Assembly (NCBI RefSeq): GCF_900117415.1
Contig: NZ_FPEI01000006.1
Span: forward strand, 434,001-498,000
DNA length: 64,000 nucleotides
Direction: 5' to 3'
From: Hyphomicrobium sp. CS1BSMeth3
Lineage (GTDB): Bacteria; Pseudomonadota; Alphaproteobacteria; Rhizobiales; Hyphomicrobiaceae
Shown: positions 1 through 64,000 of the stretch, in pieces
How the letters are laid out: each line of letters opens with the position of its first letter
How positions within the stretch are numbered: position 1 is the first letter of the stretch
Made by a program: the position numbers and the translations under genes
Notes under the pieces: model-generated
Told to the model about the DNA's origin: nothing
Databases searched by the model: none
What the model saw: the letters and a program-made list of their open reading frames with translations, nothing else

Positions 1-600
1 GCGGTAGAAGGACGAGACGTACATGCCTTTGTAGCCGAACAGCGAATGGCGCCGCTCGGCAAGCGAGAGACCGGCCATGGTCGCGCCCGTGGCGAACACC
101 AGCAGCAAGATGGCAGCGACGGATCGCGGAATGCGGATCGGGTCCACACGCCACGCGAGAACAGCAATGAGCGTGGCCAGCATGACCACGAGAGCCGCGG
201 CCAGCACAGGACGGCCGTAGTTGGCGACGAGAAAGTTCAGGTTGGTGCTCGACATCAGGTAGTAGGCGATGTCGTAGGCGTGCAGCACCATATTCATGTA
301 CTTGAGCTTGAGCGCCGAGATGGTGGTGACGAGCACGACCTGCGCCACCGTGAGCACGGCGGCGAGCAGCAGTCGGCGCGTCAGGAGGACGATCAGTGTC
401 CCCGTCGTGGCGCAAACAAGGATGGCCAGCAGCACCGTCGTCGGCGGCCCCTCGGTCCATGCGAGCCACGAGGTTAGTGCCAGCGCCAATAGCGCGCTGA
501 GGGCGTAGCTGGAAGCGGGGCTGAGCGTGCGGACGGCGAATGGCCAGCGGCGATGGATGCCTTCGCGAGTGCTGGAGCTGGCGCTGGGGGAATCGGTCAT
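1..600 (-). CDS. Membrane sulfatase / phosphoglycerol-transferase-like protein, N-terminal part (cut by window edge)
   Basis: An open frame runs from an ATG at 600 to the left edge without a stop, giving 200 visible residues. Five hydrophobic segments lie near residues 32-48, 55-73, 78-95, 130-150 and 159-179, followed by the start of a soluble part. This five-helix membrane anchor followed by an extracytoplasmic domain is the layout of the LtaS/MdoB/sulfatase-like family, which moves phosphoglycerol or phosphoethanolamine groups onto envelope glycans. The catalytic sulfatase-fold domain lies outside the window, so the family call rests on topology and the general look of the region around residues 97-131. 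Other polytopic membrane enzymes are possible. A Pho-box-like repeat lies about 60 bp upstream, and the beta-glucan genes lie further upstream beyond hdeD. Confidence 0.55.
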   Translation of the reverse strand, partial: MTDSPSASSSTREGIHRRWPFAVRTLSPASSYALSALLALALTSWLAWTEGPPTTVLLAILVCATTGTLIVLLTRRLLLAAVLTVAQVVLVTTISALKLKYMNMVLHAYDIAYYLMSSTNLNFLVANYGRPVLAAALVVMLATLIAVLAWRVDPIRIPRSVAAILLLVFATGATMAGLSLAERRHSLFGYKGMYVSSFYR

Positions 601-660
601 CGGGCGCTGGGGTCCGGGTCCTGTCAGCTTACGCGGTGCATCCAGGAGGGCCCGGGAGAC

Positions 661-682
661 CTGTCATAAAAGTATCATAAAA
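661..682 (+). promoter_or_regulatory. Pho-box-like 11-bp direct repeat
   Basis: CTGTCATAAAA (661-671) is followed directly by GTATCATAAAA (672-682). This is two 11-bp direct repeats close to the CTGTCAT-A/T-rich pattern bound by PhoB. It is the only AT-rich patch in the otherwise GC-rich gap 601-905, which holds nothing else recognisable. The likely target is the membrane-enzyme gene starting at 600 on the minus strand. The repeat points away from that gene, which is not the usual orientation, so the assignment is tentative. Confidence 0.45.
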
Positions 683-905
683 CTTAACGCAGTACACGTC
701 ATTCGCGGGCATCGAACATCATTACCGCCCGGAGCGGACCAGGCGGGGCTGCACGGCGGTTGTTGCGTCTGCGAAAGGGAATGCGGGGTCGCGGTATCCC
801 GCCGACGCGTGTGCGGGCGCGGCGTGCTGCCTGCGCCGCGCACGCAGATAACGTGCCGTCAGGTCAAATCGCCAGACGGCTCTCGCGTCGATCGTCCTGC
901 TTGCT

Positions 906-1451
906 TCAGTGCGGACCTTCCTCACCGGTTTGATGCACGAAGCCGAGCATCATCACGCCCTCCGCGATGAGATTGGCGCCGACGAGCACGCCGAACGCCC
1001 AGGCCGCCGTGAACGGGAAATTGTAGAAGAGCATCCCGGCGATGATGATCGACAGCAGGCCGCTCAGCGCCAGCAACCAATTTCCCGAGGGCACTTTGAA
1101 GCTCCAGAAGAGCTTGGTGATCCCTGAGATGAAGATTGCGGCGATGCACACCAGTGTAATGGTCACCAGCCCCGCCAGCGGATGAACGAGAATGAAGATG
1201 CCGGCGACGAAGCTGATGATCGCGAGCGCGATAAGTCCGATCGTGCCCATCCAGCTCGGCGCGCGGAAGGCGACAATGCCCTCGAGGACACCGCTGACCA
1301 GGAAGTAGCAGCCGAGAAGCAGCGTAGCCGCGATGCCGGCGTAGAAGGGCGACAGAATGGCGAGAACGCCGAGAACGATCGCAAGCCATGCGGAGATACG
1401 GAGCATGTGCCTGTTCTCGGACGTGAGGGGTGGGCGAATGGCAATGGTCAT
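906..1451 (-). CDS. HdeD family (DUF308) membrane protein
   Basis: The protein has 181 residues and six hydrophobic segments arranged in pairs, typical of the HdeD/DUF308 family first known from E. coli acid resistance. The molecular role in alphaproteobacteria is not established. The start at 1451 was chosen because AGGAG lies 8 bases upstream; an upstream extension to 1604 is polar and does not look like part of the family. It ends about 300 bp from the start of the membrane sulfatase-like gene on the same strand. The neighbouring NdvB-like gene ends at 1761 on the same strand, leaving about 300 bp between the two. Confidence 0.85.
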   Translation of the reverse strand: MTIAIRPPLTSENRHMLRISAWLAIVLGVLAILSPFYAGIAATLLLGCYFLVSGVLEGIVAFRAPSWMGTIGLIALAIISFVAGIFILVHPLAGLVTITLVCIAAIFISGITKLFWSFKVPSGNWLLALSGLLSIIIAGMLFYNFPFTAAWAFGVLVGANLIAEGVMMLGFVHQTGEEGPH

Positions 1452-1760
1452 GGCCTGGACTCCTCTGTGCTTGACAGCCCGCATCGCGCGTCCGCCACGC
1501 GACGGAGCGAGGATGATGCTCGATTCAGCATCGCTGATCGGCCAAGAGGGATCAGGCGAAATACCGATGATTGGGAGGGACTTACGCCGTAACTCGGCCG
1601 TCAAGGCCGCTGGCGCACGAAATTAACCGGTCAAATTGGCTGGTCAAACTCGCGAACCGGCCGCTGCGGTTCGGTTCCCGCAGACGGCTTTGTCGGTCGA
1701 TCTCAATGCCCGCGGGCGCGGCGTCTGGCGCCGCGCCGGGAGCTTGAGAGCCATAAGGGC

Positions 1761-4391
1761 TCACATCGGCTGCGGGCCCTGAGGTGCGAGCGGCTTCGCG
1801 CCGCGCCCCGGGATCAGGCCGGCCAGGCGATTGCGCAGCCCGAACCAGAAGGCGAACTCGTTGAGGCGCGAGCCCTCCAGAGCGGCGAGACCTGCGGCGG
1901 CAATGAACGGCAGGGACTGCACGAACAGCACCGCGGCAAAGAGATAGATCTCCTGTACGCGCTCCCAGTTCGTCCAGTAGAGCAGGATCGAGCTGCCGAA
2001 CAGCAGGCTGCCGATCACCGCCTCCCAGAAGGCCGGGAAGTCGTTGGCCCGCCGTGCGGCGCCGCCCTTGGCGGTGACGATGAAGGGGAGAGAGTCCTTC
2101 AGAAAGCCCGAGCCGACGGCGCGGGCGATCGTCCATTGCACGGACATCGCCGCAAAGAGTGCGCCGAACATGGCGCCGAGAGCCGAGCGCACGCGCAGCC
2201 TGTAGAGCGCGATGAAGTGCGCGAGCGTGACGACGAACGCGCCGAGGATCGGCACGGTGAGCACCTTGTCGGGCACGATGTTGCCGACGAAGACGACGAA
2301 CGGGACCATCAGAAGGTTCAGGATGGCAACGCCGACACCGACGGTCTCGGCGCCCATCCATGTGAGCCAGCCGAGCGCAAAGGCGCGCTTCTGCTCGGGC
2401 CGGAGCGCTCGCGCACCGGGCTTGAACTGCTCCCAATGCTTCTTGGCGATCTGCACGCCACCCGACGCCCAGCGATTGCGCTGGCGCTTGAAGAAGGTGA
2501 ACGTGTCGGGCAGCAGGCCATGGCCGTAGCGGCGGTTCGTGTAGTGCGTGACCCAACCGCGCTCGAGCATGGACAAGCCGAGATCGGTATCCTCGCAGAT
2601 GGTGTCGCTCGACCAGCCGCCGGCATCGGCCATCGCCGAGCGGCGCATGAGGCACATCGTGCCGTGCGTGACGATGGCATTGATCTCGTTGCGCTGGACC
2701 ATGCCGATATCGAAGAAGCCCGCGTACTCCTCGTTCATGACGTGGTGCATGACGCTGCGGCTGCCATCGCGGTGATCCTGCGGTGCCTGCACGAGACCGA
2801 CCTTGGGATCGGCAAATGCAGGGACGAGATCCTTCAGCCAATCCGGCTTCACGACATAGTCGGCGTCGAGAATGCCGATGATCTCGGCGTCGGGGGCAGT
2901 GTGCTCGAGCGCCAGGCGCAGCGCACCTGCCTTGAAGCCGACGAGCTGGTCTTCGCGCACGAACTTGAAGCGGTCGCCAAGCGCGCGGCAGTGGGCCTCG
3001 ACGGGCTGCCAGAACGCCGGGTCGGGCGTGTTGTTGATGACCAGCACGCACTCCAAGTTCGGATAGTCGAGCGCCGCTACGGAATCGAGCGTCGCATTCA
3101 GCATTTCCGGCGGCTCGCGGTACGCCGGAATGTGGATCGAGACCTTGGGCGCATAACCCGCGGCCAGGGCTCCATCGGGGAGACCCAGCAGTCGCTGCGG
3201 CTTGCGGCCGAAGGCGATGGCCGCGATTTCGTCGATGCGCGCGAGTGCGATGATCACGAGCGGGATGAGCAACAGCGTGCCAATGCCGAAAGCCAGGGCC
3301 GCGCCCGGGACGAAGTAGTGGCCGCTCCAGAAGCCGAAGACATAGGCCGTCCAGGCGCCGACAATATGGGCTGCCGATGCGAGCACAGTTGCTTGCGTCG
3401 CGGTGGCCCCGGTGATGTTCAGGATCGGTACCGAGAACACGATGCCGACCAGCACGGCGAGAATGCCGAGCTTCCAGTGCGCGGGATCGGAGATCGGTCC
3501 GCTCCAGGCGAACTTGGCGTGCCGCGAGGTGTCGTACATGCCCCAGTAGGGACCGACGCCACCCTCGAAGGTCTTCCACGGCTGATCGTAGGCCTCGATG
3601 ATGTTGTACTCGATGCCCATCGCCTCGGCGGTGTGCAGGAACTCGCGCAGCACCTGGGCCTGGACCAGAGGGCCGGGGTTCGCGGCGCGCCGGTTGTGGC
3701 CGGCGCTCGGCCAGCCGAACTCGGCGATCACGATCCGCTTGCCGGGATAGGCCTCGCGGAGCTGGTTATAGATGCGCAGCGTCTGGGCCAGAGCCTCCTT
3801 CTCGGAGATGCCTTCCCAGTAGGGCAGGACGTGCGCGGCGATGAAGTCGACGGCCGAGACGAGCTCCGGGTGCTCGAGCCACACATTCCAGATCTCGCCC
3901 GTGCTCACGGGAACCGAGACCGAGCGCTTCACGCGCTGGATCTTCTTGATGAGGTCGTCGACGGTCTGATCGGCACGATAGATCGTCTCGTTGCCGACGA
4001 TGACGCTGTTGACGTTGCGGTAGGTGCGCGAGAGATCGACGACCGCGCGCAGCTCGCGCTCGTTGCGATCCTCGAACTTGTCGATCCAGGCGCCGACCGC
4101 GACCTTGAGGCCGAACTCCCGGGCAACCTCGGGGATGAGCTCGGAGCCGCCGGTCGATGAATAGGTGCGGACAGCGCGCGTCACCGGCGCAATCGCCGCG
4201 AGGTCGGCCGTCACCTGCTCGACGGTCGTCTGCGTCCCGCTGTCGGGATGCGCGGACCCGTCGAACGGCGTGTAGGACACGCTCGCCAACTGACCGCTGA
4301 ACTCGGGAGCCGACAGCTCACTCTTCGTGAGATGCCATATCCCGATGTGAGCACATGCAACGAGCGCGCAGACCGAAGCAATAGTGCGCAT
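1761..4391 (-). CDS. ndvB: NdvB-like bifunctional protein: GH17 domain plus family 2 glycosyltransferase (beta-glucan synthesis)
   Basis: The 876-residue protein has a short N-terminal membrane/signal segment, a GH17 domain (about 30-300) and a membrane-embedded GT2 domain (about 310-860). GH17 catalytic glutamates are visible as E135 in VGNE and E224 in AEFGWPSAG. The glycosyltransferase shows DAD at 509-511, ED at 600-601 and QRNRW at 637-641, the processive GT2 signature. Several membrane segments flank it. This combination matches the Bradyrhizobium protein for cyclic beta-(1,3),(1,6)-glucans, where the transferase polymerises glucose from UDP-glucose and a GH17 unit acts as transglycosylase. 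A second GH17 protein (NdvC-like) begins at 5160 on the other strand. The start follows the signal-like segment; the ribosome-binding site is weak. I am sure of the domains, less sure of the exact glucan. Confidence 0.85.
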   Translation of the reverse strand: MRTIASVCALVACAHIGIWHLTKSELSAPEFSGQLASVSYTPFDGSAHPDSGTQTTVEQVTADLAAIAPVTRAVRTYSSTGGSELIPEVAREFGLKVAVGAWIDKFEDRNERELRAVVDLSRTYRNVNSVIVGNETIYRADQTVDDLIKKIQRVKRSVSVPVSTGEIWNVWLEHPELVSAVDFIAAHVLPYWEGISEKEALAQTLRIYNQLREAYPGKRIVIAEFGWPSAGHNRRAANPGPLVQAQVLREFLHTAEAMGIEYNIIEAYDQPWKTFEGGVGPYWGMYDTSRHAKFAWSGPISDPAHWKLGILAVLVGIVFSVPILNITGATATQATVLASAAHIVGAWTAYVFGFWSGHYFVPGAALAFGIGTLLLIPLVIIALARIDEIAAIAFGRKPQRLLGLPDGALAAGYAPKVSIHIPAYREPPEMLNATLDSVAALDYPNLECVLVINNTPDPAFWQPVEAHCRALGDRFKFVREDQLVGFKAGALRLALEHTAPDAEIIGILDADYVVKPDWLKDLVPAFADPKVGLVQAPQDHRDGSRSVMHHVMNEEYAGFFDIGMVQRNEINAIVTHGTMCLMRRSAMADAGGWSSDTICEDTDLGLSMLERGWVTHYTNRRYGHGLLPDTFTFFKRQRNRWASGGVQIAKKHWEQFKPGARALRPEQKRAFALGWLTWMGAETVGVGVAILNLLMVPFVVFVGNIVPDKVLTVPILGAFVVTLAHFIALYRLRVRSALGAMFGALFAAMSVQWTIARAVGSGFLKDSLPFIVTAKGGAARRANDFPAFWEAVIGSLLFGSSILLYWTNWERVQEIYLFAAVLFVQSLPFIAAAGLAALEGSRLNEFAFWFGLRNRLAGLIPGRGAKPLAPQGPQPM

Positions 4392-4484
4392 GGATTGTTC
4401 TTCCCAGGGGTGACGGCGAATTCACACAGGCATACGTTTCCCGTCCAGCAGACGGGCTGCACCACATAGACAACGCGCTTCCGA

Positions 4485-4955
4485 CTATTTGGTCGCTTCG
4501 CCCCCAGGCGAATTTATCGCGGTTGGTTCCGGCGACAGTTTGGGGTCAATCCAGCACGCGTGCGCGCGTGCGGCTAGGCTCTCCGGCGCTTTGGCATCGA
4601 TGGTACCTTGTCGAACAACGCACCTGAATGCCGACTGAATGTGTCCCGCTGGACATCCGAAACGGTCATAGACACCCATATGCCGCATCGCCGTATCGAT
4701 GTCATCGCGCCACAACAGCCCGACGATGCGCCGACCGAGCCAGACGCATTCGGCTTGGCCGCCAGGGCCGGGAATTGCCTTGGCCGCTTCGACGAACTCA
4801 TCACGGCTCCGCTGCGCGTCCTTCGTGCGATCCTGGGGCTGCTCGGACTTATCCTTCGCCTCCCCGGATTGCGCCATGGCCGCATGTAAACTCGGAGCCG
4901 ACACGAGCACGAACAGAGCAAGTGTCGACAGTAGGAATCGAAGATAGGACGGCAT
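4485..4955 (-). CDS. Small secreted protein in the beta-glucan locus
   Basis: The protein has 156 residues with a clear signal peptide (about 1-28, ending ...LHAAMAQ), a charged linker, then a compact part containing four cysteines (in AECVW, RFGCP, FRCVV and HACW) that could form two disulfides in the periplasm. It sits between the NdvB-like gene (same strand, 93 bp downstream) and the divergent NdvC-like gene. A third gene of the Bradyrhizobium glucan system, ndvD, is known from the literature; position suggests a similar accessory role, but I cannot confirm homology by eye. The start at 4955 was preferred because the signal peptide begins there; an ATG at 4997 is also in frame. Confidence 0.65.
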   Translation of the reverse strand: MPSYLRFLLSTLALFVLVSAPSLHAAMAQSGEAKDKSEQPQDRTKDAQRSRDEFVEAAKAIPGPGGQAECVWLGRRIVGLLWRDDIDTAMRHMGVYDRFGCPAGHIQSAFRCVVRQGTIDAKAPESLAARAHACWIDPKLSPEPTAINSPGGEATK

Positions 4956-5159
4956 GGCACCTAGTAGATTGCATCGGTCGCCTCGTAGGTCACGCATGCG
5001 TGAGGCGCGAATAGGTCAGTTTTGCGGCGTGCATATGGTTCTGTCTACGGGGGCTTCAAGTCGTGTCAGAATTGCACCAATCGCAGATTGACTTCACTGA
5101 AATGCGCATCGCTTCGGTGTAAAGGCGAGCCTTCGGGCCAACGGGGGTATGGTTAAAGG

Positions 5160-6779
5160 ATGCGCAGAGCTGTCGGACTATTCGTCGCCGTCGCGGCCTT
5201 GGTCGTTGCGTCGTGGTGGTGGCGCGGGGCGGACGTTACCATGCCGCCGTCGCCGCTCGCACAAGGTGAGCGGCTTCAGTGCGTGTCCTACGCGCCCTTC
5301 CGCGACCGACAGACGCCGCTCGACTTCACCACTTATATCCCCGCCGCCCAGATCGAGGATGATCTCAAGCGCCTCGCCGCTCTGACCGACTGCATCCGCA
5401 TCTACTCGGTTGATGTCGGCCTGGATCAGGTCCCCGAGATCGCCGAACGGCACGGCCTCAAAGTCCTGCTCGGGATCTGGGTGTCGAACCGGCGCGACCG
5501 CACGCAGTGGCAGATCAAGACGGGGGTCGCGCTCGCCAAGCGCTTCCCCAATACCGTCCAAGCCGTGATCGTCGGCAATGAAGTTCTCCTGCGGGGGGAA
5601 ATAACCGCCGATACGCTCACCGAATACCTTCGTGAGGTGAAGGCGCAGGTCTCCCAGCCGGTTACCTATGCCGATGTCTGGGAGTTCTGGATGCGCAACG
5701 CGCCATTGGCGCAAGGTGTTGATTTTATTACCATTCACATTCTTCCCTACTGGGAGGATCATCCCATCCCCGCGAAGAATGCCGCCGACCACATCCTCTC
5801 GATCCATGGCCAGGTGGCGGCAGCGTTTCCCGGCCGGGAGATCCTGATCGGCGAAGTCGGTTGGCCGAGCGCGGGCCGGATGCGTGAGGGCGCGCTTCCC
5901 TCGCCGGCCAGCCAGGCGCTCGTCATGCACGACCTTCTCGCGCGCACCAAGGCCGCTCATATCCGCATGAATGTCATCGAGGCCTTCGATCAGCCCTGGA
6001 AGCGTCAGCTCGAAGGCACCGTCGGCGGTCATTGGGGCCTCATCACGGACCCGCCGCGTCGCGTCAAGTTCGCCTGGGGGCAGCCCGTCTCGAACCATCC
6101 CCATTGGCCATGGCAGGCGCTCGGCGGTGTGCTCTTCGCCGCCCTGGTTTTTGCTGCAGCCGGTGTCGCCGCGCGCCGAGGCGGGGCAACAGAGCCAAGC
6201 CCGCGAGCTTGGCAGACCGTGGCGATCATTGCCGCGGTTGCGGGTGCCACTCTCGGTTGGACCATCGAGGCAGCGTTTCTGGAAAGCCTCGGATGGGGCG
6301 GCCTGCTGCGTTCGCTCGCCCTCATCCTCATTGCCGTCGGCGTCCCGCTGGCCTGTGCTGCGGCAATTGGCGCCAGGGTCGGAACCCCGACATTCGCCAA
6401 CCTTCTCGGCGGCGTCGGCCATGTGCGGGAGTTCCGGCGTCGCAAGCCGCTTGCTTTGACGCTCGTCGCCCTGCTCGCCGCGACGACCGTCGTTGCCATC
6501 CAGGCAGCGCTGGGGTTCGCCTTCAACCCGCGCTATCTCGATTTCCCATTCGCGCCGCTGACCGCAGCGGTGGTTCCCTACCTGCTTTTGCAGCAGCACC
6601 TGCCGGCCGCAGCGCCGACGCGCGCGATGGCCGAGACGGCCGCCGCCGCTGTTCTGGTCCCGTGCGCAGCTTTCACCACCTGGCAGGAGGGCGCCGAGAA
6701 CTGGCAGGCTTTGTGGTTCTGCGCGACCCTCGCCGGGCTGGCGATCACTCTGGCTCGGGCGCCGGGCGGGCGAGGCTGA
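5160..6779 (+). CDS. ndvC: NdvC-like GH17 beta-glucan transferase with C-terminal membrane domain
   Basis: The 539-residue protein starts with a membrane anchor (about 5-20), followed by a GH17 domain (about 37-310) and five to six membrane segments to the C-terminus. The two GH17 glutamates are E141 in VGNE and E232 in GEVGWPSAG. The GH17 part is plainly homologous to that of the NdvB-like protein, but there is no glycosyltransferase domain. This is the architecture of Bradyrhizobium NdvC, needed for beta-1,6 linkages in cyclic glucans. It diverges from the small secreted protein gene across a 204-bp gap that must hold both promoters. A GGGGG run lies about 12 bases before the chosen ATG. 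Confidence 0.82.
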   Translation: MRRAVGLFVAVAALVVASWWWRGADVTMPPSPLAQGERLQCVSYAPFRDRQTPLDFTTYIPAAQIEDDLKRLAALTDCIRIYSVDVGLDQVPEIAERHGLKVLLGIWVSNRRDRTQWQIKTGVALAKRFPNTVQAVIVGNEVLLRGEITADTLTEYLREVKAQVSQPVTYADVWEFWMRNAPLAQGVDFITIHILPYWEDHPIPAKNAADHILSIHGQVAAAFPGREILIGEVGWPSAGRMREGALPSPASQALVMHDLLARTKAAHIRMNVIEAFDQPWKRQLEGTVGGHWGLITDPPRRVKFAWGQPVSNHPHWPWQALGGVLFAALVFAAAGVAARRGGATEPSPRAWQTVAIIAAVAGATLGWTIEAAFLESLGWGGLLRSLALILIAVGVPLACAAAIGARVGTPTFANLLGGVGHVREFRRRKPLALTLVALLAATTVVAIQAALGFAFNPRYLDFPFAPLTAAVVPYLLLQQHLPAAAPTRAMAETAAAAVLVPCAAFTTWQEGAENWQALWFCATLAGLAITLARAPGGRG

Positions 6780-7125
6780 GCACCAGCAGCGCGACGGCCA
6801 GTGCCGACAGTGTCGTATTGTAAATGACGAGGCCGTGGCCTGCTGCCACAAGGGCCACGGCGCAAAGCACCACTGACGGCCGGATCAGGTTGAGCAGCGC
6901 CGCGACGAGCGCTGTGATGCCGAGCCAGGGCGGGATGTGGAGTGCCAGCAGAAGTCGCATGCTCGCGCAGATCCACGTGTCGGCGCCGGCCTGGCAGGCG
7001 AGCGCCACGGATGTCTGCTCGATGGCGAAGTAGCGCACGACCAATGCGTGACCGACCGATGCGATTGCCAGGACAGCCAAGACAAGGCTTTGGCGGGCGG
7101 TCGGGCGAAAAAGGGGACGGCTCAT
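6745..7125 (-). CDS. Small four-helix membrane protein, unknown function
   Basis: The 126-residue product has about four hydrophobic segments (roughly 12-32, 50-64, 66-84, 92-118) joined by short loops, plus two cysteines between the first two segments. I do not recognise a family. The gene is convergent with the NdvC-like gene and overlaps its last 35 bases. The frame extends upstream to 7470, but that part is not membrane-like and is probably non-coding, so the ATG at 7125 was chosen. Its position suggests a link with envelope glucan, as inference only. Confidence 0.6.
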   Translation of the reverse strand: MSRPLFRPTARQSLVLAVLAIASVGHALVVRYFAIEQTSVALACQAGADTWICASMRLLLALHIPPWLGITALVAALLNLIRPSVVLCAVALVAAGHGLVIYNTTLSALAVALLVLSLARPAPEPE

Positions 7126-7466
7126 CAACAGTGCATCCGGATTTGAGCCAAGTGTGTTTTGGCCGCTTCGCGCACCTTGCCATGCACTGTGGCTGTCGGC
7201 GTGAGCGGGCTCGACCTTCTTCCATAGGAAGGCATGGATGCGCAAGAGCGCGGCGCGGCCGTCAGCGACGTTCAATCGTCGCCCGCGACTTCGGCACACG
7301 ATGCCGGAAATATCCGCAGTAGCGCGCTTGCCGAGTTTGGGCCCTCGAACTACTTCAAGCAAAGGCGGTCCTCCAGCCGCCTCAGTGATGGACATGCGTG
7401 CCTTCCTGCAAAGGCCCGCATGCCCATCTGCCTGCGTCCTGCAAGAAGCCGGAGAAGAAAGAGCGG
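7126..7466. other. Intergenic stretch without a recognised gene
   Basis: These 341 bases lie between the small membrane protein gene and the end of the peptide transporter operon, both on the minus strand. I see only frames with unlikely composition and no strong hairpin or promoter. It should contain the promoter of the small membrane protein gene. Confidence 0.5.
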
Positions 7467-8462
7467 TCAATGCGCGGACGGCTCGGAGAAGGGCAGGGGA
7501 TGGAGGCAGGCAAAGGCGCGCGTCGGACTTGCCGGCGTAAGGGCCGGCTCACGCGTGTGACAGTCTGATTGCGCGCGCACGCAGCGGCCGGCGAAGCGGC
7601 AGCCTGGAGGAAGATCGATCGGGCTCGGCACCTCGCCGGGCAACGGATCGGAGATCGGGGCGAAGAAGCGCGGCGACGCATTGAGGAGTGCGCGCGTGTA
7701 GGGGTGAGCGGGCGCCTTCAGCACCTCGCGCGTCGCACCCGCCTCGACGACGCGCCCGAGGTACATGACGGCGATCCGATCGCACAGGTAGGCGGCCACG
7801 CCGAGGTCGTGCGTGATGAAGAGAAGGCTCAAGCCCATCTCGCGCTGCAGGTCGCGCAGCAATTGAAGGATTTGCGCCTGTGTCGAGACATCGAGACCCG
7901 ACACGGCCTCGTCGGCGACGAGCACGGATGGCTCCGATGCGAGCGCACGCGCAATGGCGACGCGACGGAGCTGCCCCCCGGAAAGTGCGCTGACGTAGCG
8001 GGACATCATCTCAGGCGCGAGGCCCACGCGCGTGAGGAGGGCGGTGACCCGATCACGCCGCTCGGCCTTGGCACACAGCTTGTGATGATCGAGCGGCTCG
8101 GCCACGAGATCGAGCACCGACATGCGCGGATTGAGCGAGCCGCGCGCATCCTGGTAGATCATCGCGACTTCGCGACAGAACCGATCGCGGTCCGTGCCGG
8201 CGAGGTCGCCGATGTCCTTCTCGCGAAAAAGCGCTCGGCCGTCGGTCGGCTGTGTGAGGCCGAGCAGCACGCGAAGGAGCGTGGTTTTCCCGGAGCCGCT
8301 CTCGCCGACAATGGCCAGGCTCTCTCCTGGCCCGAGGGACAGGCGTACGCCGTCGAGCGCGCGCAGGCGCCGCTTGGCACGCGTGAAGAGCGAACCGCCC
8401 TTCGCCCGAACCTCATAAGCCTTCTGGACATCCAACAGTCGGAAGATCGGCGCGGTGGTCAT
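7467..8462 (-). CDS. Peptide/Opp-type ABC transporter ATP-binding protein (DppF/OppF-like)
   Basis: This 331-residue ATPase carries Walker A GESGSGKTT, the Q-loop in MIYQDARGSLNPR, signature LSGGQLRRVAIARAL, Walker B SVLVADEAVSGLDVS and the H-loop ITHDLG. The C-terminal extension with HPYTRALL and a cysteine-bearing segment (GCRFAGRC...C...C) is the oligopeptide/dipeptide-type tail. It is the last gene of a five-gene operon; its ATG overlaps the stop of the preceding ATPase by four bases. It powers uptake of a peptide-like substrate with the other ATPase and the two permeases. Confidence 0.88.
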   Translation of the reverse strand: MTTAPIFRLLDVQKAYEVRAKGGSLFTRAKRRLRALDGVRLSLGPGESLAIVGESGSGKTTLLRVLLGLTQPTDGRALFREKDIGDLAGTDRDRFCREVAMIYQDARGSLNPRMSVLDLVAEPLDHHKLCAKAERRDRVTALLTRVGLAPEMMSRYVSALSGGQLRRVAIARALASEPSVLVADEAVSGLDVSTQAQILQLLRDLQREMGLSLLFITHDLGVAAYLCDRIAVMYLGRVVEAGATREVLKAPAHPYTRALLNASPRFFAPISDPLPGEVPSPIDLPPGCRFAGRCVRAQSDCHTREPALTPASPTRAFACLHPLPFSEPSAH

Positions 8463-9490
8463 GTCAGAGGATTCCAGCAGGCGAGCTTGCGACCATGTAC
8501 ATCCGCAAGCGGCGGCTTGTTGGCCGCGCATTTCTCGAGCGCGCGCGGGCAGCGCGGCGCAAAGCGACACCCGGGCGTCTTCGATGCGAACGATGGGGCG
8601 CCGCTCGGCAGCGGCCTCAGCTCTTCGGTGTCGAACTCCAGAACGCATCCCTTGAGTGCGGCCGTATAGGGATGCATGGGAGCTTCGAGAACAATGCGGC
8701 TCGGGCCAGTCTCCATGACCTGTCCGCCGTAGAGCACGACGATGTCGTCGCAGCATTGGCTCGCCAGCGCGAGGTCATGAAGCACGAATATGCAACTCGC
8801 GCTGCGGCGCCGGGTCTCCTCGAGGATGAGCCGGATGATCTGGGCCTGGATGGTGACGTCGAGCGCACTCGTCGGCTCGTCGGCGAGCAGCAAGTCCGGG
8901 TTGGAGGAGAGTGCGATGGCGATCATCACGCGCTGCTGCATGCCGCCCGACAATTGGTGCGGATAGGCGCTGAGGCGCGATGGCGTATCATTGAGGCCGA
9001 CGCTCTCGAGAAGCTCGATGGCGCGGGCGCGCGCAGCCGATCGGCTGAGGCCCATCACGCGCCGCAAGGGCGTCATGAGCTGGCGACCGATCGTGAAGCA
9101 GGGATTGAGCGCGGCGGACGCGTCCTGGAAAATCATGGCCACGCGCCGCCCGCGCAGCTTGAGCCAGGCGTCCTCGCCCGCTTCCGTGACATTGCCTGCG
9201 CCGTCGAGCTCGATGGTGCCGCTGAGGCCCACCTCGGGTGTGCGCAGGAGGCCGATCAGCGTGAGCGCGATGGTCGACTTGCCGGCGCCCGACTCGCCGA
9301 GGAGCCCGAGCGTGCCACCGCGCCGGAGCGAGAAGGTCACGTTATCGAGGATCAGGCTCTCGCCACGGCTGAGCGAAAGCTCCTCAATCTTCAGCAGCGG
9401 CTTTGATTCAGGTGTCGGCTCGATGCGCTGCCCGAGCGCAGCCGGGAGCGATGTAGAAGCGCGCGCCGCGCCGAGATCCATGGGCTTCAT
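8459..9490 (-). CDS. Peptide/Opp-type ABC transporter ATP-binding protein (DppD/OppD-like)
   Basis: The 343-residue protein has Walker [22 protein letters not shown], signature [15 protein letters not shown], Walker [14 protein letters not shown] and H-loop VLHDLALA. The tail contains [10 protein letters not shown] and [14 protein letters not shown], the cysteine pattern typical of DppD/OppD ATPases, which in some members holds an iron-sulfur cluster. Four-base overlaps at both ends show tight translational coupling with the permease before it and the second ATPase after it. Confidence 0.88.
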
Positions 9491-10374
9491 CCCTGCTTCC
9501 TCAGCTTGGGATCGAAATGCTCGCGCACGCCGTCACCGACAATGCTGAGCGCGATGAGCAGGATGGCGAGCGCCGTGCCGGGAACGCCCGCGATCCACGG
9601 CGCGAAGCTCACGAAGCTGCGGCCCTCCGCGATCATAAGGCCCCAGTCCGGCGTCGGTGGCGCCACACCGATTCCGAGAAACGACAGGCCTGAAGACACG
9701 AGCACCGCATAGCTGACGCGGATCGTCGCCTGCACGGCGAGCGGAAAGATCACGTTCGGCAGGATGTGCCGCCAGATGATGGCCAAGCGCTTCACGCCCA
9801 TGAGCCCGGCGGCTTCTACGAAGGCTTGCGCCTTGATCTGCAGCACGTCGGCGCGAACCGTGCGCGAGAACGGCCCGATCAGGGCGACGCCGACCGCGAG
9901 GATCACCTTGTCGACGCCCTGCCCAAGGATCGAGATGAAGGCGATCGCCATGATGAGCGAGGGAAGCGCGAGCAATGCATCGATGAAACGCATCAGCGCC
10001 CATTCAGTTACGCCGCCCGATAGCCCTGCGGCCATGCCGACGATGAGGCCGCCCATGGCGCCGATCAACACCGCGCCGAAGCCGATCGCGAGGGCGTAGC
10101 GCGCGCCGTAGATGGTTCGTGAGAGCAGATCGCGACCGAAACTGTCCGTGCCGAGCAGGTGGTTCTCGGTTAGCGGCGGCGACATGAAGGCGGCCATGTC
10201 CTGGTCGAGCGGAGGATGTGGCGCGACCAGTGGCGCAAATACTGCCGAAAGGACGAAGATCGCGACCACGGTGGCGGCAATCACGAAGAAGATGTTCGAG
10301 CGCGCAAAGGCAAGAATGGCACTTACGCGCGCCGGCTGCTTGGAGAGTTCTATGTCGGCTGAGAGATCGACCAT
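9487..10374 (-). CDS. Peptide ABC transporter permease (DppC/OppC-like)
   Basis: This 295-residue inner-membrane permease has an N-terminal OppC_N-type segment, GTDSFGRDLLSR typical of DppC proteins, about six membrane helices and the EAA-loop region near EAAGLMGVKRLAI, which contacts the ATPases. The start at 10374 overlaps the stop of the preceding permease by one base (TGATG). It forms the channel together with the DppB-like protein. Confidence 0.9.
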   Translation of the reverse strand: MVDLSADIELSKQPARVSAILAFARSNIFFVIAATVVAIFVLSAVFAPLVAPHPPLDQDMAAFMSPPLTENHLLGTDSFGRDLLSRTIYGARYALAIGFGAVLIGAMGGLIVGMAAGLSGGVTEWALMRFIDALLALPSLIMAIAFISILGQGVDKVILAVGVALIGPFSRTVRADVLQIKAQAFVEAAGLMGVKRLAIIWRHILPNVIFPLAVQATIRVSYAVLVSSGLSFLGIGVAPPTPDWGLMIAEGRSFVSFAPWIAGVPGTALAILLIALSIVGDGVREHFDPKLRKQG

Positions 10375-11321
10375 CAGCGAGGCCTTAGGCGCGGATCGAG
10401 ATAGGGATAGGCGAGGTCGACGAGCAGGTTCGTCGTGATGAACAGGCACGCGGTGATCATCACGCCGGCCTGCACGATGCCGTATTCGCGATTGAGCACG
10501 GCATTGGTGATCATCTGGCCGATGCCGGGCAGCGAGAACACGGTCTCCGTCAGAACGGCCCCCTGGAGCAGCGCGCCGAGCTGAAGGCCGAGGATGGTGA
10601 CGAGCGGCATGAGGATATTGCGCAGGCCGTGCACCCAGACCACGCGCCAGTTTGGCTCGCCGCGTGCCCGCGCAGCGGCGATATAGGGCTGCTCCAGCAC
10701 CTCGATGAGATTGGCGCGCGTCATGCGCACGATCATGGCGAGGAAGTAGATCGAGAGCGTGATCGCCGGCAGCGTCATGTGCGTGATGCCGCCCCAGAAG
10801 TCGTTCCACGGCGCCACGAAGCCCATGGTCGGAAAGAGGCCGAGCTTCACCCCGAACAGCCAGATGAGGAGAATGCCGAGATAGAAGCTCGGAAAAGACG
10901 TGCCGGTCAGCGTGAAGACGGACGTGATGGCATCCCAGCCGCTACCGCGCCGCGTTGCCGACAGCACGCCGAGCGGCACGCCAATGAGTATCGACAGCGC
11001 GAGCGCCGACACGGCAAGCGTCAGCGTCACCGGCAGTGCCTCAATGAAGGCGTATTGAAAGATCGGGGCCTTGCCCACATAGGACACACCCCAATCGCCC
11101 GTGACGAAGTTTTTGAGCCAATGAAAGTACTGCTCGACCATCGGACGGTCGAGGCCGAGCTGCTTCATGAGCGATGCGTACGCCTCCGGCGAGTTCTCCG
11201 TCCCCAGCATGATCTGGATGGGATCGCCCGGCGCCAGCTTCAACAGCGTGAAGCTGACGACCGAGACGATCAGCAGGACCATCAAGGTCTGGAGAACCTT
11301 GCCGGCGGCGAACAGCAGCAT
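10374..11321 (-). CDS. Peptide ABC transporter permease (DppB/OppB-like)
   Basis: The 315-residue permease begins with a helix, then the DppB-type region containing LAPGDPI and LGLDRPMVEQY, followed by a five-helix core. The EAA-type loop reads AAARARGEPNWRVVWVHGLRN, and the C-terminus ends PYLDPRLRPR, a usual DppB ending. One-base overlaps couple it to the binding-protein gene upstream and the second permease downstream. Confidence 0.9.
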   Translation of the reverse strand: MLLFAAGKVLQTLMVLLIVSVVSFTLLKLAPGDPIQIMLGTENSPEAYASLMKQLGLDRPMVEQYFHWLKNFVTGDWGVSYVGKAPIFQYAFIEALPVTLTLAVSALALSILIGVPLGVLSATRRGSGWDAITSVFTLTGTSFPSFYLGILLIWLFGVKLGLFPTMGFVAPWNDFWGGITHMTLPAITLSIYFLAMIVRMTRANLIEVLEQPYIAAARARGEPNWRVVWVHGLRNILMPLVTILGLQLGALLQGAVLTETVFSLPGIGQMITNAVLNREYGIVQAGVMITACLFITTNLLVDLAYPYLDPRLRPR

Positions 11322-12919
11322 CAGCCGAGGCTCACCGTATGCAGGTTGAGACTGTCCACGGGGATGTACTTGAAGTCCTTCACCTTCTGCGAGAAGGCCT
11401 TGAACACCGGCATGTGTGAGACGATTGCGATCGGCGCCTCGTTCATGAGGATATCGCAGGCCTCGGTGTAGTACTCCTTGCGCTTGGCCACATCGAGCGT
11501 GTCCTGCGCGGCGTTGACGAGCTCGTCGAAGCGCTTGTTGGACCAGCCTGGATAGTTCCAGGCTTCGCCCGTGCGGAACTCCGGCGTGATCGTCTCGTCG
11601 GGATCGAGATCGGCCCACCAGTTGAAGTCGAAGAGATCCCACTCGCCGGAATTGCGGCGCTGGATCCATGCCGCGCGCTCGACCACCTCGATCTTCGGTT
11701 TGATGTCGATCGCTGCCAGCATCGGCAGCACGCTCTGCACCAGACGTGTGCCGAAGAGGCCGGATTCAGAGGCGAGGAACAGCGGCTCGATCGCTCCTTT
11801 GACCTTGGACTTCGCGCGGAACTCCTTTGCCTTGGCCAGATCGAAGAACTGCCCGCGGCCGGACTTCGCGACATCCGGATCATAGAAGTCGGTCATCGGC
11901 GGCGAGATCGGCGTGTACGCCGGAATGGCGTGGCCGAAGAAGGCCTGCTTGATGGCAACCTCGCGATTGAGCGCGAAGGCAACGGCGCGCCTGAGGTCCA
12001 TGTCGTCGAACGGCGCGCGCTTGCAGTTCATGCCGACGTAGACGTAGTTGCCCTCGATCTCGCCATAGACCTGCAGGTTCTTCTGCGCCTTGAGCTGGCT
12101 GACGAACTGCACCGGCACATCGCCGAGACCGTCGATCTGGCCGGAAAGCATCGCGGCGATCGCAGCAGAGGGTTCCTTCATGAGGAGGAAGGTCGCGCGA
12201 TCGAGCTTGGGCAGGCCCTTCTCGAAGTAGTCGGGGTTCTTCTCGATGACGATCGCATCGTTCTCGCGCCAGCTCACGAACTTGAAGGGCCCGGTGCCGA
12301 CGGGATTGCGGCCGAACTTGTCGCCGTACTTCTCGACGGCGGCCTTCGAGACGATCGTGCCCGCGCGGCCGGTGCTGCCCGTAAGGGCGACAGGAAGGAA
12401 GGCATAGGGCTTGTTGAAGGTCAGCCGCACGGTCAGCGGATCGAGGACCTCGACGCTCGCGAGCTCCTTGTACTTCCACGCGTGCGTCGAGCGCGGCGTG
12501 CCCTTCCACACGCGCTCGACGCTCCATTTGACGGCTTCGGCATCGCAGGGTGTGCCGTCGTGGAACTTGACGCCCGGGCGCAATTTGAATGTGTGAACTT
12601 TGTCGTCCTGGATTTCCCAGGTCTGCGCGAGATCGGGGACGAAGGAAACGCGCTTGCCGTCGTACTCGACCTTGAGCAGGCCGTTGTAGATGTTGTTGTG
12701 GATCTTCACGGCGCCGAGAAAGCCGGTGAAATGCGGGTCGAGCGTATCGACGTGATCGATCCATCCGAGACGAATGTGGCCGCCGCCATTGGCGTGCGCG
12801 GATCGCGATCCAAGTCCGGTTGCCAGGACCGCCGTGCCGGCACCGAGCCCGCGCATCAGGTCGCGTCGGTTGATACTGCCAAGAACTCTCTCCTCGAGAA
12901 TGCTCTTATGATCGACCAT
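11321..12919 (-). CDS. Peptide ABC transporter periplasmic binding protein (SBP family 5)
   Basis: The 532-residue lipid-free binding protein opens with a twin-arginine-like export signal (INRRDLMRGLGAGTAVLATG, cleavage near SAHA) and continues as a family 5 extracellular solute-binding protein, with TWEIQDDKVHTFKLRPGVKF and DPVxxVP-type landmarks. It is the first gene of the operon with the two permeases and two ATPases. The substrate, a peptide or a peptide-like compound such as an opine or glutathione, cannot be read from sequence. The start at 12919 has GGAG upstream; the frame continues to 13147 without a plausible signal. Confidence 0.88.
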   Translation of the reverse strand: MVDHKSILEERVLGSINRRDLMRGLGAGTAVLATGLGSRSAHANGGGHIRLGWIDHVDTLDPHFTGFLGAVKIHNNIYNGLLKVEYDGKRVSFVPDLAQTWEIQDDKVHTFKLRPGVKFHDGTPCDAEAVKWSVERVWKGTPRSTHAWKYKELASVEVLDPLTVRLTFNKPYAFLPVALTGSTGRAGTIVSKAAVEKYGDKFGRNPVGTGPFKFVSWRENDAIVIEKNPDYFEKGLPKLDRATFLLMKEPSAAIAAMLSGQIDGLGDVPVQFVSQLKAQKNLQVYGEIEGNYVYVGMNCKRAPFDDMDLRRAVAFALNREVAIKQAFFGHAIPAYTPISPPMTDFYDPDVAKSGRGQFFDLAKAKEFRAKSKVKGAIEPLFLASESGLFGTRLVQSVLPMLAAIDIKPKIEVVERAAWIQRRNSGEWDLFDFNWWADLDPDETITPEFRTGEAWNYPGWSNKRFDELVNAAQDTLDVAKRKEYYTEACDILMNEAPIAIVSHMPVFKAFSQKVKDFKYIPVDSLNLHTVSLG

Positions 12920-13298
12920 CTTGTCGCTTTTCTCCGTTTGACGCGCGTGCAGACCGGACGCATTCGGATTTCGGTGCGCGCAATATCCCCGCGCGCGCCC
13001 GAGCGCTGTCGCTGAGGCGTGTGAAGCTCGACCCGAAATCGAACAAGGATCTGCAAGCTGTGTGCCAAAGCGGAAACGAGCGTTTCCTGCTGATACGGCG
13101 CGCGTATCGCCATCATCATTCGCCGCGCGCGCGATGAAATCGAGCAATCTGCCAGGAATGCTTGCTGATATATGTGCCGCACACCGCGTGGCGACGCTCG
13201 ATCATCGAGCCGTCGGCTCTCCGCGAGCGACGTGCGCGTCAATGGACGCTGCGCCGGGACGGCGCAGCGTCTCGCAGGGAATTCGACTTACGAATGTC
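12920..13298. other. Intergenic region upstream of the peptide transporter operon
   Basis: These 379 bases must hold the promoter of the peptide transporter operon. The only structure I see is an inverted repeat GATACG-GCGCG-CGTATC at 13092-13108, which could be an operator or the stem of a small hairpin. No convincing gene. Confidence 0.4.
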
Positions 13299-13529
13299 TC
13301 AGTGGAAGCGGCTCTTCGCTTCCTCGGCCTTCTGCGATAGGCAGACCTCACCGTTCTTTATCGTGTGGATCGCCGACTTTTCGATGTACTGGTGCTTGCC
13401 GTGGGCTGCCGGATCGCTCTTGGAGAGTTTGATCCGATCGCCTTCGACGTGATCGACGGTGCCGACGTGTTTGCCGTCGGAGCCGACGACTTTCATGTGC
13501 TCGTGAATATCGGACATATTGACCGCCAT
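13299..13529 (-). CDS. DUF2171 (PRC-barrel-like) small protein
   Basis: The 76-residue protein has the DUF2171 pattern: IHEHMKVVGSDGKHVGTVDHVEGDRIKLSKSD, then a segment ending in IHTIKNGEVCLSQKA. Such small proteins are widespread in rhizobia and often annotated as stress-associated; the function is unknown. The start at 13529 is set by a strong ribosome-binding site (AAGGAGGT, 5-6 bases upstream). The frame continues to 13643, but that part lacks family character. It appears to be monocistronic. Confidence 0.8.
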   Translation of the reverse strand: MAVNMSDIHEHMKVVGSDGKHVGTVDHVEGDRIKLSKSDPAAHGKHQYIEKSAIHTIKNGEVCLSQKAEEAKSRFH

Positions 13530-13691
13530 CTCTGACCTCCTTCGGTTGGTCTTCTTCCATCTTGCGAACTGGCGGACCAAGAAGTTCGTTCCCGCCGTCG
13601 TCGGACGTTCCCGATGACGTGCGCGTGAGCGCGCAAATTTCACCGTCCAGATTTCCGCTGAACGGCGATCGCACAGGGCGCGAGCTGGGCG

Positions 13692-14804
13692 TCAGTTGAA
13701 ATGGAAGGGGACGCTGAAGGCGTGTGATTGACCGTCCGGCGGTGCCGGGAAGGGACCGGAACGGCGGACAGCTCCGAGTGCCACCTGATCGAGGCCGGAA
13801 TTGCCCGACGAGCGGCTGATGCGGGCGTAGGTGAGACCGCCGCTGCCGGACACGCCAAACGAGACGATGACCGTCCCGCCGTTTCCTGATCCGCCGGGCT
13901 TGTTGGATGCGACGCGAGCACGCACCAGCGCGGCATAGCTCAATATGTCGCCGCGGCTGGCCGTCGTGCGCGCTGCGCCGCGCGTGTCCTGCTTCTGACC
14001 GCGCGAGGCGACTGATGCCCGCTGGTCGCGCTCGGCGCCTTTTGCCTTCTTGGCTTCGCGTGCTTGCTGGGCTGCCTTGCGCTTGCGATCTTTCTCTTCG
14101 GCTTCGCGCTTCTCGGCGGCTTCGGCCTCAGCGATCTTGCGTTTGCGCTCGACTTCCTCGGCCTCGCGCTTGCGGGCCGCCTCGCTTTCGGCTTTCAGGC
14201 GCTCCTGCTCGCGCTGCCGCCGCTCTCTCTCGGCCTGCTGCCGCGCTTCCTCTTCCATCTGCTTGCGCAACGCAGCTTGCTGCCGTTGCTCCTCGATGAC
14301 CGCCTCGGGATCGGGCTTTGCTACTGGAAGCTCGGTGGCCTCGGGATGATCGAGCGTCGGCAGTGGCGGCGTGGCCACGGGCGGTTCCGGTGTTGCCTCC
14401 GCAGGTGCCGCGTGGGCTGGCGGCTCCGGCGCCGGCGTAGGTGACGGCTGATGCGCTGCGAGCTGCGTCGGTTCAGCGGCAGACGGCGGCTCAGGCTTCT
14501 CGATCTGGGTTTCGGGAACGTGCTTGTCCGGGCTCGGCGTTTCTGCTGCCACGGACGCTTGCACGGCGGCGCTTTCGGCCGGCGGCTCGGCCTTGTCGGT
14601 CGGCGTGACCTCTTCGAGGACGATGGTCTGCACGGCCTCGACGCTGAGGCTCGGCACCGGCACGTTGGCACGGCCGTAGACGCTCGCCGCGTCCATCATC
14701 GCATAGGCAATGCCGCAGTGAAGCGCGAGCGACACTGCGAGCGCGACCACCGCCCGGGTCCGGCGCGCAATCGTGTCGCTCTCGATGCCAGGACGCGTCT
14801 GCAT
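13692..14804 (-). CDS. tonB: TonB energy-transducing protein of the heme uptake system
   Basis: The 370-residue protein has an N-terminal membrane helix (about 17-36), a long Pro/Ala/Glu-rich linker (about 60-190), a Lys/Glu/Arg-rich predicted coiled coil (about 195-280) and a C-terminal TonB domain (about 295-370) with YARISRSSGNSGLDQVALGAV. It carries proton-motive energy to the outer-membrane heme receptor. It is the last gene of hmuR-hmuQ-hutX-tonB and starts 7 bases after the hutX stop. No exbB or exbD is in the window, so these must lie elsewhere. Confidence 0.87.
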   Translation of the reverse strand: MQTRPGIESDTIARRTRAVVALAVSLALHCGIAYAMMDAASVYGRANVPVPSLSVEAVQTIVLEEVTPTDKAEPPAESAAVQASVAAETPSPDKHVPETQIEKPEPPSAAEPTQLAAHQPSPTPAPEPPAHAAPAEATPEPPVATPPLPTLDHPEATELPVAKPDPEAVIEEQRQQAALRKQMEEEARQQAERERRQREQERLKAESEAARKREAEEVERKRKIAEAEAAEKREAEEKDRKRKAAQQAREAKKAKGAERDQRASVASRGQKQDTRGAARTTASRGDILSYAALVRARVASNKPGGSGNGGTVIVSFGVSGSGGLTYARISRSSGNSGLDQVALGAVRRSGPFPAPPDGQSHAFSVPFHFN

Positions 14805-14811
14805 GGCCTCA

Positions 14812-15339
14812 TCACATGGCGTATCGCGCGCGCAATGCCTCGAACTTGGCGACCTGATCGGCCTTGAGCTCGCGCTTCTCGTCGCGTCGCACGAAGACCT
14901 TGAACATCGCTTCGCCATCGCCATTGAAGAACTGGATCGAGCATGACGGCCGGCCCATGAAGGGGCGCGACAGGAATGCGATGCGCGAGCATGCCTCGGC
15001 ACGGATGTGGCCGCCGATCGGGCTGTCGCCATGGATATTGTAGTAGCCGCGACCGAATGTGCCGGGCGGAATCGAGCCGGCGCACTCGAGCACGATATCG
15101 GGCGTGTGCACGATGAAGAGGATCTCGCCCCAGCTTTCGAGCTCCTTCATCACATCGGCGAAATGCTCGCCACCGACGAGTGTGCGATGCGTCGGTGCCA
15201 GCGCCTCGACGACGGACAGCGTGCTCACGCCATACTCGCGAGCGATCCGCTCGACGATGCCGTCGGGGTTCTTGGCGAGCCGCTCGTGCAGCGTCTCGCG
15301 TGGAGCTTCGGCGGCGGTCTGGTGGATCGTCTCGCTCAT
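14812..15339 (-). CDS. hutX: Heme utilization carrier protein HutX
   Basis: The 175-residue cytoplasmic protein fits the HutX/ChuX family: an N-terminal helical part with IAREYGVSTLSVVEAL, then the core with SWGEILFIVHTPDIVLECAGSIP, and a C-terminal SCSIQFFNGDGEAMFKVFVRRDE. HutX-type proteins bind incoming heme and hand it to degrading enzymes. The preceding gene hmuQ encodes such an enzyme and tonB follows, so the operon covers receptor, breakdown, heme trafficking and energy coupling. The start at 15339 has GGAAG upstream. Confidence 0.88.
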   Translation of the reverse strand: MSETIHQTAAEAPRETLHERLAKNPDGIVERIAREYGVSTLSVVEALAPTHRTLVGGEHFADVMKELESWGEILFIVHTPDIVLECAGSIPPGTFGRGYYNIHGDSPIGGHIRAEACSRIAFLSRPFMGRPSCSIQFFNGDGEAMFKVFVRRDEKRELKADQVAKFEALRARYAM

Positions 15340-15374
15340 GGTCGTTTCTTCCGTCTTGTAAGTGTGATCGCTTA

Positions 15375-15725
15375 CTACTCGGCTGCGTGCATGATCTTGC
15401 TGCCGTCGGCCTTCACTTCCTGGATCACATGAAAGCCCTCGAACTCGGGATGCCCGACGGTGAGCGGCTGCGTGCGCTCGTTGCCGGCGCGGGCGTGCGC
15501 TTTGCGGAAGTTCTCGGACTTCGTCCAGGCGAGGAAGTCCTCGTACGTCTCCCAGAGGGTGTGCGACGAATAGAGGTGATAGTCCTCCTTCTCGGGGCCC
15601 TTCAGAAGGTGGAACTCGACGAAGCCCTTCATCTCGTGAAGGTAGCTTTCGCGGTTGGCCCAAAGCTGCTCGAACGCCTTCGCCTGATCCTTGACGACGC
15701 GGAAGCGGTTCATCGCGATATACAT
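15375..15725 (-). CDS. hmuQ: Heme-degrading monooxygenase, antibiotic biosynthesis monooxygenase fold (HmuQ-like)
   Basis: The 116-residue protein begins MYIAMNRFRVVKDQAKAFE, an ABM-fold start, and contains GFVEFHLLKGPEKEDYHLYSSHTLWETYEDFLAW, close to the IsdG/HmoB heme-degrading group. In Bradyrhizobium, HmuQ and HmuD of this type cleave heme to release iron. A perfect AAGGAG lies 5-6 bases before the ATG. It follows the heme receptor gene after a 122-bp gap with a strong hairpin. Confidence 0.83.
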   Translation of the reverse strand: MYIAMNRFRVVKDQAKAFEQLWANRESYLHEMKGFVEFHLLKGPEKEDYHLYSSHTLWETYEDFLAWTKSENFRKAHARAGNERTQPLTVGHPEFEGFHVIQEVKADGSKIMHAAE

Positions 15726-15768
15726 GGTCTCTCCTTGCCTCTTTCGTGCTGAACTCCGAGAAACGAGA

Positions 15769-15796
15769 CGATGGGCGGTAGCACAACCGCCCATCG
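15769..15796 (-). terminator. Hairpin between hmuR and hmuQ
   Basis: CGATGGGCGGT and ACCGCCCATCG form an 11-bp perfect stem with a six-base loop. It lies 52 bases after the hmuR stop and 43 bases before the hmuQ start, with no strong U-run. It may act as a partial terminator or protect the hmuR message, giving more receptor than cytoplasmic enzymes. Confidence 0.5.
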
Positions 15797-15847
15797 CCAG
15801 TTCGATTTGCAGCGCTGCGCAGGAGCGTACGCTGCCGCATCATTCCA

Positions 15848-17872
15848 CTAGTTGGCGCCGAGCCTGATCGTGACGCCGAGCCGCGCATTGAACCCTGGAT
15901 CGTTGAGCTGGGTCAGGAAGGGGCGATAGGCGACGTCGAACAGATTGTTGATGTTGAGGTTCAAGGTCGTGCTGTCGCTGACGATGTACTGCCCGAACAG
16001 ATCGACGATGTTGTAGGCGTCGGACGCGAGTGCTGCGTCTGCCACCCGATGCTGCGAAGCCACGAAACGCACGCGCCCGCCGGCCACCAACTTGTTGTCG
16101 AACATGCGGACACCACCCGTGACCACGATCTGGTCGGCAGGAACGGACGAGAGGCCGAGGCCCGTGTCGTCGTCGGTGCCGCGGATGTGGCTGGCGGCGA
16201 GACCGATGAACCACGTGCGTGCGTCGTAGGTGGCCTCGAGCTCGACGCCATCGAGCGTCACGGATGTGAAGTTCTGGTACTGGTATGTGCCGAATGGGAC
16301 CGGATCCGGACTGACGACCCTGAAGCCGATGTAGTCCTGCACCTCGTTGTGGAAGGCGACGAACTTGGCGCGGAAGGCATCGCCCTGGCGGAAGAGGTTG
16401 TCGTACTTGAGGTTGACGCCGGCCTCGAGCGTCTGGGCCGTCTCGGGCTTCAGGTTGGGATTCGGCAGCAGCGGGAACGGCGCCGGCAATGGATGGAGGC
16501 CATTGATCAACGTCTCAGTGACCGCCGGGGCGCGATAGCCTTCAGCATAAGTGCCGAAGATCTGGAAGCCTTTGACCGGCGTTACGCCGACAGTGATCTT
16601 CGGTGACACGCGATCGCCGCTGAGCTTCGTGCCGCCGCCCTCGAGCTCGTAGCTGTCGTAGCGAAGCGCGGAGATGACATCCACCATGCCGAGCTTCAGG
16701 TGCCCCTGAACGAACGCGCCCACAACCGAGCGCCGGCCGCTCGGCGTCAGCTCGTCGCCGCCGCCGTTCGGGTCGCTCGTGACGACCTTGTCCTCGAAGC
16801 CGTCGACGCCGTACGTGAGGGCGAACGTAGTCCCGCCGCCAAAGTTGAAGCGCGACGTATTGAAGACGTCGAAGCCGGTTGTCACGACATCGAAGCTGCG
16901 GCGCGAGCCGATCGGCTCGAAGACCGTGCCTGTGCCGATGCGCGTCTGGGTGAGCAGCGTCGAGTTACGATAGGCCTTTGCGCTGAAGTCGAGCATCGGC
17001 GTGTCGTCACGCTTGAACGTGTAGCCCAAGGTGAACTGCAGATTCTCGAGCTCGGACGTGCGCCGCGTGCCGCTGGTGGCGGCCGCCCAGTCCATGAAGT
17101 CGGCGTTATAGTTGACGACGGTACCGGTGATCTGATGGCCGATGGCCGGGCGCCAGCGCGCCTTCACCATCCCGGACGTCACATCTTTCTCAGTATCCCG
17201 CACCGTGGTCCCGTTGCCGTCCTTGTAGTTGCCGTCCCAGCGGCCGTTGAGCTGACCGACGACATCGAAGGTGGCGGAGCGGGCGGCGCCCGTCACGCTC
17301 TCGAGCCAGCCATTGCCGTTGGTCGAGTAGGTGGTGCGGTTGCGGATCGCGGCATACTCGCCGGCGCGCAGGATCGCGTCGGCATCAAGCAGCTCGAAAG
17401 CCGCGACGCCGCCGATCGCGCCGGAGCCGTAGATGGTCGCAGTCGGGCCGCGCGTGATGTCGACGCGCTGCAGCATCTCCGGCTCGACGTACATGACGCC
17501 GTTCGGCCCATGGCTGCTGCGCTGGAAGTTCTGCCGCGCACCTTCGATCAGCATGTTCACGCGGCCGAAGTCCTGCAGGCCGCGAATGTTGACCGCCACG
17601 CCGGGATCGCGAGTCGTGCCATCCGTGCTCACGCCAGGTATTGTCGAGAGCACTTCGGTGATCGAGCTCGGCTGGAACTGCTCGTCCATCTGCTCGCGGC
17701 CGATGGTGCTCGATCCCGCCATCGCGTCGATCGCCGACTGCATCGTGCGCGAGAAGGTCACGATGATGCCGTCGAGTTGGATCTCCTGCGCCGACGCCGG
17801 TCCGACCGTCGTCGTCGATAGTGCCAAAGTTGATGCCGTTGCGAGCAGCGCCCGCCTCCATAGCGTCGTCAT
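15848..17872 (-). CDS. hmuR: TonB-dependent outer-membrane heme receptor
   Basis: The 674-residue receptor has a signal peptide (about 1-28, ...GPASAQE), a plug domain (about 45-155, with SSTIGREQMDEQ and GVAVNIRGLQDFGRVNMLI) and a 22-strand barrel ending in phenylalanine-free TIRLGAN. The heme-receptor motifs YRAP (near 446) and NPNL (near 472) are present. It imports heme across the outer membrane using TonB. It is the first gene of the minus-strand operon and diverges from hmuTUV. The start at 17872 fits the signal peptide; further upstream in-frame codons overlap the control region. Confidence 0.92.
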   Translation of the reverse strand: MTTLWRRALLATASTLALSTTTVGPASAQEIQLDGIIVTFSRTMQSAIDAMAGSSTIGREQMDEQFQPSSITEVLSTIPGVSTDGTTRDPGVAVNIRGLQDFGRVNMLIEGARQNFQRSSHGPNGVMYVEPEMLQRVDITRGPTATIYGSGAIGGVAAFELLDADAILRAGEYAAIRNRTTYSTNGNGWLESVTGAARSATFDVVGQLNGRWDGNYKDGNGTTVRDTEKDVTSGMVKARWRPAIGHQITGTVVNYNADFMDWAAATSGTRRTSELENLQFTLGYTFKRDDTPMLDFSAKAYRNSTLLTQTRIGTGTVFEPIGSRRSFDVVTTGFDVFNTSRFNFGGGTTFALTYGVDGFEDKVVTSDPNGGGDELTPSGRRSVVGAFVQGHLKLGMVDVISALRYDSYELEGGGTKLSGDRVSPKITVGVTPVKGFQIFGTYAEGYRAPAVTETLINGLHPLPAPFPLLPNPNLKPETAQTLEAGVNLKYDNLFRQGDAFRAKFVAFHNEVQDYIGFRVVSPDPVPFGTYQYQNFTSVTLDGVELEATYDARTWFIGLAASHIRGTDDDTGLGLSSVPADQIVVTGGVRMFDNKLVAGGRVRFVASQHRVADAALASDAYNIVDLFGQYIVSDSTTLNLNINNLFDVAYRPFLTQLNDPGFNARLGVTIRLGAN

Positions 17873-18035
17873 TGCCAACCCCCAATGAACCCCCTGGCCG
17901 GAACGAGTCGCGGCCATCTCTTCAAAAGTGCGTGCTTGGTCTGGCTGGCTGACGAGGCTTCGAGAGCTGTCGCGGGCGGGCTCGATGCCGAAAGCGTGCC
18001 CGCTGCTTTTCGCGGCGGTTGCCAACGGCCCAAGC

Positions 18036-18065
18036 AATCTATTTTTCTTGACTGATACAGTCAAG
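18036..18065 (-). promoter_or_regulatory. hmuR promoter with overlapping palindromic operator
   Basis: A perfect palindrome CTTGACTG-ATA-CAGTCAAG lies at 18047-18065. Within it is TGA-N9-TCA, the layout of the RirA iron-responsive box. On the minus strand, TTGACT (18064-18059), a 17-base spacer and TAGATT (18041-18036) make a good promoter for hmuR, so the palindrome covers its -35 and spacer. It lies 12 bases before the first ATG on the plus strand and could therefore repress both directions under iron-rich conditions. Irr or another iron regulator is also possible. Confidence 0.6.
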
Positions 18066-18076
18066 TATAAGATGGC

Positions 18077-18262
18077 ATGAGCAGTGGCGGGATGGAGATG
18101 GAAAGTGGCCTCAAAGGCACTAGCAATGGATCGTACAATCAAGCGAGCCAAATGCAAAGCCGCTCGGCCGAACCCGTCATCGCCCACAGCGGCGAGGCCC
18201 ATCGCCTGAAGGCCGCGGCGAACAGCACGCTCACTTTCAAGAACTGGCAGAAGGCGCGCGCG
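18077..18262 (+). other. HemP/HmuP-like segment in frame with hmuT
   Basis: An ATG at 18077 opens 62 codons that run without a stop into hmuT. Residues 31-57 (AEPVIAHSGEAHRLKAAANS, then TLTFKNW) resemble the small HemP/HmuP proteins, whose core is a V-I-x-H-x-G-x-x-Y/H-R-L stretch ending in L-I-L-T-K. HmuP-type proteins sit at this spot in heme loci and act in hmu regulation in Bradyrhizobium. Here the C-terminal LILTK reads LTFKN and the stop is missing, so this is either a decayed hmuP or a fused one. Similarity was judged by eye. Confidence 0.45.
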
Positions 18263-19156
18263 ATGATGCTTTACCGATGCAAGCGATTTTTGCTGGCTGC
18301 TGCGGCCGCAATTGCACTCGCTGGCGGACCGACGGCCCAGGCGAAGGAGCCGTCACGCATCCTTTCGATCGGCGGCGCTGTCACTGAGATCCTCTACGAG
18401 CTCGGTGCCGGCGATCGGCTCATCGCTGTCGATTCGACCAGTCAGTTCCCGCCCGAAGCACTCAAGACGCACAAGAATGTCGGCTATTTTCGCGCCCTGT
18501 CGACCGAAGGCGTACTTTCGGTCGCGCCGGATGCGATCATCGCGAGCGACAAGGCCGGCCCGCCGGAGGTCGTGCGCGCGCTCAAGGCCAGCGGGATCGA
18601 CTATTTCGAGGTCAACGACGATCCCAATGTCGAGGCACTGACGAAGCGCGTCCGTGCAATCGCTGGCAAGCTCGGACAAGCCGCTGCCGGTGACGCGCTT
18701 ACTGCCCGCATCGAGAAGGGCTTTGCAGACCTCGCGGAGGCGCGGGGCCGCCTGCCGCGCAACCCGGCCGTCCTGTTCGTGCTCAGTGTGCAGGGTGGGC
18801 GTGCCATCGTCGGAGGTGCCGAGACGAGCGCGGACGTCATGCTGCGTCTTGCCGGCGCACGCAACGTGGCGATGAGCCTCAAGGGCTTCAAGCCCGTCTC
18901 CGAGGAGGCGATTATCGCCATGGACCCCGAGATCATCGTCGTGATGAGCCGGTCGTCCGGGCCGAGCCTCGCGCAGGAGATACTGTCGGTGCCCGGCATT
19001 TCGGCGACGCGCGCCGGCCGCGATCGGCACATGATCGAGATGGACGGTCTTTATATTCTCGGCTTCGGCCCACGCGCGCCGGCGGCAGCGAGCGACCTCA
19101 TGAGGCAGCTCCAGGCGCCCGCGCAGAGCGCCAGAGCCCGAGGATCGAAGGGATGA
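18263..19156 (+). CDS. hmuT: Periplasmic heme-binding protein HmuT
   Basis: The 297-residue protein has a signal peptide (MMLYRCKRFLLAAAAAIALA..., cleavage near AQAKE) and a cluster A-2 binding-protein fold with RILSIGGAVTEILYELGAGDRLI, VGYFRALSTEGVLSVAPD and a C-terminal GLYILGFGPRAP. It carries heme through the periplasm to HmuUV. The start at 18263 was chosen because the signal peptide begins there and AGAAGG lies 8 bases upstream; the frame is open 186 bases further up through a HmuP-like segment. The stop overlaps hmuU by four bases. Confidence 0.87.
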   Translation: MMLYRCKRFLLAAAAAIALAGGPTAQAKEPSRILSIGGAVTEILYELGAGDRLIAVDSTSQFPPEALKTHKNVGYFRALSTEGVLSVAPDAIIASDKAGPPEVVRALKASGIDYFEVNDDPNVEALTKRVRAIAGKLGQAAAGDALTARIEKGFADLAEARGRLPRNPAVLFVLSVQGGRAIVGGAETSADVMLRLAGARNVAMSLKGFKPVSEEAIIAMDPEIIVVMSRSSGPSLAQEILSVPGISATRAGRDRHMIEMDGLYILGFGPRAPAAASDLMRQLQAPAQSARARGSKG

Positions 19157-20259
19157 ACCGCGTCGAGACGCGCATCGATCCGATGGTGCTGGGCGCACCG
19201 GTCGCTTCGCTGCCGAAGCCACGCGGTCGGTGGGTTCTGCCGGTTGCAGGCGTCGCGCTCGTCATCGTGGCAATTACCTCGCTTGCCGTCGGCCCGACGG
19301 GCATAACGCTCGGTTCGCTGCCGCGTGCGCTGATGGCCGGTATCGGCGGCGATATCACCGATCCGCTGCTGCGCCGCGAGCATCTGGTGCTGTTCGGCAT
19401 CCGGCTGCCACGGATGCTGCTCGGCGCCTTCGTCGGCAGCGCGCTGGCTGTTGCGGGCGCGATGATGCAAGGCCTTTTTCGCAACCCTCTGGCCGACCCG
19501 GGTTTGATCGGCGTTTCCTCGGGGGCGGCGCTTGCCGCGGTCGCGATCATCGCGCTCGGCGCGACGCCGGCACTTGCATGGATGCGCGTGTTTGGCTTCT
19601 ACGCGCTGCCGGTGGCGGCGTTCGTTGGCGGCCTCGTGACCTCGCTGGTGCTGGTTTGGATCGCCAATCGCGGAGGCGCGCTGTCGGTTGCGACGCTGCT
19701 GCTGTCGGGCGTCGCGATTGCGGCCATTGCCGGGGCGCTGACCGGCCTCATGGCTTATGTCAGTGACGATCGCGAGCTGCGCGACCTGACGCTGTGGTCG
19801 ATGGGCAGCCTCGCCGGCTCGAGCTGGACCAAAGTGACGGCTATTCTGCCGTTCGTCGCGGCTCTGGCGATCGTCACGCCATCGCTCGCGCGCGCGCTCA
19901 ATGGATTCCTGCTCGGCGAGGCGGAGGCCTACCACCTCGGCATTGCGGTCGAGCGGGTCAAGCTCGTGATCGTAGTGACGACGGCAGCAGCCGTGGGAGC
20001 GGCGGTGGCCGTGGCCGGGATCGTCGGCTTCGTGGGACTGGTCGTGCCGCACTTCGTGCGCCTGCTCACGGGGCCCGACCATCGCATGGTGCTGCCCGTC
20101 AGCGCAGTGCTCGGCGCGGCACTGGTGGTGGGCGCCGACGTCGTGGCGCGGATCATCGTTGCGCCGGCGGAGCTGCCACTCGGCATCGTGATGGCCGTGA
20201 TCGGCGGTCCGGTGTTCCTGCATCTTGTCCTGTCGCGCGGCGTCGCGGGGGCAGACTGA
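19153..20259 (+). CDS. hmuU: Heme ABC transporter permease HmuU (FecCD family)
   Basis: This 368-residue inner-membrane permease has about nine to ten helices and FecCD hallmarks: RLPRMLLGAFVGSALAVAGA, MMQGLFRNPLADPGLIGVSS and GFVGLVVPHFVRLLTGPDHR. It forms the channel for heme with HmuV. The start ATG overlaps the hmuT stop by four bases, and its own stop overlaps the hmuV start (TGATG), so the three genes are translated together. Confidence 0.93.
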   Translation: MNRVETRIDPMVLGAPVASLPKPRGRWVLPVAGVALVIVAITSLAVGPTGITLGSLPRALMAGIGGDITDPLLRREHLVLFGIRLPRMLLGAFVGSALAVAGAMMQGLFRNPLADPGLIGVSSGAALAAVAIIALGATPALAWMRVFGFYALPVAAFVGGLVTSLVLVWIANRGGALSVATLLLSGVAIAAIAGALTGLMAYVSDDRELRDLTLWSMGSLAGSSWTKVTAILPFVAALAIVTPSLARALNGFLLGEAEAYHLGIAVERVKLVIVVTTAAAVGAAVAVAGIVGFVGLVVPHFVRLLTGPDHRMVLPVSAVLGAALVVGADVVARIIVAPAELPLGIVMAVIGGPVFLHLVLSRGVAGAD

Positions 20260-21101
20260 TGGGCCGGATCGAGCTCAGCGGCGTGACGGTGATGCGCGGT
20301 GGACGCACGCTCATTGCGGACGTCGACATGGCGCTCGAGCCGGGCCGCGTGACCGTGCTGATCGGGCCTAACGGTGCCGGCAAATCAACTGCGCTCAAGG
20401 TTGCCTCGGGCGTGTGGCGCGCATCCAAGGGAACGGCAGCCCTGGATGGGCGCAACATCGCCGACTTCAGGCCGCGGGAGCTTGCCGAGCGCCGCGCGCT
20501 CGTCGCGCAGGGAGCGAGCCTCGGATTTCCTTTCACGGTCGGCGAGGTCGTCATGCTGGGGGCGAGCGTGCCCGGCTTCGGCCTCGATGCGAGCCCTGAG
20601 ATCGCCGTTGGAGCTCTCGCGACCGTCGGGCTCGCGGGGTTCGAGGCGCGCAATTATCTCGAGCTGTCGGGTGGCGAGCGGCAGCGCGTGCACATTGCTC
20701 GCGCGTTGTGTCAATTGCGTGCTGCCCGCCGGCACGGCGCCGAGGGGCAGATCATTTTGCTCGACGAGCCAACCGCGAGCCTCGACCCGGCCCAGCAGAC
20801 CCAGGTGATGGCGCTATGCCGGGCTCTCGCGACGGCCGGGCTGACCGTGGTGCTGGTCCTGCACGATCTCAATCTGGCGGCGGCGTGGGCCGATGTGCTG
20901 GTCGTCCTCGCGAAAGGAAAAGTGCGGGCGGTGGGTTCCCCGCGTGACGTCCTCACGGACGATCTGCTGGCATCCGTCTATGATTGGCCGGCCCGCGTGA
21001 ACACGCCGCCGCGTGATGGGGAAGTCTTTGTGCTGCCGCATCACGCGCGGGATATGTCGTTTGCGGGCAGCGATGCCGGTCGTGATGTGCGCCGTGGATG
21101 A
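20259..21101 (+). CDS. hmuV: Heme ABC transporter ATP-binding protein HmuV
   Basis: The 280-residue ATPase has Walker A GPNGAGKST, signature LSGGERQRVHIARAL, Walker B QIILLDEPTASLD and H-loop VLHDLNLAA. The insert after the signature (CQLRAARRHGAEG) is a usual HmuV feature. It powers heme import with HmuU. The ATG at 20259 shares one base with the hmuU stop codon. It is the last gene of the operon; a GntR gene converges 49 bp downstream. Confidence 0.93.
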   Translation: MGRIELSGVTVMRGGRTLIADVDMALEPGRVTVLIGPNGAGKSTALKVASGVWRASKGTAALDGRNIADFRPRELAERRALVAQGASLGFPFTVGEVVMLGASVPGFGLDASPEIAVGALATVGLAGFEARNYLELSGGERQRVHIARALCQLRAARRHGAEGQIILLDEPTASLDPAQQTQVMALCRALATAGLTVVLVLHDLNLAAAWADVLVVLAKGKVRAVGSPRDVLTDDLLASVYDWPARVNTPPRDGEVFVLPHHARDMSFAGSDAGRDVRRG

Positions 21102-21150
21102 TGTCCTCGGCGCGAGCATCCGCTCGCCTGAGATCGCGAGGATCTTCAAG

Positions 21151-21936
21151 TCACGGTCGATGACGAGCTCCTTGAGGCGTTCGCCTGGGTTCCCGGGCGC
21201 CACCGACGGCTTCGGGTGGTGTCGGATGTCCGCCCTCGATGCCGCTCGCCAGACGACCACTTGAAAGGATGAACTCCGCAGCGCTGCGAATGTCGCCTGC
21301 GATGGCCGCGCGTGCAACCTCCGGATCGCCGGCCCGCAAGGCGGACAGAAGCGCCTGGTGGCATTTTACAGCATCACCCATCTTGATCCGCTCGGGCGAT
21401 CCACGAAGATCGAAGTTCAGGATCGGGCCCACGCGCAGCCACAGCCGCTCGATGATGGCCAAAAGCTCCGGTGACTTCGCTGCCCGATAGACGGCGAAGT
21501 GGAGCTCCTGATTGGCGGCGACGGCGCGTGCCAGATCGGGCGCGCGCTCGCGGCTGATGGCGCGGAACGTACGCTCTCGCTCGGCGATCGTGGCGAGATC
21601 CGAGCGATCGGCACCGTGGCAGGCCATGGCAGCCGCCGCGCCCTCGATCTCGATGCGCACGCGGGTGATGTCGCGAAACTGATCTGCTCGCATGAGCGGC
21701 ACCGTCACGGCGCGCTTTGGCAGAACCTCGAGCGCACCTTCGGCCGTCAGGCGTGACACGGCTGCGCGCACGGGCATCATGGAGACCCCGAGCGTGTCGG
21801 CCACGGCACGCAGCGAGAGCTTGTCGCCGGGTGCGGCACGCCCAGCCATGAGGCGATCGGCCAAAGAACGATATACGCGATCGGCCAGCGTTCCCGCGGC
21901 TTCTTCCGATGCGCGCGCGCGTGCAGGGCTGCCCAC
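21151..21936 (-). CDS. GntR family transcriptional regulator (FadR/FCD type)
   Basis: The 261-residue protein has an N-terminal winged helix (about 15-80) with LADRVYRSLADRLMAGRAAPGDKL and LGVSMMPVRAAVSRLTAEGAL, then an all-helical FCD ligand domain (about 95-225) with ELHFAVYRAA and a histidine in KCHQALLSAL, which with other residues may hold a metal or organic acid. It starts at GTG with GAGGA upstream. It diverges from the Liv-type transporter operon at 22064, and a perfect palindrome lies between them, so it probably controls that operon and itself. Confidence 0.88.
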   Translation of the reverse strand: MGSPARARASEEAAGTLADRVYRSLADRLMAGRAAPGDKLSLRAVADTLGVSMMPVRAAVSRLTAEGALEVLPKRAVTVPLMRADQFRDITRVRIEIEGAAAAMACHGADRSDLATIAERERTFRAISRERAPDLARAVAANQELHFAVYRAAKSPELLAIIERLWLRVGPILNFDLRGSPERIKMGDAVKCHQALLSALRAGDPEVARAAIAGDIRSAAEFILSSGRLASGIEGGHPTPPEAVGGAREPRRTPQGARHRP

Positions 21937-21985
21937 CGCTATTTCCTCGGCTCCTGGCTGGACAAACGGTTCTCTACCTTGCTAA

Positions 21986-21997
21986 CTGTGATCACAG
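21986..21997. promoter_or_regulatory. Palindromic operator, likely for the GntR regulator
   Basis: CTGTGATCACAG is a perfect 12-bp palindrome in the 127-bp gap between the GntR gene and the divergent transporter operon. TGTGATCACA-type sites are known for some FCD-class GntR proteins. Its place, 50 bases from the GntR start and 67 from the binding-protein start, suits control of both genes. Confidence 0.6.
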
Positions 21998-22063
21998 ACT
22001 ACGGCAAGGCCCGTTCAAGAGGCCAGCCATGGGGAATGAGAAACGCTACGAGGAGGTCGCGCT

Positions 22064-23317
22064 ATGAAGAAGCTCTTTCGTCCTACGCGTCGTGCGCTCA
22101 TCAAGGGCGCCGGTGCGACGGCTGCAGTTGCGGGCATTTCGGGTTTTCCCGCCATCAGCCGCGCCCAAGCCGATGTGATCCGTATCGGCCACCTGACGCC
22201 GCGGACCGGTTTTCTCGGTGTGCTCGGGGACTACGCCGTCATGGCCGCCGATCAGGCAGCCGACGAGATCAATGCCGCGGGCGGCGTGCTCGGGCGCAAG
22301 ATCGAGCTGCTCAAGGAAGATTCAGTCAACCCGCAGACGGCCTCCACGAAGGCCGAGCGCATGATCGAGCGCGACAAGGTCGCCTGCATCGTCGGTGAGA
22401 TTTCGTCGGCTTCGTGTCTGACGATTGCGCAGGTCGCGCAGCGCACCAAGAACCTGTTCGTCAACACGGGCGGCAATTCTGATGCGCTGCGTGGTTCGAA
22501 CTGCAACCGCTACATGTTCCACGTTGAGAGCCAGAACTCGATGTACGTGAAGACGGTCGGGCGCTCGCTGCTGGCCGGCAACATGGTCAAAGGCAAGAAG
22601 TGGTACTCGCTGACCGCCGACTACGCCTTCGGGCACGATCTGCTTCGCGTCGCCAAGAGGTTCATGGAGCAGAACGGCGGCCAGTTCGCCGCTGACGAGC
22701 TCGTACCGACCGATCTCTCCGATTTCTCGAGCATCCTGACGAAGATCCGGAACAGCAAGCCCGATCTCGTCGTGTCGAACCTCGCCGGCAACCAGATTAC
22801 GAACTTCCTGAAGCAGTACTCGGAGTTCGGACTGGAGTTCCCGGTCGCCGGCTTCGGTTTTGATACTGCCGTCGCCTGGGGCGCGGGCAAGGGCAATTTC
22901 TTCGGCACGTGGCCACTCGTCTGGCACCATCTGATCGATACGGCCGGCTCCAAGAAGTTCGTGGCGGACTTCACGGCCCGCTACAAGAAGCCCCCCGAGA
23001 ACCAGGCCTGGGGCGACTACATCGCGCTCAAGATCCTCGCGCAGGCCATGAATGATGCGAAGTCCATCGAGGCGGTGCAGATCATCGAGCACCTCGAGAA
23101 GGAGCCGAAGTTCGACCTGCTCAAGACGCGGCCCGGCTACTTCCGCAAGTACGACCATCAGCTCATGCACGAGATGTACGCCGTCGAGGCGCTCAAGGCC
23201 AACGAGCTGAAAAATCAGTGGGACATCTACCGGCCGAGCGCGCCCGTCCCGGCGCCGAACGAACCGCTCGACGTCATTGCGGCGACGGCCGAAGAGAACG
23301 CCTGCAAGATGACCTGA
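22064..23317 (+). CDS. Branched-chain-amino-acid-type ABC transporter binding protein (Tat-exported)
   Basis: The 417-residue type I periplasmic binding protein begins with a twin-arginine signal (RRALIKGAGATAAVAGISG, cleavage near SRAQA). The mature part shows IRIGHLTPRTGFLGVLGDYA and EINAAGGVLGRKIELL, typical of LivJ/AmiC/UrtA-like proteins. The Liv class also takes up amides, urea and aromatic acids, so the ligand is open. GAGGAGG lies just upstream of the ATG. It is separated from the permease genes by 164 bp holding a hairpin and a palindromic repeat. Confidence 0.88.
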   Translation: MKKLFRPTRRALIKGAGATAAVAGISGFPAISRAQADVIRIGHLTPRTGFLGVLGDYAVMAADQAADEINAAGGVLGRKIELLKEDSVNPQTASTKAERMIERDKVACIVGEISSASCLTIAQVAQRTKNLFVNTGGNSDALRGSNCNRYMFHVESQNSMYVKTVGRSLLAGNMVKGKKWYSLTADYAFGHDLLRVAKRFMEQNGGQFAADELVPTDLSDFSSILTKIRNSKPDLVVSNLAGNQITNFLKQYSEFGLEFPVAGFGFDTAVAWGAGKGNFFGTWPLVWHHLIDTAGSKKFVADFTARYKKPPENQAWGDYIALKILAQAMNDAKSIEAVQIIEHLEKEPKFDLLKTRPGYFRKYDHQLMHEMYAVEALKANELKNQWDIYRPSAPVPAPNEPLDVIAATAEENACKMT

Positions 23318-23351
23318 AGCCGTCCCGGTAGTGGATCGGCACTGTAGCATT

Positions 23352-23378
23352 CCTCGGGGAGCGACGCGTTCCCCGAGG
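23352..23378 (+). terminator. Hairpin after the binding-protein gene
   Basis: CCTCGGGGA and TCCCCGAGG pair in a 9-bp stem around a nine-base loop, 34 bases after the binding-protein stop. There is no U-run. It may be an attenuator or RNA-stability hairpin that keeps binding protein in excess over permease. Confidence 0.5.
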
Positions 23379-23382
23379 GGCG

Positions 23383-23455
23383 AGTGTCCCGATCGCGAAG
23401 TTCGTCACGATCTGCGCGGCCTCTCGAACGAACTTCGGAATCTGAACCACACTAG
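23383..23455. repeat. CTAGTGT-type imperfect palindromic repeat
   Basis: Left arm AGTGTCCCGATCGCGAAGTT with CG following, and right arm CGAACTTCGGAATC...ACACTAG, form a long imperfect inverted repeat of about 73 bases. The same arm sequences recur at 42274-42351, and the end sequence recurs at 42367-42440. It lies right before the livH-like permease gene. Confidence 0.6.
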
Positions 23456-23481
23456 GCAGGCTTCAGCGGAGCACGCTCGAC

Positions 23482-24360
23482 GTGACGACAGCTTTGTTCG
23501 TGCAGCAGGTGCTGAACGGCCTGCTCGATGGCGTCTACTACCTCCTGATCGCGCTCGGCCTGTCGCTGATCTTCAGCCTTGGCGGGATCGTCAATCTGGC
23601 GCACGGCGGCTTCTTCGCGATCGGCGCCTATCTCACCATCACGCTGGCCGAGTACCTCGGCTTCGGTGGCGCTTTCGTCGTCGCGCCGGTCGCCGTTGCC
23701 TTGCTCGGCGTGGTGATCGAGCGATTCTTATTCCGGCCCTTCTATCGGGCCGATCCGCTCTTATCGCTTTTGCTTACATTCGGCCTGGCGCTCGTGGCCG
23801 AGCAGACCTTGCGCTGGATCTATGGCGCCGCACCGATGTCGTTCGCCATCCCTCAAGGATTGCGCGGCCAGATCTGGATCGGCGATTTCAGCTACTCCTA
23901 CTACCGCACCATCCTGATCGGCGTTGCGATCCTGTGCGTGGCGGGATTGTGGGTGCTGCTTCACAAGACGGCGTTCGGCCGCGTCGTACGCGCCGGCGTG
24001 CAGAACCCGGACATGGTCGGCGCGCTCGGCATATCGCTCGAGCCGTACATGGCGGGCATCGCAGCACTCGGGATCGGTCTCGCCGGGCTCGCGGGCGTAC
24101 TGCTCGCACCGATCTACGCCGTGCATCCGGCCATGGGGCAGGAGATCATAACGCCCGCCTTCGTCGTGGTCGTGATCGGTGGCCTCGGATCGTTCTGGGG
24201 CGTTGTGGTGGCGGCGCTCCTCGTCGGCCTGGTGAAGGGCCTGATGATCGCCTTCGGCTACACGGCATTCTCCACGGCGGCCATCTACCTCATGATGATG
24301 CTCGTCCTCCTGTTCCGTCCGCGCGGCCTCTTCGGCGAGCGCATCCAGCGATTCGAGTGA
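23482..24360 (+). CDS. Liv-type ABC transporter permease (LivH-like)
   Basis: The 292-residue permease has eight or so helices and the LivH landmarks GLVDGVYYLLIALGLSLIF-like start, GIVNLAHGGFFAIGAY, and GGLGSFWGVVVAALLVGLVKG near the end. It starts at GTG (23482), with CGGAG 11 bases upstream. It works with the fused permease-ATPase encoded 8 bases downstream. Confidence 0.9.
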   Translation: MTTALFVQQVLNGLLDGVYYLLIALGLSLIFSLGGIVNLAHGGFFAIGAYLTITLAEYLGFGGAFVVAPVAVALLGVVIERFLFRPFYRADPLLSLLLTFGLALVAEQTLRWIYGAAPMSFAIPQGLRGQIWIGDFSYSYYRTILIGVAILCVAGLWVLLHKTAFGRVVRAGVQNPDMVGALGISLEPYMAGIAALGIGLAGLAGVLLAPIYAVHPAMGQEIITPAFVVVVIGGLGSFWGVVVAALLVGLVKGLMIAFGYTAFSTAAIYLMMMLVLLFRPRGLFGERIQRFE

Positions 24361-24367
24361 GCGGACC

Positions 24368-26884
24368 ATGCTGCAAGAACGCTCACCTCTGCTGGTCGCA
24401 GTTGTTGCGCTCGTCGCGCTACCCTTCGCCCTGAATGCCATCGGCCTCGGCGTGACGTCGGCAACCGAGGTCGTCATCTTCGCCATGGCCTGCATGGCCC
24501 TGAACATCCTCGTCGGCTACACGGGCCTGATCTCGTTCGGCCACGGCGCGTGGTTCGGATTCGCAGCCTATGCCGCAGGCATCATCCAGCGCGAGCTCCT
24601 GCCAGGCTCGATGCTGCTCCCGATCCTCGGATCGCTGGCGATCGTGGCGATCATCGCCGTTGCATTCGGCTATCTCATTCTGCGGCGGCGCGGCGTGTAC
24701 TTCGCCCTGCTGACGATGGCGCTCTCGGCCATGATGTACGTCGTCGCCTTCCGCTGGACGGCAGTCACGGGCGGCGAGGATGGGCTCGGCGGCATCGTGA
24801 GGCCCGACATCGCCGGCTTCCGTCTCGAAAACAACCCGACCTACTACACGCTCGTCGCAACCATCGGGTTTCTGATCGTCTACGTGCTGTGGCGCTTTCA
24901 CCGATCGCCGGTTGGCCACGTCCTGATCGCCATCCGCGAGAACGAGCAGCGCGCCCAGTTCATCGGTTACGCGACGAACCGCTACAAGCTCATGGCCTTC
25001 ACGCTCTCGGCGACGATCACCGGCCTCGCCGGATGTCTGCTGCTCTTCAACAATCGCATGACCTCGGCGGAGCCGATCTCGGTGGCGTTCTCCGGCGAGC
25101 TGCTGGCCATGGTGGTCATCGGCGGTATGCGATCGTTCCTCGGGCCGGCGCTCGGTGCGCTGTTCTTCGTCATTTTCCGCGATTACCTGTCGAGCCTCAC
25201 GGCCAACTGGCAGCTCTGGTTCGGCCTTCTGTTCGTGCTGTTTGTTCTGTTCTCGCCGAGCGGGCTGGTCGGTGTCGCAGAGCGCTTGCTCGCGCCTTTC
25301 CGCAAGAAAGTGGTCGAAGCCGCAGCCATGGCCGGCCGCAAAATCGGCGACGCATCGTTGCCGGCCTTTCTGAGGCCCAAGCATACGTTCGAAGGCCCGG
25401 TCCTCAAGGTCGATGGCATCGTGAAACATTTCGGCGGCATCAAAGCCGTCGAGGGCGCAAGCTTCTCGGTGCGCGACCGCACGCTGCACGCGCTGATCGG
25501 TCCCAATGGAGCGGGCAAAACAACTGCCTTCAATCTCGTATCGGGCATGCTTCCGCCGGATCAAGGTACGGTGCAGCTCGCGGGCACGAACATCTCGGGC
25601 TTGCGGCCGGACCAAATCTGCCGGGCGGGCATTGGCCGCTCGTTCCAGATCACCAACCTTTTCCCGACCTTGACGATCGCCGAGAACATTCGGCTTGCGG
25701 CCCAAGCACGACATCCGCAGAGCTTCAATGCCTGGACGCCGGCTCGATCAATCGAGCAGATCGAGGCCGAGACCACCGCCCTCATCGCCTATCTCGGGCT
25801 GAACGGCATCGAGACTGCCGAGGCCGGCGCGCTCTCCTACGGTGGTCAACGCCTCGTCGACATGGGTCTCGCCCTTGCGACCAAGCCCCGCCTCCTGATG
25901 CTGGACGAGCCGCTGGCGGGACTTGCGACGGCCGAGCGCGAGCGCATTGGCGGGCTGGTGAAGGCACTGTCGGCCGACGTTCCGGTCCTTCTCGTGGAGC
26001 ACGATATCGATCGCGTCTTCCGTCTCGCGGACCACGTGACCGTCATGAACGAGGGCAAAGTCCTGATCGACGGTACCGTCGAGGACGTGCGGACGTCGAA
26101 GCGCGTGCAGGAAGTGTACATCGGCTCGGGCGCGGCGCACGTCGCGTCGAAAGAACGCGTAAGTGCGGCGGAAACGAAGACCTTGCTCAAGGTCGAGAGC
26201 ATCAACACCTTCTACGGCAAGAGCCACATCCTCAATGACGTCTCGCTCGACGTGCGCGAGCACGAGGTGGTGGCTTTGCTTGGACGCAATGGTGCCGGCA
26301 AGTCGACGCTGCTCAAATCGCTGGTCGGCATCGCACCACCGGCAACGGGCAGCGTCAAGCTCGATGGCACGGAGATCGCGCGCCTGCCTTCGGCACGCGC
26401 CGCGCGCCTCGGCATCGGCTATGTGCCGCAGGGGCGCGGGCTCTTTGCCGGCATGACCGTGGCGCACAATCTCGAGCTTGGGCGCCTCAAGCGCCAGACC
26501 GGCACTGGCGTCCGCTGGGACGAGGACCGCATTCTAGAATACTTCCCGCGCATCAAGGACCGCCTGCAGACGCCCGCCGACTTCCTTTCGGGCGGTGAGC
26601 AGCAGATGGTCGCCGTGGCGCGCGCACTATCCGGCGATATCCGTGTGCTTCTGCTCGATGAGCCGTTCGAAGGACTTGCGCCTGCCGTGGTGGAGCAGCT
26701 CTTCGAGAGTTTTGATCGACTGCGCAAGGAGGTCGCGATCATCATCGTTGATCACCACCTGGACCTCGCACTCGCGCTTTCCGACCGCACGGTGGCGCTC
26801 GAGCGCGGTCAGGTGCAATGGACGGGAGATTCCAAAGCTCTCCGCGATGATCTCGAACTCCGGCGCAAGGTTCTTTGGCTCTGA
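24368..26884 (+). CDS. Fused Liv-type transporter: LivM permease + LivG ATPase + LivF ATPase
   Basis: This 838-residue protein joins three normally separate subunits. Residues about 1-320 are a LivM-type permease (NILVGYTGLISFGHGAWFG). Residues about 345-600 are a LivG-type ATPase (Walker A GPNGAGKTT near 376, signature LSYGGQ near 489, Walker B LLMLDEPLAGL). Residues about 610-838 are a LivF-type ATPase (Walker A GRNGAGKST near 636, signature LSGGEQ near 740, LLLDEPFEGLAP). No stop or frameshift breaks the frame and all nucleotide-binding motifs look intact, so it should act as one half of the translocation machine with the LivH-like protein. A short linker rich in basic residues joins permease and first ATPase. 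Confidence 0.9.
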   Translation: MLQERSPLLVAVVALVALPFALNAIGLGVTSATEVVIFAMACMALNILVGYTGLISFGHGAWFGFAAYAAGIIQRELLPGSMLLPILGSLAIVAIIAVAFGYLILRRRGVYFALLTMALSAMMYVVAFRWTAVTGGEDGLGGIVRPDIAGFRLENNPTYYTLVATIGFLIVYVLWRFHRSPVGHVLIAIRENEQRAQFIGYATNRYKLMAFTLSATITGLAGCLLLFNNRMTSAEPISVAFSGELLAMVVIGGMRSFLGPALGALFFVIFRDYLSSLTANWQLWFGLLFVLFVLFSPSGLVGVAERLLAPFRKKVVEAAAMAGRKIGDASLPAFLRPKHTFEGPVLKVDGIVKHFGGIKAVEGASFSVRDRTLHALIGPNGAGKTTAFNLVSGMLPPDQGTVQLAGTNISGLRPDQICRAGIGRSFQITNLFPTLTIAENIRLAAQARHPQSFNAWTPARSIEQIEAETTALIAYLGLNGIETAEAGALSYGGQRLVDMGLALATKPRLLMLDEPLAGLATAERERIGGLVKALSADVPVLLVEHDIDRVFRLADHVTVMNEGKVLIDGTVEDVRTSKRVQEVYIGSGAAHVASKERVSAAETKTLLKVESINTFYGKSHILNDVSLDVREHEVVALLGRNGAGKSTLLKSLVGIAPPATGSVKLDGTEIARLPSARAARLGIGYVPQGRGLFAGMTVAHNLELGRLKRQTGTGVRWDEDRILEYFPRIKDRLQTPADFLSGGEQQMVAVARALSGDIRVLLLDEPFEGLAPAVVEQLFESFDRLRKEVAIIIVDHHLDLALALSDRTVALERGQVQWTGDSKALRDDLELRRKVLWL

Positions 26885-26972
26885 AGCGTGCCTGCCCGGC
26901 TTCGAGGGAAACGGTGAAGCGCGCACGCCCGATGGCAACGAGCTGACGGGTACCAAAGCGGCGGGAGACTGC

Positions 26973-27671
26973 TTAAAGGTATGCGGCCTGCACCGTATCT
27001 GAGCTGCGCAGCTCGGCGGCCGTTCCCGCGAGCGTGATGCTTCCGGTCTCCATGACGTATCCGCTCTGGGCCACATCGAGCGCCAGATTGACATTCTGCT
27101 CGATGACGACGATGGACGTGCCTTCTGCACTGATCCTTCGCACGATATCGAAAATTTCCTCGACGATCCGAGGAGCGAGGCCGAGCGAGGGCTCATCCAG
27201 CAAGAGATACGAAGGGCGGGACATCAAGGCCCGGGCAATAGCCAGCATCTGCTGCTCGCCGCCCGACAGCGTGCGCGCGGGCTGGCGGACGCGCTCGCGC
27301 AAACGCGGGAACACATCAAGCAGGCGCTCGAAGTCCTCGCGCATGTCTGCCTGGCCGCGCCGCAAATAGCCGCCAAGGAGCAGGTTGTCGGCCACGCTCA
27401 TCGACTTGAAAAGCTCTCTTTGCTCGGCGACGAGCGCAACGCCGCTCTTGAGAGTTCGGTCCGCGGACTCGTTGGTAAGAGGCTTTCCATCGAGCTCTAT
27501 TGTGCCCGACGAGCGTCCTATCAGGCCGACGATCGCCTTCAACAGCGTCGACTTGCCGGCACCATTCGCGCCGAGGATGGCCACGACAGATCCTGCGGGC
27601 ACATCGAGGTCGATCCCGTTCAGGACATTCTTGTGACCGTAGCCGGCGCTGAGATCACGAATGCGAAGCAT
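26973..27671 (-). CDS. Liv-type ABC transporter ATP-binding protein (LivF-like)
   Basis: The 232-residue ATPase has Walker A GANGAGKST, signature LSGGEQQMLAIARAL, Walker B YLLLDEPSLGLAP and VIEQN, all typical of LivF. It is the last gene of an eight-gene operon beginning at 33968 and overlaps the LivG-like gene by 17 bases. It faces the fused transporter gene end to end, 88 bp apart. Confidence 0.9.
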   Translation of the reverse strand: MLRIRDLSAGYGHKNVLNGIDLDVPAGSVVAILGANGAGKSTLLKAIVGLIGRSSGTIELDGKPLTNESADRTLKSGVALVAEQRELFKSMSVADNLLLGGYLRRGQADMREDFERLLDVFPRLRERVRQPARTLSGGEQQMLAIARALMSRPSYLLLDEPSLGLAPRIVEEIFDIVRRISAEGTSIVVIEQNVNLALDVAQSGYVMETGSITLAGTAAELRSSDTVQAAYL

Positions 27672-28443
27672 GGGCCGCCTTCTCGCCGAGATAAGCCTTG
27701 ATGACCTCTGGTGAACTGCGGACCTCTTGCGGCGAGCCTTCCGCGATCTTGCGTCCGAAGTTCAGCACCGTGATGTGATCCGAAATGGCCATAACGAGCG
27801 CCATGACATGGTCGATGACGAGGATCGTCAGTCCCAGGTTGGCACGCAGATCGAGCAGTATGCTATTCAACTCGTCGATTTCGGCTGACCGCAATCCTGC
27901 GGCAGGCTCGTCGAGAAGCAGCAGGCGAGGGCGCGTAGCGAGTGCACGGGCGATCTCGAGGCGGCGCTGCTTTCCGAACGGCAATGCTGCAGCTTCGACA
28001 TCCGTATCATTGCCGAGGCCGACCAGCTCCAGAAGACGGCGAGCCTCGGCGCGGATGGCCTGCTCGGTGCGCCAATAGGCCGGGCCATGCATGGCGCTGC
28101 TGAGGTAGCTGCCGCACATATGTCTGTCCGCGCCGATCATCACGTTCTCGAGCGCGGACATCTCACCAAACAGCTCGGTGTTCTGAAAAGTTCTCGCAAT
28201 GCCCAGGCGGGAGATTGCGTGCGGCGCGCGCCCATCGATGCGCGCGCCGTCATAGTCGACGCGGCCGCTCGTTGCGCCATAGATGCCCGTGGCGACGTTG
28301 ATGAGCGTGCTCTTTCCCGCGCCATTCGGGCCGATCACCGCTTGTATGGATCGTGGCGCTATGTCGAGTGAGACGTCGTCGAGCGCGACCAGGCCCCCAA
28401 AGCGCACCGTCAGGTTCTGAATGGTGAGCAGCGCAGAGGTCAT
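27655..28443 (-). CDS. Liv-type ABC transporter ATP-binding protein (LivG-like)
   Basis: The 262-residue ATPase has Walker A GPNGAGKST, LivG-type GIARTFQNTELFGEMSALEN, LPFGKQRRLEIARAL as signature (SGG replaced by FGK, usual in LivG) and Walker B LLLLDEPAAGL. It ends with the LivG-type tail ...VIKAYLGEKA. It overlaps the LivM-like gene by four bases. Confidence 0.9.
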   Translation of the reverse strand: MTSALLTIQNLTVRFGGLVALDDVSLDIAPRSIQAVIGPNGAGKSTLINVATGIYGATSGRVDYDGARIDGRAPHAISRLGIARTFQNTELFGEMSALENVMIGADRHMCGSYLSSAMHGPAYWRTEQAIRAEARRLLELVGLGNDTDVEAAALPFGKQRRLEIARALATRPRLLLLDEPAAGLRSAEIDELNSILLDLRANLGLTILVIDHVMALVMAISDHITVLNFGRKIAEGSPQEVRSSPEVIKAYLGEKAAHASHS

Positions 28444-29390
28444 GCGGCACCTCTTTGCTGCTTCCCACCGACGATGCGCAGCAGATCGGATGCCAAGCTC
28501 ACCAAGCCGTTCGGCCTCAGCACGATGAACACAAGCAGCAGCAGTGCGAAGACGAGGCCGAGGTAGGTCTGGAATGCCTGCAGGAACTCGGGAACGAGCA
28601 CGAAGACAGCGCTTCCAACTATGGCGCCGAGCGGGGACTGCATGCCGCCGACGACCGCAACTGCAAGGTAATAGACGGCTTGTGTAATGCCGAACTGGGA
28701 TGGGTCGAGGTAGGTCGACAAAAGACCCAGCAATCCGCCGCCGATCGCGCCAAGAAAGCCGCTGGCTGCAAATGCGGCGGACTTGTGCGCAAGAACGTCG
28801 ATGCCCATGGCGGCGGCGGCAGTCTCGCTCTGACGAATGGCGGCGAAGGCACGCCCCACTGGCGAATGGATCAGATTGTGAACGGCGAGGAACAGCACGC
28901 CCACGACAGGAAGAACGACGTAGTAAAGCGTCCCGCCGCTAGCGAACGTTTTCCCTGAGATCTCGAGCGTCGGCATCTGCATGCCGACGGCGCCGCCGGT
29001 CACCGCATCCGAATGAATGAAGGCGAGCTGAACGATCGCCGTGAACGCCATCGTCGCCAGTGCCAGATAGTGCCCCGAGACGCGCAATGTGAGCTGTCCC
29101 AGTGCATAACCGACGGCTCCCACAACGACAGCGGTGATCATGATGCCGGCCCAGACAGGCACACCATAACGCGCGGCGAGAATGGCCGGTCCATAACCGC
29201 CAAGGCCGACGAAGGCGGCCTGAGCCAGGGAAATTTGGCCAGCGATCCCGGTGACGACCACGATGCCGAGAACGACAAGCGCCGTCGCAGCGATCAAACA
29301 CACCTGAAAGAGTTGAAACTCGGCGAGGAAGTGCGGCGCGGCGAAGAAAATCACCAGGACGACGGCACCAAAGAGAAGCCGTACGGTCAT
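28440..29390 (-). CDS. Liv-type ABC transporter permease (LivM-like)
   Basis: The 316-residue permease has about nine to ten helices with GIAGQISLAQAAFVGLGGYG and GAVGYALGQLTLRVSGHYLALATMAF, the LivM pattern. It pairs with the LivH-like protein encoded 4 bases upstream of it in the operon. Confidence 0.9.
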   Translation of the reverse strand: MTVRLLFGAVVLVIFFAAPHFLAEFQLFQVCLIAATALVVLGIVVVTGIAGQISLAQAAFVGLGGYGPAILAARYGVPVWAGIMITAVVVGAVGYALGQLTLRVSGHYLALATMAFTAIVQLAFIHSDAVTGGAVGMQMPTLEISGKTFASGGTLYYVVLPVVGVLFLAVHNLIHSPVGRAFAAIRQSETAAAAMGIDVLAHKSAAFAASGFLGAIGGGLLGLLSTYLDPSQFGITQAVYYLAVAVVGGMQSPLGAIVGSAVFVLVPEFLQAFQTYLGLVFALLLLVFIVLRPNGLVSLASDLLRIVGGKQQRGAA

Positions 29391-29394
29391 CGCT

Positions 29395-30261
29395 TTACAC
29401 CTTCTTCAGCGTCAGCTCGCCGAACAGACCCTGCGGCCGCACGAGTATGACGGCAATCAGGATCGCATAGCTGATCATGTCCTTGAGGGCGCTCGACACG
29501 TACGTCCCAGCCAGGGCTTCGAGGATTCCGAGCGCGATGCCGCCGGCTACCGCACCTGGCAGGCTGTTGAAGCCACCGAGCACGGCCGCCGTGAAGCCTT
29601 TGATGCCGATGAGGCCCATGTCTGGGGACAAGGTCAAAAGCGGTGCGACCAGGATACCAGCAACTGTCGCGAGGACGGAGGCGAGGATCCAGATCAAGAG
29701 GAACACCGTCGAAACGTGCACGCCGACCAGACTTGCGCCGGTGCTGTTCTCACAGGCTGCGAGGATTGCCTTCCCGTAGATCGTGCGATCGAAGATCAGG
29801 TAGAGCGCAACGAGCACGGCAATGGCGACGCCGACGATCGCAAGATTGGCAGGCACGATGAGAACGCCACCGACCGGGACCGATGTGGATGAAAGCAGGA
29901 ACGGGAAGGGCCAGGCATTCGGCCCCATGTAGCTGCGCAGAAACTCTCGCAGCACCGTGCCAAGCGCGAGACTTGCGATAATGCGCGCAAGCAATGAGGC
30001 GTTCCTGAGCGGCCACATGAAGGCCAGATAGATGATGGCGCCGAGCAGGACAGAAGCGACCAACGCTCCCGCGACCGCGACGTCGAAGCGGAGGCCGATG
30101 AACGCCTGGCCGATCAGAACGAGATACGCACCGAAGGTGACTTGATCACCATAGCCGAAATGCACGACGCCCGTGCCCTTGTGAATGAGCACGAAGCCGA
30201 GCGCGATCAGCGCATAGACCGCTCCCGCCGTGATCGAGCTGACAAGGACTTGGGCGAGCAT
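29395..30261 (-). CDS. Liv-type ABC transporter permease (LivH-like)
   Basis: The 288-residue permease has GAVYALIALGFVLIHKGTGVVHFGYGDQ at the N-terminus and GGFNSLPGAVAGGIALGILEAL near the C-terminus, as in LivH. It lies 6 bases after the Rid-family gene, so transport and metabolic genes are in one transcript. Confidence 0.9.
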   Translation of the reverse strand: MLAQVLVSSITAGAVYALIALGFVLIHKGTGVVHFGYGDQVTFGAYLVLIGQAFIGLRFDVAVAGALVASVLLGAIIYLAFMWPLRNASLLARIIASLALGTVLREFLRSYMGPNAWPFPFLLSSTSVPVGGVLIVPANLAIVGVAIAVLVALYLIFDRTIYGKAILAACENSTGASLVGVHVSTVFLLIWILASVLATVAGILVAPLLTLSPDMGLIGIKGFTAAVLGGFNSLPGAVAGGIALGILEALAGTYVSSALKDMISYAILIAVILVRPQGLFGELTLKKV

Positions 30262-30267
30262 GGGGCC

Positions 30268-30657
30268 TCAGAGCGCAGCGATGGCTTTGATTTCGATCAG
30301 CGCGCCCTCGCGTACGAGCCCGCTGACGACGACGCCGGTCGCCGCCGGCCATGGTGGCCCCTTGAAGAGCTCCCGGCGGACCTGGGCGGTTTTCTTGTAG
30401 TCCTCCAGCGAGAGGACGTAGTCCGTGGTCTCGACGATATTGGCGAGGCTGCCACCGACGCTTTCGAGAATGACGGCGAATTTCTCGAAGATGTATCGGG
30501 TCTGCCCGGCGATATCGCCCGGTGCCACGATGTTGCCGTTTGCGTCGCCCGCGGTGCTGCCGGACAGGAAGACGAGGTTGCCCACCCGCACGGCCGGCGA
30601 GAACGTCATGCGCTCGGGCCAATTGGGATTGGGGATGATCGGTTCATAAACGGCCAT
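30268..30657 (-). CDS. Rid-family (YjgF/YER057c/UK114) protein
   Basis: The 129-residue protein has the Rid fold pattern: FSPAVRVGNLVFLSGSTAGD, IFEKFAVILESVGGSLANIV and the C-terminal IEIKAIAAL. True RidA enzymes, which remove 2-aminoacrylate and other imines, carry an arginine in an ARS-type motif near residue 105. Here that stretch reads WPAATGVVVSG, without the arginine, so RidA-type deaminase activity is doubtful. It probably has a pathway-specific role with the ligase and MaoC protein of the operon. Confidence 0.85.
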   Translation of the reverse strand: MAVYEPIIPNPNWPERMTFSPAVRVGNLVFLSGSTAGDANGNIVAPGDIAGQTRYIFEKFAVILESVGGSLANIVETTDYVLSLEDYKKTAQVRRELFKGPPWPAATGVVVSGLVREGALIEIKAIAAL

Positions 30658-30668
30658 TGGGCTCCTCC

Positions 30669-32309
30669 TCAGTCGCGCTCTCGAAGCATGAAGCGTTGGA
30701 TCTTGCCGGTCTCGGTCTTGGGCAGGCTTGCCACGTACACGATCTCTCGCGGGTACTGATAGCGGCCGAGCGTATCGCGCACGAGCTCGACCAGCTCTTT
30801 TGAAAGGCTGTCAGAGCCTGAGAAACCGGGGCGCAGGACAATCCACGCCTTGACGATCTCTCCGCGCAACTCGTCGGGCTTGCCGACGACAGCGGCCTCG
30901 GCCACCGCAGGATGTCTCAGCAGCGCGCTTTCCACCTCGAAGGGACCAATGCGATAGCCGGCGCTCTTGATCATGTCGCCCGCACGCCCCTCGAACCAGA
31001 AGTAGCCGTCATGATCGCGCCGCGCCAGATCGCCCGTCACGATCCAGCCATTGCGCATCAGGTCCTGCGACGCTGCGGGATCTTCCCAATAGCTCAGCCA
31101 ATAGCGGTTGTTTGCCGTGGACCTGCTTGCGAGCAGCCCGATTGCGCCGCTCTGCAGGGTATTGCCGGCCTCATCGACGATTGCCATTTGGTAGCCCGGC
31201 GATGGCAAGCCCATCGAGCCCGCCTTCACCTCCATGTCGAGCGCATTGTAATTGCCGATAGGCAGAGCGAGCTCCGTCGCGCCGAAGTGATCCATTGGCG
31301 TGATGTCCCATGCGTTCCGGAAGAACTCGACGACTTTGGCGTTCAACGGCTCTCCGCAACTCGAGATGGCCCGCAGCCGTGAGCGCGACGGCCGCACCTG
31401 CTCCTCTCCGAGGGCCATCAAGCCGCGCAGAAGTGTTGGTGTCGTCGCGAGGTTCGTGACGCCGTAGCGCTCGAGAATGGAGAGGCTAAGCTCCGGCGTC
31501 GGGTTCGGCTGAAGAGAAACGAGCGTCGCGCCGCGCGCGAGCGCGCCCAGGTAGCAGACGAATCCATAGCCCCAGCCAGGATCTCCTGTCGGCCAGAGCA
31601 CATCTTCCTCGCTCAAGTCGAGGCCGTAGATGATGTACGGCCATACGGCAGCGAGGAAATTGACGGCGATGGCGCCGCCTTTGGGTTGTCCGGTGGAACC
31701 TGACGTATAGATCAACGCAGCGATTTCTTCGCGGTCGCGGAGCGGCGGTTCGAATGTCGCGTCCTCCCGCGAGATCAGCTCGCTGTAGTCGAGATCGTCG
31801 GAGACGGGAGCGCTGTCTACGTGAACACAGACGACCGTCGTATCGACACCTGCGGGAATCTGATCGCGCACAAGCTCATGCGTGACGACGACGCGCGCCT
31901 TGCTGTGCTTGAGACGAAACCTGATGGCGTCCGGACCAAAGCCGGTGAACATCGGAACATAGATGGCGCCGGCCTTCAGAGCGCCAATGATCACCACCAG
32001 CGTCTCGGGCACGCGCGGCATGAGCCCGGCCACGCGGTCGCCAGGCTTTACGCCGAGGCGCCGCAGCGCCGCGGCAAAACGATTGCTCGCTTCCGAGAGG
32101 TCGCGATAGCTGAGCCTCTGCTCCCGGCCATCGCTGCCGATCCAGATCAGGGCCGTACGATTGCTGTCGGCATGGCGATCGACGATCGCCTCGCCGATTG
32201 AAACGCGAGCGGCGTCGCCCCATCCGAGCGCCGCGCGCACGTCTCGCCAGTCGAAGGCCGCAGCGGCTTCCGTGTAGGACTTACGCGCCACGCTCGACGC
32301 CCTCTGCAT
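30669..32309 (-). CDS. AMP-dependent acyl-CoA synthetase/ligase
   Basis: The 546-residue adenylate-forming enzyme carries the P-loop YTSGSTGQPKGG, the A5 motif DHFGATEL, the hinge region TGDLARRDHDGYFWFEGR and the C-terminal lysine in LPKTETGKIQR. It should activate a carboxylic acid as acyl-AMP and then acyl-CoA. The set-up with a Liv-type transporter and an IclR regulator suggests an aromatic or other hydrophobic acid, but medium-chain acids are equally possible. The ATG at 32309 overlaps the MaoC gene by 29 bases; a GTG at 32291 with AGAGGG upstream is an equally good start. Confidence 0.87.
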   Translation of the reverse strand: MQRASSVARKSYTEAAAAFDWRDVRAALGWGDAARVSIGEAIVDRHADSNRTALIWIGSDGREQRLSYRDLSEASNRFAAALRRLGVKPGDRVAGLMPRVPETLVVIIGALKAGAIYVPMFTGFGPDAIRFRLKHSKARVVVTHELVRDQIPAGVDTTVVCVHVDSAPVSDDLDYSELISREDATFEPPLRDREEIAALIYTSGSTGQPKGGAIAVNFLAAVWPYIIYGLDLSEEDVLWPTGDPGWGYGFVCYLGALARGATLVSLQPNPTPELSLSILERYGVTNLATTPTLLRGLMALGEEQVRPSRSRLRAISSCGEPLNAKVVEFFRNAWDITPMDHFGATELALPIGNYNALDMEVKAGSMGLPSPGYQMAIVDEAGNTLQSGAIGLLASRSTANNRYWLSYWEDPAASQDLMRNGWIVTGDLARRDHDGYFWFEGRAGDMIKSAGYRIGPFEVESALLRHPAVAEAAVVGKPDELRGEIVKAWIVLRPGFSGSDSLSKELVELVRDTLGRYQYPREIVYVASLPKTETGKIQRFMLRERD

Positions 32310-32769
32310 CTTCCGGTTGGCACCGAAGCAAATAGGCGTGCTCGCCATCGAGGACGACCTCGTCATCGCCTTTCACGAGCGTCACCCTCATGCGAACCAG
32401 CGCCATATTGCGATTTGCCCTGCGTTCGATGGCGATGATCTCGAACCGGCTCGATACCGTGTCGCCGACAAAAACCGGCTTCATGAAGCGGCACTTCTGC
32501 TCCGCGAAGGCGACCATTGCGTCCTGCAGGCGGCGCGACATGGCGGTTGCTCCCATGGCCGTCATCGCCATCAAGAGCAGGCCGTGCGCGAGCCGCTTGC
32601 CGAAGCGCGTCTTGGCTGCGAACGCGTCATCATAGTGGATGGGATGATCATCCCCGGTGAGGCGGGCAAAGGCTGAGAACGCATCGTCGCCAATGACCCG
32701 ATCCTCACCGCGGAAGGTCTGTCCAATCACCAGATCATCGGCAAAGAGCTGGTGCTCGGCGCCGCTCAT
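32281..32769 (-). CDS. MaoC-like (hot-dog fold) enoyl-CoA hydratase/dehydratase
   Basis: The 162-residue protein has the hydratase motif region FARLTGDDHPIHYDDAFA, where the Asp and His match the catalytic pair of R-specific hydratases although the usual Asn is His, and GLLLMAMTA after it. It is likely to hydrate an unsaturated acyl-CoA formed after the ligase. The start overlaps the binding-protein stop by four bases. Confidence 0.85.
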   Translation of the reverse strand: MSGAEHQLFADDLVIGQTFRGEDRVIGDDAFSAFARLTGDDHPIHYDDAFAAKTRFGKRLAHGLLLMAMTAMGATAMSRRLQDAMVAFAEQKCRFMKPVFVGDTVSSRFEIIAIERRANRNMALVRMRVTLVKGDDEVVLDGEHAYLLRCQPEDAEGVERGA

Positions 32770-33968
32770 TTGCTGGCACTCTTGTCCTGAACCACCGCAG
32801 GAAGGAGCTTGCGGCTGAGGTCGCTCTGCACTTCCACGATCCTCGCAGCAACATTCCCTTCACGACGCTCCGCGGAGAAGGTCGTCGGCAGCGTCAGGCC
32901 GGTCTGGAAATCCTTGAGGCCTTCGAGCGCCTTGATGAAGCTCTCCTGGGTCGGCTTGTCGCCCGCGCGCTTCAGCGCATCGACAAAGGCGAGCCCACCG
33001 CCATAGGCAAGGACGTCACCAAGGTCCGGACGGCCCTGGCGCGCAAGATCCGGGAAGCGCTTCTCGAAAGCTGCGCGGAATTTCACGGCCGCGGGATCGT
33101 TACCCTCGGGCAGCACCTGCAGCGTGACGATGTTCTGCGTGCCCGCTGCGGCCTCGCCGACGATCTCCGGATACTTCCGGCTGCCCGCCGAGTTGGCACC
33201 CATGATCTTGGCTTTCAGCCCGAGCTGCTTGGCCTGGCGCGTGATGATCGCCGAGGGATTTGGATAGCCGTAGATGATCAGGACGTCCGGCTCGGCCTTG
33301 ATCGTGCGCGTGAGCTGGGCGGTGAAGTCGGTGTCTGTAAGATTGAAGACCTCCTCGTTGGCAAGAGCGACATTGAGCTCCTTCAGGCGAGCGACGACGG
33401 CCTCGCCGCCCCGCTTGCCATACTCGTCGGTCTGGCGGATCAGCGAGATCTTCTTCGCCTTGAGATGCTCGATCACATAGTCCGCGATCGCGATGCCCTG
33501 CTGCCGATCATTCATCGGGCCGGTGCGGAAGACCGTGCGGATGGGCGGCTCCGTAACCGCAGGTGTCGAGAAGACCGAGATGAATACGGGCGTTTTGCTC
33601 GCCTTGAAACTCGGGATCAGCGCTTGGCCGACGGCGCTCGCGCCCGGGCCGAAGATCGCGAAGACCTTCTCCTGATCGACGAGCCTCTTGAACGCTGCAA
33701 TGCCTTTTGGCGGAGAGGACTCATCATCGAGTGAGACCCACTCGATCTGACGACCATTGATGCCGCCTGCCGCGTTGGCCTCCTCGAAGGCGATTGTCGC
33801 GCCGGCGAGATTGCCCGTGCCGAAGATCGCGAGCGGCCCGGTGAGGCTGCCAAGTATTCCGATCTTTATGGACTTGTCGCTCACCCCAGGCTCTTGCGCG
33901 CTGAGGGGGGCTGCGCTGAGCGCCACCGCAGCTAGTGCGCTGGCTATGGCCGTTTTGAAACTCGACAT
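32766..33968 (-). CDS. Liv-type ABC transporter binding protein (operon with acyl-CoA ligase)
   Basis: The 400-residue protein has a Sec signal peptide (MSSFKTAIASALAAVALSAA, cleavage near LSAQE) and a type I binding fold with IKIGILGSLTGPLAIFGTGN and EEANAAGGINGRQIEW. Its ligand is probably the acid that the operon's ligase activates. It is the first gene of SBP-maoC-ligase-rid-livHMGF. GGGAAGG and GGAGG precede the ATG. A 168-bp gap with a perfect palindrome separates it from the divergent IclR gene. Confidence 0.88.
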   Translation of the reverse strand: MSSFKTAIASALAAVALSAAPLSAQEPGVSDKSIKIGILGSLTGPLAIFGTGNLAGATIAFEEANAAGGINGRQIEWVSLDDESSPPKGIAAFKRLVDQEKVFAIFGPGASAVGQALIPSFKASKTPVFISVFSTPAVTEPPIRTVFRTGPMNDRQQGIAIADYVIEHLKAKKISLIRQTDEYGKRGGEAVVARLKELNVALANEEVFNLTDTDFTAQLTRTIKAEPDVLIIYGYPNPSAIITRQAKQLGLKAKIMGANSAGSRKYPEIVGEAAAGTQNIVTLQVLPEGNDPAAVKFRAAFEKRFPDLARQGRPDLGDVLAYGGGLAFVDALKRAGDKPTQESFIKALEGLKDFQTGLTLPTTFSAERREGNVAARIVEVQSDLSRKLLPAVVQDKSASK

Positions 33969-34026
33969 CCTCCACACCTTCCCTTTTTCGAGACCGCACA
34001 CACTAAGAATGCTCATGCGACTTGCA

Positions 34027-34043
34027 TTTCCGAAAATCGGAAA
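34027..34043. promoter_or_regulatory. IclR-type operator in the divergent promoter region
   Basis: TTTCCGA-AAA-TCGGAAA is a perfect 17-bp inverted repeat, 59 bases before the binding-protein start and 94 before the IclR start. A related half site, ATTTTCG, follows at 34053-34059. IclR proteins bind short palindromes with a TTCCG/CGGAA look, so this is the likely site for the adjacent regulator. Confidence 0.6.
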
Positions 34044-34136
34044 CTATTACTGATTTTCGACAATCGTATTGAGCGCGAGGGCTGCCTGTCAATGGCAGAT
34101 CTCGCGCAATGCGCTCAATTCGGAGGCAGAGGTTCA

Positions 34137-34961
34137 ATGGAAGACGGCAAGAGCGCACCGCTCGAGCGCTACCTCGCTGTGCTCGAGGCGGTGGCGACTG
34201 CATCAAAGGCGCTCAGCCTGTCGGAGATCGCCGAGCGCTGCGCGTTGCCCGTCGGGTCGACGCATCGACTGCTTCAGAATCTTCAGGGCTCAGGCCTGGT
34301 GACGACGGATGGCACGAGGCGCAAGGACTACCGTCTGGGCGAGCGCCTTCTTCGCCTTCTGCACGCGGGCTCTGATGATGCCTGGCTGAAAATCTCCGTT
34401 CAGCCGGTCCTGGATGCGCTGGCGAATGAATTCGGCGAAACGTGCTTCGTCACGCGCCTCGTCGGGCATCAGGTCATATCGCTCGCGTGGGCTGTGCCGA
34501 CGTCCGGTTTGCAGGGCTATGTATTTCCGGGGCACATCATGCCTCCTCACGCCGCTGCATCGGCCAAGGCGATCTTGGCATTTCAGCCGAAAAGTGTGGT
34601 CGACAAGGCTCTCGACGTCGTTCTTCCAAAGCTCACGCCAAGAACGAAGGTTACGCGGACGAGCATTGATCGCGAGCACGCGCGTGTGCGCGCATCTGGT
34701 TACGCAACGTGTCTCAACGAGATGGAACCGGGCGTCGGGGCTCTCGCCATTCCCATCGAGGTGCCCGAGGTGGGAGTCATGTACAGCCTCGGCGTATCCA
34801 GTCTTATCGATCGTCTGAACCGACGCTCTCTCGAGGTGACCATCGAGAGAATGCGGATTGCCGCGGATGGCCTGTCGCCCGCGCTCGGCGATCTATCGTC
34901 GAGGTCTCCGATGCGCCCGCCTCCGCGGAGGTCGCCGGGCGCATATTCTGCGAAGGGATGA
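34137..34961 (+). CDS. IclR family transcriptional regulator
   Basis: The 274-residue protein has an N-terminal winged helix (about 8-70) with LSLSEIAERCALPVGSTHRL and LQNLQGSGLV, and a C-terminal IclR effector domain (about 85-250) with MPPHAAASAKAILAF and GYATCLNEMEPGVGALAIPI. The start at 34137 has AGAGG five bases upstream; an ATG at 34092 is also in frame. It likely controls the divergent transport and catabolic operon, with the transported acid or its CoA ester as signal. Confidence 0.9.
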   Translation: MEDGKSAPLERYLAVLEAVATASKALSLSEIAERCALPVGSTHRLLQNLQGSGLVTTDGTRRKDYRLGERLLRLLHAGSDDAWLKISVQPVLDALANEFGETCFVTRLVGHQVISLAWAVPTSGLQGYVFPGHIMPPHAAASAKAILAFQPKSVVDKALDVVLPKLTPRTKVTRTSIDREHARVRASGYATCLNEMEPGVGALAIPIEVPEVGVMYSLGVSSLIDRLNRRSLEVTIERMRIAADGLSPALGDLSSRSPMRPPPRRSPGAYSAKG

Positions 34962-35398
34962 GGTCAGCGGTCAAAGCGGCTGACGTGGCGAGCCAATAGC
35001 AGTCCATTGGTTCTCTCTGGTCGGGACAGTGCCAGTGGTCCGCGGATGCTGTCTTGGCCGTCCTGAAAGCGGCGGCGATTTTGTTGCTGTTGGCGGCTCC
35101 GTCGCGGCAGCTTCAGCGTTGGCGTCAGAAGTTGATGTTCTGGGCGGGCCTTGCCGCGTGCCCGTCGATTTCCAGAAAAGCTGACAATCGCGTCCGGCGC
35201 GCCGAGGCGGCGCTGCTATCGCCGCTGCGCGCCTGAGGCATCAGCCAGCGGTCAGCGGTCGGAAATGGTGGTAGCTGGAATTGCCTCCAAACGTGCATAG
35301 GAGGGCCACCATAGGCGAATTTCAGGTCTCATGGCGTTGACAGAGGCCAATTAGTGGTATTCTTTACTGCTACCAATTAACCGCTGGAGCTGTCCAAG
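34962..35398. other. Intergenic region upstream of the PrpD/PrpF/ComA-like operon
   Basis: These 437 bases hold no convincing gene; a 60-codon frame at 35054 has no ribosome-binding site or recognisable product. The last 60 bases contain the probable operon promoter, listed separately. Confidence 0.5.
35337..35380 (+). promoter_or_regulatory. Probable promoter and operator of the nine-gene catabolic operon
   Basis: TTGACA at 35337-35342 and TATTCT at 35358-35363 are spaced 15 bases apart, rather short. An imperfect inverted repeat, TTAGTGGTA (35351-35359) and TACCAATTAA (35371-35380), brackets the -10. A protein bound there, perhaps the TrmB-type regulator of the operon, would block transcription. 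The first gene starts 19 bases downstream. Confidence 0.4.
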
Positions 35399-36811
35399 AT
35401 GCCAAGTGTCTCCACCCCTCAGCAGGCCGAGGAGCTCAAAGGGCTCACGATGCGCTTTGCCGAGCATGTCGCCGGCCTGAAGTACGAGAACATCCCCGAC
35501 GACGTCGCGCACAAGGCGAAGCTGATCCTGCGCGATGGCGTCGGCAACGAGATTGCGGCATCGGCGATCAGCGAGCCCGCCAACAAGGTCATCGAGCTCG
35601 TGAAGGAGTGGGGCGGGGCGCCCCAGAGCACGATCATCGGTCACGGCATGAAGGTGCCGACGCCGAATGCCGCTCTGGTCAACGCCATGATGGGGCACGG
35701 CATCGAGCTCGACGACGCGCACGGCACGGGCTTGATCAAGGCCGGCTCGGTGCTCGTGCCGGCCGCCTTCGCCGTCGCTGAGATTTCGGGCGCATCGGGC
35801 AAGGATGTCGTGGCGGGTGTTGTCGCCGGCTATGATGTCGCCGTCCGCATTGCCAAGGCCATCAATCCCGGCCATCGCCAGCGCGGCTATCACACGACCG
35901 GCACTGTTTCGGCCATCGGCGCGGCGGCTATGAGCGCGAAGCTGCTCGGCGGCAATGCCGAGCAGATTGCGTGGGCGATCGGCCTTGCCTGCATGCAGTC
36001 GGCGGGCATCCAGTCCTATCTCGACGACCCCTGCATGGCGAAGCCGTTCAGCCCGGGCAAGTCGGCCTACAACGGCGTGCTTGCCGCCATCATGGCGAGC
36101 CGCGGATTCAGCGGTCCCAAGAAGGTGCTCGAGTCGCGTGAAGGCTTCCTCAATGCCTTCACCGACAGCGTCCGGCTTGACGACCTGCAGGACAATCTCG
36201 GCAAGCACTTCGCCATCATGGAAGTCGGCTTTAAGCCGCACGCCGCGTGCCGCTATGCGCATGGGCCGATCGATCTGGCGCAGGATGCTTATCGTCTCGA
36301 TGGCGTCCGTCTCGACAATGTTGATCGCGTCACCGTCCACATGAGCAAGCTCGCGATCCGCCAGGCCTCGAAGCCGGTCTGCACAAACCTCAACGCGGCG
36401 ATGGGCAGCACGCAGTTCAGCGTCGCGCTCTCGCTCGCATCGGGCGGCAATGGCCTCAAAGAATACTGGGACGGCTACAAGCAGTCCGATGTCCACTCGG
36501 GCATGAACAAGGTCGAGCTGCGCGAGGAGCCGGCCTATGGTCTCGGCGGCCGCCAGGCGCAGATCGACATCGCGCTCAAGGACGGGCGCAAGGTGACCCG
36601 CAGCTCGGAAGAGCCCAAGGGCGAGCCGAGCAATCCGCTCGCACCCGCCGAGCTCGAAGCCAAGTTCCTCGCCATGACCACGATGGTGATCGACGAGAAG
36701 CAGGCGCGGAAGGTCAGCGACCTCGTGATGTCGCTCGAGCGCCAGCCGAAGGCCGACGTGATCCCGCAGGCAACGGTGGTGGACAATGGCCCTTCGCTTC
36801 GCGCCGCGTGA
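35399..36811 (+). CDS. MmgE/PrpD family protein
   Basis: The 470-residue protein belongs to the MmgE/PrpD family, which includes 2-methylcitrate dehydratase, cis-aconitate decarboxylase and iminodisuccinate epimerase. Visible landmarks are the helical first domain with NAMMGHGIELDDAHGTG (about 95-111), RGYHTTGTVSAIGAAAMSAK (from 162) and KPHAACRYAHGPIDLA in the second domain. It is probably a cytoplasmic dehydratase, decarboxylase or epimerase of a di- or tricarboxylic acid. The next gene encodes PrpF, so an aconitate-like intermediate is likely. GGAG lies 9 bases upstream of the ATG. It overlaps the prpF-like gene by 26 bases. Confidence 0.88.
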   Translation: MPSVSTPQQAEELKGLTMRFAEHVAGLKYENIPDDVAHKAKLILRDGVGNEIAASAISEPANKVIELVKEWGGAPQSTIIGHGMKVPTPNAALVNAMMGHGIELDDAHGTGLIKAGSVLVPAAFAVAEISGASGKDVVAGVVAGYDVAVRIAKAINPGHRQRGYHTTGTVSAIGAAAMSAKLLGGNAEQIAWAIGLACMQSAGIQSYLDDPCMAKPFSPGKSAYNGVLAAIMASRGFSGPKKVLESREGFLNAFTDSVRLDDLQDNLGKHFAIMEVGFKPHAACRYAHGPIDLAQDAYRLDGVRLDNVDRVTVHMSKLAIRQASKPVCTNLNAAMGSTQFSVALSLASGGNGLKEYWDGYKQSDVHSGMNKVELREEPAYGLGGRQAQIDIALKDGRKVTRSSEEPKGEPSNPLAPAELEAKFLAMTTMVIDEKQARKVSDLVMSLERQPKADVIPQATVVDNGPSLRAA

Positions 36812-38021
36812 GCAATCAGCGCCCGCAGTAACGTCGCCCGCGCTCAGCGCGGGCGACAGCGAGCAGGTCGCAATTCCCTGTGCCTTCATGCGTGGGGGCT
36901 CGAGCCGGGGCGGCTTTTTCCTGGATGCGGATCTGCCGCCGATCGGACCGCAACGCGATGCCGTCCTGCTCGCTGCCTACGGCTCGCCCGACAGCCGGCA
37001 GATCGACGGCATCGGCGGCGCCGATCCGCTGACGAGCAAGGCGGCTGTCGTGAAGCGGTCGGAGCGGCCCGACGCCGATGTCGAGTATTCCTTCTATCAA
37101 GTCGGCATCGAGCAGCCCAAGGTGTCGATCGGCGGAAGCTGCGGCAACATGCTCGCTGCCGTCGGTCCGTTCGCCATTCGCCGCGGGCTCGTGCGGGCCG
37201 TAGAGCCGGAGACGACGGTTCGCATCTATACAACCAATACGAAGCAGGTCGTCACCGCGCGCATTCCCGTTCGCAATGGCGAGCCATCCTGTGAGGGCAC
37301 CTGCAGCATCGCGGGCGTGCCCGATCCTGGCGCGGCCATACGATTGGACTTCGGCGATTGCAGCGGCGCGGTTTCCGGCAAGTTGCTGCCGACCGGCAAT
37401 GCCCGCGACAGGATCACGATCGACGATAGAGAGATCGAGGTCTCCTTCATCGATGCAGCCACCTCCTTCGTCTATGTAAGGGCATCCGACATCGGAGGCA
37501 CGGGCACGGAGACGCCGGACGAGCTGCGCGGCAATGAGCTGCTGATGGGGCGGCTGGAAAAGGTGCGCGGGTGGGCGGCGGTCGTTCTCGGATTGGTATC
37601 CAAGCCCGAGCAGGCACGCATCGAAACGCCTAACATTCCGCGCGTCATCATGATCGCGCCGCCCTCTCCCTATCGCAGCGTGAGCGGCGCCGAGATCGCC
37701 GCATCCAATGTCGACATCTGCGTCCGACAGCTCGCCATGCAGCGGCCGCACAAGGCGCTCGCGGTGACCGGGGCCGTCTGCACGGCCGTCGCAAGTGCTG
37801 TTCCCGGCTCGATCGTCGCTGAAGCCATCGGCAAGCCGGTCACGGATGTTCGCTTGGGGCATCCGAGCGGTGTCCTGCGCGTTGCTTCGCGCACGAGACG
37901 CGATGCGAATGGTGGTATTGTCATCGAGAGCGCGGAGATCGAGAGAACAGCGCGGCTCATCATGGAAGGCTCGCTGTTCATTCGACGTCGCAAGATCGAT
38001 CAACTTGCCCAAACGGCATAA
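36786..38021 (+). CDS. PrpF-like aconitate-type isomerase
   Basis: The 411-residue protein has the PrpF/DUF453 twin-domain fold resembling diaminopimelate epimerase. CAFMRGGSSRGGFF (32-45) is the family start, and a lysine at 85 (GADPLTSKAA) and a cysteine at 119 (SIGGSCGNM) match in spacing the catalytic Lys and Cys described for PrpF. Family members shift double bonds in methylaconitate, 4-oxalomesaconate or related acids. It overlaps the MmgE/PrpD gene, so the two enzymes probably act on the same carbon skeleton. No aconitase (acnD) or citrate-synthase gene (prpC) is nearby, which argues against the ordinary methylcitrate cycle. Confidence 0.88.
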   Translation: MALRFAPREQSAPAVTSPALSAGDSEQVAIPCAFMRGGSSRGGFFLDADLPPIGPQRDAVLLAAYGSPDSRQIDGIGGADPLTSKAAVVKRSERPDADVEYSFYQVGIEQPKVSIGGSCGNMLAAVGPFAIRRGLVRAVEPETTVRIYTTNTKQVVTARIPVRNGEPSCEGTCSIAGVPDPGAAIRLDFGDCSGAVSGKLLPTGNARDRITIDDREIEVSFIDAATSFVYVRASDIGGTGTETPDELRGNELLMGRLEKVRGWAAVVLGLVSKPEQARIETPNIPRVIMIAPPSPYRSVSGAEIAASNVDICVRQLAMQRPHKALAVTGAVCTAVASAVPGSIVAEAIGKPVTDVRLGHPSGVLRVASRTRRDANGGIVIESAEIERTARLIMEGSLFIRRRKIDQLAQTA

Positions 38022-38032
38022 GGACGGCCGAA

Positions 38033-38839
38033 ATGAATACGAGGGAGCATCAGCGCGAATTCGCCCCACCGCCACGGAGCGCAAAGCCGCGCAAGCGCGG
38101 CCTGACCGCGGTGATCGACTATGGCCCGGACGGCTTCGGCTGGACGGGCGAGCGCGGCATTGCCGACATGCTCGATTGTGCGGCCGAGTACATCGACTTC
38201 GCCAAGATCTACGCGATGAATGCGCTGCTCATCCCAAAGCCGGTGATCCAGCGCATCATCAAGCTCTACCGCGACGCGGGCGTGCACTGCTACGCGGGCG
38301 GGATCCTCTTCGAGTACGCCTACCAGCGCAATGAAGTGGATCTCTATTGCGATCACGTGCGGAAGATCGGTCTCAACGCCGTGGAGATCTCCGAGAATTA
38401 CGTCACGCTCAACGACAACGAGCGGCTATCCTACATAGATCGCTTCCAGAGCTTGGGCCTGTCGGTCATCTACGAGTTCGGCCGCAAGAACCCCGAGCAG
38501 CCCCTGCGTGTCGACGATATCGAGGCCCTGATCACCGCGATGACCAATCGCGGTGTCGACCACGTCATCGTCGAGCAGTCCGAGATCGATATGGCTGCAA
38601 GCCGCGCGCCGGAGCAGCTCAAGGCGATCGCTGCAGCGCCCTGGTTCGAGCGCATTCTCATCGAGGCCGATCCCTATCGCTTCCCCAAGCAGCATGTGGG
38701 CCTGCTGCAGGACTTCGGCATCGACGTCAATCTGGCCAACATCGCGCCCGGCCAGGCCCTGCGTCTCGAGGGCTTGCGGCGCGGGATCGGTCGCGCTGTC
38801 GACTATTCGCTGCTCGCAAAAGAGGGAGCGAAAGCTTGA
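38033..38839 (+). CDS. ComA (phosphosulfolactate synthase)-like enzyme with altered active-site motifs
   Basis: The 268-residue protein follows the whole ComA barrel: VIDYG (27-31), YIDFAKI (53-59), YAGGILFEYAY (87-97), AVEIS (116-120), YEFGRK (147-152), DVNLANI (231-237) and LEGLRRG (245-251). ComA joins sulfite to phosphoenolpyruvate to make phosphosulfolactate in coenzyme M synthesis. As I recall the methanogen enzyme, several phosphate- and PEP-contacting spots differ here: DKG is DYG, FGWGT is IYAMN, EVGKK is EFGRK, and the basic IEGRESG-type loop is VEQSEID. A changed substrate, perhaps without phosphate, or reversed C-S cleavage is plausible but inferred. It lies 11 bases after the prpF-like gene. 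Confidence 0.8.
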   Translation: MNTREHQREFAPPPRSAKPRKRGLTAVIDYGPDGFGWTGERGIADMLDCAAEYIDFAKIYAMNALLIPKPVIQRIIKLYRDAGVHCYAGGILFEYAYQRNEVDLYCDHVRKIGLNAVEISENYVTLNDNERLSYIDRFQSLGLSVIYEFGRKNPEQPLRVDDIEALITAMTNRGVDHVIVEQSEIDMAASRAPEQLKAIAAAPWFERILIEADPYRFPKQHVGLLQDFGIDVNLANIAPGQALRLEGLRRGIGRAVDYSLLAKEGAKA

Positions 38840-39744
38840 TCGAATCCAATCAGACGGATTTGCGCGAGCTGCTGCCCGATCTGATCGCGCTCGGGTTCAG
38901 CGAATACGAGGCGCGGGCCTATCTCGCGCTCTATCAGCTTCAGCCGGCAACAGCTTACGAGGTCAGCAAGCTTGCGGGGCTTCCCAAGGCCAACGCTTAT
39001 ACCGTGCTGGACAGCCTCAGCAAGAAAGAGGCGGCGCAGCCGATTTCCGAGAGCCCGGTGCGCTATGTTGCGGTCACGCCCGACGTCCTGTTCGAGCGCA
39101 TTTCCAGCGCGACCGCGAGGCGCTGCGCCAAGCTGATCAAGGCCATTCCGGTCGCGGCCCAGGCCGACGAGCGTGGCTACGTCTGGTCGATTTCCGGTGG
39201 TGATGCGATCAGCACGAAGATCGAGTCGATGATCGATGGTGCCGGCTCGCACATCTGGATCAAGGCTGCCGAGCAGAACATCATGCCTTACCGCGACGCG
39301 CTCGAACGAGCCGCGGAGCGGGGCGTCGAAGTGTTGATCATTCTGTTTGGTACGCAACTCGAGAAATTCCAGTTCGGCGGCAAATCGCGCACCTATCTGC
39401 ACGAAGGCAACGGCATTCCGGTCGGCATCGCTCACAAGCTGGTGACGATCACCGTCGACTTCGAGGAGGCGCTGGTCGCCGAAATCGAGAACCATCCGCA
39501 CGGCGCGTACACGCGCAATCGACCGATCGTCAATCTGGCCGAGTCCCTCATCCGACACGAGGTCTACTTCGCCGAGATCTTCGAGATGTTCGGCCAGCCG
39601 ATTCAGAAGACCTTCGGCACGGCCTTGATGGATCTGCGCCGCAAGTATCTTCCGCCAGCCCAAGCAGATGCGCTCGAGAGGCTGCTTGGCCTCACGTCGG
39701 ACACAAAAACCCCGGGCAAGAAGGGCAAGGAAAAGATCACATGA
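38836..39744 (+). CDS. TrmB family transcriptional regulator
   Basis: The 302-residue protein has an N-terminal TrmB winged helix (about 15-90) with LGFSEYEARAYLALYQLQPA, TAYEVSKLAGLPKANAY and TVLDSLSKK, and a C-terminal domain (about 110-270) resembling the PLD-like effector domain of sugar-sensing TrmB proteins. No ATG or GTG fits; the start is a TTG at 38836, whose TTGA overlaps the stop of the ComA-like gene, with GAGGGAG upstream. TrmB proteins are common in archaea and sparse in alphaproteobacteria. Placed inside the operon, it probably controls that operon. Confidence 0.85.
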   Translation: MIESNQTDLRELLPDLIALGFSEYEARAYLALYQLQPATAYEVSKLAGLPKANAYTVLDSLSKKEAAQPISESPVRYVAVTPDVLFERISSATARRCAKLIKAIPVAAQADERGYVWSISGGDAISTKIESMIDGAGSHIWIKAAEQNIMPYRDALERAAERGVEVLIILFGTQLEKFQFGGKSRTYLHEGNGIPVGIAHKLVTITVDFEEALVAEIENHPHGAYTRNRPIVNLAESLIRHEVYFAEIFEMFGQPIQKTFGTALMDLRRKYLPPAQADALERLLGLTSDTKTPGKKGKEKIT

Positions 39745-41255
39745 GTACCGACGAGCTGGAATACGACGTCATCGTAGTGGGGGCTGGCAATGCGGCTGCG
39801 TGTGCTGCGATCTCGGCGCGCAACAACGGCGCCAGCGTGCTCATACTGGAGGCAGCCCCCGAAGCTGAGCGCGGCGGCAACTCCACCTATACTGCCGGCG
39901 CCATGCGCTACACTTTCGATGGCGTCGATGACGTTCTGTCCCTGGTCCCTGATGTCGACGCCGACACGCTCGCATTGACCGACTTCGGCAGCTACACCGT
40001 CGACCAGTTCTTCGACGACATGTTCCGTGTCACGCAGTACCGCACGGACCCCGTGCTGTGCGAGCTGCTGGTGAGGAACAGCCTCCCGACACTTCAATGG
40101 ATGCGCAAGCAGGGCGTTCGCTTCCAGACGAGCCACGGCCGCCAGGCTTACAAGGTCAATGGGCGCTTCCAGTTCTGGGGCGGCCTCAGCGTCGAGGTAT
40201 GGGGTGGTGGCCCCGGTCTCGTCGATATGCTGCTGAGTTCCGCTGAGCGGAAGGGCGTGCAGATCCTCTACGAGACGGCGGCGGTGTCGCTCATCAAGGA
40301 CAACGACGGCGTCCATGGCGTGCACGTCAGCCACCGCGGCCGGGAGCGCGACCTCTACTGCAGAGCCGTGGTGCTCGCCTGTGGGGGCTTCGAATCCAAT
40401 GCGGAGATGCGGGCGCGCTATCTCGGCCCGAACTGGGATCTCGCCAAGGTGCGCGGCACGCGCTTCAACACCGGGGGCGGCATCAAGATGGCGCTCGACG
40501 TCGGCGCCATGGCCTGCGGACATTGGTCGGGGGCCCACGCCGTCGGCTGGGATCAGAATGCGCCGACGTTCGGCGATCTGGCTGTCGGCGACGCATTCCA
40601 GAAGCACAGCTATCCGTTCGGCATCATGATCAATGCGCGCGGCGAGCGCTTCGTCGACGAAGGCGCCGACTTCCGTAATTACACCTATGCGAAATACGGG
40701 AGTGCCATCCTGGCTCAGCCGGGGCAGTTTGCTTGGCAGGTGTTCGACAGCAAGGTCATCCCCATGCTCCGGGACGAGTACCGCATACGGCAGATCACCA
40801 AGGTCTCTTCCGATACGCTGGAGGGGCTTGTCGATCAGATGGAGGGCGTCGACCGCGATGGTTTTCTGCGCACGATTGCCGAGTTCAACGCGGCAGTGAA
40901 AAAGGACGTCCCGTTCAATCCGAATATCAAGGACGGCCGCGCTGCTGAAGGCGTTGCGCCGCGCAAGTCGAACTGGGCCAACACGATCGATGCAGGTCCC
41001 TTCGAAGCCTATGCCGTGACGTGCGGTGTGACTTTCACATTCGGCGGCGTGAAGATCGGCCCCGACGGCCAGGTGCATGACACGGCCGATCAGCCGATCC
41101 CCGGCCTCTTCGCGGCGGGCGAAATGGTCGGCGGCCTCTTCTTTCACAACTATCCCGGCGGCACCGGCCTCACGTCGGGCGCGGTGTTCGGCAAGATCGC
41201 AGGTGAAGGCGCTGCGGCCGCAGCCGCTGTGAACAAGAGCCGCTCAGCGGCCTGA
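39741..41255 (+). CDS. FAD-dependent dehydrogenase, TcuA/fumarate-reductase flavoprotein type
   Basis: The 504-residue flavoprotein has an N-terminal FAD-binding motif VVGAGNAAACAAISARNNGA (13-32), GGNSTYTAGAMRYTF, a capping domain, and a C-terminal FAD segment PIPGLFAAGEMVGGLFFHNY with GGTGLTSGAVFG. It most resembles tricarballylate dehydrogenase TcuA, which makes cis-aconitate, but the wider family also includes fumarate and urocanate reductases and ketosteroid dehydrogenases. In this operon it could introduce the double bond that the PrpF-like protein then moves. Its electron-transfer partner (TcuB) is not present. The start overlaps the TrmB stop by four bases. Confidence 0.85.
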   Translation: MSTDELEYDVIVVGAGNAAACAAISARNNGASVLILEAAPEAERGGNSTYTAGAMRYTFDGVDDVLSLVPDVDADTLALTDFGSYTVDQFFDDMFRVTQYRTDPVLCELLVRNSLPTLQWMRKQGVRFQTSHGRQAYKVNGRFQFWGGLSVEVWGGGPGLVDMLLSSAERKGVQILYETAAVSLIKDNDGVHGVHVSHRGRERDLYCRAVVLACGGFESNAEMRARYLGPNWDLAKVRGTRFNTGGGIKMALDVGAMACGHWSGAHAVGWDQNAPTFGDLAVGDAFQKHSYPFGIMINARGERFVDEGADFRNYTYAKYGSAILAQPGQFAWQVFDSKVIPMLRDEYRIRQITKVSSDTLEGLVDQMEGVDRDGFLRTIAEFNAAVKKDVPFNPNIKDGRAAEGVAPRKSNWANTIDAGPFEAYAVTCGVTFTFGGVKIGPDGQVHDTADQPIPGLFAAGEMVGGLFFHNYPGGTGLTSGAVFGKIAGEGAAAAAAVNKSRSAA

Positions 41256-41284
41256 AATTGGCACTCATCTAGGGAAGAAGCACC

Positions 41285-42277
41285 ATGAGCCTCAAAGGAT
41301 TCGGTTGGTTGAAGTGGAGCGCATTGGCGGCGATGGTCGCCGTCGGTGGCACGCTCGCGCACGCGACGACGGGATCGATGTCGATCCGAGTTGGACTGCA
41401 GTCTGTTCCGCCGGACGAAGTCTACACGGCGAAGGACTGGGGCGCCCGCTACAAGCTGAAGGTGGAGCACGGATCCTTCAGCTCCGGCGCCGACATTCTC
41501 AAGGCCTTCATCGCCGGGCGCGTGGACATCGGCAACGGCGGATCTGGTCGCCTCGTCACGATGGCCGCGCAGCAGCCGGAGCTCTTCTACATCGTCGCGG
41601 CCAACCAGTACGGCGGTGATCGCTACGGCGTCATGGTCGCCAAGGATTCGCCGATCAAGACGGTGCAGGAGCTCAAGGGCAAGAAGGTCGGCGCGGTGAC
41701 CGGCTCGGGCACCTACAGCACCTTTCGCGTCTATCTCGACAACAATGGCCTCAAGGAAAGCGATTTCCAGATCGTCAACATGAAGGTCGAGGATCTGCGC
41801 GCAGCCGTGCAGCAGGGTATCATCGATGGTGCAGTGGCCTGGGAACCTCATGTCGCGATCGCGGAGACCATGGGCGTGGTCAGGCGCATTCAGTCGATGG
41901 CCGGCGTGAACGACAGCCCGAACTTCGTCCTCGTCAATCGCAAGTTCGCCGACGCCAATCCGGAGGCTGTTGCTCGCTACATCGCCACCCTGATCGATCT
42001 CGGGGAGCTGATCAGCAGCAATCCGCAGGAGGCCGCGAAGCTGGCCGCCGGCCAAATCAGCAAGAAGGGCGTCTCCATCAATCCCAAGGCGCTCGAGCTC
42101 TCATTTACGCGGATCAAGATGGATCCGAAGGTGACCGATGCGCTGCTGGCCGAGCTCATTCCGGTGGCGGAGTCCATGAAGGGCGCCAGTAAGATCGGTG
42201 CTGTTCCGGATTTCAAGAAGCTCGTGCGCATGGACTTCTACGAGCAGGCCGTCAAACTGAGGCAGGCATCCCGCTAG
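41285..42277 (+). CDS. ABC transporter binding protein, SsuA/TauA/NMT1 type
   Basis: The 330-residue protein has a signal peptide (about 1-28, ...GGTLAHAT) and a type II binding fold with SSGADILKAFIAGRVDIGNG and GKKVGAVTGSGTYSTFRVYL. Relatives bind sulfonates, taurine, nitrate, phthalate or thiamine precursors. The ligand should be the substrate of the operon's enzymes. The stop codon TAG is itself part of a CTAGTGT palindromic repeat that fills the gap to the permease gene. GGGAAG precedes the ATG. Confidence 0.87.
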   Translation: MSLKGFGWLKWSALAAMVAVGGTLAHATTGSMSIRVGLQSVPPDEVYTAKDWGARYKLKVEHGSFSSGADILKAFIAGRVDIGNGGSGRLVTMAAQQPELFYIVAANQYGGDRYGVMVAKDSPIKTVQELKGKKVGAVTGSGTYSTFRVYLDNNGLKESDFQIVNMKVEDLRAAVQQGIIDGAVAWEPHVAIAETMGVVRRIQSMAGVNDSPNFVLVNRKFADANPEAVARYIATLIDLGELISSNPQEAAKLAAGQISKKGVSINPKALELSFTRIKMDPKVTDALLAELIPVAESMKGASKIGAVPDFKKLVRMDFYEQAVKLRQASR

Positions 42278-42351
42278 TGTCCCGATTCCGAAGTTCGCCA
42301 CACCTCGATGCTGGTGTTGCGAGCGAACTTCGGAATCAAAAGGGACACTAG
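42274..42351. repeat. CTAGTGTCCC palindromic repeat, copy next to the binding-protein stop codon
   Basis: CTAGTGTCCC plus GATTCCGAAGTTCGC on the left pair with GCGAACTTCGGAATC and GGGACACTAG on the right, with four extra bases (aaaa) between the two right-hand blocks. This makes a 78-base palindromic element with a 24-base centre. The TAG of the left end is the stop codon of the binding-protein gene. Confidence 0.75.
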
Positions 42352-42366
42352 AAATCATCCACTTGC

Positions 42367-42440
42367 CAGTGTGATTCAGATCGAGAAATTCGCTCTATAC
42401 CGTGCCCGAGATGTGGCGAATTTCTCGATCATCACACTAG
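42367..42440. repeat. CTAGTGTGAT palindromic repeat, second element
   Basis: CAGTGTGATTCAGATCGAGA and following AATTCGC pair with GCGAATTTCTCGATCATCACACTAG, again an imperfect palindrome of about 74 bases ending in ACACTAG. It follows the first element by 15 bases. The outer ends and the ...TTCGC inner ends resemble the neighbouring element, but the middle differs, so they look like two members of one family. Confidence 0.7.
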
Positions 42441-42462
42441 GGTGCCTTGAGGTCCTAGAACC

Positions 42463-43320
42463 GTGACAGCGAGCAGAACTGCGGGCGTCCCGCGCCAGAA
42501 GGGCGGGCCATCTGCCTCACCGAGCCAGATCGTCGCGTTTGTGACGTTCATGCTCCCGATTGGCGCCCTGCTTCTCTTTTGGGAAGGCGTGGTCCGGTTT
42601 GGCCTGGCGGATGCGACCATCCTGCCCGCACCATCGATGATCGTGGTGCGCGCATGGGAGCTTCTGAACCCAGCCAAGGCCGAGCGAAGCCTGCTGCTCG
42701 TGCACATTGGCGTGAGCTTGTGGAGGGCACTTGCGGCGTTCGTGCTCGCCTGTCTCGTGGCCATTCCGCTCGGCTTCGTGCTTGGTCTCAGCACGGGGAC
42801 CTATCGCGCGCTGTCTCCCTTGCTCAGTCTCCTGCTGCCGTTGCCGGCCGTCGCCTGGACGCCGATCTTTCTCGTTGCTTTCGGACAAGGCGATCTGACA
42901 ATCATCGGCGTCTGCTTCCTCGGCGCGTTCTTCCCAGTGCTCTACAGCACCATCCAGGGCGTGCGTGGCATCGGCGTCCACGCGATCTGGGTCGTGCAGA
43001 GCATGGGCGCTGGACCGCTGGACCTCTTCAGGCGCGTGCTTCTGCCCGGTGCGCTTCCAGCGCTCATCTCCGGTCTCAAGCTCGGCATGGCTCATTCCTG
43101 GCGTACGCTCGTTGCGGCTGAGATGCTTGCCGCGCTGAGCTATGGCCTCGGCTACATGATCTTTGCCGCGCGCTCCTACATGGACGTCTCGACCATGTTC
43201 GTTGGCATCGTGTGCCTGGCGGTCATTGGGCTGCTCATCGAGCACGTGATCTTCGGCACGCTGGAAAAAATGACAGTGGCGCGCTGGCACAGCAGCGGCA
43301 AGGTCAGGGGGACGCGATGA
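42463..43320 (+). CDS. ABC transporter permease, SsuC/TauC type (first)
   Basis: The 285-residue permease has about six helices and the EAA loop near QSMGAGPLDLFRRVLLPGALPALISGLKLG, as in SsuC/TauC. It starts at GTG with GAGGT nine bases upstream. Its stop overlaps the second permease gene by four bases. Two different permeases instead of the usual homodimer suggest a heterodimeric channel. Confidence 0.88.
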   Translation: MTASRTAGVPRQKGGPSASPSQIVAFVTFMLPIGALLLFWEGVVRFGLADATILPAPSMIVVRAWELLNPAKAERSLLLVHIGVSLWRALAAFVLACLVAIPLGFVLGLSTGTYRALSPLLSLLLPLPAVAWTPIFLVAFGQGDLTIIGVCFLGAFFPVLYSTIQGVRGIGVHAIWVVQSMGAGPLDLFRRVLLPGALPALISGLKLGMAHSWRTLVAAEMLAALSYGLGYMIFAARSYMDVSTMFVGIVCLAVIGLLIEHVIFGTLEKMTVARWHSSGKVRGTR

Positions 43321-44156
43321 GTGCTGCCGACCTTGCTGGCGCGAAGCCGCTCTCCGGAGAGCGCGCGGGCGCGCTTCTGCGCAACATCATCACGCGCTCC
43401 GGCGTCATCGTGACCTTGCTGATGCTGTGGGAAGTCGCCGCGCGACTTGGCTGGATCAACACGTTTCTGTTTCCGGCGCCGTCCAACATCGCAGCGACCA
43501 TCTGGACGCAATCGGGGCCGGACGGCAGTCCGCCCTATGCGATGCCGATGCACGTGCTGCGCAGCATGATCCGGCTTCTGGCCGGCATAGCGCTGGCCGT
43601 TGTCATCGGCACGGTATTGGGCGTTCTGATCGGCATGACGCGCTGGGCGCGTATGCTATTCCAGCCGCTCATCAGCATTTTCATGCCCGTACCGACGCTC
43701 GCATGGACACCGGTTCTTCTGCTGCTCACGGGCATCGATGACCGCACAACCATCATCGTCGTCTTCATCGCCGCGGTCTTCGAGGTGATCTACACGATCG
43801 TCGCCGGCATCGAGATGATGAACGTGAAGCTGTTCTGGGTTGCCCGCTCGATGGGCGCCTCGCGGCTGCAGATCTTCTTCCGCGTGATCATTCCGGCGAT
43901 CTTTCCTTACCTGATCACCGGCATGCGCCTCGGCACCGGCTATGCCTGGCGCGCCTTGATCGCTGCCGAAATGCTGGCGGCGAGCTCGTTCGGCCTCGGC
44001 TTCATGATCTACGATGCGTCGGAGTATATGAGCACGAACGTGATCTATGCAGGGATCATTCTCATCGCCGTGCTCGGCTATCTGCTCGAAAATGTTCTGA
44101 TCGGCCGTCTCGAGGCCGCAACAACCGAAAAATGGGGAATCCAAAGTGAGCGCTGA
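43317..44156 (+). CDS. ABC transporter permease, SsuC/TauC type (second)
   Basis: The 279-residue permease has LLMLWEVAARLGWINTFLFP at the start and the EAA loop ARSMGASRLQIFFRVIIPAIFPYLITGMRLG. It is homologous to the preceding permease and partners it. It overlaps the ATPase gene by 11 bases. Confidence 0.88.
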   Translation: MSAADLAGAKPLSGERAGALLRNIITRSGVIVTLLMLWEVAARLGWINTFLFPAPSNIAATIWTQSGPDGSPPYAMPMHVLRSMIRLLAGIALAVVIGTVLGVLIGMTRWARMLFQPLISIFMPVPTLAWTPVLLLLTGIDDRTTIIVVFIAAVFEVIYTIVAGIEMMNVKLFWVARSMGASRLQIFFRVIIPAIFPYLITGMRLGTGYAWRALIAAEMLAASSFGLGFMIYDASEYMSTNVIYAGIILIAVLGYLLENVLIGRLEAATTEKWGIQSER

Positions 44157-44961
44157 TCTGGCGAAAGTCCTTCCGATGAACGCGCGGTCGAAGCCGAAGA
44201 TCGTGGCCAAGGGCATTCAAAAGAGCTTCGGCAATGTCCTTGCCATGGAGGACGTCACGCTCTCCATCCAGGAGCGGGAGTTCGTCGCGATCATTGGCCC
44301 GAGCGGCTGCGGCAAGTCGACCTTCCTGTATTTGATTGCGGGCTTCGAGAAGCCGAGCGGCGGCGAGCTCACGATCAATGGCAACGCCATTACGGGGCCG
44401 GGGCCGGATCGCGGCGTCGTGTTCCAGGAGTTCGTGCTGTTTCCATGGCTGACAGTGCTGCGGAACATCACGCTCGGTCTCGACATTCAGGGTGTGAAGC
44501 GCGAGGAAGCCGAGGCGCGGGCCCTCAAGTGGATCCGCCTGACCGGGCTTTCAGGCTTCGAGAACGCCTATCCGTCGACGCTGTCGGGCGGCATGAAGCA
44601 GCGCGTCGCGATCGCGCGGGCATTGACGTACGATCCGGAAGTGCTGCTGCTCGATGAGCCGTTCGGCGCGCTCGACGTGCAGACCAAGAATTACATGATC
44701 CGCGACCTGCAGGACCTGTGGCAGGAAGCGAACCGGACCATCGTGATGATCACGCACAGCGTCAGTGAGGCCGTGCATATGGCGGATCGCGTGGTCGTCC
44801 TCAGCTCGCGGCCGTCTCGTGTCATCGCCGATGTCCGCATCGACGTTCCTCATCCGCGCGACCGCCGCAATCCGACGATGCATCGCTACGAGGACGAGAT
44901 CACGGCCATCCTGTCGGCCGAAGTGGACAAGGCCATGAGCCTGGAGCGACAGATCAGGTAG
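44146..44961 (+). CDS. ABC transporter ATP-binding protein, SsuB/TauB type
   Basis: The 271-residue ATPase has Walker A GPSGCGKST, VFQEFVLFPWLTVLRN, signature LSGGMKQRVAIARAL, Walker B LLLDEPFGALD and ITHSVSEAV, all as in SsuB/TauB. It starts at GTG inside the end of the second permease gene. It is the last gene of the nine-gene operon. Confidence 0.9.
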   Translation: MSADLAKVLPMNARSKPKIVAKGIQKSFGNVLAMEDVTLSIQEREFVAIIGPSGCGKSTFLYLIAGFEKPSGGELTINGNAITGPGPDRGVVFQEFVLFPWLTVLRNITLGLDIQGVKREEAEARALKWIRLTGLSGFENAYPSTLSGGMKQRVAIARALTYDPEVLLLDEPFGALDVQTKNYMIRDLQDLWQEANRTIVMITHSVSEAVHMADRVVVLSSRPSRVIADVRIDVPHPRDRRNPTMHRYEDEITAILSAEVDKAMSLERQIR

Positions 44962-45584
44962 CGTCGTTTGAGGCTTGGTGTCCCGCGCATTCTTTTGCGC
45001 CCCCGGTTTTGCTCGCTCCCCGGCTGAATGCCGGATGCTCGGCGCTGGGCCGCCTTCCACTCCCGGTCTTGTTGCTGCTCGTCCGCGCGCCGGATCGGCG
45101 GTAGCGAGGCTATAGGCGAGGGGCCGCGTGCTCAAAATCGCCAGCGTGTCATGGCGAGATGGGCGGAGGGTGCGTGCAAGGCCGCAGGCATATGTTGTCC
45201 CTTCACTGGGCGAAGCGAGCCTCGTGCCGGCGATTGCCGAAGCCCCGAACGATGTTTCCTTGAGATCGTCCGACAGCCTCCTGGCGGACGTCGACGTTCT
45301 ACAGCGGCCTCGCCGAGCGAGCGGTCTCCACCGTCGATCGCCCAGGTGCGGATGCCGACTGTGGGCTACCTCGATGCCAAATAGGCCCGGTTCGATGTGA
45401 TGTGGCGCCCTGGGGCACCCTCAGTCAACGAGCCGCCGAGATTGCCCTGTTCCAGGATGGCTGCCCGACGCGTGAAGATTTACCATATCGATCGATGCAA
45501 TGGGCTGCTCACATCCGTGGAGCAGCAACGGGTCCAATCCCCGATTCGGTGGACGTGCCCGGGAATGTAAGGGCTTGAAATCAT
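44962..45584. other. Long intergenic stretch between the catabolic operon and tRNA-His
   Basis: About 620 bases with no gene I can support. Frames at 45028 and 45128 give low-complexity products without a ribosome-binding site or family resemblance. There is no strong hairpin after the operon. It may be decayed coding sequence next to a tRNA gene, but no integrase remnant or repeat of the tRNA 3' end was seen. Confidence 0.45.
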
Positions 45585-45661
45585 TGGTACCGCCTCCCCG
45601 GCTCGAACGGGGGACCCCCAGATCCACAATCTGGTGCTCTAACCAACTGAGCTAAGGCGGC
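45585..45661 (-). tRNA. tRNA-His (GTG)
   Basis: A 77-base cloverleaf reads on the minus strand from GCCGCCTTAGCTCAGTTGGT to AGGCGGTACCA. The anticodon stem CCAGA/TCTGG encloses TTGTGGA with anticodon GTG. The T arm is CCCCG-TTCGAGC-CGGGG and CCA is encoded. The first pair is G1:U72, base 73 is A, and the preceding base is T, so the usual extra G(-1):C73 pair of tRNA-His is absent, as reported for many alphaproteobacteria. Confidence 0.95.
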
Positions 45662-45941
45662 ACAGCACATCGGGGCCCGGAACGGGCGCTGGCCGATCGG
45701 CAGGGCGTTCTCTAACGTGCTTCCAGGGCCTTGGCAAGGCACGGGGCACGCCGCGGCGGCAATAGGCAAAGACGGCGTGCGGAAGATGGGGAACGCAGGT
45801 CCGTCGCGCGGTCCGCACATGGCGGAATTGGAGCGCTTACAGGGCCATATTGTTCTATAAGGCGGGGCTCATGACCAGCGGGCAGCAGCGCCGGGGGCGG
45901 CTCAACGCGAGAGGTCATTGGCAGCGGTACGGAGCTTACCT

Positions 45942-47879
45942 GTGCCCACACCCGTGTCCCGGACGCCCGAACCGGCAGTCGACGACCAGCCCAGCTCCGC
46001 CGAGATCGGAAGATCCGATGCCAGCCGCTTTGCGGCTCTTCTGGTAGTCGGCATCGGTGTCGTCTACGGCGATATCGGCACGAGCCCCCTCTACGCGTTC
46101 AGGGATGCCGTCGCCGCAGCGTCCGGCGGTCTCGGCGTGACGCCGCGGCCCGATGCCGTGCTCGGGATCCTGTCGCTCATCCTGTGGGCGCTCATCACGC
46201 TCGTGAGCACGAAGTACGTGCTGATCCTGTTGCGGGCGGACAACCACGGCGAGGGCGGGATCCTTGCGCTCATGGCCCTCGTCCAGCGCTCCGCTTCACG
46301 CAGGGCTCTGCCCGTGCTCGTGCTCGGCGCCATAGGGGGCGCACTCTTCTACGGCGATGCCCTGATCACGCCGGCCATCTCGGTGATGTCGGCCGTCGAG
46401 GGCGCAAAGCTCGCCATGCCGGTGTCTCAGAGAGAGGCGCTCATCGCGACCATCGTGATTCTTCTCGTGCTATTTGCAGTGCAGGGATATGGCACGCACC
46501 GCGTGGCAGGGGCCTTCGGGCCCATCATGATCATCTGGTTCCTCGTCATCGGTGCGGCGGGAATCTATCAGATCGCGCAGGCGCCGCAGGTGCTCGCCGC
46601 CGCAAATCCGCTGCATGCCGTCACGTTCCTGACGAGTGATGTCACTATCGGCCTCATGACGCTCGGCGCCGTGTTCCTCGCCGTGACGGGCGCGGAGGCC
46701 CTCTATGCCGATCTCGGGCACATCGGCCGCAGGCCCATCACGCTCGCATGGTTCTTCTTCGTTCTGCCGGCGCTGGTGCTCAGCTATTTCGGGCAGGGAG
46801 CGGTCGTGCTCTCGGACGCTTCGGCGATCGACAACCCGTTCTATCGGACTGTGCCTGAGAACTATCTCATGCCGATGGTCGGCCTAGCGACGGTTGCGAC
46901 GATCATTGCCAGTCAGGCGACGATCACGGGCGCCTATTCCTTGACCCGGCAGGCCATCCAGCTCCGATTGCTGCCGCGAATGGTGGTTCGGCATACGTCG
47001 GTCGAGCACGCCGGGCAGATTTATTTGCCGGCCGTGAACTGGCTCATGATGGCCGGCGTGCTCACGATCGTCGTGGTGTTCCAGGATTCGACGCACCTCG
47101 CCGCCGCCTACGGCATCGCCGTCACTGGCACCATGATCGTCACGGCGACCCTCGCGTGCATGATGATGGCCTGGCACTGGAAGTGGCCGGCGTGGCGGAT
47201 CGCCCTCGTCATGGCGCCATTCCTGGCCATAGAGCTGGTCTTCCTGGCGGCCAACCTGCTCAAGGTGGCGGAAGGCGGCTGGGTCACGCTGCTCATCGGC
47301 GCCGTGATGCTGACGATCATGCTCGTATGGTGGAAGGGCTCCGATATCCTTCTCGCCAAGACGCGGCGGAGCGAGCTGCCGCTGGTCGACCTCATGCCGA
47401 GCCTCGAGCGATCGAGCGTGACCGTTGTCCCGGGCACGGGCGTCTATCTCACGGCCAATGCCGACAACACGCCGACGGCACTCCTCCACACGATGAAGCA
47501 CTTCAAGGTCATGCACGAGCGCATCGTGGTGCTGACGGTGATCAACTCCAACTGGCCGTATCTCGAATTGGGGGAGAGCGTCTCGATCGAGCGGCTGTCG
47601 GATCGGCTCATCCGCGTGCGCGTCGTCACGGGTTTCATGCAGCAGCCGAACATTCCGAGCGTGATGGACTATTGCCGCACGCACGGCGTTCCCGGCGAGA
47701 GCGCGTCGACCTCGTTCATGCTGTCACGGCGGGAGGTGAAGGCCGAGCGGCCGTCCGCGATGCCGCGTCCCGCAACGGCTCTGTTCGTGATGCTCGCGCA
47801 CAATGCCGCCGACGCGACCGACTACTTCGGCATTCCGAAGGATCGCGTCGTCGAGATCGGCACCCAGGTCGGGCTCTAG
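45942..47879 (+). CDS. kup: Kup-type potassium transporter
   Basis: The 645-residue protein has twelve or so membrane helices (about 20-450) and a cytoplasmic C-terminal domain. GVVYGDIGTSPLYAFRDAV, HGEGGILALMALVQ, GGALFYGDALITPAISVMSAVEG and GAEALYADLGHIGRRPI are Kup signatures. It takes up K+ with protons in the inner membrane. GTG at 45942 with GGAG eight bases upstream was chosen; a TTG at 45918 is in frame, but its GAGGT is too close. The stop lies in CTAGTGTGAT, like the repeat ends seen at 42274-42440. Confidence 0.92.
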   Translation: MPTPVSRTPEPAVDDQPSSAEIGRSDASRFAALLVVGIGVVYGDIGTSPLYAFRDAVAAASGGLGVTPRPDAVLGILSLILWALITLVSTKYVLILLRADNHGEGGILALMALVQRSASRRALPVLVLGAIGGALFYGDALITPAISVMSAVEGAKLAMPVSQREALIATIVILLVLFAVQGYGTHRVAGAFGPIMIIWFLVIGAAGIYQIAQAPQVLAAANPLHAVTFLTSDVTIGLMTLGAVFLAVTGAEALYADLGHIGRRPITLAWFFFVLPALVLSYFGQGAVVLSDASAIDNPFYRTVPENYLMPMVGLATVATIIASQATITGAYSLTRQAIQLRLLPRMVVRHTSVEHAGQIYLPAVNWLMMAGVLTIVVVFQDSTHLAAAYGIAVTGTMIVTATLACMMMAWHWKWPAWRIALVMAPFLAIELVFLAANLLKVAEGGWVTLLIGAVMLTIMLVWWKGSDILLAKTRRSELPLVDLMPSLERSSVTVVPGTGVYLTANADNTPTALLHTMKHFKVMHERIVVLTVINSNWPYLELGESVSIERLSDRLIRVRVVTGFMQQPNIPSVMDYCRTHGVPGESASTSFMLSRREVKAERPSAMPRPATALFVMLAHNAADATDYFGIPKDRVVEIGTQVGL

Positions 47880-47888
47880 TGTGATGGC

Positions 47889-47950
47889 AGCGCGCGGGCT
47901 TGCCGCGCGCTCAGGATCAATCCTGGCCCGAGCGCGCCCTTCGCGCGCTC
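47889..47950. terminator. Three consecutive hairpins between convergent kup and purA
   Basis: AGCGCGCGG-GCTTG-CCGCGCGCT (47889-47911), CAGGAT-CA-ATCCTG (47912-47925) and GAGCGCGC-CCTTC-GCGCGCTC (47930-47950) follow one another and fill the 69-bp gap, the last reaching the purA stop codon. None has a U-run. They probably end transcription from both sides or shield the 3' ends. Confidence 0.65.
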
Positions 47951-49259
47951 AGTCTTGAAACGGATCCTTCATCAGGATCGTGTCATCGCGCTCGGGGCTC
48001 GTGGAGAGCAGCGTCACCGGGCACTCGATCAGCTCCTCGATGTGGCGCACGTACTTGACCGCCTGCGCGGGCAGGTTTGCCCAGCTCCGCGCGCCCTGCG
48101 TCGACTCAGTCCAGCCCTCGAAAGTCTCGTAGATGGGCTTGACGCGCGCCTGCTCGTTCATGCCCGCAGGCAGCCTGTCGATGCGCTTGCCGTCGAGCTC
48201 ATAGGCAACGCAGACCTTGATCTCGGGAAGCGCGTCGAGGATGTCGAGCTTGGTCAGCGCGATGCCGTTGATGCCGGCAACGCGCACGATCTGGCGCACG
48301 AGCACGGCATCGAACCAGCCGCAGCGGCGCCGCCGGCCGGTGTTGACACCGAACTCCTTGCCGCGCTCGCCGAGCAGACGGCCGATCTCGTCGGGCTCGC
48401 CGTCGGGGCCGAGCAGCTCGGTCGGGAAGGGGCCCGAGCCGACGCGCGTCGTGTAGGCCTTGGCGAGGCCGAGCACATAGCTCAGCGCCGAGGGACCGAG
48501 GCCCGAGCCGGCCGCGGCCTGGCCGGCAATCGTATTCGACGAGGTGACGTACGGGTACGTGCCGTGATCCACGTCGAGCAGCGCGCCCTGCGCGCCCTCG
48601 AAGAGAATGCGCTTGCCGGCCTTGCGCGCCCGGTCGAGCGTTTCCCAGACCGTGTCGATATAGGGCAGGATCTTCGGCGAGATCTCGGAGAGCTCGCGGA
48701 TCAGCACTTCCTTCTCGATCTCCGGTTTGCCGAGGCCGCGGCGCAGCGCGTTGTGGTGGACGAGCAGGCGGTCGATCTTGGGGCCGAGATTGTGCAGGTT
48801 GCGCAGGTCCTGAACGCGGATCGCACGGCGGCCGACCTTGTCCTCGTAGGCGGGGCCAATGCCGCGCCCCGTCGTGCCGATCTTCTGGGCTGCCGCCGCT
48901 TCCTCGCGGAGCTGGTCGAGCTCCCGGTGCAGAGGGAGGATCAGCGTCGCGTTCTCGGCGACCTTGAGCTGGTCGGGGCTGATATCGATGCCCAATTTGC
49001 GGATGCCCTCGATTTCGGCGACGAGGTGCCACGGATCGACGACGACACCATTGCCGATGACGGAGAGCTTGCCCGGGCGCACGACGCCGGAGGGGAGGAG
49101 CGCGAGCTTGTAGATCTTGCCGTCGATGACGAGTGTGTGGCCGGCATTATGGCCGCCCTGGAAGCGCACGACGATGTCGGCGCGCTCCGAAAGCCAGTCC
49201 ACAATCTTGCCTTTGCCCTCGTCGCCCCATTGGGCGCCGACAACCACCACGTTCGCCAT
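47949..49259 (-). CDS. purA: Adenylosuccinate synthetase
   Basis: The 436-residue cytoplasmic enzyme joins IMP and aspartate using GTP, the first committed step to [19 protein letters not shown] at the N-terminus, [44 protein letters not shown] and [13 protein letters not shown] are family motifs, and the length is normal. The ATG at 49259 fits the family start [12 protein letters not shown]; the frame is open further upstream through a tandem repeat that is not coding. The gene is convergent with kup. Confidence 0.97.
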
Positions 49260-49375
49260 TGTCCGATGCCTCTTGTCCGCAGCGCGTGGCTGCCCAAAGG
49301 CGTTAGCCCGGGGCGCGGCGCGGCGCAAGAGGTGAATGCTCCTTGTGCGGCGGTTTTGCTTTAGTGCCGCGGTGG

Positions 49376-49525
49376 TTTGTTTTAGTGCCGCGGGCCGCTG
49401 GGAAGGGGTGCTGTCGCCTCCCACCGTTGTGCCATGCCCGCGGCGGTGGCTTTGTTTTAGTGCCGCGGGCTGCCGGGAAGGGGTGCTATCGCCTCCAGCC
49501 GTGGTGCTATGCCCGCGGCGGCCAG
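49376..49525. repeat. 75-bp tandem direct repeat upstream of purA
   Basis: Two copies of a 75-bp unit start at TTTGTTTTAG (49376 and 49451), with a short third piece (TTTGCTTTAGTGCCGCGG) at 49355. Each unit contains GCCGCGGGC and, 40 bases later, GCCCGCGGC (49387-49395 with 49436-49444; 49462-49470 with 49511-49519), a perfect 9-bp inverted repeat. The units differ at a few positions. They occupy most of the 368-bp gap 49260-49627 and would lie in the 5' leader of purA. No gene was seen in the gap. Confidence 0.8.
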
Positions 49526-49558
49526 AGCGACAGCGCAGTGTGTTATGCGCCCCACTTC

Positions 49559-49592
49559 CCCCTCTCCCCATTGTCTTCAATGGGGAGAGGGG
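49559..49592 (-). terminator. Strong hairpin after the BatA/DUF4159 operon
   Basis: CCCCTCTCCCCATTG and CAATGGGGAGAGGGG make a perfect 15-bp stem with a TCTT loop, 36 bases beyond the stop of the last operon gene. No U-run follows. The CCCTCTCCCC/GGGGAGAGGG arms are the same as those of hairpins at 58952-59064, so it is also a member of a dispersed repeat family. Confidence 0.7.
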
Positions 49593-49627
49593 ATGCTGGC
49601 GTGGCGGAGGCGCGAGTGGCTCTGGAG

Positions 49628-51760
49628 CTAACGCCCCTCGCGCCACCAGGCCAGTGTCAGGAAGGCGAGCAGGGCCGCGAGGGCGAGCAGTCCCGTGAAC
49701 ATCGGGGTGATGCGCACCCCGCGCGTCACGTAGGCCTCGCGGTCCTTGAGACCCATCCAGCCCGAGCCCGCGAGCACGCGCGCATTGGCGAGCAGCGAGA
49801 CGCGGGGGACCTCGACAGCGGTATCGCTGGCGCTCGAGAGCAGGCCGCCGCCGCGCGTCCAGAACGTGCCGCCGCCCGTCGCGCTGATCAGGGGCTTGAG
49901 CTTCGCGTCGGTGGCCGTGACCTCGCTCATCTCGCGAGCATCCTCGAGGCCGGCATGGGCAACGGCCGTCAGCATGCGGCGGTCAGGCGGGGGGCCGTTC
50001 GTCTGCATTTTGTAGAGGCCGGGCTGGCGCACATCGATCGTCGTGCGCCACACGCCATCGGCAGCGCGCTCGAGCCGCACCTCGCTCGTCTCGCCGCCGG
50101 GAGACTGCACGCTGACGGGCGGCACGTCCTGCTCCATGGAGCGGCGTTCGATCGTGAGCTTCAGGCCGCGTGCGTCGGCAAGGAGACGCTCCTCCTCGAG
50201 ATCAGGCTCCTTCATGAGCCAATGCGCCGTGCGCCGCAGGAGGTCGGTGTGCGGGCCGCCGCCGTCATAGCCGCGCGCCCAGAGCCAGGCGTGATCGGAG
50301 AGCATGAGCGCGACGCGCCCACGGCCGACGCGATCGAGAACGAGCAGCGGGCGCTCCTCGACGCCGCTCATGAGCGTGCGACCGCGAATGACGTTCGTCT
50401 CCACCTGACGGAACCAGCGGCCCCAGTCGGGCTCCTGATTTGGCTCGCGCAGGCCCGGCAGATTGCGCGTGACCGGGTGCTTGAGGCCTTCCGTGGTGAC
50501 GCGCGCCTTGAAGGGCTGCTCGATGACGCGGCCCGAGGGCGACGCCGGCAGTACGGGCGCGAGCGCCGTACGGAAGAGGCTCGCGGCCTGCGCAAAGTCA
50601 TCGCCCGAGGCAACGAGCAGCGCACCGCCGTTCGACACGTATCGCGCGATGTTGTCGTAGTAGATGGGCGGCAGGATGCCGCGGTTCTGATAGCGGTCGA
50701 AGATGATCAGGTCGAAGTTGGTGATCTTCTCCGAGAAGAGCTCGCGCGTCGGGAAGGCGATCAGCGAGAGCTGATGGATCGGCGTCCCGTCCTGCTTGTC
50801 GGGCGGGCGCAGAATGGTGAAGTGGACGAGATCCACGGCGGCATCGGACTTCAGCAGATTGCGCCAGACGCGCTCGCCGGCGTGCGGCTCGCCCGAGACC
50901 AGGAGGACGCGCAGGTTCTCGCGCACGCCTTCGGCGGCGATCACGACGCGATTGTTGAGGTGCGTGAGCTCGCCCGGCACAGGGTCGAGCTCGATCTCGA
51001 CGATATTCTGGCCGGCCGTCGGGAAGGGCATGGCGATGCGCGTGCGCGTGTCGATTTCCGTGCGAACGGTCTCGTCGGGGCGGCCTTCGCGGCGCACGCG
51101 CAGGTTCACCTGCCGGCTAGCCTGGCCGCTCTTGCCCGTCTCGCGCACGGCGACTTCGATGTCGCGCGGCGGGCCGTTGACGATGCCGAACTTCGGCGCG
51201 GTGATGACCTCGATGCGGCGGTCGAACTCGTCGGGTCGGCCCGTGATCAGCGCATGAATGGGCGCATTGAAGCCGAGTGCGGCGACGGAGGCCGGGATGT
51301 CATGGACCTGGCCGTCCGTGATCATGATCACGCCGGCGAGGCGGTCGGGTGCGATCTCAGCGAGCGCGCGGTTCAGATCCGTGAAGAGATGCGTGCCCGA
51401 GGCGCGGTCGCCGGTCGGCCGCGAGGCTTCGATCCATTTCACCTCGAGGCCGGGAATGCGCTTCAGCTTCTCTTCCAGATCGGCGCGGATCGCGGCGGTC
51501 TGCGCGGGGCGCCCCGCAATAGTCTGGCTCGTGCTCTCGTCGACGAGGACGACGGCGATGTTGTTGAGCCCTTCGCGCTCCTCCTGGCGGAAGGAGGGAT
51601 TGGCGAGGGCGGCGACCAGGGCCGCGAGCGCGAGCGCGCGGAGTGCAGCGCCGCGCGTGCGCCGGAAGAAGAGTACGGCGATCAGGGCGAGCGCAATGAG
51701 CGCCGCGGCCACCAGCACGGGCTGGGGCACCATCGGTGCAATGTCGATCGACCACGTCAT
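49628..51760 (-). CDS. Large membrane protein with vWA-like and glutamine-amidotransferase-like regions (BatA/MoxR operon)
   Basis: The 710-residue protein has two N-terminal helices (about 10-60), a vWA-like part starting [17 protein letters not shown] (about 68-190), beta-rich periplasmic segments, a region with [17 protein letters not shown] and [20 protein letters not shown] that resembles class I glutamine amidotransferase folds, and a C-terminal helix (about 685-705). No catalytic cysteine triad is visible, so it is probably structural. It closes the moxR operon, and such proteins always travel with it in alphaproteobacteria. The function is unknown, perhaps in envelope stress or complex assembly. 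Confidence 0.75.
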
Positions 51761-51804
51761 CCGGTCTCAGAACTCCATCACTACTGCCGTCGCGCGTGTC
51801 GCGC

Positions 51805-54714
51805 TCATTGACCCAGCCGCTCGATGAGCGCGGGGGCGTGCACCTGATCGGCCTTGTAGTTGCCGGTCAGGGCGTACATCACGATATTGATGCCGACGCG
51901 GAAGGACATCTCGCGCTGCGCTTCGCCGCCCGGCACTGTCGGGAACATCGGCCGGTTCTGCTCGTCGAGCGCCCAGGCGGCGGCGAGGTCGTTCGGCGTC
52001 ACGATGATGCTGCTGACACCATCGGCACGCCGGGCCTTGCGCGTATCGCCGTCGACGGATTCCGAGCTGTCGGCCTCGACCCACATCTGCCCGCCGTCCC
52101 AGCGGCCGGGGAACGTACGCAGGATGTAGAAAGCCTTGGTCAGAACGTGTGTCTCGGGCACGGGCTCGAGGCGCGGAATGTCGAGGCGTCCGAGCAGGCG
52201 CTGCAGCGGCGTGCCGCCCTCGCGGCTCATGCCGACGCCGGTCGGAATGCCGGTGCCGAAATCGCGGGTGTCGAAGATGATCATCCCGCCCTGTTTCATG
52301 TACGTGTCGATCTTGGCGAGCGTCGCGTCGGGAAGCGGATTGGCGTTCGGCAGCACCGGCCAGTAGAGGATCGGGAAGAAGGCGATCTCGTCGGTGGTGA
52401 CATTCACGCCGAAGGGCTCGCCGGGCTCGACCGAGGTACGCGCGGCGAGCACGCGGCCGATACCGACGAGACCAGCGCGGCTCGTGTCGTCGGTCGCGGC
52501 ATCACCCGTCAGCACATAGGCAAAGGAGACCTTGCCCGTTGCCTGGATGGCAATCTGCAGGTCGCGGCTCGAAGGCATGGCCGCAGCGGTTGGCGGCGCC
52601 TCGGGGCGGCGCTGCGCGCTGGCCTGGCTGCTCGTGAGCGCGAGAGCGGCGGCGCCCGCGAGGAGAACGACGATCGCGGCCGTCGCTGCGGCGGGTCGGC
52701 GGCGGCGCCCTCTCAGCAGACCTTGCAGGAGCAGCACGGCAATGATGTCGGCGAAGATGAGGGCGAGTGCCGCCGAGAGCAGCCAGGGCTTCAGCGGCTC
52801 GGGGTTGGTGCCCTCGTACGTGCGCTGCTCGACATTCGGCGGAAGGCTCGGCAGGGGGCGGAGCTCGGTGCGCGGCGTGATCACGTTCAGCGCGCGCGGA
52901 CTTGCTGTCGGTCCGTAGTAGCCGGGCGGGTGATCGAGCGAGGGCGTCATCGTGTCGATATTGCGGGCTGGGAGGGCCTGCGCCGTCGGTGTCGGCGAAC
53001 GGAGCGTGCCGAAGCCATCGAGCACCTGCGTCGGAGCAAGAACCTCGGCCGTCTCGGGCGTCGGCGTGGCGCGGGGCGTTGCCGCCGCCATGGTCTCGGG
53101 TCCGCCGACGGCAATGCCGCCGCTCACGCCGAGCGTCGCGATACGGCGCAGCATCTCGACGAAGAGGCCGGAGAGCGGCAAGTTCGACCAGTCGGAATTC
53201 GCGGTCACGTGGAAGAGCACGATCTGACCCTCGCCCATGCGCCGTGCGGTGACGAGTGGCGTGCCGTCCGCGAGGCGCGCCCACACGCTGACCTCATCCG
53301 TGAGATAGGCCGGATCGGCGAGGATCTGGCGGTTCACGGTGACATCGCGCGGGATAGTGAGGCCGGCGAACAGGCTCTTGTCCTCGAAGGGGGCGAGCGG
53401 CTGCGGTGTCGACCAGGAGAGCGCGCCGCCGAGCGTGCGTCCGCCCATGCGCAGGCCCACGGGCAGGAGGTCGTCGCCGCCTTTTTCGAGCCGCGGTCCG
53501 GCAAAGCGCACGAGCACGCCGCCCTTGTTCACCCATTCCTGCACGCGTGTGCCGAGATCGCCGGCAAGCGTGCCGATGTCGGCCATGACGAGGACCGAAG
53601 AGCGCTGATCGAAAGCACTTGTCACCGCGCCTGCGAGGTTCACATCCTTCTGTCGGACCAGCTCCGCGAACGGCGCGAGCGCACGCTCGATGTAGTAGAG
53701 CGGCGCCAGTAGCGGCTGTGCCTGTTCGCGGCTCTCGCCCGAGATGAGGGCAATGCGGTGCCAGCGCGAGCGGCTGTCGAGAAGATGCACGCCACCGGCA
53801 CTGCGCTCGCCGGCAAGCTCGATGCGGGCGACCTGGTTGCGCAGCTCGAGCGGCAGGTCGAAGCGAGCCGTCGCGCGGCGGCTGCCGGCGGGGATCTCGT
53901 AGGAGGTCTCGGCGAGGCGCTGGCCGCGAGCGGAGAAGGCCAGCGCCGTGCCATTGCGGCCGGCACCATCGGCGCGCACGACGAAGGCTTCGAGACGCCC
54001 GTCGCGGTCGAGGCCCGCGGCGAGGCCGAGCGGCTCGTCGCCGGGCCGATTGCGGATCACTTGCAGACGGCCGCCGGTCGCGATCTGGCTCAACGCGGTC
54101 GCAAACGCCGCAGTCTTGCCGTCATGGTCGATGCCGTCGCTCAGCCACACGACGTCGAGGCCCTTCTGGCCGGCGACGGTGCGCGCAAGCTGCTCGGCGA
54201 GCTCCGTGCGCTGGGGGGCAAAGGGCTGCGGCTGGAGAGCTGCTGCCGTGGTGCGCGCCGCAACTGGCGACTCGATGCGCAGTGTCAGCGTCTTGGCGCT
54301 CGAAGCCGTGGGCGCGATGACGACAGGCCGGTTGGCGGTCTCAGCTTCCGAGATGAGCTGATCGACGAGGCGCGCGCGCGCCGCGAAATGACCGCCGCTC
54401 GACCAGCCGTTATCGACGACGAGAACGAGCGGGCCGCTCCCCGAAAGGCCGGCTTCGCGGTTCGGATTGAGCACGGGATCAGCGAGCGCGAGGATCACGA
54501 AGGCGGCGGCGAGCATTCGGATCAGCGTCAGCCACCAGGGGGTCTTCGCGGGCGTCTTGTCCTTGTTCTCGAGGCCGACGAGGATGCGCGTCGGCGGGAA
54601 GGCGATCTGACGCGGGCGCGGCGGCACGGTGCGCAGCAGCCAATAGATGATCGGCAGCGCGGCGAGCGCGGTCAGCAGCCATGGGCTCAGGAAGGCGAGC
54701 GCGCCGATGCTCAT
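51805..54714 (-). CDS. BatA/DUF4159 membrane protein
   Basis: The 969-residue protein starts with the BatA-type N-terminal region (helix about 8-25, PPRPRQIAFPPTRIL, helix about 62-80), then a vWA-like domain (about 93-240, LVLVVDNGWSSGG), a long middle part, helices near 655-700, and a C-terminal DUF4159 domain (about 735-969) containing FFPILYWPVLPNANPL, GMIIFDTRDFGTG and FPGRWDGGQMWVEA. The start overlaps the DUF58 stop by four bases. It probably anchors a complex regulated by the MoxR ATPase; exact function unknown. Confidence 0.87.
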   Translation of the reverse strand: MSIGALAFLSPWLLTALAALPIIYWLLRTVPPRPRQIAFPPTRILVGLENKDKTPAKTPWWLTLIRMLAAAFVILALADPVLNPNREAGLSGSGPLVLVVDNGWSSGGHFAARARLVDQLISEAETANRPVVIAPTASSAKTLTLRIESPVAARTTAAALQPQPFAPQRTELAEQLARTVAGQKGLDVVWLSDGIDHDGKTAAFATALSQIATGGRLQVIRNRPGDEPLGLAAGLDRDGRLEAFVVRADGAGRNGTALAFSARGQRLAETSYEIPAGSRRATARFDLPLELRNQVARIELAGERSAGGVHLLDSRSRWHRIALISGESREQAQPLLAPLYYIERALAPFAELVRQKDVNLAGAVTSAFDQRSSVLVMADIGTLAGDLGTRVQEWVNKGGVLVRFAGPRLEKGGDDLLPVGLRMGGRTLGGALSWSTPQPLAPFEDKSLFAGLTIPRDVTVNRQILADPAYLTDEVSVWARLADGTPLVTARRMGEGQIVLFHVTANSDWSNLPLSGLFVEMLRRIATLGVSGGIAVGGPETMAAATPRATPTPETAEVLAPTQVLDGFGTLRSPTPTAQALPARNIDTMTPSLDHPPGYYGPTASPRALNVITPRTELRPLPSLPPNVEQRTYEGTNPEPLKPWLLSAALALIFADIIAVLLLQGLLRGRRRRPAAATAAIVVLLAGAAALALTSSQASAQRRPEAPPTAAAMPSSRDLQIAIQATGKVSFAYVLTGDAATDDTSRAGLVGIGRVLAARTSVEPGEPFGVNVTTDEIAFFPILYWPVLPNANPLPDATLAKIDTYMKQGGMIIFDTRDFGTGIPTGVGMSREGGTPLQRLLGRLDIPRLEPVPETHVLTKAFYILRTFPGRWDGGQMWVEADSSESVDGDTRKARRADGVSSIIVTPNDLAAAWALDEQNRPMFPTVPGGEAQREMSFRVGINIVMYALTGNYKADQVHAPALIERLGQ

Positions 54715-55670
54715 GCGGGCCCTCCTGCTGCTGCTGCTGCTGCGGCGGCGGCGGGCGGCGTGCTCATGCGGTAGCTGCCCGCCTGGCCGCCGAGGCGCAG
54801 AATGAGGCTCAGCAGCAGCTCGTGCGGCGGCCGGTCCGTGTGATGGACGAGCAGCGACCAGCCGAGGCGTCGGGCGATCTCGGCGAGGCCCTCTCTGTGG
54901 GCCGCGAGGCGCTTGATGTAGGCGTCCCGCATGGTCTCGACGCGATCGACGATCCAGCGCTCGCCGGCAACCTCGGGGCCGAGGAACTCCGCGCGGCCCT
55001 CATAGGGAAGCGTTTCCTCGGCGGGGTCCATGACCTGCACGAGATGACCGCCGACGCCGGCGCCCGCCATTTCTTCGAGACGCGGGCCGAGCTGGTCGAG
55101 CGGATCGAGGAAATCGCTGATGAGGATGGCGCCCGAGTAGCGCGGCAGGCGGATCTTGGGCGGCAGGCTCGTCGTCAGCAGAGGCGAGGAGACGTTCGTA
55201 AGCACGGTTTCGGCGATGACGGTCGCGGCCTTGCGGCTCGCGGTTGGGCGGCCGAGCCCGAGGAGCGCGACACGCTCGCCGCCGCGCACGAGAAGCTCGG
55301 CAGCAGCCAGCATGAGCACCACGGCGCGATCGCGCTTCGTCACGGCCGCGAGGTCGCTGCGGAAATCCATCGACGGCGAGAGATCGGGCCAGAGCCACAC
55401 CGTGTGCGCCGCTTCCCACTCACGCTCGCGCACGTACAACTGATCGGAGCTTGCAGAGCGGCGCCAGTCGATGAGCGTCGCAGCATCGGCGCCTTCGAAC
55501 TGGCGGAACTGCCAGAAAGTTTCGCCCGGCCCCGCGCGGCGGCGGCCGTGGATGCCGTGCGCGACGGTGCTCGCGACGCGGCTCGCCTCGATGACGAGGT
55601 CCGGCAGTCGGTCCGCGAGACCGTGTGCCTCAAGCTCCAGCCGGCCGATCTCGGTCCGGGCCGGGCTCAT
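54711..55670 (-). CDS. DUF58 domain protein
   Basis: The 319-residue protein has the DUF58 core: GIHGRRRAGPGETFWQFRQF, DAATLIDWRRSASSDQLYVRE (about 60-90) and a vWA-type fold with VWLWPDLSPSMDF (about 100-112). DUF58 proteins are partners of MoxR ATPases. The start at 55670 has GGAGG five bases upstream; earlier ATGs at 55682 and 55688 are less well placed. The C-terminus is a run of eight alanines coded by a (CTG)n/(CGG)n tract just before the overlap with the next gene. Confidence 0.87.
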   Translation of the reverse strand: MSPARTEIGRLELEAHGLADRLPDLVIEASRVASTVAHGIHGRRRAGPGETFWQFRQFEGADAATLIDWRRSASSDQLYVREREWEAAHTVWLWPDLSPSMDFRSDLAAVTKRDRAVVLMLAAAELLVRGGERVALLGLGRPTASRKAATVIAETVLTNVSSPLLTTSLPPKIRLPRYSGAILISDFLDPLDQLGPRLEEMAGAGVGGHLVQVMDPAEETLPYEGRAEFLGPEVAGERWIVDRVETMRDAYIKRLAAHREGLAEIARRLGWSLLVHHTDRPPHELLLSLILRLGGQAGSYRMSTPPAAAAAAAAAGGPA

Positions 55671-55761
55671 GGCTGCCTCCATCGGCATCGCAAGGCGATT
55701 GTGCTTTCCGCCACGAGCTGGCTCCCAAAGCTCCTTCAATGCGTGGTGCGCGAGGTGCGCA

Positions 55762-56760
55762 TCACGCGACGTTGGCGGCCAGCCGGCCGATGACGGCGCC
55801 GATCTGGCGGCCCTCGGCGCGGGCGGCGAAATTGAGTGCCATGCGATGCTTGAGAACGGGCTCGGCAAGGGCGACCACATCGTCGACCGAGGGGGCGAGA
55901 CGGCCGTCGACGAGCGCCTTGGCGCGCACGGCGAGCATGAGCGCCTGGCTCGCGCGGGGGCCGGGGCCCCAGGCGACGAAGCGGTCGGTCTCGACGTCGG
56001 CGCCGGTGCCGGGACGCGCGGTGCGCACCAGCGTCAGGATCGCATCGACAACCTTGTCCGGCACCGGGATCTGGCGCACGAGGCGCTGGATGCTCATGAG
56101 CTCCTGGCCGGAGAGGATCGGCTCGAGCCGGCGCTCCTCGGTGCCGGTCGTGGCGAACAGCATCCGCCGCTCGGCGACCGTGTCGGGATAGTCGACGTCG
56201 ATCTGCAGCAGGAAGCGGTCGAGCTGCGCCTCGGGAAGGGGATAGGTGCCTTCCTGCTCGAGGGGGTTCTGCGTCGCGAGCACATGGAAGGGCGAGGGCA
56301 CGTCATGGCGCTGGCCGGCGACCGTGACGTGATGCTCCTGCATGGCCTGCAGCAGTGCCGACTGCGTCTTCGGCGAGGCGCGGTTGATCTCGTCAGCCAT
56401 GAGGAGCTGCGTGAAGACCGGCCCGCGGATGAAGCGGAAGCTGCGCCGCCCGCCCTGCGCATCCTCGAGCACCTCGGCGCCGATGATGTCCGAGGGCATG
56501 AGGTCGGGCGTGAACTGGATGCGCTTGGCATCGAGACCGAGCACGCGCCCGAGCGTCTCGACGAGGAGCGTCTTGGCGAGGCCGGGCACGCCGATCAGCA
56601 GCGCGTGGCCGCCCGAGAGCAGGGTCACGAGCGTCTGCTCGATGACCTTGTCCTGGCCGAAGATGACCGAGGCCGTAGCCTCGTGGACGCGCCGCACCCG
56701 CTCTCCGGCAGCTTCGACGCGCGCGACGATGTTGTCCTGGGTGTCGATTACTGTTGTCAT
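55762..56760 (-). CDS. MoxR-family AAA+ ATPase
   Basis: The 332-residue protein has Walker A GVPGLAKTLLVE, Walker B LLMADEINRASPKTQSALLQAMQE, sensor ATQNPLEQEGTYPLPEAQLDRFL and the C-terminal lid with RASQALMLAVRAKAL. MoxR ATPases act as chaperones that assemble or activate vWA-domain partners, here the three downstream genes. It starts the operon. A 125-bp gap separates it from the nearest in-frame codon of the divergent DUF1285 gene. Confidence 0.93.
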   Translation of the reverse strand: MTTVIDTQDNIVARVEAAGERVRRVHEATASVIFGQDKVIEQTLVTLLSGGHALLIGVPGLAKTLLVETLGRVLGLDAKRIQFTPDLMPSDIIGAEVLEDAQGGRRSFRFIRGPVFTQLLMADEINRASPKTQSALLQAMQEHHVTVAGQRHDVPSPFHVLATQNPLEQEGTYPLPEAQLDRFLLQIDVDYPDTVAERRMLFATTGTEERRLEPILSGQELMSIQRLVRQIPVPDKVVDAILTLVRTARPGTGADVETDRFVAWGPGPRASQALMLAVRAKALVDGRLAPSVDDVVALAEPVLKHRMALNFAARAEGRQIGAVIGRLAANVA

Positions 56761-56981
56761 GGGGGGACTATAAGGCCGTTTTCAGGGGTTGCGAAAGCTT
56801 GTGGCGGCGAACATGTTCAGAATAAGGAGCGCGATGCCGGGCAAACAGGCAGTCACCCGAATTTGGGTGTCTTGAAGTTAACCGCATGGCCGCCGCGCAC
56901 ATCGCGGAACCGGCCACGAGCCCGGTTGTTGAGTTGGTATGTTGCCAAACGCTCGTTGCGCTGCGCAAGCAAGGTTGCTCC

Positions 56982-57596
56982 ATGGGTCCACACGATATGC
57001 AAGGCAGTCCGCCGGATACAAGGCAGGACGACGCGGCAAAACCGTCCACCGGCGCGGCGCCGCTTGCCGGCCTCGAAGCCATGCTGCGCGCCCAGGATAA
57101 GGATCGTCTGCCACCTGTGGATAGCTGGAATCCTCCATATTGCGGGGATATCGGCATGGCGATCGCGGCGGATGGCACGTGGTTCTACCAGGGCAGCCCG
57201 ATCGGGCGTAAGCCGTTGGTGCGGCTCTTTTCGCGCGTGCTGAGGCGCGATCCGGACGGCCGTCACTTTCTCGTGACCCCCGTCGAGAAAGTCGATGTCG
57301 CGGTTGCCGATGCGCCCTTTCTGGCCGTCGAGATGGAGATCCACGGTGAGGGGCGGGCACAGGAGCTGATCTTCCGCACGAATGTCGATGATGTGGTCCG
57401 CTGTGGGCCGGAGCGACCGTTGCGGTTTGCACCCGAGGAGGGGACGGGCGGGCTCAAGCCCTACGTGCTCGTGCGCGGGCGGCTCGAGGCGCTCGTGACG
57501 CGGGCCCTCTACTACGACCTCGTCGAGATGGCGGTCGAGGATGAGGCCGGACGGCTCGGCGTTTGGAGCGGCGGCGCGTTCTTCCCGATGACGTGA
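56982..57596 (+). CDS. DUF1285 family protein
   Basis: The 204-residue protein shows the DUF1285 pattern: NPPYCGDIGMAIAADGTWFYQGSPIGRKPLVRLFSRVLRRD-type core (about 50-90), then FLVTPVEKVDVAVADAPFLAVEME and LYYDLVEMAV near the end. Function is unknown although the family is conserved in proteobacteria. AAGG lies 7 bases before the ATG at 56982; an ATG at 56886 is in frame, but the added part is unlike the family. Confidence 0.8.
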   Translation: MGPHDMQGSPPDTRQDDAAKPSTGAAPLAGLEAMLRAQDKDRLPPVDSWNPPYCGDIGMAIAADGTWFYQGSPIGRKPLVRLFSRVLRRDPDGRHFLVTPVEKVDVAVADAPFLAVEMEIHGEGRAQELIFRTNVDDVVRCGPERPLRFAPEEGTGGLKPYVLVRGRLEALVTRALYYDLVEMAVEDEAGRLGVWSGGAFFPMT

Positions 57597-57707
57597 GGGT
57601 CGTTAGGGGCGTCGTTGCGGGAATAAATCGCTCTATCGATGGCCGCTGCCGGCGTGGCACAACAGGCGTGTGTCACACCTCTTTCCAGCAGCCGGCGGCA
57701 GGCAATC

Positions 57708-58943
57708 ATGAGCACGAACCTCTCGATCAATCCGGATCGCCTCTGGCAGAGCCTCATGGCTTCGGCTGAGATCGGCCGCACGCCGACGGGCGGTATCCGC
57801 CGTCTCACGCTCAGTGACGAGGACAAGGCCGTCCGCGATATGTTCGCGAGCTGGGTGCGCGCGGACGGCTACGCGCTCTCCGTCGATCGGCTCGGCAGCA
57901 TGTTCGTGCGGCGCGAGGGGACGGATCCATCCCTTGCGCCCGTGCTGATCGGCAGCCACCTCGACACGCAGGCCAAGGGCGGACGCTTCGATGGCATTCT
58001 CGGCGTGATGTCGGGGCTCGAGGTCCTGCGCACGCTCGACGAGCGCGGCATCAAGACGAAGCGGCCGATCGAGGTCGTGAACTGGACGAACGAGGAAGGC
58101 GCGCGCTTCCCGCCGCCGATGCTGGCGTCGCTCGTGTTCTCCGGTGGCGCCGACATCGAATGGGTCGAGGACCGGCGCGACAAGGAGGGCCTGCGCTTTG
58201 CCGACGAGCTGGCGCGGATCGGCTATCGTGGGGAAGCACCGGTCGGCGGGCGCCAGATCGACAGCTACTTCGAGCTGCATATCGAGCAGGGGCCGAAGCT
58301 CGATGCCGTGGGTCTGCCGCTCGGCATTGTCATGGGCGGCTTCGCGATGCAGGGCATGCGCGTTGCCGTACGCGGCGAGACCTCGCATGTGGGGCCGACG
58401 CCGATGATGCTCCGGCGCAATGCGCTGGTTGGTGCGTCCTACGTCGCCGTCGCGATCGATGACATCGGCTGGCGCTATGCGCCCGAGGACGGCAAGACGA
58501 GCGTGGCGCGTCTCGATCTCAGGCCGAACCTGCCGGGCATCCTGTCCGACGAGGCCGATCTGTGGATCGACTTCCGCCACCCGCGGAAGGAGCGGCTCCC
58601 CGACATGGTCGCGGAGGTCGAGGCGGCCGTTGTCGAGTCGGCGCGCCGCTCGCGCACGAACATCGAGATTGCCGAGCGCTGGGGCTTCGGCGGGCTGACG
58701 TTCGATCCCGGATTGATTGCGCTCATCCGCGAGACGGCTCAGCGCCTCGGCGTGCCGTCCATGGATATCGAGACGCAAGCTGGCCACGACGCCTACAACA
58801 TGACGCGCGTCTGCCCGACGGCGATGATCTTCACGCCGTGCAAGGGCGGCATCAGCCACAACGAAGCAGAGGACATCGACTTCGCGGCGACCGTGCCGGG
58901 CGTCAATGTCCTCCTGCACGCGGTGATCGCGCGGGCGTCGTGA
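57708..58943 (+). CDS. M20-family Zn-dependent amidohydrolase (N-carbamoyl-L-amino acid hydrolase / allantoate amidohydrolase type)
   Basis: The 411-residue enzyme has metal ligands in GSHLDTQAKGGRFDGILGV (about 82-100) and NEEGARF (near 128), the dimerisation domain with IEQGPKLDAVG and GETSHVGPTPM, and a final histidine in AGHDAYNMTR. The group hydrolyses N-carbamoyl amino acids, allantoate, ureidoglycine or beta-ureidopropionate; the substrate cannot be fixed by eye. The start at 57708 follows GGCAGG. The gene ends in front of a double hairpin shared with the convergent gene. Confidence 0.87.
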   Translation: MSTNLSINPDRLWQSLMASAEIGRTPTGGIRRLTLSDEDKAVRDMFASWVRADGYALSVDRLGSMFVRREGTDPSLAPVLIGSHLDTQAKGGRFDGILGVMSGLEVLRTLDERGIKTKRPIEVVNWTNEEGARFPPPMLASLVFSGGADIEWVEDRRDKEGLRFADELARIGYRGEAPVGGRQIDSYFELHIEQGPKLDAVGLPLGIVMGGFAMQGMRVAVRGETSHVGPTPMMLRRNALVGASYVAVAIDDIGWRYAPEDGKTSVARLDLRPNLPGILSDEADLWIDFRHPRKERLPDMVAEVEAAVVESARRSRTNIEIAERWGFGGLTFDPGLIALIRETAQRLGVPSMDIETQAGHDAYNMTRVCPTAMIFTPCKGGISHNEAEDIDFAATVPGVNVLLHAVIARAS

Positions 58944-58951
58944 CTTCTTCC

Positions 58952-59064
58952 CCTTCTCCCCACGCGCGGGGAGAAGGTCGGGATGAGGGGCGGCACGCCT
59001 GCTGGCGTTGGCGTATGCCGCTGCCCCTCACCCTAGCCCTCTCCCCGTAAGGACGGGGAGAGGG
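58952..59064. repeat. Composite GGGGAGAGGG palindromic element, likely bidirectional terminator
   Basis: CCTTCTCCCC-ACGCGC-GGGGAGAAGG (58952-58977) and CCCTCTCCCCGT-AAGG-ACGGGGAGAGGG (59037-59064) are two strong hairpins. The segment between them can also pair (GAGGGGCGGCA with TGCCGCTGCCCCTC). The element lies exactly between two convergent genes. The arms match the hairpin at 49559-49592, so this is a dispersed intergenic palindrome that may be used as a terminator. Confidence 0.7.
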
Positions 59065-59069
59065 GAATC

Positions 59070-59681
59070 TTATGTGCGTATCCACGTCTCCGAGAAGGCG
59101 AGCATGGCGGTGGTGATCGTCTGGCCGGCGACCTGACGCGGCACCGGCTTGCCCGGAAGCTTCCGACCATTGACCGTGATCGAGGCCTCGCTGCAGCCGA
59201 CGAACAGGCTCGGCATCCAGTGGCGGCCGGTCGCCGACTTGTCGGGCGGCAGGGCGAAGCAGAAGGCTTTGCCGAGGCCGCTCCAGGCGAGCTCGACATC
59301 GAGAGCGCCGGCCTTGAGCGTTTCCTTGTAGGCCGAGCCGGGATCGCCCGAGGCAACGACGCTGTCGAGTTTGCGATAGGTGAGACCTGCAAGGCCCGGC
59401 AAGCCCTTGTAGCTGCCGAAATTCGAGACGAAATCCGACACGAGGTAGCGGGCGAGTGCCTCGTTGTCATGCAGCAGGTAGTTGGCGCGTTCGGCCGGCG
59501 GATTGGCCTCCTGTGGCGACTGCATGAGGACGAGGGCGTGGCCGCGGCCATGGGGCGAGAGCACCACGCGGAAGAAGCTTGCGAGGCTGACGAACGGGCC
59601 GTCCGGGCTTTCCTTGAGCGAAATGCCGGGGTTCTCTCCGGACCATTCGACTGTGCCTGGAAATGTCGTGGGCTCGGGCAT
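59070..59681 (-). CDS. Conserved-looking protein of unknown function
   Basis: The 203-residue protein has no signal peptide or membrane segment. It has the start MPEPTTFPGTVEWSGENPGI, LSPHGRGHALVLMQSPQEAN in the middle and a C-terminal ITTAMLAFSETWIRT. I do not recognise the family. A near-perfect ribosome-binding site (AGGAGG, six bases before the ATG) and normal codon use support a real gene. It diverges from the GMC oxidoreductase gene across 233 bp in which I see no clear operator. Confidence 0.75.
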   Translation of the reverse strand: MPEPTTFPGTVEWSGENPGISLKESPDGPFVSLASFFRVVLSPHGRGHALVLMQSPQEANPPAERANYLLHDNEALARYLVSDFVSNFGSYKGLPGLAGLTYRKLDSVVASGDPGSAYKETLKAGALDVELAWSGLGKAFCFALPPDKSATGRHWMPSLFVGCSEASITVNGRKLPGKPVPRQVAGQTITTAMLAFSETWIRT

Positions 59682-59914
59682 GATTTCCTCCTGTCCAATG
59701 CCATGAATGTCGTTATTGGGCGGATGCCGAAGGCATCTTAGGGGCGGGTTCGGCCGGCGGCTATCTCCGTCCACGCGCGGCTTGGAGGCTTCCGCAATGC
59801 GCGCGCAATGCAGGCCGGCACTATCATTCGAGTACTGGTCATCTGCCGGCCGACATTGGTAGGAATGTCGCGACAGCGGGCGCAAAGCTCGCGGCACACG
59901 GGGCAGGGAGCACC

Positions 59915-61510
59915 ATGGAGCAGTATGACTATATTGTCGTCGGCGCAGGATCGGCCGGCGCGGCGCTGGCAGCGCGTCTGAGCGAAAATCCGAAGAACAG
60001 CGTCCTGCTCGTCGAGGCAGGTCCGGCAAGCCACATGTACTCTTGGCTGCCGGTCAGCTTTGGCCTCCTGATCCACAACCCCGCAGCCAACTGGCTCTAT
60101 GAATCCGAGCCCGAGGCGTGCACGGGCAACCGGAAGATCCCGGTGCCGCGCGGCAAGGTGGTCGGTGGATCGAGCGCGATCAACGGCCTCGTGTGGGTGC
60201 GCGGCCAGCCGCTCGACTACAACACCTGGGCGCAGATGGGCGCGCGCGGCTGGAGCTGGAACGACGTCGCGCCGGTCTTCACGAAGATCGAGAACTACGA
60301 GGGCGGTCCAGAGAATGGCCGTGGCACCGATGGGCCGCTCAAGGTCTCGGTCGTGCCCGATCAGAACCCGCTTTACGATGCACTCTTCAAAGCCGGTGAG
60401 CAGGCTGGCCACAAGATCACCAAGGACTACAACAGCGAGGATCAGGAGGGCATCGGCAAGACGCAGACGAGCATCCACAAGGGCATTCGGATGAGCGTCG
60501 CGCGGTGCTACCTCAAGCCCGCGATGAAGCGGCCCAACCTGCGCGTGATCGCGGATGCCCCGACGCGCCGGATCGTGCTCGAAGGCAAGCGCTGTGTCGG
60601 TATCGTTTATGAGAGGTACGGACGGCAGATCGAGGTCCGCGCGGGCCGCGAGGTGATCCTCTCGGCGGGCGCTGTCGCGACGCCGCAGCTTCTCGAGCTC
60701 TCAGGCATCGGGCGCCCGGAAATCCTCAAGCAGTTCGGCATCGAGGTGAAGCACGCACTGCCGGCTGTCGGCGAGAACCTGCGCGATCACATCAACGCGC
60801 GCGGCATCTGGCATGTGAAAGTGCCGAGCGTCTCCTACAACACGAGGGCGCGCGGGTTCGGGGCCGTGAAAGAGGCGCTGAAATACGCGACGACGCGCGG
60901 CGGCTTCCTGAGCCTGCCTTCGGCGCCGCTCCTCGCCTTTCTCAAGACGCAGAAGGAAATGGAGACGCCGGACGTCCAGATGCACATCGTGCCGTACTCG
61001 GTGAAGGATCCGAAGCGGCGCATCCTGCAGGAATTCCCGTCGATGACGCTCTCGGTGTATCAGTTGCGCCCGGAGAGCCTCGGCTCGATCCACATCCGCT
61101 CGGCCGATCCGAACGACCAGCCGAAGATCTTGTTCAACTTCCTGACCAACCCGATCGATCAGCAGTGCATGGTCGACGGCTTCAAGATGGTGAGGAAGAT
61201 CGTGAGCCAGCCGGCACTCGATGCATTCCGCGGCGACGAGTACGATCCGGGTCCCAAGGCCAAGACGGACGACGATATCCTGGCCTGGATCCGCAACAAC
61301 TCGCAGACGGCCTATCACCCGATCGGCACCTGCCGCATGGGGCCGGTAGGCCCGAACACCGTCGTCGACGACAAGCTCAAGGTGCACGGCATCGAGGGCT
61401 TGAGGATCGCCGACGCCTCGATCTTCCCGACCATGCCTTCCGGCAATACGAACGCGCCCTCGATCATGGTCGGCGAGAAGGCAGCGGAGATCATCAAGGC
61501 GGCCGCCTAA
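59915..61510 (+). CDS. GMC-family FAD oxidoreductase (choline/alcohol dehydrogenase-like)
   Basis: The 531-residue flavoprotein has the FAD motif GAGSAGAALAARLSENPKN near residue 10, GMC signature 1 GGSSAINGLVWVRGQPLDYN (about 85-105), signature 2 SAGAVATPQLLELSGIG (about 250-266) and the C-terminal catalytic His in YHPIGTCRMG with Asn in NTNAPSIMVGEKAA. It oxidises an alcohol to aldehyde or acid; choline is one option but the gene is not in a bet cluster. GGGAG lies just upstream of the ATG. A TfoX-like gene starts 12 bases after its stop. Confidence 0.9.
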   Translation: MEQYDYIVVGAGSAGAALAARLSENPKNSVLLVEAGPASHMYSWLPVSFGLLIHNPAANWLYESEPEACTGNRKIPVPRGKVVGGSSAINGLVWVRGQPLDYNTWAQMGARGWSWNDVAPVFTKIENYEGGPENGRGTDGPLKVSVVPDQNPLYDALFKAGEQAGHKITKDYNSEDQEGIGKTQTSIHKGIRMSVARCYLKPAMKRPNLRVIADAPTRRIVLEGKRCVGIVYERYGRQIEVRAGREVILSAGAVATPQLLELSGIGRPEILKQFGIEVKHALPAVGENLRDHINARGIWHVKVPSVSYNTRARGFGAVKEALKYATTRGGFLSLPSAPLLAFLKTQKEMETPDVQMHIVPYSVKDPKRRILQEFPSMTLSVYQLRPESLGSIHIRSADPNDQPKILFNFLTNPIDQQCMVDGFKMVRKIVSQPALDAFRGDEYDPGPKAKTDDDILAWIRNNSQTAYHPIGTCRMGPVGPNTVVDDKLKVHGIEGLRIADASIFPTMPSGNTNAPSIMVGEKAAEIIKAAA

Positions 61511-61522
61511 GGAGCTCGGAGC

Positions 61523-61984
61523 ATGTCCGCAGATGCTGCACTCATCGCGCATCTCATGGACGTGCTCCGCCCGCTCGGCGGTGTCGCGGCGCGTCGCATG
61601 TTCGGCGGCGCGGGACTGTTCCGCGACGGCCTGATGTTCGGGCTGATCTCGGATGAGGTCCTCTATCTCAAGGCCGACGCGGAGACGGTCGCAGACTTCG
61701 AGGCGGAGGGCCTCGGGCCATTCACTTACGGCACAAAGAGCGGCGATCGCGTCCTCACATCCTATTGGCGCGCGCCCGAGCATCTGCTCGATGATGACGA
61801 CGAAATGCGGGAGTGGTGCCGGCGCGCGACCGGTGTCGCGACCCGCGCCGCCAAGAAAAAGGCCGGCGGTACGAAGAGCGCCGGCCAAAAAGCGGCCGCG
61901 AAGAAGCCTGCTGCAAAGAAGGGCGTCACTCGTAGCCCGGCGGCGGGACGAAGCCGCCGATCTCGCGCTCGACGAAACGGCTGA
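61523..61984 (+). CDS. TfoX/Sxy N-terminal-domain protein with Lys/Ala-rich tail
   Basis: The 153-residue protein has a TfoX N-terminal domain (about 10-100) with GGVAARRMFGGAGLFRDGLMFGLI, VLYLKADAET and FTYGTKSGDRVLTSYWRAPE. It lacks the TfoX C-terminal domain. Residues about 113-137 form a basic, alanine-rich tail (KKKAGGTKSAGQKAAAKKPA) like histone H1 or AlgP, likely to bind DNA, ending in an arginine-rich stretch. TfoX proteins act in competence or as small regulators. It follows the GMC gene by 12 bases and its last 59 bases overlap the convergent amidase gene. Confidence 0.85.
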   Translation: MSADAALIAHLMDVLRPLGGVAARRMFGGAGLFRDGLMFGLISDEVLYLKADAETVADFEAEGLGPFTYGTKSGDRVLTSYWRAPEHLLDDDDEMREWCRRATGVATRAAKKKAGGTKSAGQKAAAKKPAAKKGVTRSPAAGRSRRSRARRNG

Positions 61985-63377
61985 AGGCGATCGCCATCTT
62001 GTCGTGGCCGTGGCGCGCGATGGCCTGATAGCCGACGGGCAGGCCGGATTTGGTGAGGCCTGCAGGCCCGACCGTCGAGGGCAGATAGACGACGCCCGAG
62101 TATCCCGCCCAGAAGAGCTGCGCGGTTGTCGCCTGTGGTTTGCCGTTGATCGGGATCGTGCGCCGCCAGCGTTCGCCCGATTGGTCATGAGGCCATGCGG
62201 CCGAGGCCGCAGCGGGGCAGAGCAGGATGTCCCAGTCCTTGAAGAAGGCGTCGAAGGCAAAGCGCAGCTTGTGGCGCTCGTTGTTGAGCGGCAGCCACGC
62301 GCGGTGCGTGAGATCGACGCCCTTCACCATCAGATCGAGATAGCGGTCGGGATTGGGTCCGGAAGCGGCGAGTGCGCTTTTCCAGGCGGCGATATCCGCA
62401 TCCGGCGTGCGCGCCGATGTGGCTGCGCGCAGGAGCTGCACGTAGACCTCGTGCAGCCGCCTGGTGTCGATCTGCGGCTCGATCTCCTTCACGGTCGCGC
62501 CCGCTTTCGCGAGCTTATCGACCAGAGCCTGCAGCACGTTCGCGTACTCGCCATCGATCTCGCAGTTCGGATCGCTGAGCTTGACCGCGACCTTCAGGCC
62601 CTTGAGCGAGGTCGCCTTGGCCTTGGGCAGCTCGAGCTTCCAACAGTATTCATCGAGCTCGTCGGCGCCGCTCATGACATCGAGCATGACGTCGAGATCT
62701 GCCGCGCCGCGCGCGAGTGGTCCGACGCAGGAGATATCGCCCGGCGCATAGGCATTCGGGAGCGAATGGCGGCGCAGCGGAATGATGCCGTATGTCGGCT
62801 TGAGCCCGAAGACGCCGCAGTAGTGCGCAGGATTGCGGATCGAGGCGCCGATGTCGCTGCCGGCTTCGACACCCGTGAGGCCGGCTGCCAGCGCCGCCGC
62901 CGAGCCGCCTGAGGACCCGCCCGGTGTCAGCGCCGTATTCCAGGGATTGTTCGTGCTCCCGTAGATGGGGTTGAAGCTCTGCCAGTCGGCGAGAAGCACG
63001 GGCACGTTCGTCTTGCCGAAGAGATTGACGCCGGCCTTCTCCAGCCGCTCGACGGCAAGCGCGCTCGTCTCGGTGATGTTGTTCTTGTACTCGGGGAGGC
63101 CCCAGGTCGTCGGCGAACCGGGCACCTGGTAGCTCTCCTTGATGGTCATGGGGACGCCGTGCAGCGGCCCCCAGACCTCGCCGCGCGCGAGCGCTGCATC
63201 CGCCTCGCGCGCCCGCTTGCGCCCGCGCTCGGCATCCATCCAGATGATGGCATTGAGCTTGGGATTGTACTTCTCGATGCGCGCGAGGAAGTGCTCCAGT
63301 ACTTCGACAGCCGACGCCTTCTTCGTGCGTATGAGCTCGGCAAGCTCGACGGCCGATTTGGTGTGCAGCTTGTCCAT
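61926..63377 (-). CDS. Amidase signature family protein
   Basis: The 483-residue enzyme has the Ser-cisSer-Lys triad context: lysine in MTIKESYQ (near 79), serines in GGSSGGSAAALAAGL (about 153-167) and GSDIGASIRNPA (about 173-184). It hydrolyses an amide such as an acylamide or aryl amide; GatA is excluded because it lacks partners and GatA-specific parts. It lies 17 bases after the SDR gene on the same strand and probably shares its transcript. Its end overlaps the TfoX-like gene. Confidence 0.9.
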   Translation of the reverse strand: MDKLHTKSAVELAELIRTKKASAVEVLEHFLARIEKYNPKLNAIIWMDAERGRKRAREADAALARGEVWGPLHGVPMTIKESYQVPGSPTTWGLPEYKNNITETSALAVERLEKAGVNLFGKTNVPVLLADWQSFNPIYGSTNNPWNTALTPGGSSGGSAAALAAGLTGVEAGSDIGASIRNPAHYCGVFGLKPTYGIIPLRRHSLPNAYAPGDISCVGPLARGAADLDVMLDVMSGADELDEYCWKLELPKAKATSLKGLKVAVKLSDPNCEIDGEYANVLQALVDKLAKAGATVKEIEPQIDTRRLHEVYVQLLRAATSARTPDADIAAWKSALAASGPNPDRYLDLMVKGVDLTHRAWLPLNNERHKLRFAFDAFFKDWDILLCPAAASAAWPHDQSGERWRRTIPINGKPQATTAQLFWAGYSGVVYLPSTVGPAGLTKSGLPVGYQAIARHGHDKMAIAFSRFVEREIGGFVPPPGYE

Positions 63378-63394
63378 GCTGGGCTCCCTTCAGG

Positions 63395-64000
63395 TCACTG
63401 GCTCGAGCGGGGCATCGCGCCGCACATCACGCCACCGTCGATGACCAGCTCCGAGCCGGTCATGTACTTGGAGGCATCCGATGCGAGGAAGAGAACGCCA
63501 TCGGCGATCACCTGGGCCTCGGCGACGTAGTTCAGCGGGATCATCCAGAGCGAACGCTCGCGCGGGTCGATCGGCCTGTTGTTGTGCGCGCCGGTCGCGC
63601 CGGTCGGAATCTTGTTCCAGATGGGCGTGTCAATAACGCCGGGATGGACGGAGTTCACGCGAATGCCGTCCTTGGCAACGGCGCATTCGAGCGCGACGGA
63701 CTTCGCAAAGAGCCTGACGCCGCCCTTGGTCGCGGAGTAGCCGGCAAGCCCGGCCGAGCCCCTGAGACCCGCGATCGACGACATCATGATCACCGAGCCG
63801 CCCTGCCCCGTGCGCCGCATGGCCGGAATGCCGTACTTCACCGTAAGAAACACGCCATCGAGATTGATGGCGTTCTGGCGCTGCCAGTCCGCGAGCGACA
63901 TCTCGAGGATCGGCACCATGATGCCGATGCCGGCGTTCGCGACCAGAATGTGGAGGCCGCCGAAGGCCTTCTCCGCAGCCTCGATGACTTCCGGCCAGCG
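63395..64000 (-). CDS. Short-chain dehydrogenase/reductase, N-terminus cut by window edge
   Basis: The visible 201 residues start inside the Rossmann fold with LHILVANAGIGIM, the NAG motif of classical SDRs, and continue with the catalytic set: Ser in MMSSIAGLRG and YSATKGG (Tyr and Lys). The C-terminal part has GVIDTPIWNKIP and FLASDASKYMTGSELVIDGG, typical of classical SDRs. The TGxxxGIG cofactor motif lies beyond the right edge. Substrate unknown; it precedes the amidase gene on the same strand. Confidence 0.88.
   Translation of the reverse strand, partial: RWPEVIEAAEKAFGGLHILVANAGIGIMVPILEMSLADWQRQNAINLDGVFLTVKYGIPAMRRTGQGGSVIMMSSIAGLRGSAGLAGYSATKGGVRLFAKSVALECAVAKDGIRVNSVHPGVIDTPIWNKIPTGATGAHNNRPIDPRERSLWMIPLNYVAEAQVIADGVLFLASDASKYMTGSELVIDGGVMCGAMPRSSQ

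Follow-up and report, generated by a model that had tools for sequence, protein, structure and literature searches.

Which compound would be handled by an operon that places a ComA-like protein among TcuA-, PrpF- and MmgE/PrpD-like enzymes and an ABC importer? The question is raised by the soil bacterium Hyphomicrobium sp. CS1BSMeth3, in which we focused on a window of 64,000 nucleotides and a run of nine genes at positions 35399-44961 on the + strand, with all ORFs verified. In order, these encode an MmgE/PrpD family enzyme (35399..36811, 470 aa; PF03972 2.3e-64, PF19305 2.1e-24), a PrpF family isomerase (36786..38021, 411 aa; PF04303 386 bits), a ComA-like TIM-barrel lyase (38033..38839, 268 aa), a TrmB-type transcriptional regulator (38836..39744, 302 aa; PF01978 1.3e-18, PF11495 2.1e-7, scanned from 38842), a TcuA-like FAD dehydrogenase (39741..41255, 504 aa), an NMT1/SsuA-type ABC substrate-binding protein (SBP; 41285..42277, 330 aa; PF09084), permease A of the SaoP/TauC/SsuC type (42463..43320, 285 aa; PF00528 1.2e-17), permease B of the TauC type (43317..44156, 279 aa; PF00528 1.8e-21) and an ATPase of the SaoA/NtrCD/TauB type (44146..44961, 271 aa; PF00005 7.2e-33), the last three typed by NCBIfam. 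Pfam and NCBIfam back the family names, with several proteins falling under the NCBIfam equivalog cut-offs. The intergenic distances are -26, 11, -4, -4, 29, 185, -4 and -11 bp, so the SBP-permease gap (185 bp) is the only one above 30 bp. The TrmB frame opens with a TTG at 38836 and overlaps the ComA stop by four bases. The common strand and tight spacing bear out the initial annotation, which had read the nine genes as one operon with all gaps but one under 30 bp. A promoter and terminator scan gave signals not above those of shuffled sequence.

The exceptional gap had been described as filled by palindromes, and it does hold two perfect inverted repeats, at 42284-42337 (repeat 1) and 42379-42430 (repeat 2), neither assigned to a strand. 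A genome-wide search with repeat 1 alone recovered 30 exact-arm copies (30 places, both strands each), against none for the reversed-pattern control. Repeat 1 is thus one copy of a family dispersed through the genome rather than a signal particular to this operon; it is an insertion in the SBP-permease gap and no functional part of the pathway. Upstream of the operon, across 437 bp, lies an IclR gene (34092-34961). It was considered as a conserved member and left out of the gene set, because the IclR near the Bradyrhizobium locus is just 25% identical.

Conservation of the neighbourhood in relatives had been set beforehand as a test of the proposal, and the neighbourhood was indeed conserved. 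Afifella (L015) carries the identical nine genes in identical order, and genome G1182 (L100), of the same genus as L014 (Bradyrhizobium), has nine orthologues inside 12 kb with TrmB upstream; the same set kept in both argues against a chance arrangement. All eight non-regulatory genes were present in six of the seven ComA-baited loci with wide context. Gene content was recounted by tblastn because the ORF/codon script overlooks genes (e.g., TcuA of L007), and the TctABC, VOC and most ornithine-cyclodeaminase-like assignments at compared loci were made by eye. TrmB orthologues occur at the G001, Afifella, P. ferrooxidans and G1182 loci and were not found by tblastn at L007, L013, L016, L017, L008 and L018. 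The distribution of the gene set is rare, patchy and in part plasmid-borne; Paracoccus versutus DSM 582 and an Afifella sp. are among its carriers. A close ComA accompanies a close MmgE in eight of nine plasmid records (P. ferrooxidans being the exception), and eight plasmid-borne ComA-like proteins (seven Bradyrhizobium, one Paracoccus) belong to the clade of the window protein, all annotated 'phosphosulfolactate synthase'. No relative was found in phages with the Afifella ComA as query.

The initial annotation had taken ComA as the enzyme that joins sulfite to PEP, an assignment that sequence comparison does not support for the window protein on several counts. The protein shares the PF02679 domain and the predicted fold of phosphosulfolactate synthase (ComA, EC 4.4.1.19; PDB 1qwg; XcbB1 of Xanthobacter), but scores 145.9 bits against the TIGR03849 equivalog cut-off of 280, a model of archaeal origin that a true bacterial ComA may miss too. 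Among 35 rows compared, chosen non-randomly, the window clade (seven rows, support 99/95) is separate from the synthase clade (five rows, 98/97), in which four rows have ComB/CoM neighbours and the fifth is L022. The two clades differ at 17 fixed positions; residues fixed in the synthases are lost, with changes around the active-site rim. At the loci of the window clade that were examined, neither annotation nor matching showed a ComB or other CoM gene. Judged by its sequence, the ComA-like protein is probably no ordinary phosphosulfolactate synthase, and more likely carries out a lyase reaction on a substrate other than that of the PEP-sulfite enzyme. An anabolic or detoxifying role, in which it would add sulfite to an imported unsaturated acid, would match the way ComA works when coenzyme M is made (sulfite addition, in the accessible part of PMC5695019), but is very improbable given the missing ComB/CoM matches and an importer with a binding protein and a dehydrogenase that better suit catabolism.

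An SsuABC-type importer in an organic-acid pathway was supported by the protein families and by the SBP, whose closest solved structures, by sequence and by Foldseek, are SsuA (2x26) and TauA (6ssy). The whole importer is of the same ABC type as SsuABC/TauABC, but the operon proteins score below cut-offs (for the SBP, SsuA_fam 138 versus 163.5 bits and taurine_ABC_bnd 90.5 versus 304.25), and the nine genes include no SsuD, SsuE or TauD desulfonating oxygenase. The predicted SBP model is moderate (pLDDT 70.8), and SsuA-type proteins are also similar to Thi5, PqqT and thiamine binders in Foldseek; with the missed SsuA_fam cut-off, these points count against a sulfonate substrate.

The three remaining enzymes suggest how an imported acid may be processed. 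The TcuA-like protein exceeds the NF006130 cut-off (603 versus 369 bits), misses that of TIGR02485 (282 versus 372.55) and has flavocytochrome c3 fumarate reductase as its nearest solved structure; it would desaturate a substituted succinate. PrpF and MmgE/PrpD proteins had been cited as enzymes of aconitate-type acids, which fits an organic-acid pathway, with a correction for PrpF: its nearest solved structure is 3-methylitaconate isomerase (3g7k, 309 bits), and it misses the equivalogs for both OMA tautomerase (GalD, NF033377; 344.6 versus 440 bits) and PrpF (283 versus 440.55). A double-bond shift or cis-trans isomerisation would be its role. The MmgE/PrpD protein reaches 34-37 bits in PrpD models with cut-offs of 458-950, is nearest to B. 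subtilis IRG1 and IDS-epimerase among solved structures, and may hydrate the desaturated acid. Taken together, the operon probably imports and degrades an organic acid.

The initial annotation had set the genes apart from the methylcitrate cycle and from tricarballylate use as it is known, and this was supported: Pfam and NCBIfam showed no prpB, prpC, acnD or tcuB among the nine. The operon shares the MmgE/PrpD and PrpF superfamilies with the methylcitrate cycle, but both proteins fall far under the respective equivalog cut-offs. The tricarballylate operon is tcuRABC; the window operon has in common with it a TcuA-like FAD dehydrogenase above the NF006130 cut-off, but has no match to the TcuB partner or the TcuC transporter, with an ABC importer in place and three more enzymes. 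A variant tricarballylate/aconitate route, in which TcuA would form aconitate, PrpF would interconvert cis and trans forms, MmgE would hydrate or decarboxylate and ComA would be accessory, agrees with the NF006130 score and with the PrpF-family aconitate isomerases on record (PMC11495376, available part). It is nevertheless improbable: besides the TIGR02485 score and the missing TcuB and TcuC, one isomerase and one importer suffice in the trans-aconitate operon described in that part of the source, which would leave MmgE and ComA without a job, and the plasmid records tie close ComA to close MmgE. Bacterial sulfolactate catabolism, in the accessible part of PMC10507020, proceeds through SlcC, ComC and SuyAB with a putative TTT importer; its points of likeness are a dehydrogenase of the ComC type, an importer for an organic acid and a lyase that frees sulfite, but this lyase is SuyAB and not ComA-like, and TcuA, PrpF and MmgE are not named in that part. 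The claim that no described pathway has this gene set stands in so far as none with this enzyme combination was found in the open-licence literature, where absence is a weak indication. We regard the operon as a variant assembled from known enzyme families.

Perhaps the organic acid carries a sulfonate group, as the initial annotation had suggested. The support is indirect: the SBP is closest to SsuA and TauA, and some other ComA-like genes have ComC-like and ComDE genes in their vicinity. Tentatively, the operon may serve sulfonated-dicarboxylate catabolism, with sulfosuccinate as the single best guess. From the observed gene set, its conservation, the protein families, the predicted fold and the loss of synthase-clade residues, we infer the substrate, the direction and each reaction as follows. 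The sulfonate would enter through the SsuABC-type transporter, the TcuA-like flavoenzyme would convert its succinate backbone to sulfofumarate or sulfomaleate, the PrpF-like enzyme would shift or isomerise the double bond, and MmgE/PrpD hydration would give 3-sulfomalate. The ComA-like barrel would then run phosphosulfolactate synthase chemistry in reverse, with OH replacing phosphate in the substrate, and eliminate sulfite to leave enol-oxaloacetate (oxaloacetate); TrmB would regulate the operon. Against the sulfonate reading, the nine genes include no sulfite exporter or sulfite dehydrogenase, and none was assigned to the known sulfonate lyases SuyAB, Xsc and CuyA. Chromate transporters in Paracoccus/Cereibacter were considered as sulfite exporters of the pathway and set aside, a ComA-free tcuA cluster of Deinococcus having them too, as was a Ruegeria pomeroyi tcuA behind an Xsc-like enzyme (401 versus a cut-off of 620, too weak).

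The operon itself offers no proof specific to sulfur, and a substrate without sulfur has roughly the same likelihood as a sulfonated one. One credible version, still short of an even chance, has a substituted di- or tricarboxylate desaturated by TcuA, isomerised by PrpF, hydrated by MmgE and cleaved at a C-C bond (retro-aldol or retro-Claisen) by the ComA-like enzyme, which would have been recruited because its barrel stabilises enolates. This would be analogous to dimethylmalate lyase, the last enzyme of the methylitaconate route, and the closest solved PrpF relative fits it. TcuA relatives sit with TctABC/TctC, an RraA-type aldolase or LeuCD, with ComA absent from the flanks shown, and the lost synthase residues point the same way; the tcuA of Paracoccus pantotrophus, which lacks annotation, was left out. 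In Foldseek, the ComA-like model matches C-C lyases such as N-acetylneuraminate lyase next after ComA, as expected for any TIM barrel. On the other side, every ComA member of known function forms, to our knowledge, a C-SO3 bond, the SBP is closest to SsuA/TauA, and other ComA-like genes have near them a ComC-like gene and a ComD that exceeds its cut-off.

Those more distant ComA-like genes adjoin MmgE, isocitrate-dehydrogenase-like, ComC-like and ComDE genes. Their proteins belong to other clades and are 30-31% identical to the window protein, which counts against transferring this evidence to the sulfonate reading. The ComC-like gene scores far below cut-off, and ComC enzymes also accept malate and probably form 2-hydroxyglutarate (PMC5695019, accessible part), so it is no sulfur-specific marker. 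ComE-like genes are common, a further point against the sulfonate reading: TIGR03846 has 15 matches in the window's genome, none over cut-off, and none passed in the six genomes searched. Shinella has a ComD/ComE-like pair that scores 113.5 and 116.4 bits, and the pair at L086 scores 66.0 and 110.3 bits; all being sub-cut-off, they were rejected as support. ComA-free TctABC clusters hold isocitrate-dehydrogenase-like genes, Ldh genes (two of three) and once TauE/SafE, and like the TcuA-relative clusters these weigh against the sulfonate reading; isocitrate-dehydrogenase-like and Ldh genes were therefore not used as sulfonate markers alone, and the TauE/SafE at L037 was set aside as identified by eye, NCBIfam returning no family. 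A fuller secondary-sulfonate scheme of the sulfosuccinate type is rather doubtful: the reversed ComA barrel would act as an O2-independent desulfonating lyase on a hydroxylated sulfo-dicarboxylate fed by the TcuA-PrpF-MmgE module, and other ComA clades would act in parallel sulfopyruvate routes with isocitrate-dehydrogenase-like, ComC-like and ComDE proteins.

For the family, the operon represents a compact conserved case, and the plasmid-borne clade members labelled as phosphosulfolactate synthases are probably mis-annotated. If the sulfonate reading is true, the operon would provide genes for the oxygenase-free breakdown of a secondary sulfonate that forms the core of surfactants of the dialkyl sulfosuccinate type; if it is false, the operon would still encode a conserved pathway, one that includes a reaction new to the ComA family.

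All nine open reading frames of the initial annotation were found on the forward strand (35399-44961), and their spacing is operon-like, with intergenic distances of -26, 11, -4, -4, 29, 185, -4 and -11 bp from gene 1 to gene 9. The TrmB gene starts at a TTG (38836) and overlaps the stop of the ComA-like gene by 4 bases. Pfam and NCBIfam models assigned the products to MmgE/PrpD, PrpF, ComA, TrmB, a TcuA-like FAD enzyme, an NMT1/SsuA-type substrate-binding protein (SBP; 41285-42277), two BPD permeases (PermA, PermB) and one ABC ATPase. The single wide gap with palindromic repeats was confirmed, spanning 185 bp and holding two perfect inverted repeats. The first repeat (42284-42337) belongs to a hairpin family with fixed 15-nt arms and a variable loop of 23-24 nt, and is dispersed, with 30 exact-arm copies in the 6.02-Mb genome; this member is inserted within the operon.

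Close relatives of the window ComA are rare. The gene is single-copy in its own genome, and 100 relatives gave five matches, the close ones being only those of its own genome and of a same-genus genome (93%, on a truncated contig). In samples that overlap, ComA was detected in 6 of 385 genomes of the class (E 1e-20; two, its own and the MAG G152, at ≥54%), 1 of 398 of the phylum (E 1e-18; the window's own), 2 of 295 of the family of Cereibacter (E 1e-18; Cereibacter itself being one) and 9 of 265 Bradyrhizobium (E 1e-15; eight at 79-82%). Seven of these matches include a single TGA, which very probably marks the natural stop codon close to the C-terminus, as the copy at the Bradyrhizobium plasmid locus L007 is open for 264 residues. 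A single scan of genome contigs yielded 11 loci (six at ≥51%), and 17 of 72,556 plasmid records contained ComA, at 81% identity in seven from Bradyrhizobium, at 55% in a single Paracoccus record and at 22-31% in the other nine.

The complete eight-gene set was found in six of the seven window-clade loci with wide context, counting near-identical Bradyrhizobium copies as one and two P. versutus strains as one. Afifella (L015) has all nine genes in the window order (MmgE-PrpF-ComA-TrmB-TcuA-SBP-PermA-PermB-ATPase) at 53-69% identity, and in G1182 (L100, genus of the Bradyrhizobium locus L014) the eight non-regulatory genes follow that order, with TrmB (66%) 1.9 kb upstream. On L007 all eight are divided by ~9.4 kb including transposase and integrase genes; in Paracoccus and Cereibacter (L008, L018, L017), ComA-TcuA-SBP-PermA-PermB-ATPase is followed by chromate transporters and then MmgE-PrpF. 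One contig of the 87% complete G152 (L016/L031) carries ComA together with TcuA and an isocitrate-DH-like gene and gave no match to MmgE, PrpF, SBP or the permeases; the PrpF of G152 is situated elsewhere in the genome. Short contigs carried ComA-TrmB-TcuA (L003, genome G001) and PrpF-ComA-TcuA (L013), and the L014 sequence ended at TcuA. TrmB was present at the window, G001, Afifella and G1182, and was sought and not found at L007, L013, L016, L017, L008 and L018. A second ComA-like gene of G152 (L032 8507-10714) adjoins a gene that by eye resembles a fructose-1,6-bisphosphate aldolase/phosphatase.

As these loci had been collected using ComA as bait, two independent baits were then applied to the plasmids. 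MmgE gave nine close records (64-89%), eight of which also carried a close ComA; TcuA gave 41 records at E 1e-60, with a close ComA in all eight at ≥70%, and none of the other 32 matches listed is one of the 17 plasmid ComA records. PrpF occurs in only one or two copies in each of five clade genomes, and MmgE in 5-34. The linkage thus seems difficult to explain by chance. G152 and G405, of 3.4-3.6 Mb, encode 34 and 18 MmgE/PrpD copies, compared with 12 in the 6.0-Mb genome of the window. The ninth close MmgE record, the Paracoccus ferrooxidans plasmid pFER3, retains MmgE-PrpF and the TrmB orthologue, with no ComA or TcuA orthologue within the 19 kb seen; an IS21 transposase/ATPase pair adjoining chromate transporters (L057 5314-10380) occupies the place of ComA-TcuA-ABC in P. 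versutus.

The known activities of these families chain into one pathway if the substrate is a 2-substituted succinate with R = SO3-, and we infer all of its steps. TcuA would desaturate the substrate, PrpF (nearest solved enzyme, 3-methylitaconate isomerase) would isomerise the desaturated acid, and MmgE would hydrate it to a 3-substituted malate, from which the window-type ComA-like enzyme would eliminate sulfite to give oxaloacetate. Alternatively, at the L034 type of locus (G405), an isocitrate-DH-like enzyme would yield sulfopyruvate, and a ComC-like enzyme would turn this into sulfolactate ahead of the ComA step. On L007, an ETF alpha/beta gene pair divergent to tcuA (22405-23966) is a candidate electron acceptor replacing TcuB. 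On the Ruegeria pomeroyi DSS-3 megaplasmid, a tcuA-like stretch (L051 9001-10441; 64%, two-piece match, no annotated gene) immediately follows an Xsc-like TPP enzyme gene.

In coenzyme M synthesis, ComA, ComC and ComDE successively handle sulfo-C3 acids, and ComC enzymes also accept malate, as described in passages of PMC5695019; part of PMC10507020 describes bacterial sulfolactate catabolism with ComC and a putative TTT importer. A sulfonate is favoured on account of these roles and of the partners seen near other ComA-like genes. L034 reads TcuA-isocitrate/isopropylmalate-DH-like-PrpF-Ldh-PrpD-ComA (TcuA 66% and ComA 31% identical to the window proteins), and the best model for its Ldh is L-sulfolactate dehydrogenase (271.5 bits, cut-off 500), followed by ureidoglycolate dehydrogenase (227.8). 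L073/L083 (G405) encodes ComD (167.4 bits, above the cut-off of 147.95) and ComE (200.1, under 221.5; ~8 kb from ComA); besides ComA, the locus has four MmgE, one ornithine-cyclodeaminase-like gene and what by eye is a TctABC-like set. In G439 (L037/L085), ComA is accompanied by three MmgE, with one further MmgE and two isocitrate-DH-like genes on the opposite strand 11-16 kb off. At four distant loci (L019, L021, L035, L039; two close kin), sulfatase-family genes lie 1-7 kb from the ComA-like gene, all of them choline-sulfatase/arylsulfatase-family members under the equivalog cut-offs, that of L019 assigned by eye. The SBP has SsuA and TauA as its closest solved relatives and scores under the SsuA_fam cut-off; its predicted structure is moderate (best of five models pLDDT 70.8, remainder 38-55).

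A sulfur-free acid, broken down through C-C bond cleavage by a lyase, has roughly the same probability as the sulfonate, because the best sulfur markers sit in ComA clades other than the window's, no sulfite-handling gene is conserved across the window clade, and TcuA, PrpF, isocitrate-DH-like and Ldh genes are also found in sulfur-neutral TctABC/TctC clusters. The specific sulfonate mechanism ending in sulfite elimination by the ComA-like enzyme is thus a tentative and somewhat doubtful proposal. Separately, a ComA-like gene recurs with one to four MmgE/PrpD genes at L073, L076, L078, L079, L080, L081 and L037, mostly with an ornithine-cyclodeaminase-like gene and at L073 also with ComD/ComE; these clusters represent another uncharacterised pathway. 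The window operon itself is real and conserved, is probably catabolic, and is a hitherto uncharacterised assembly of already known protein families.
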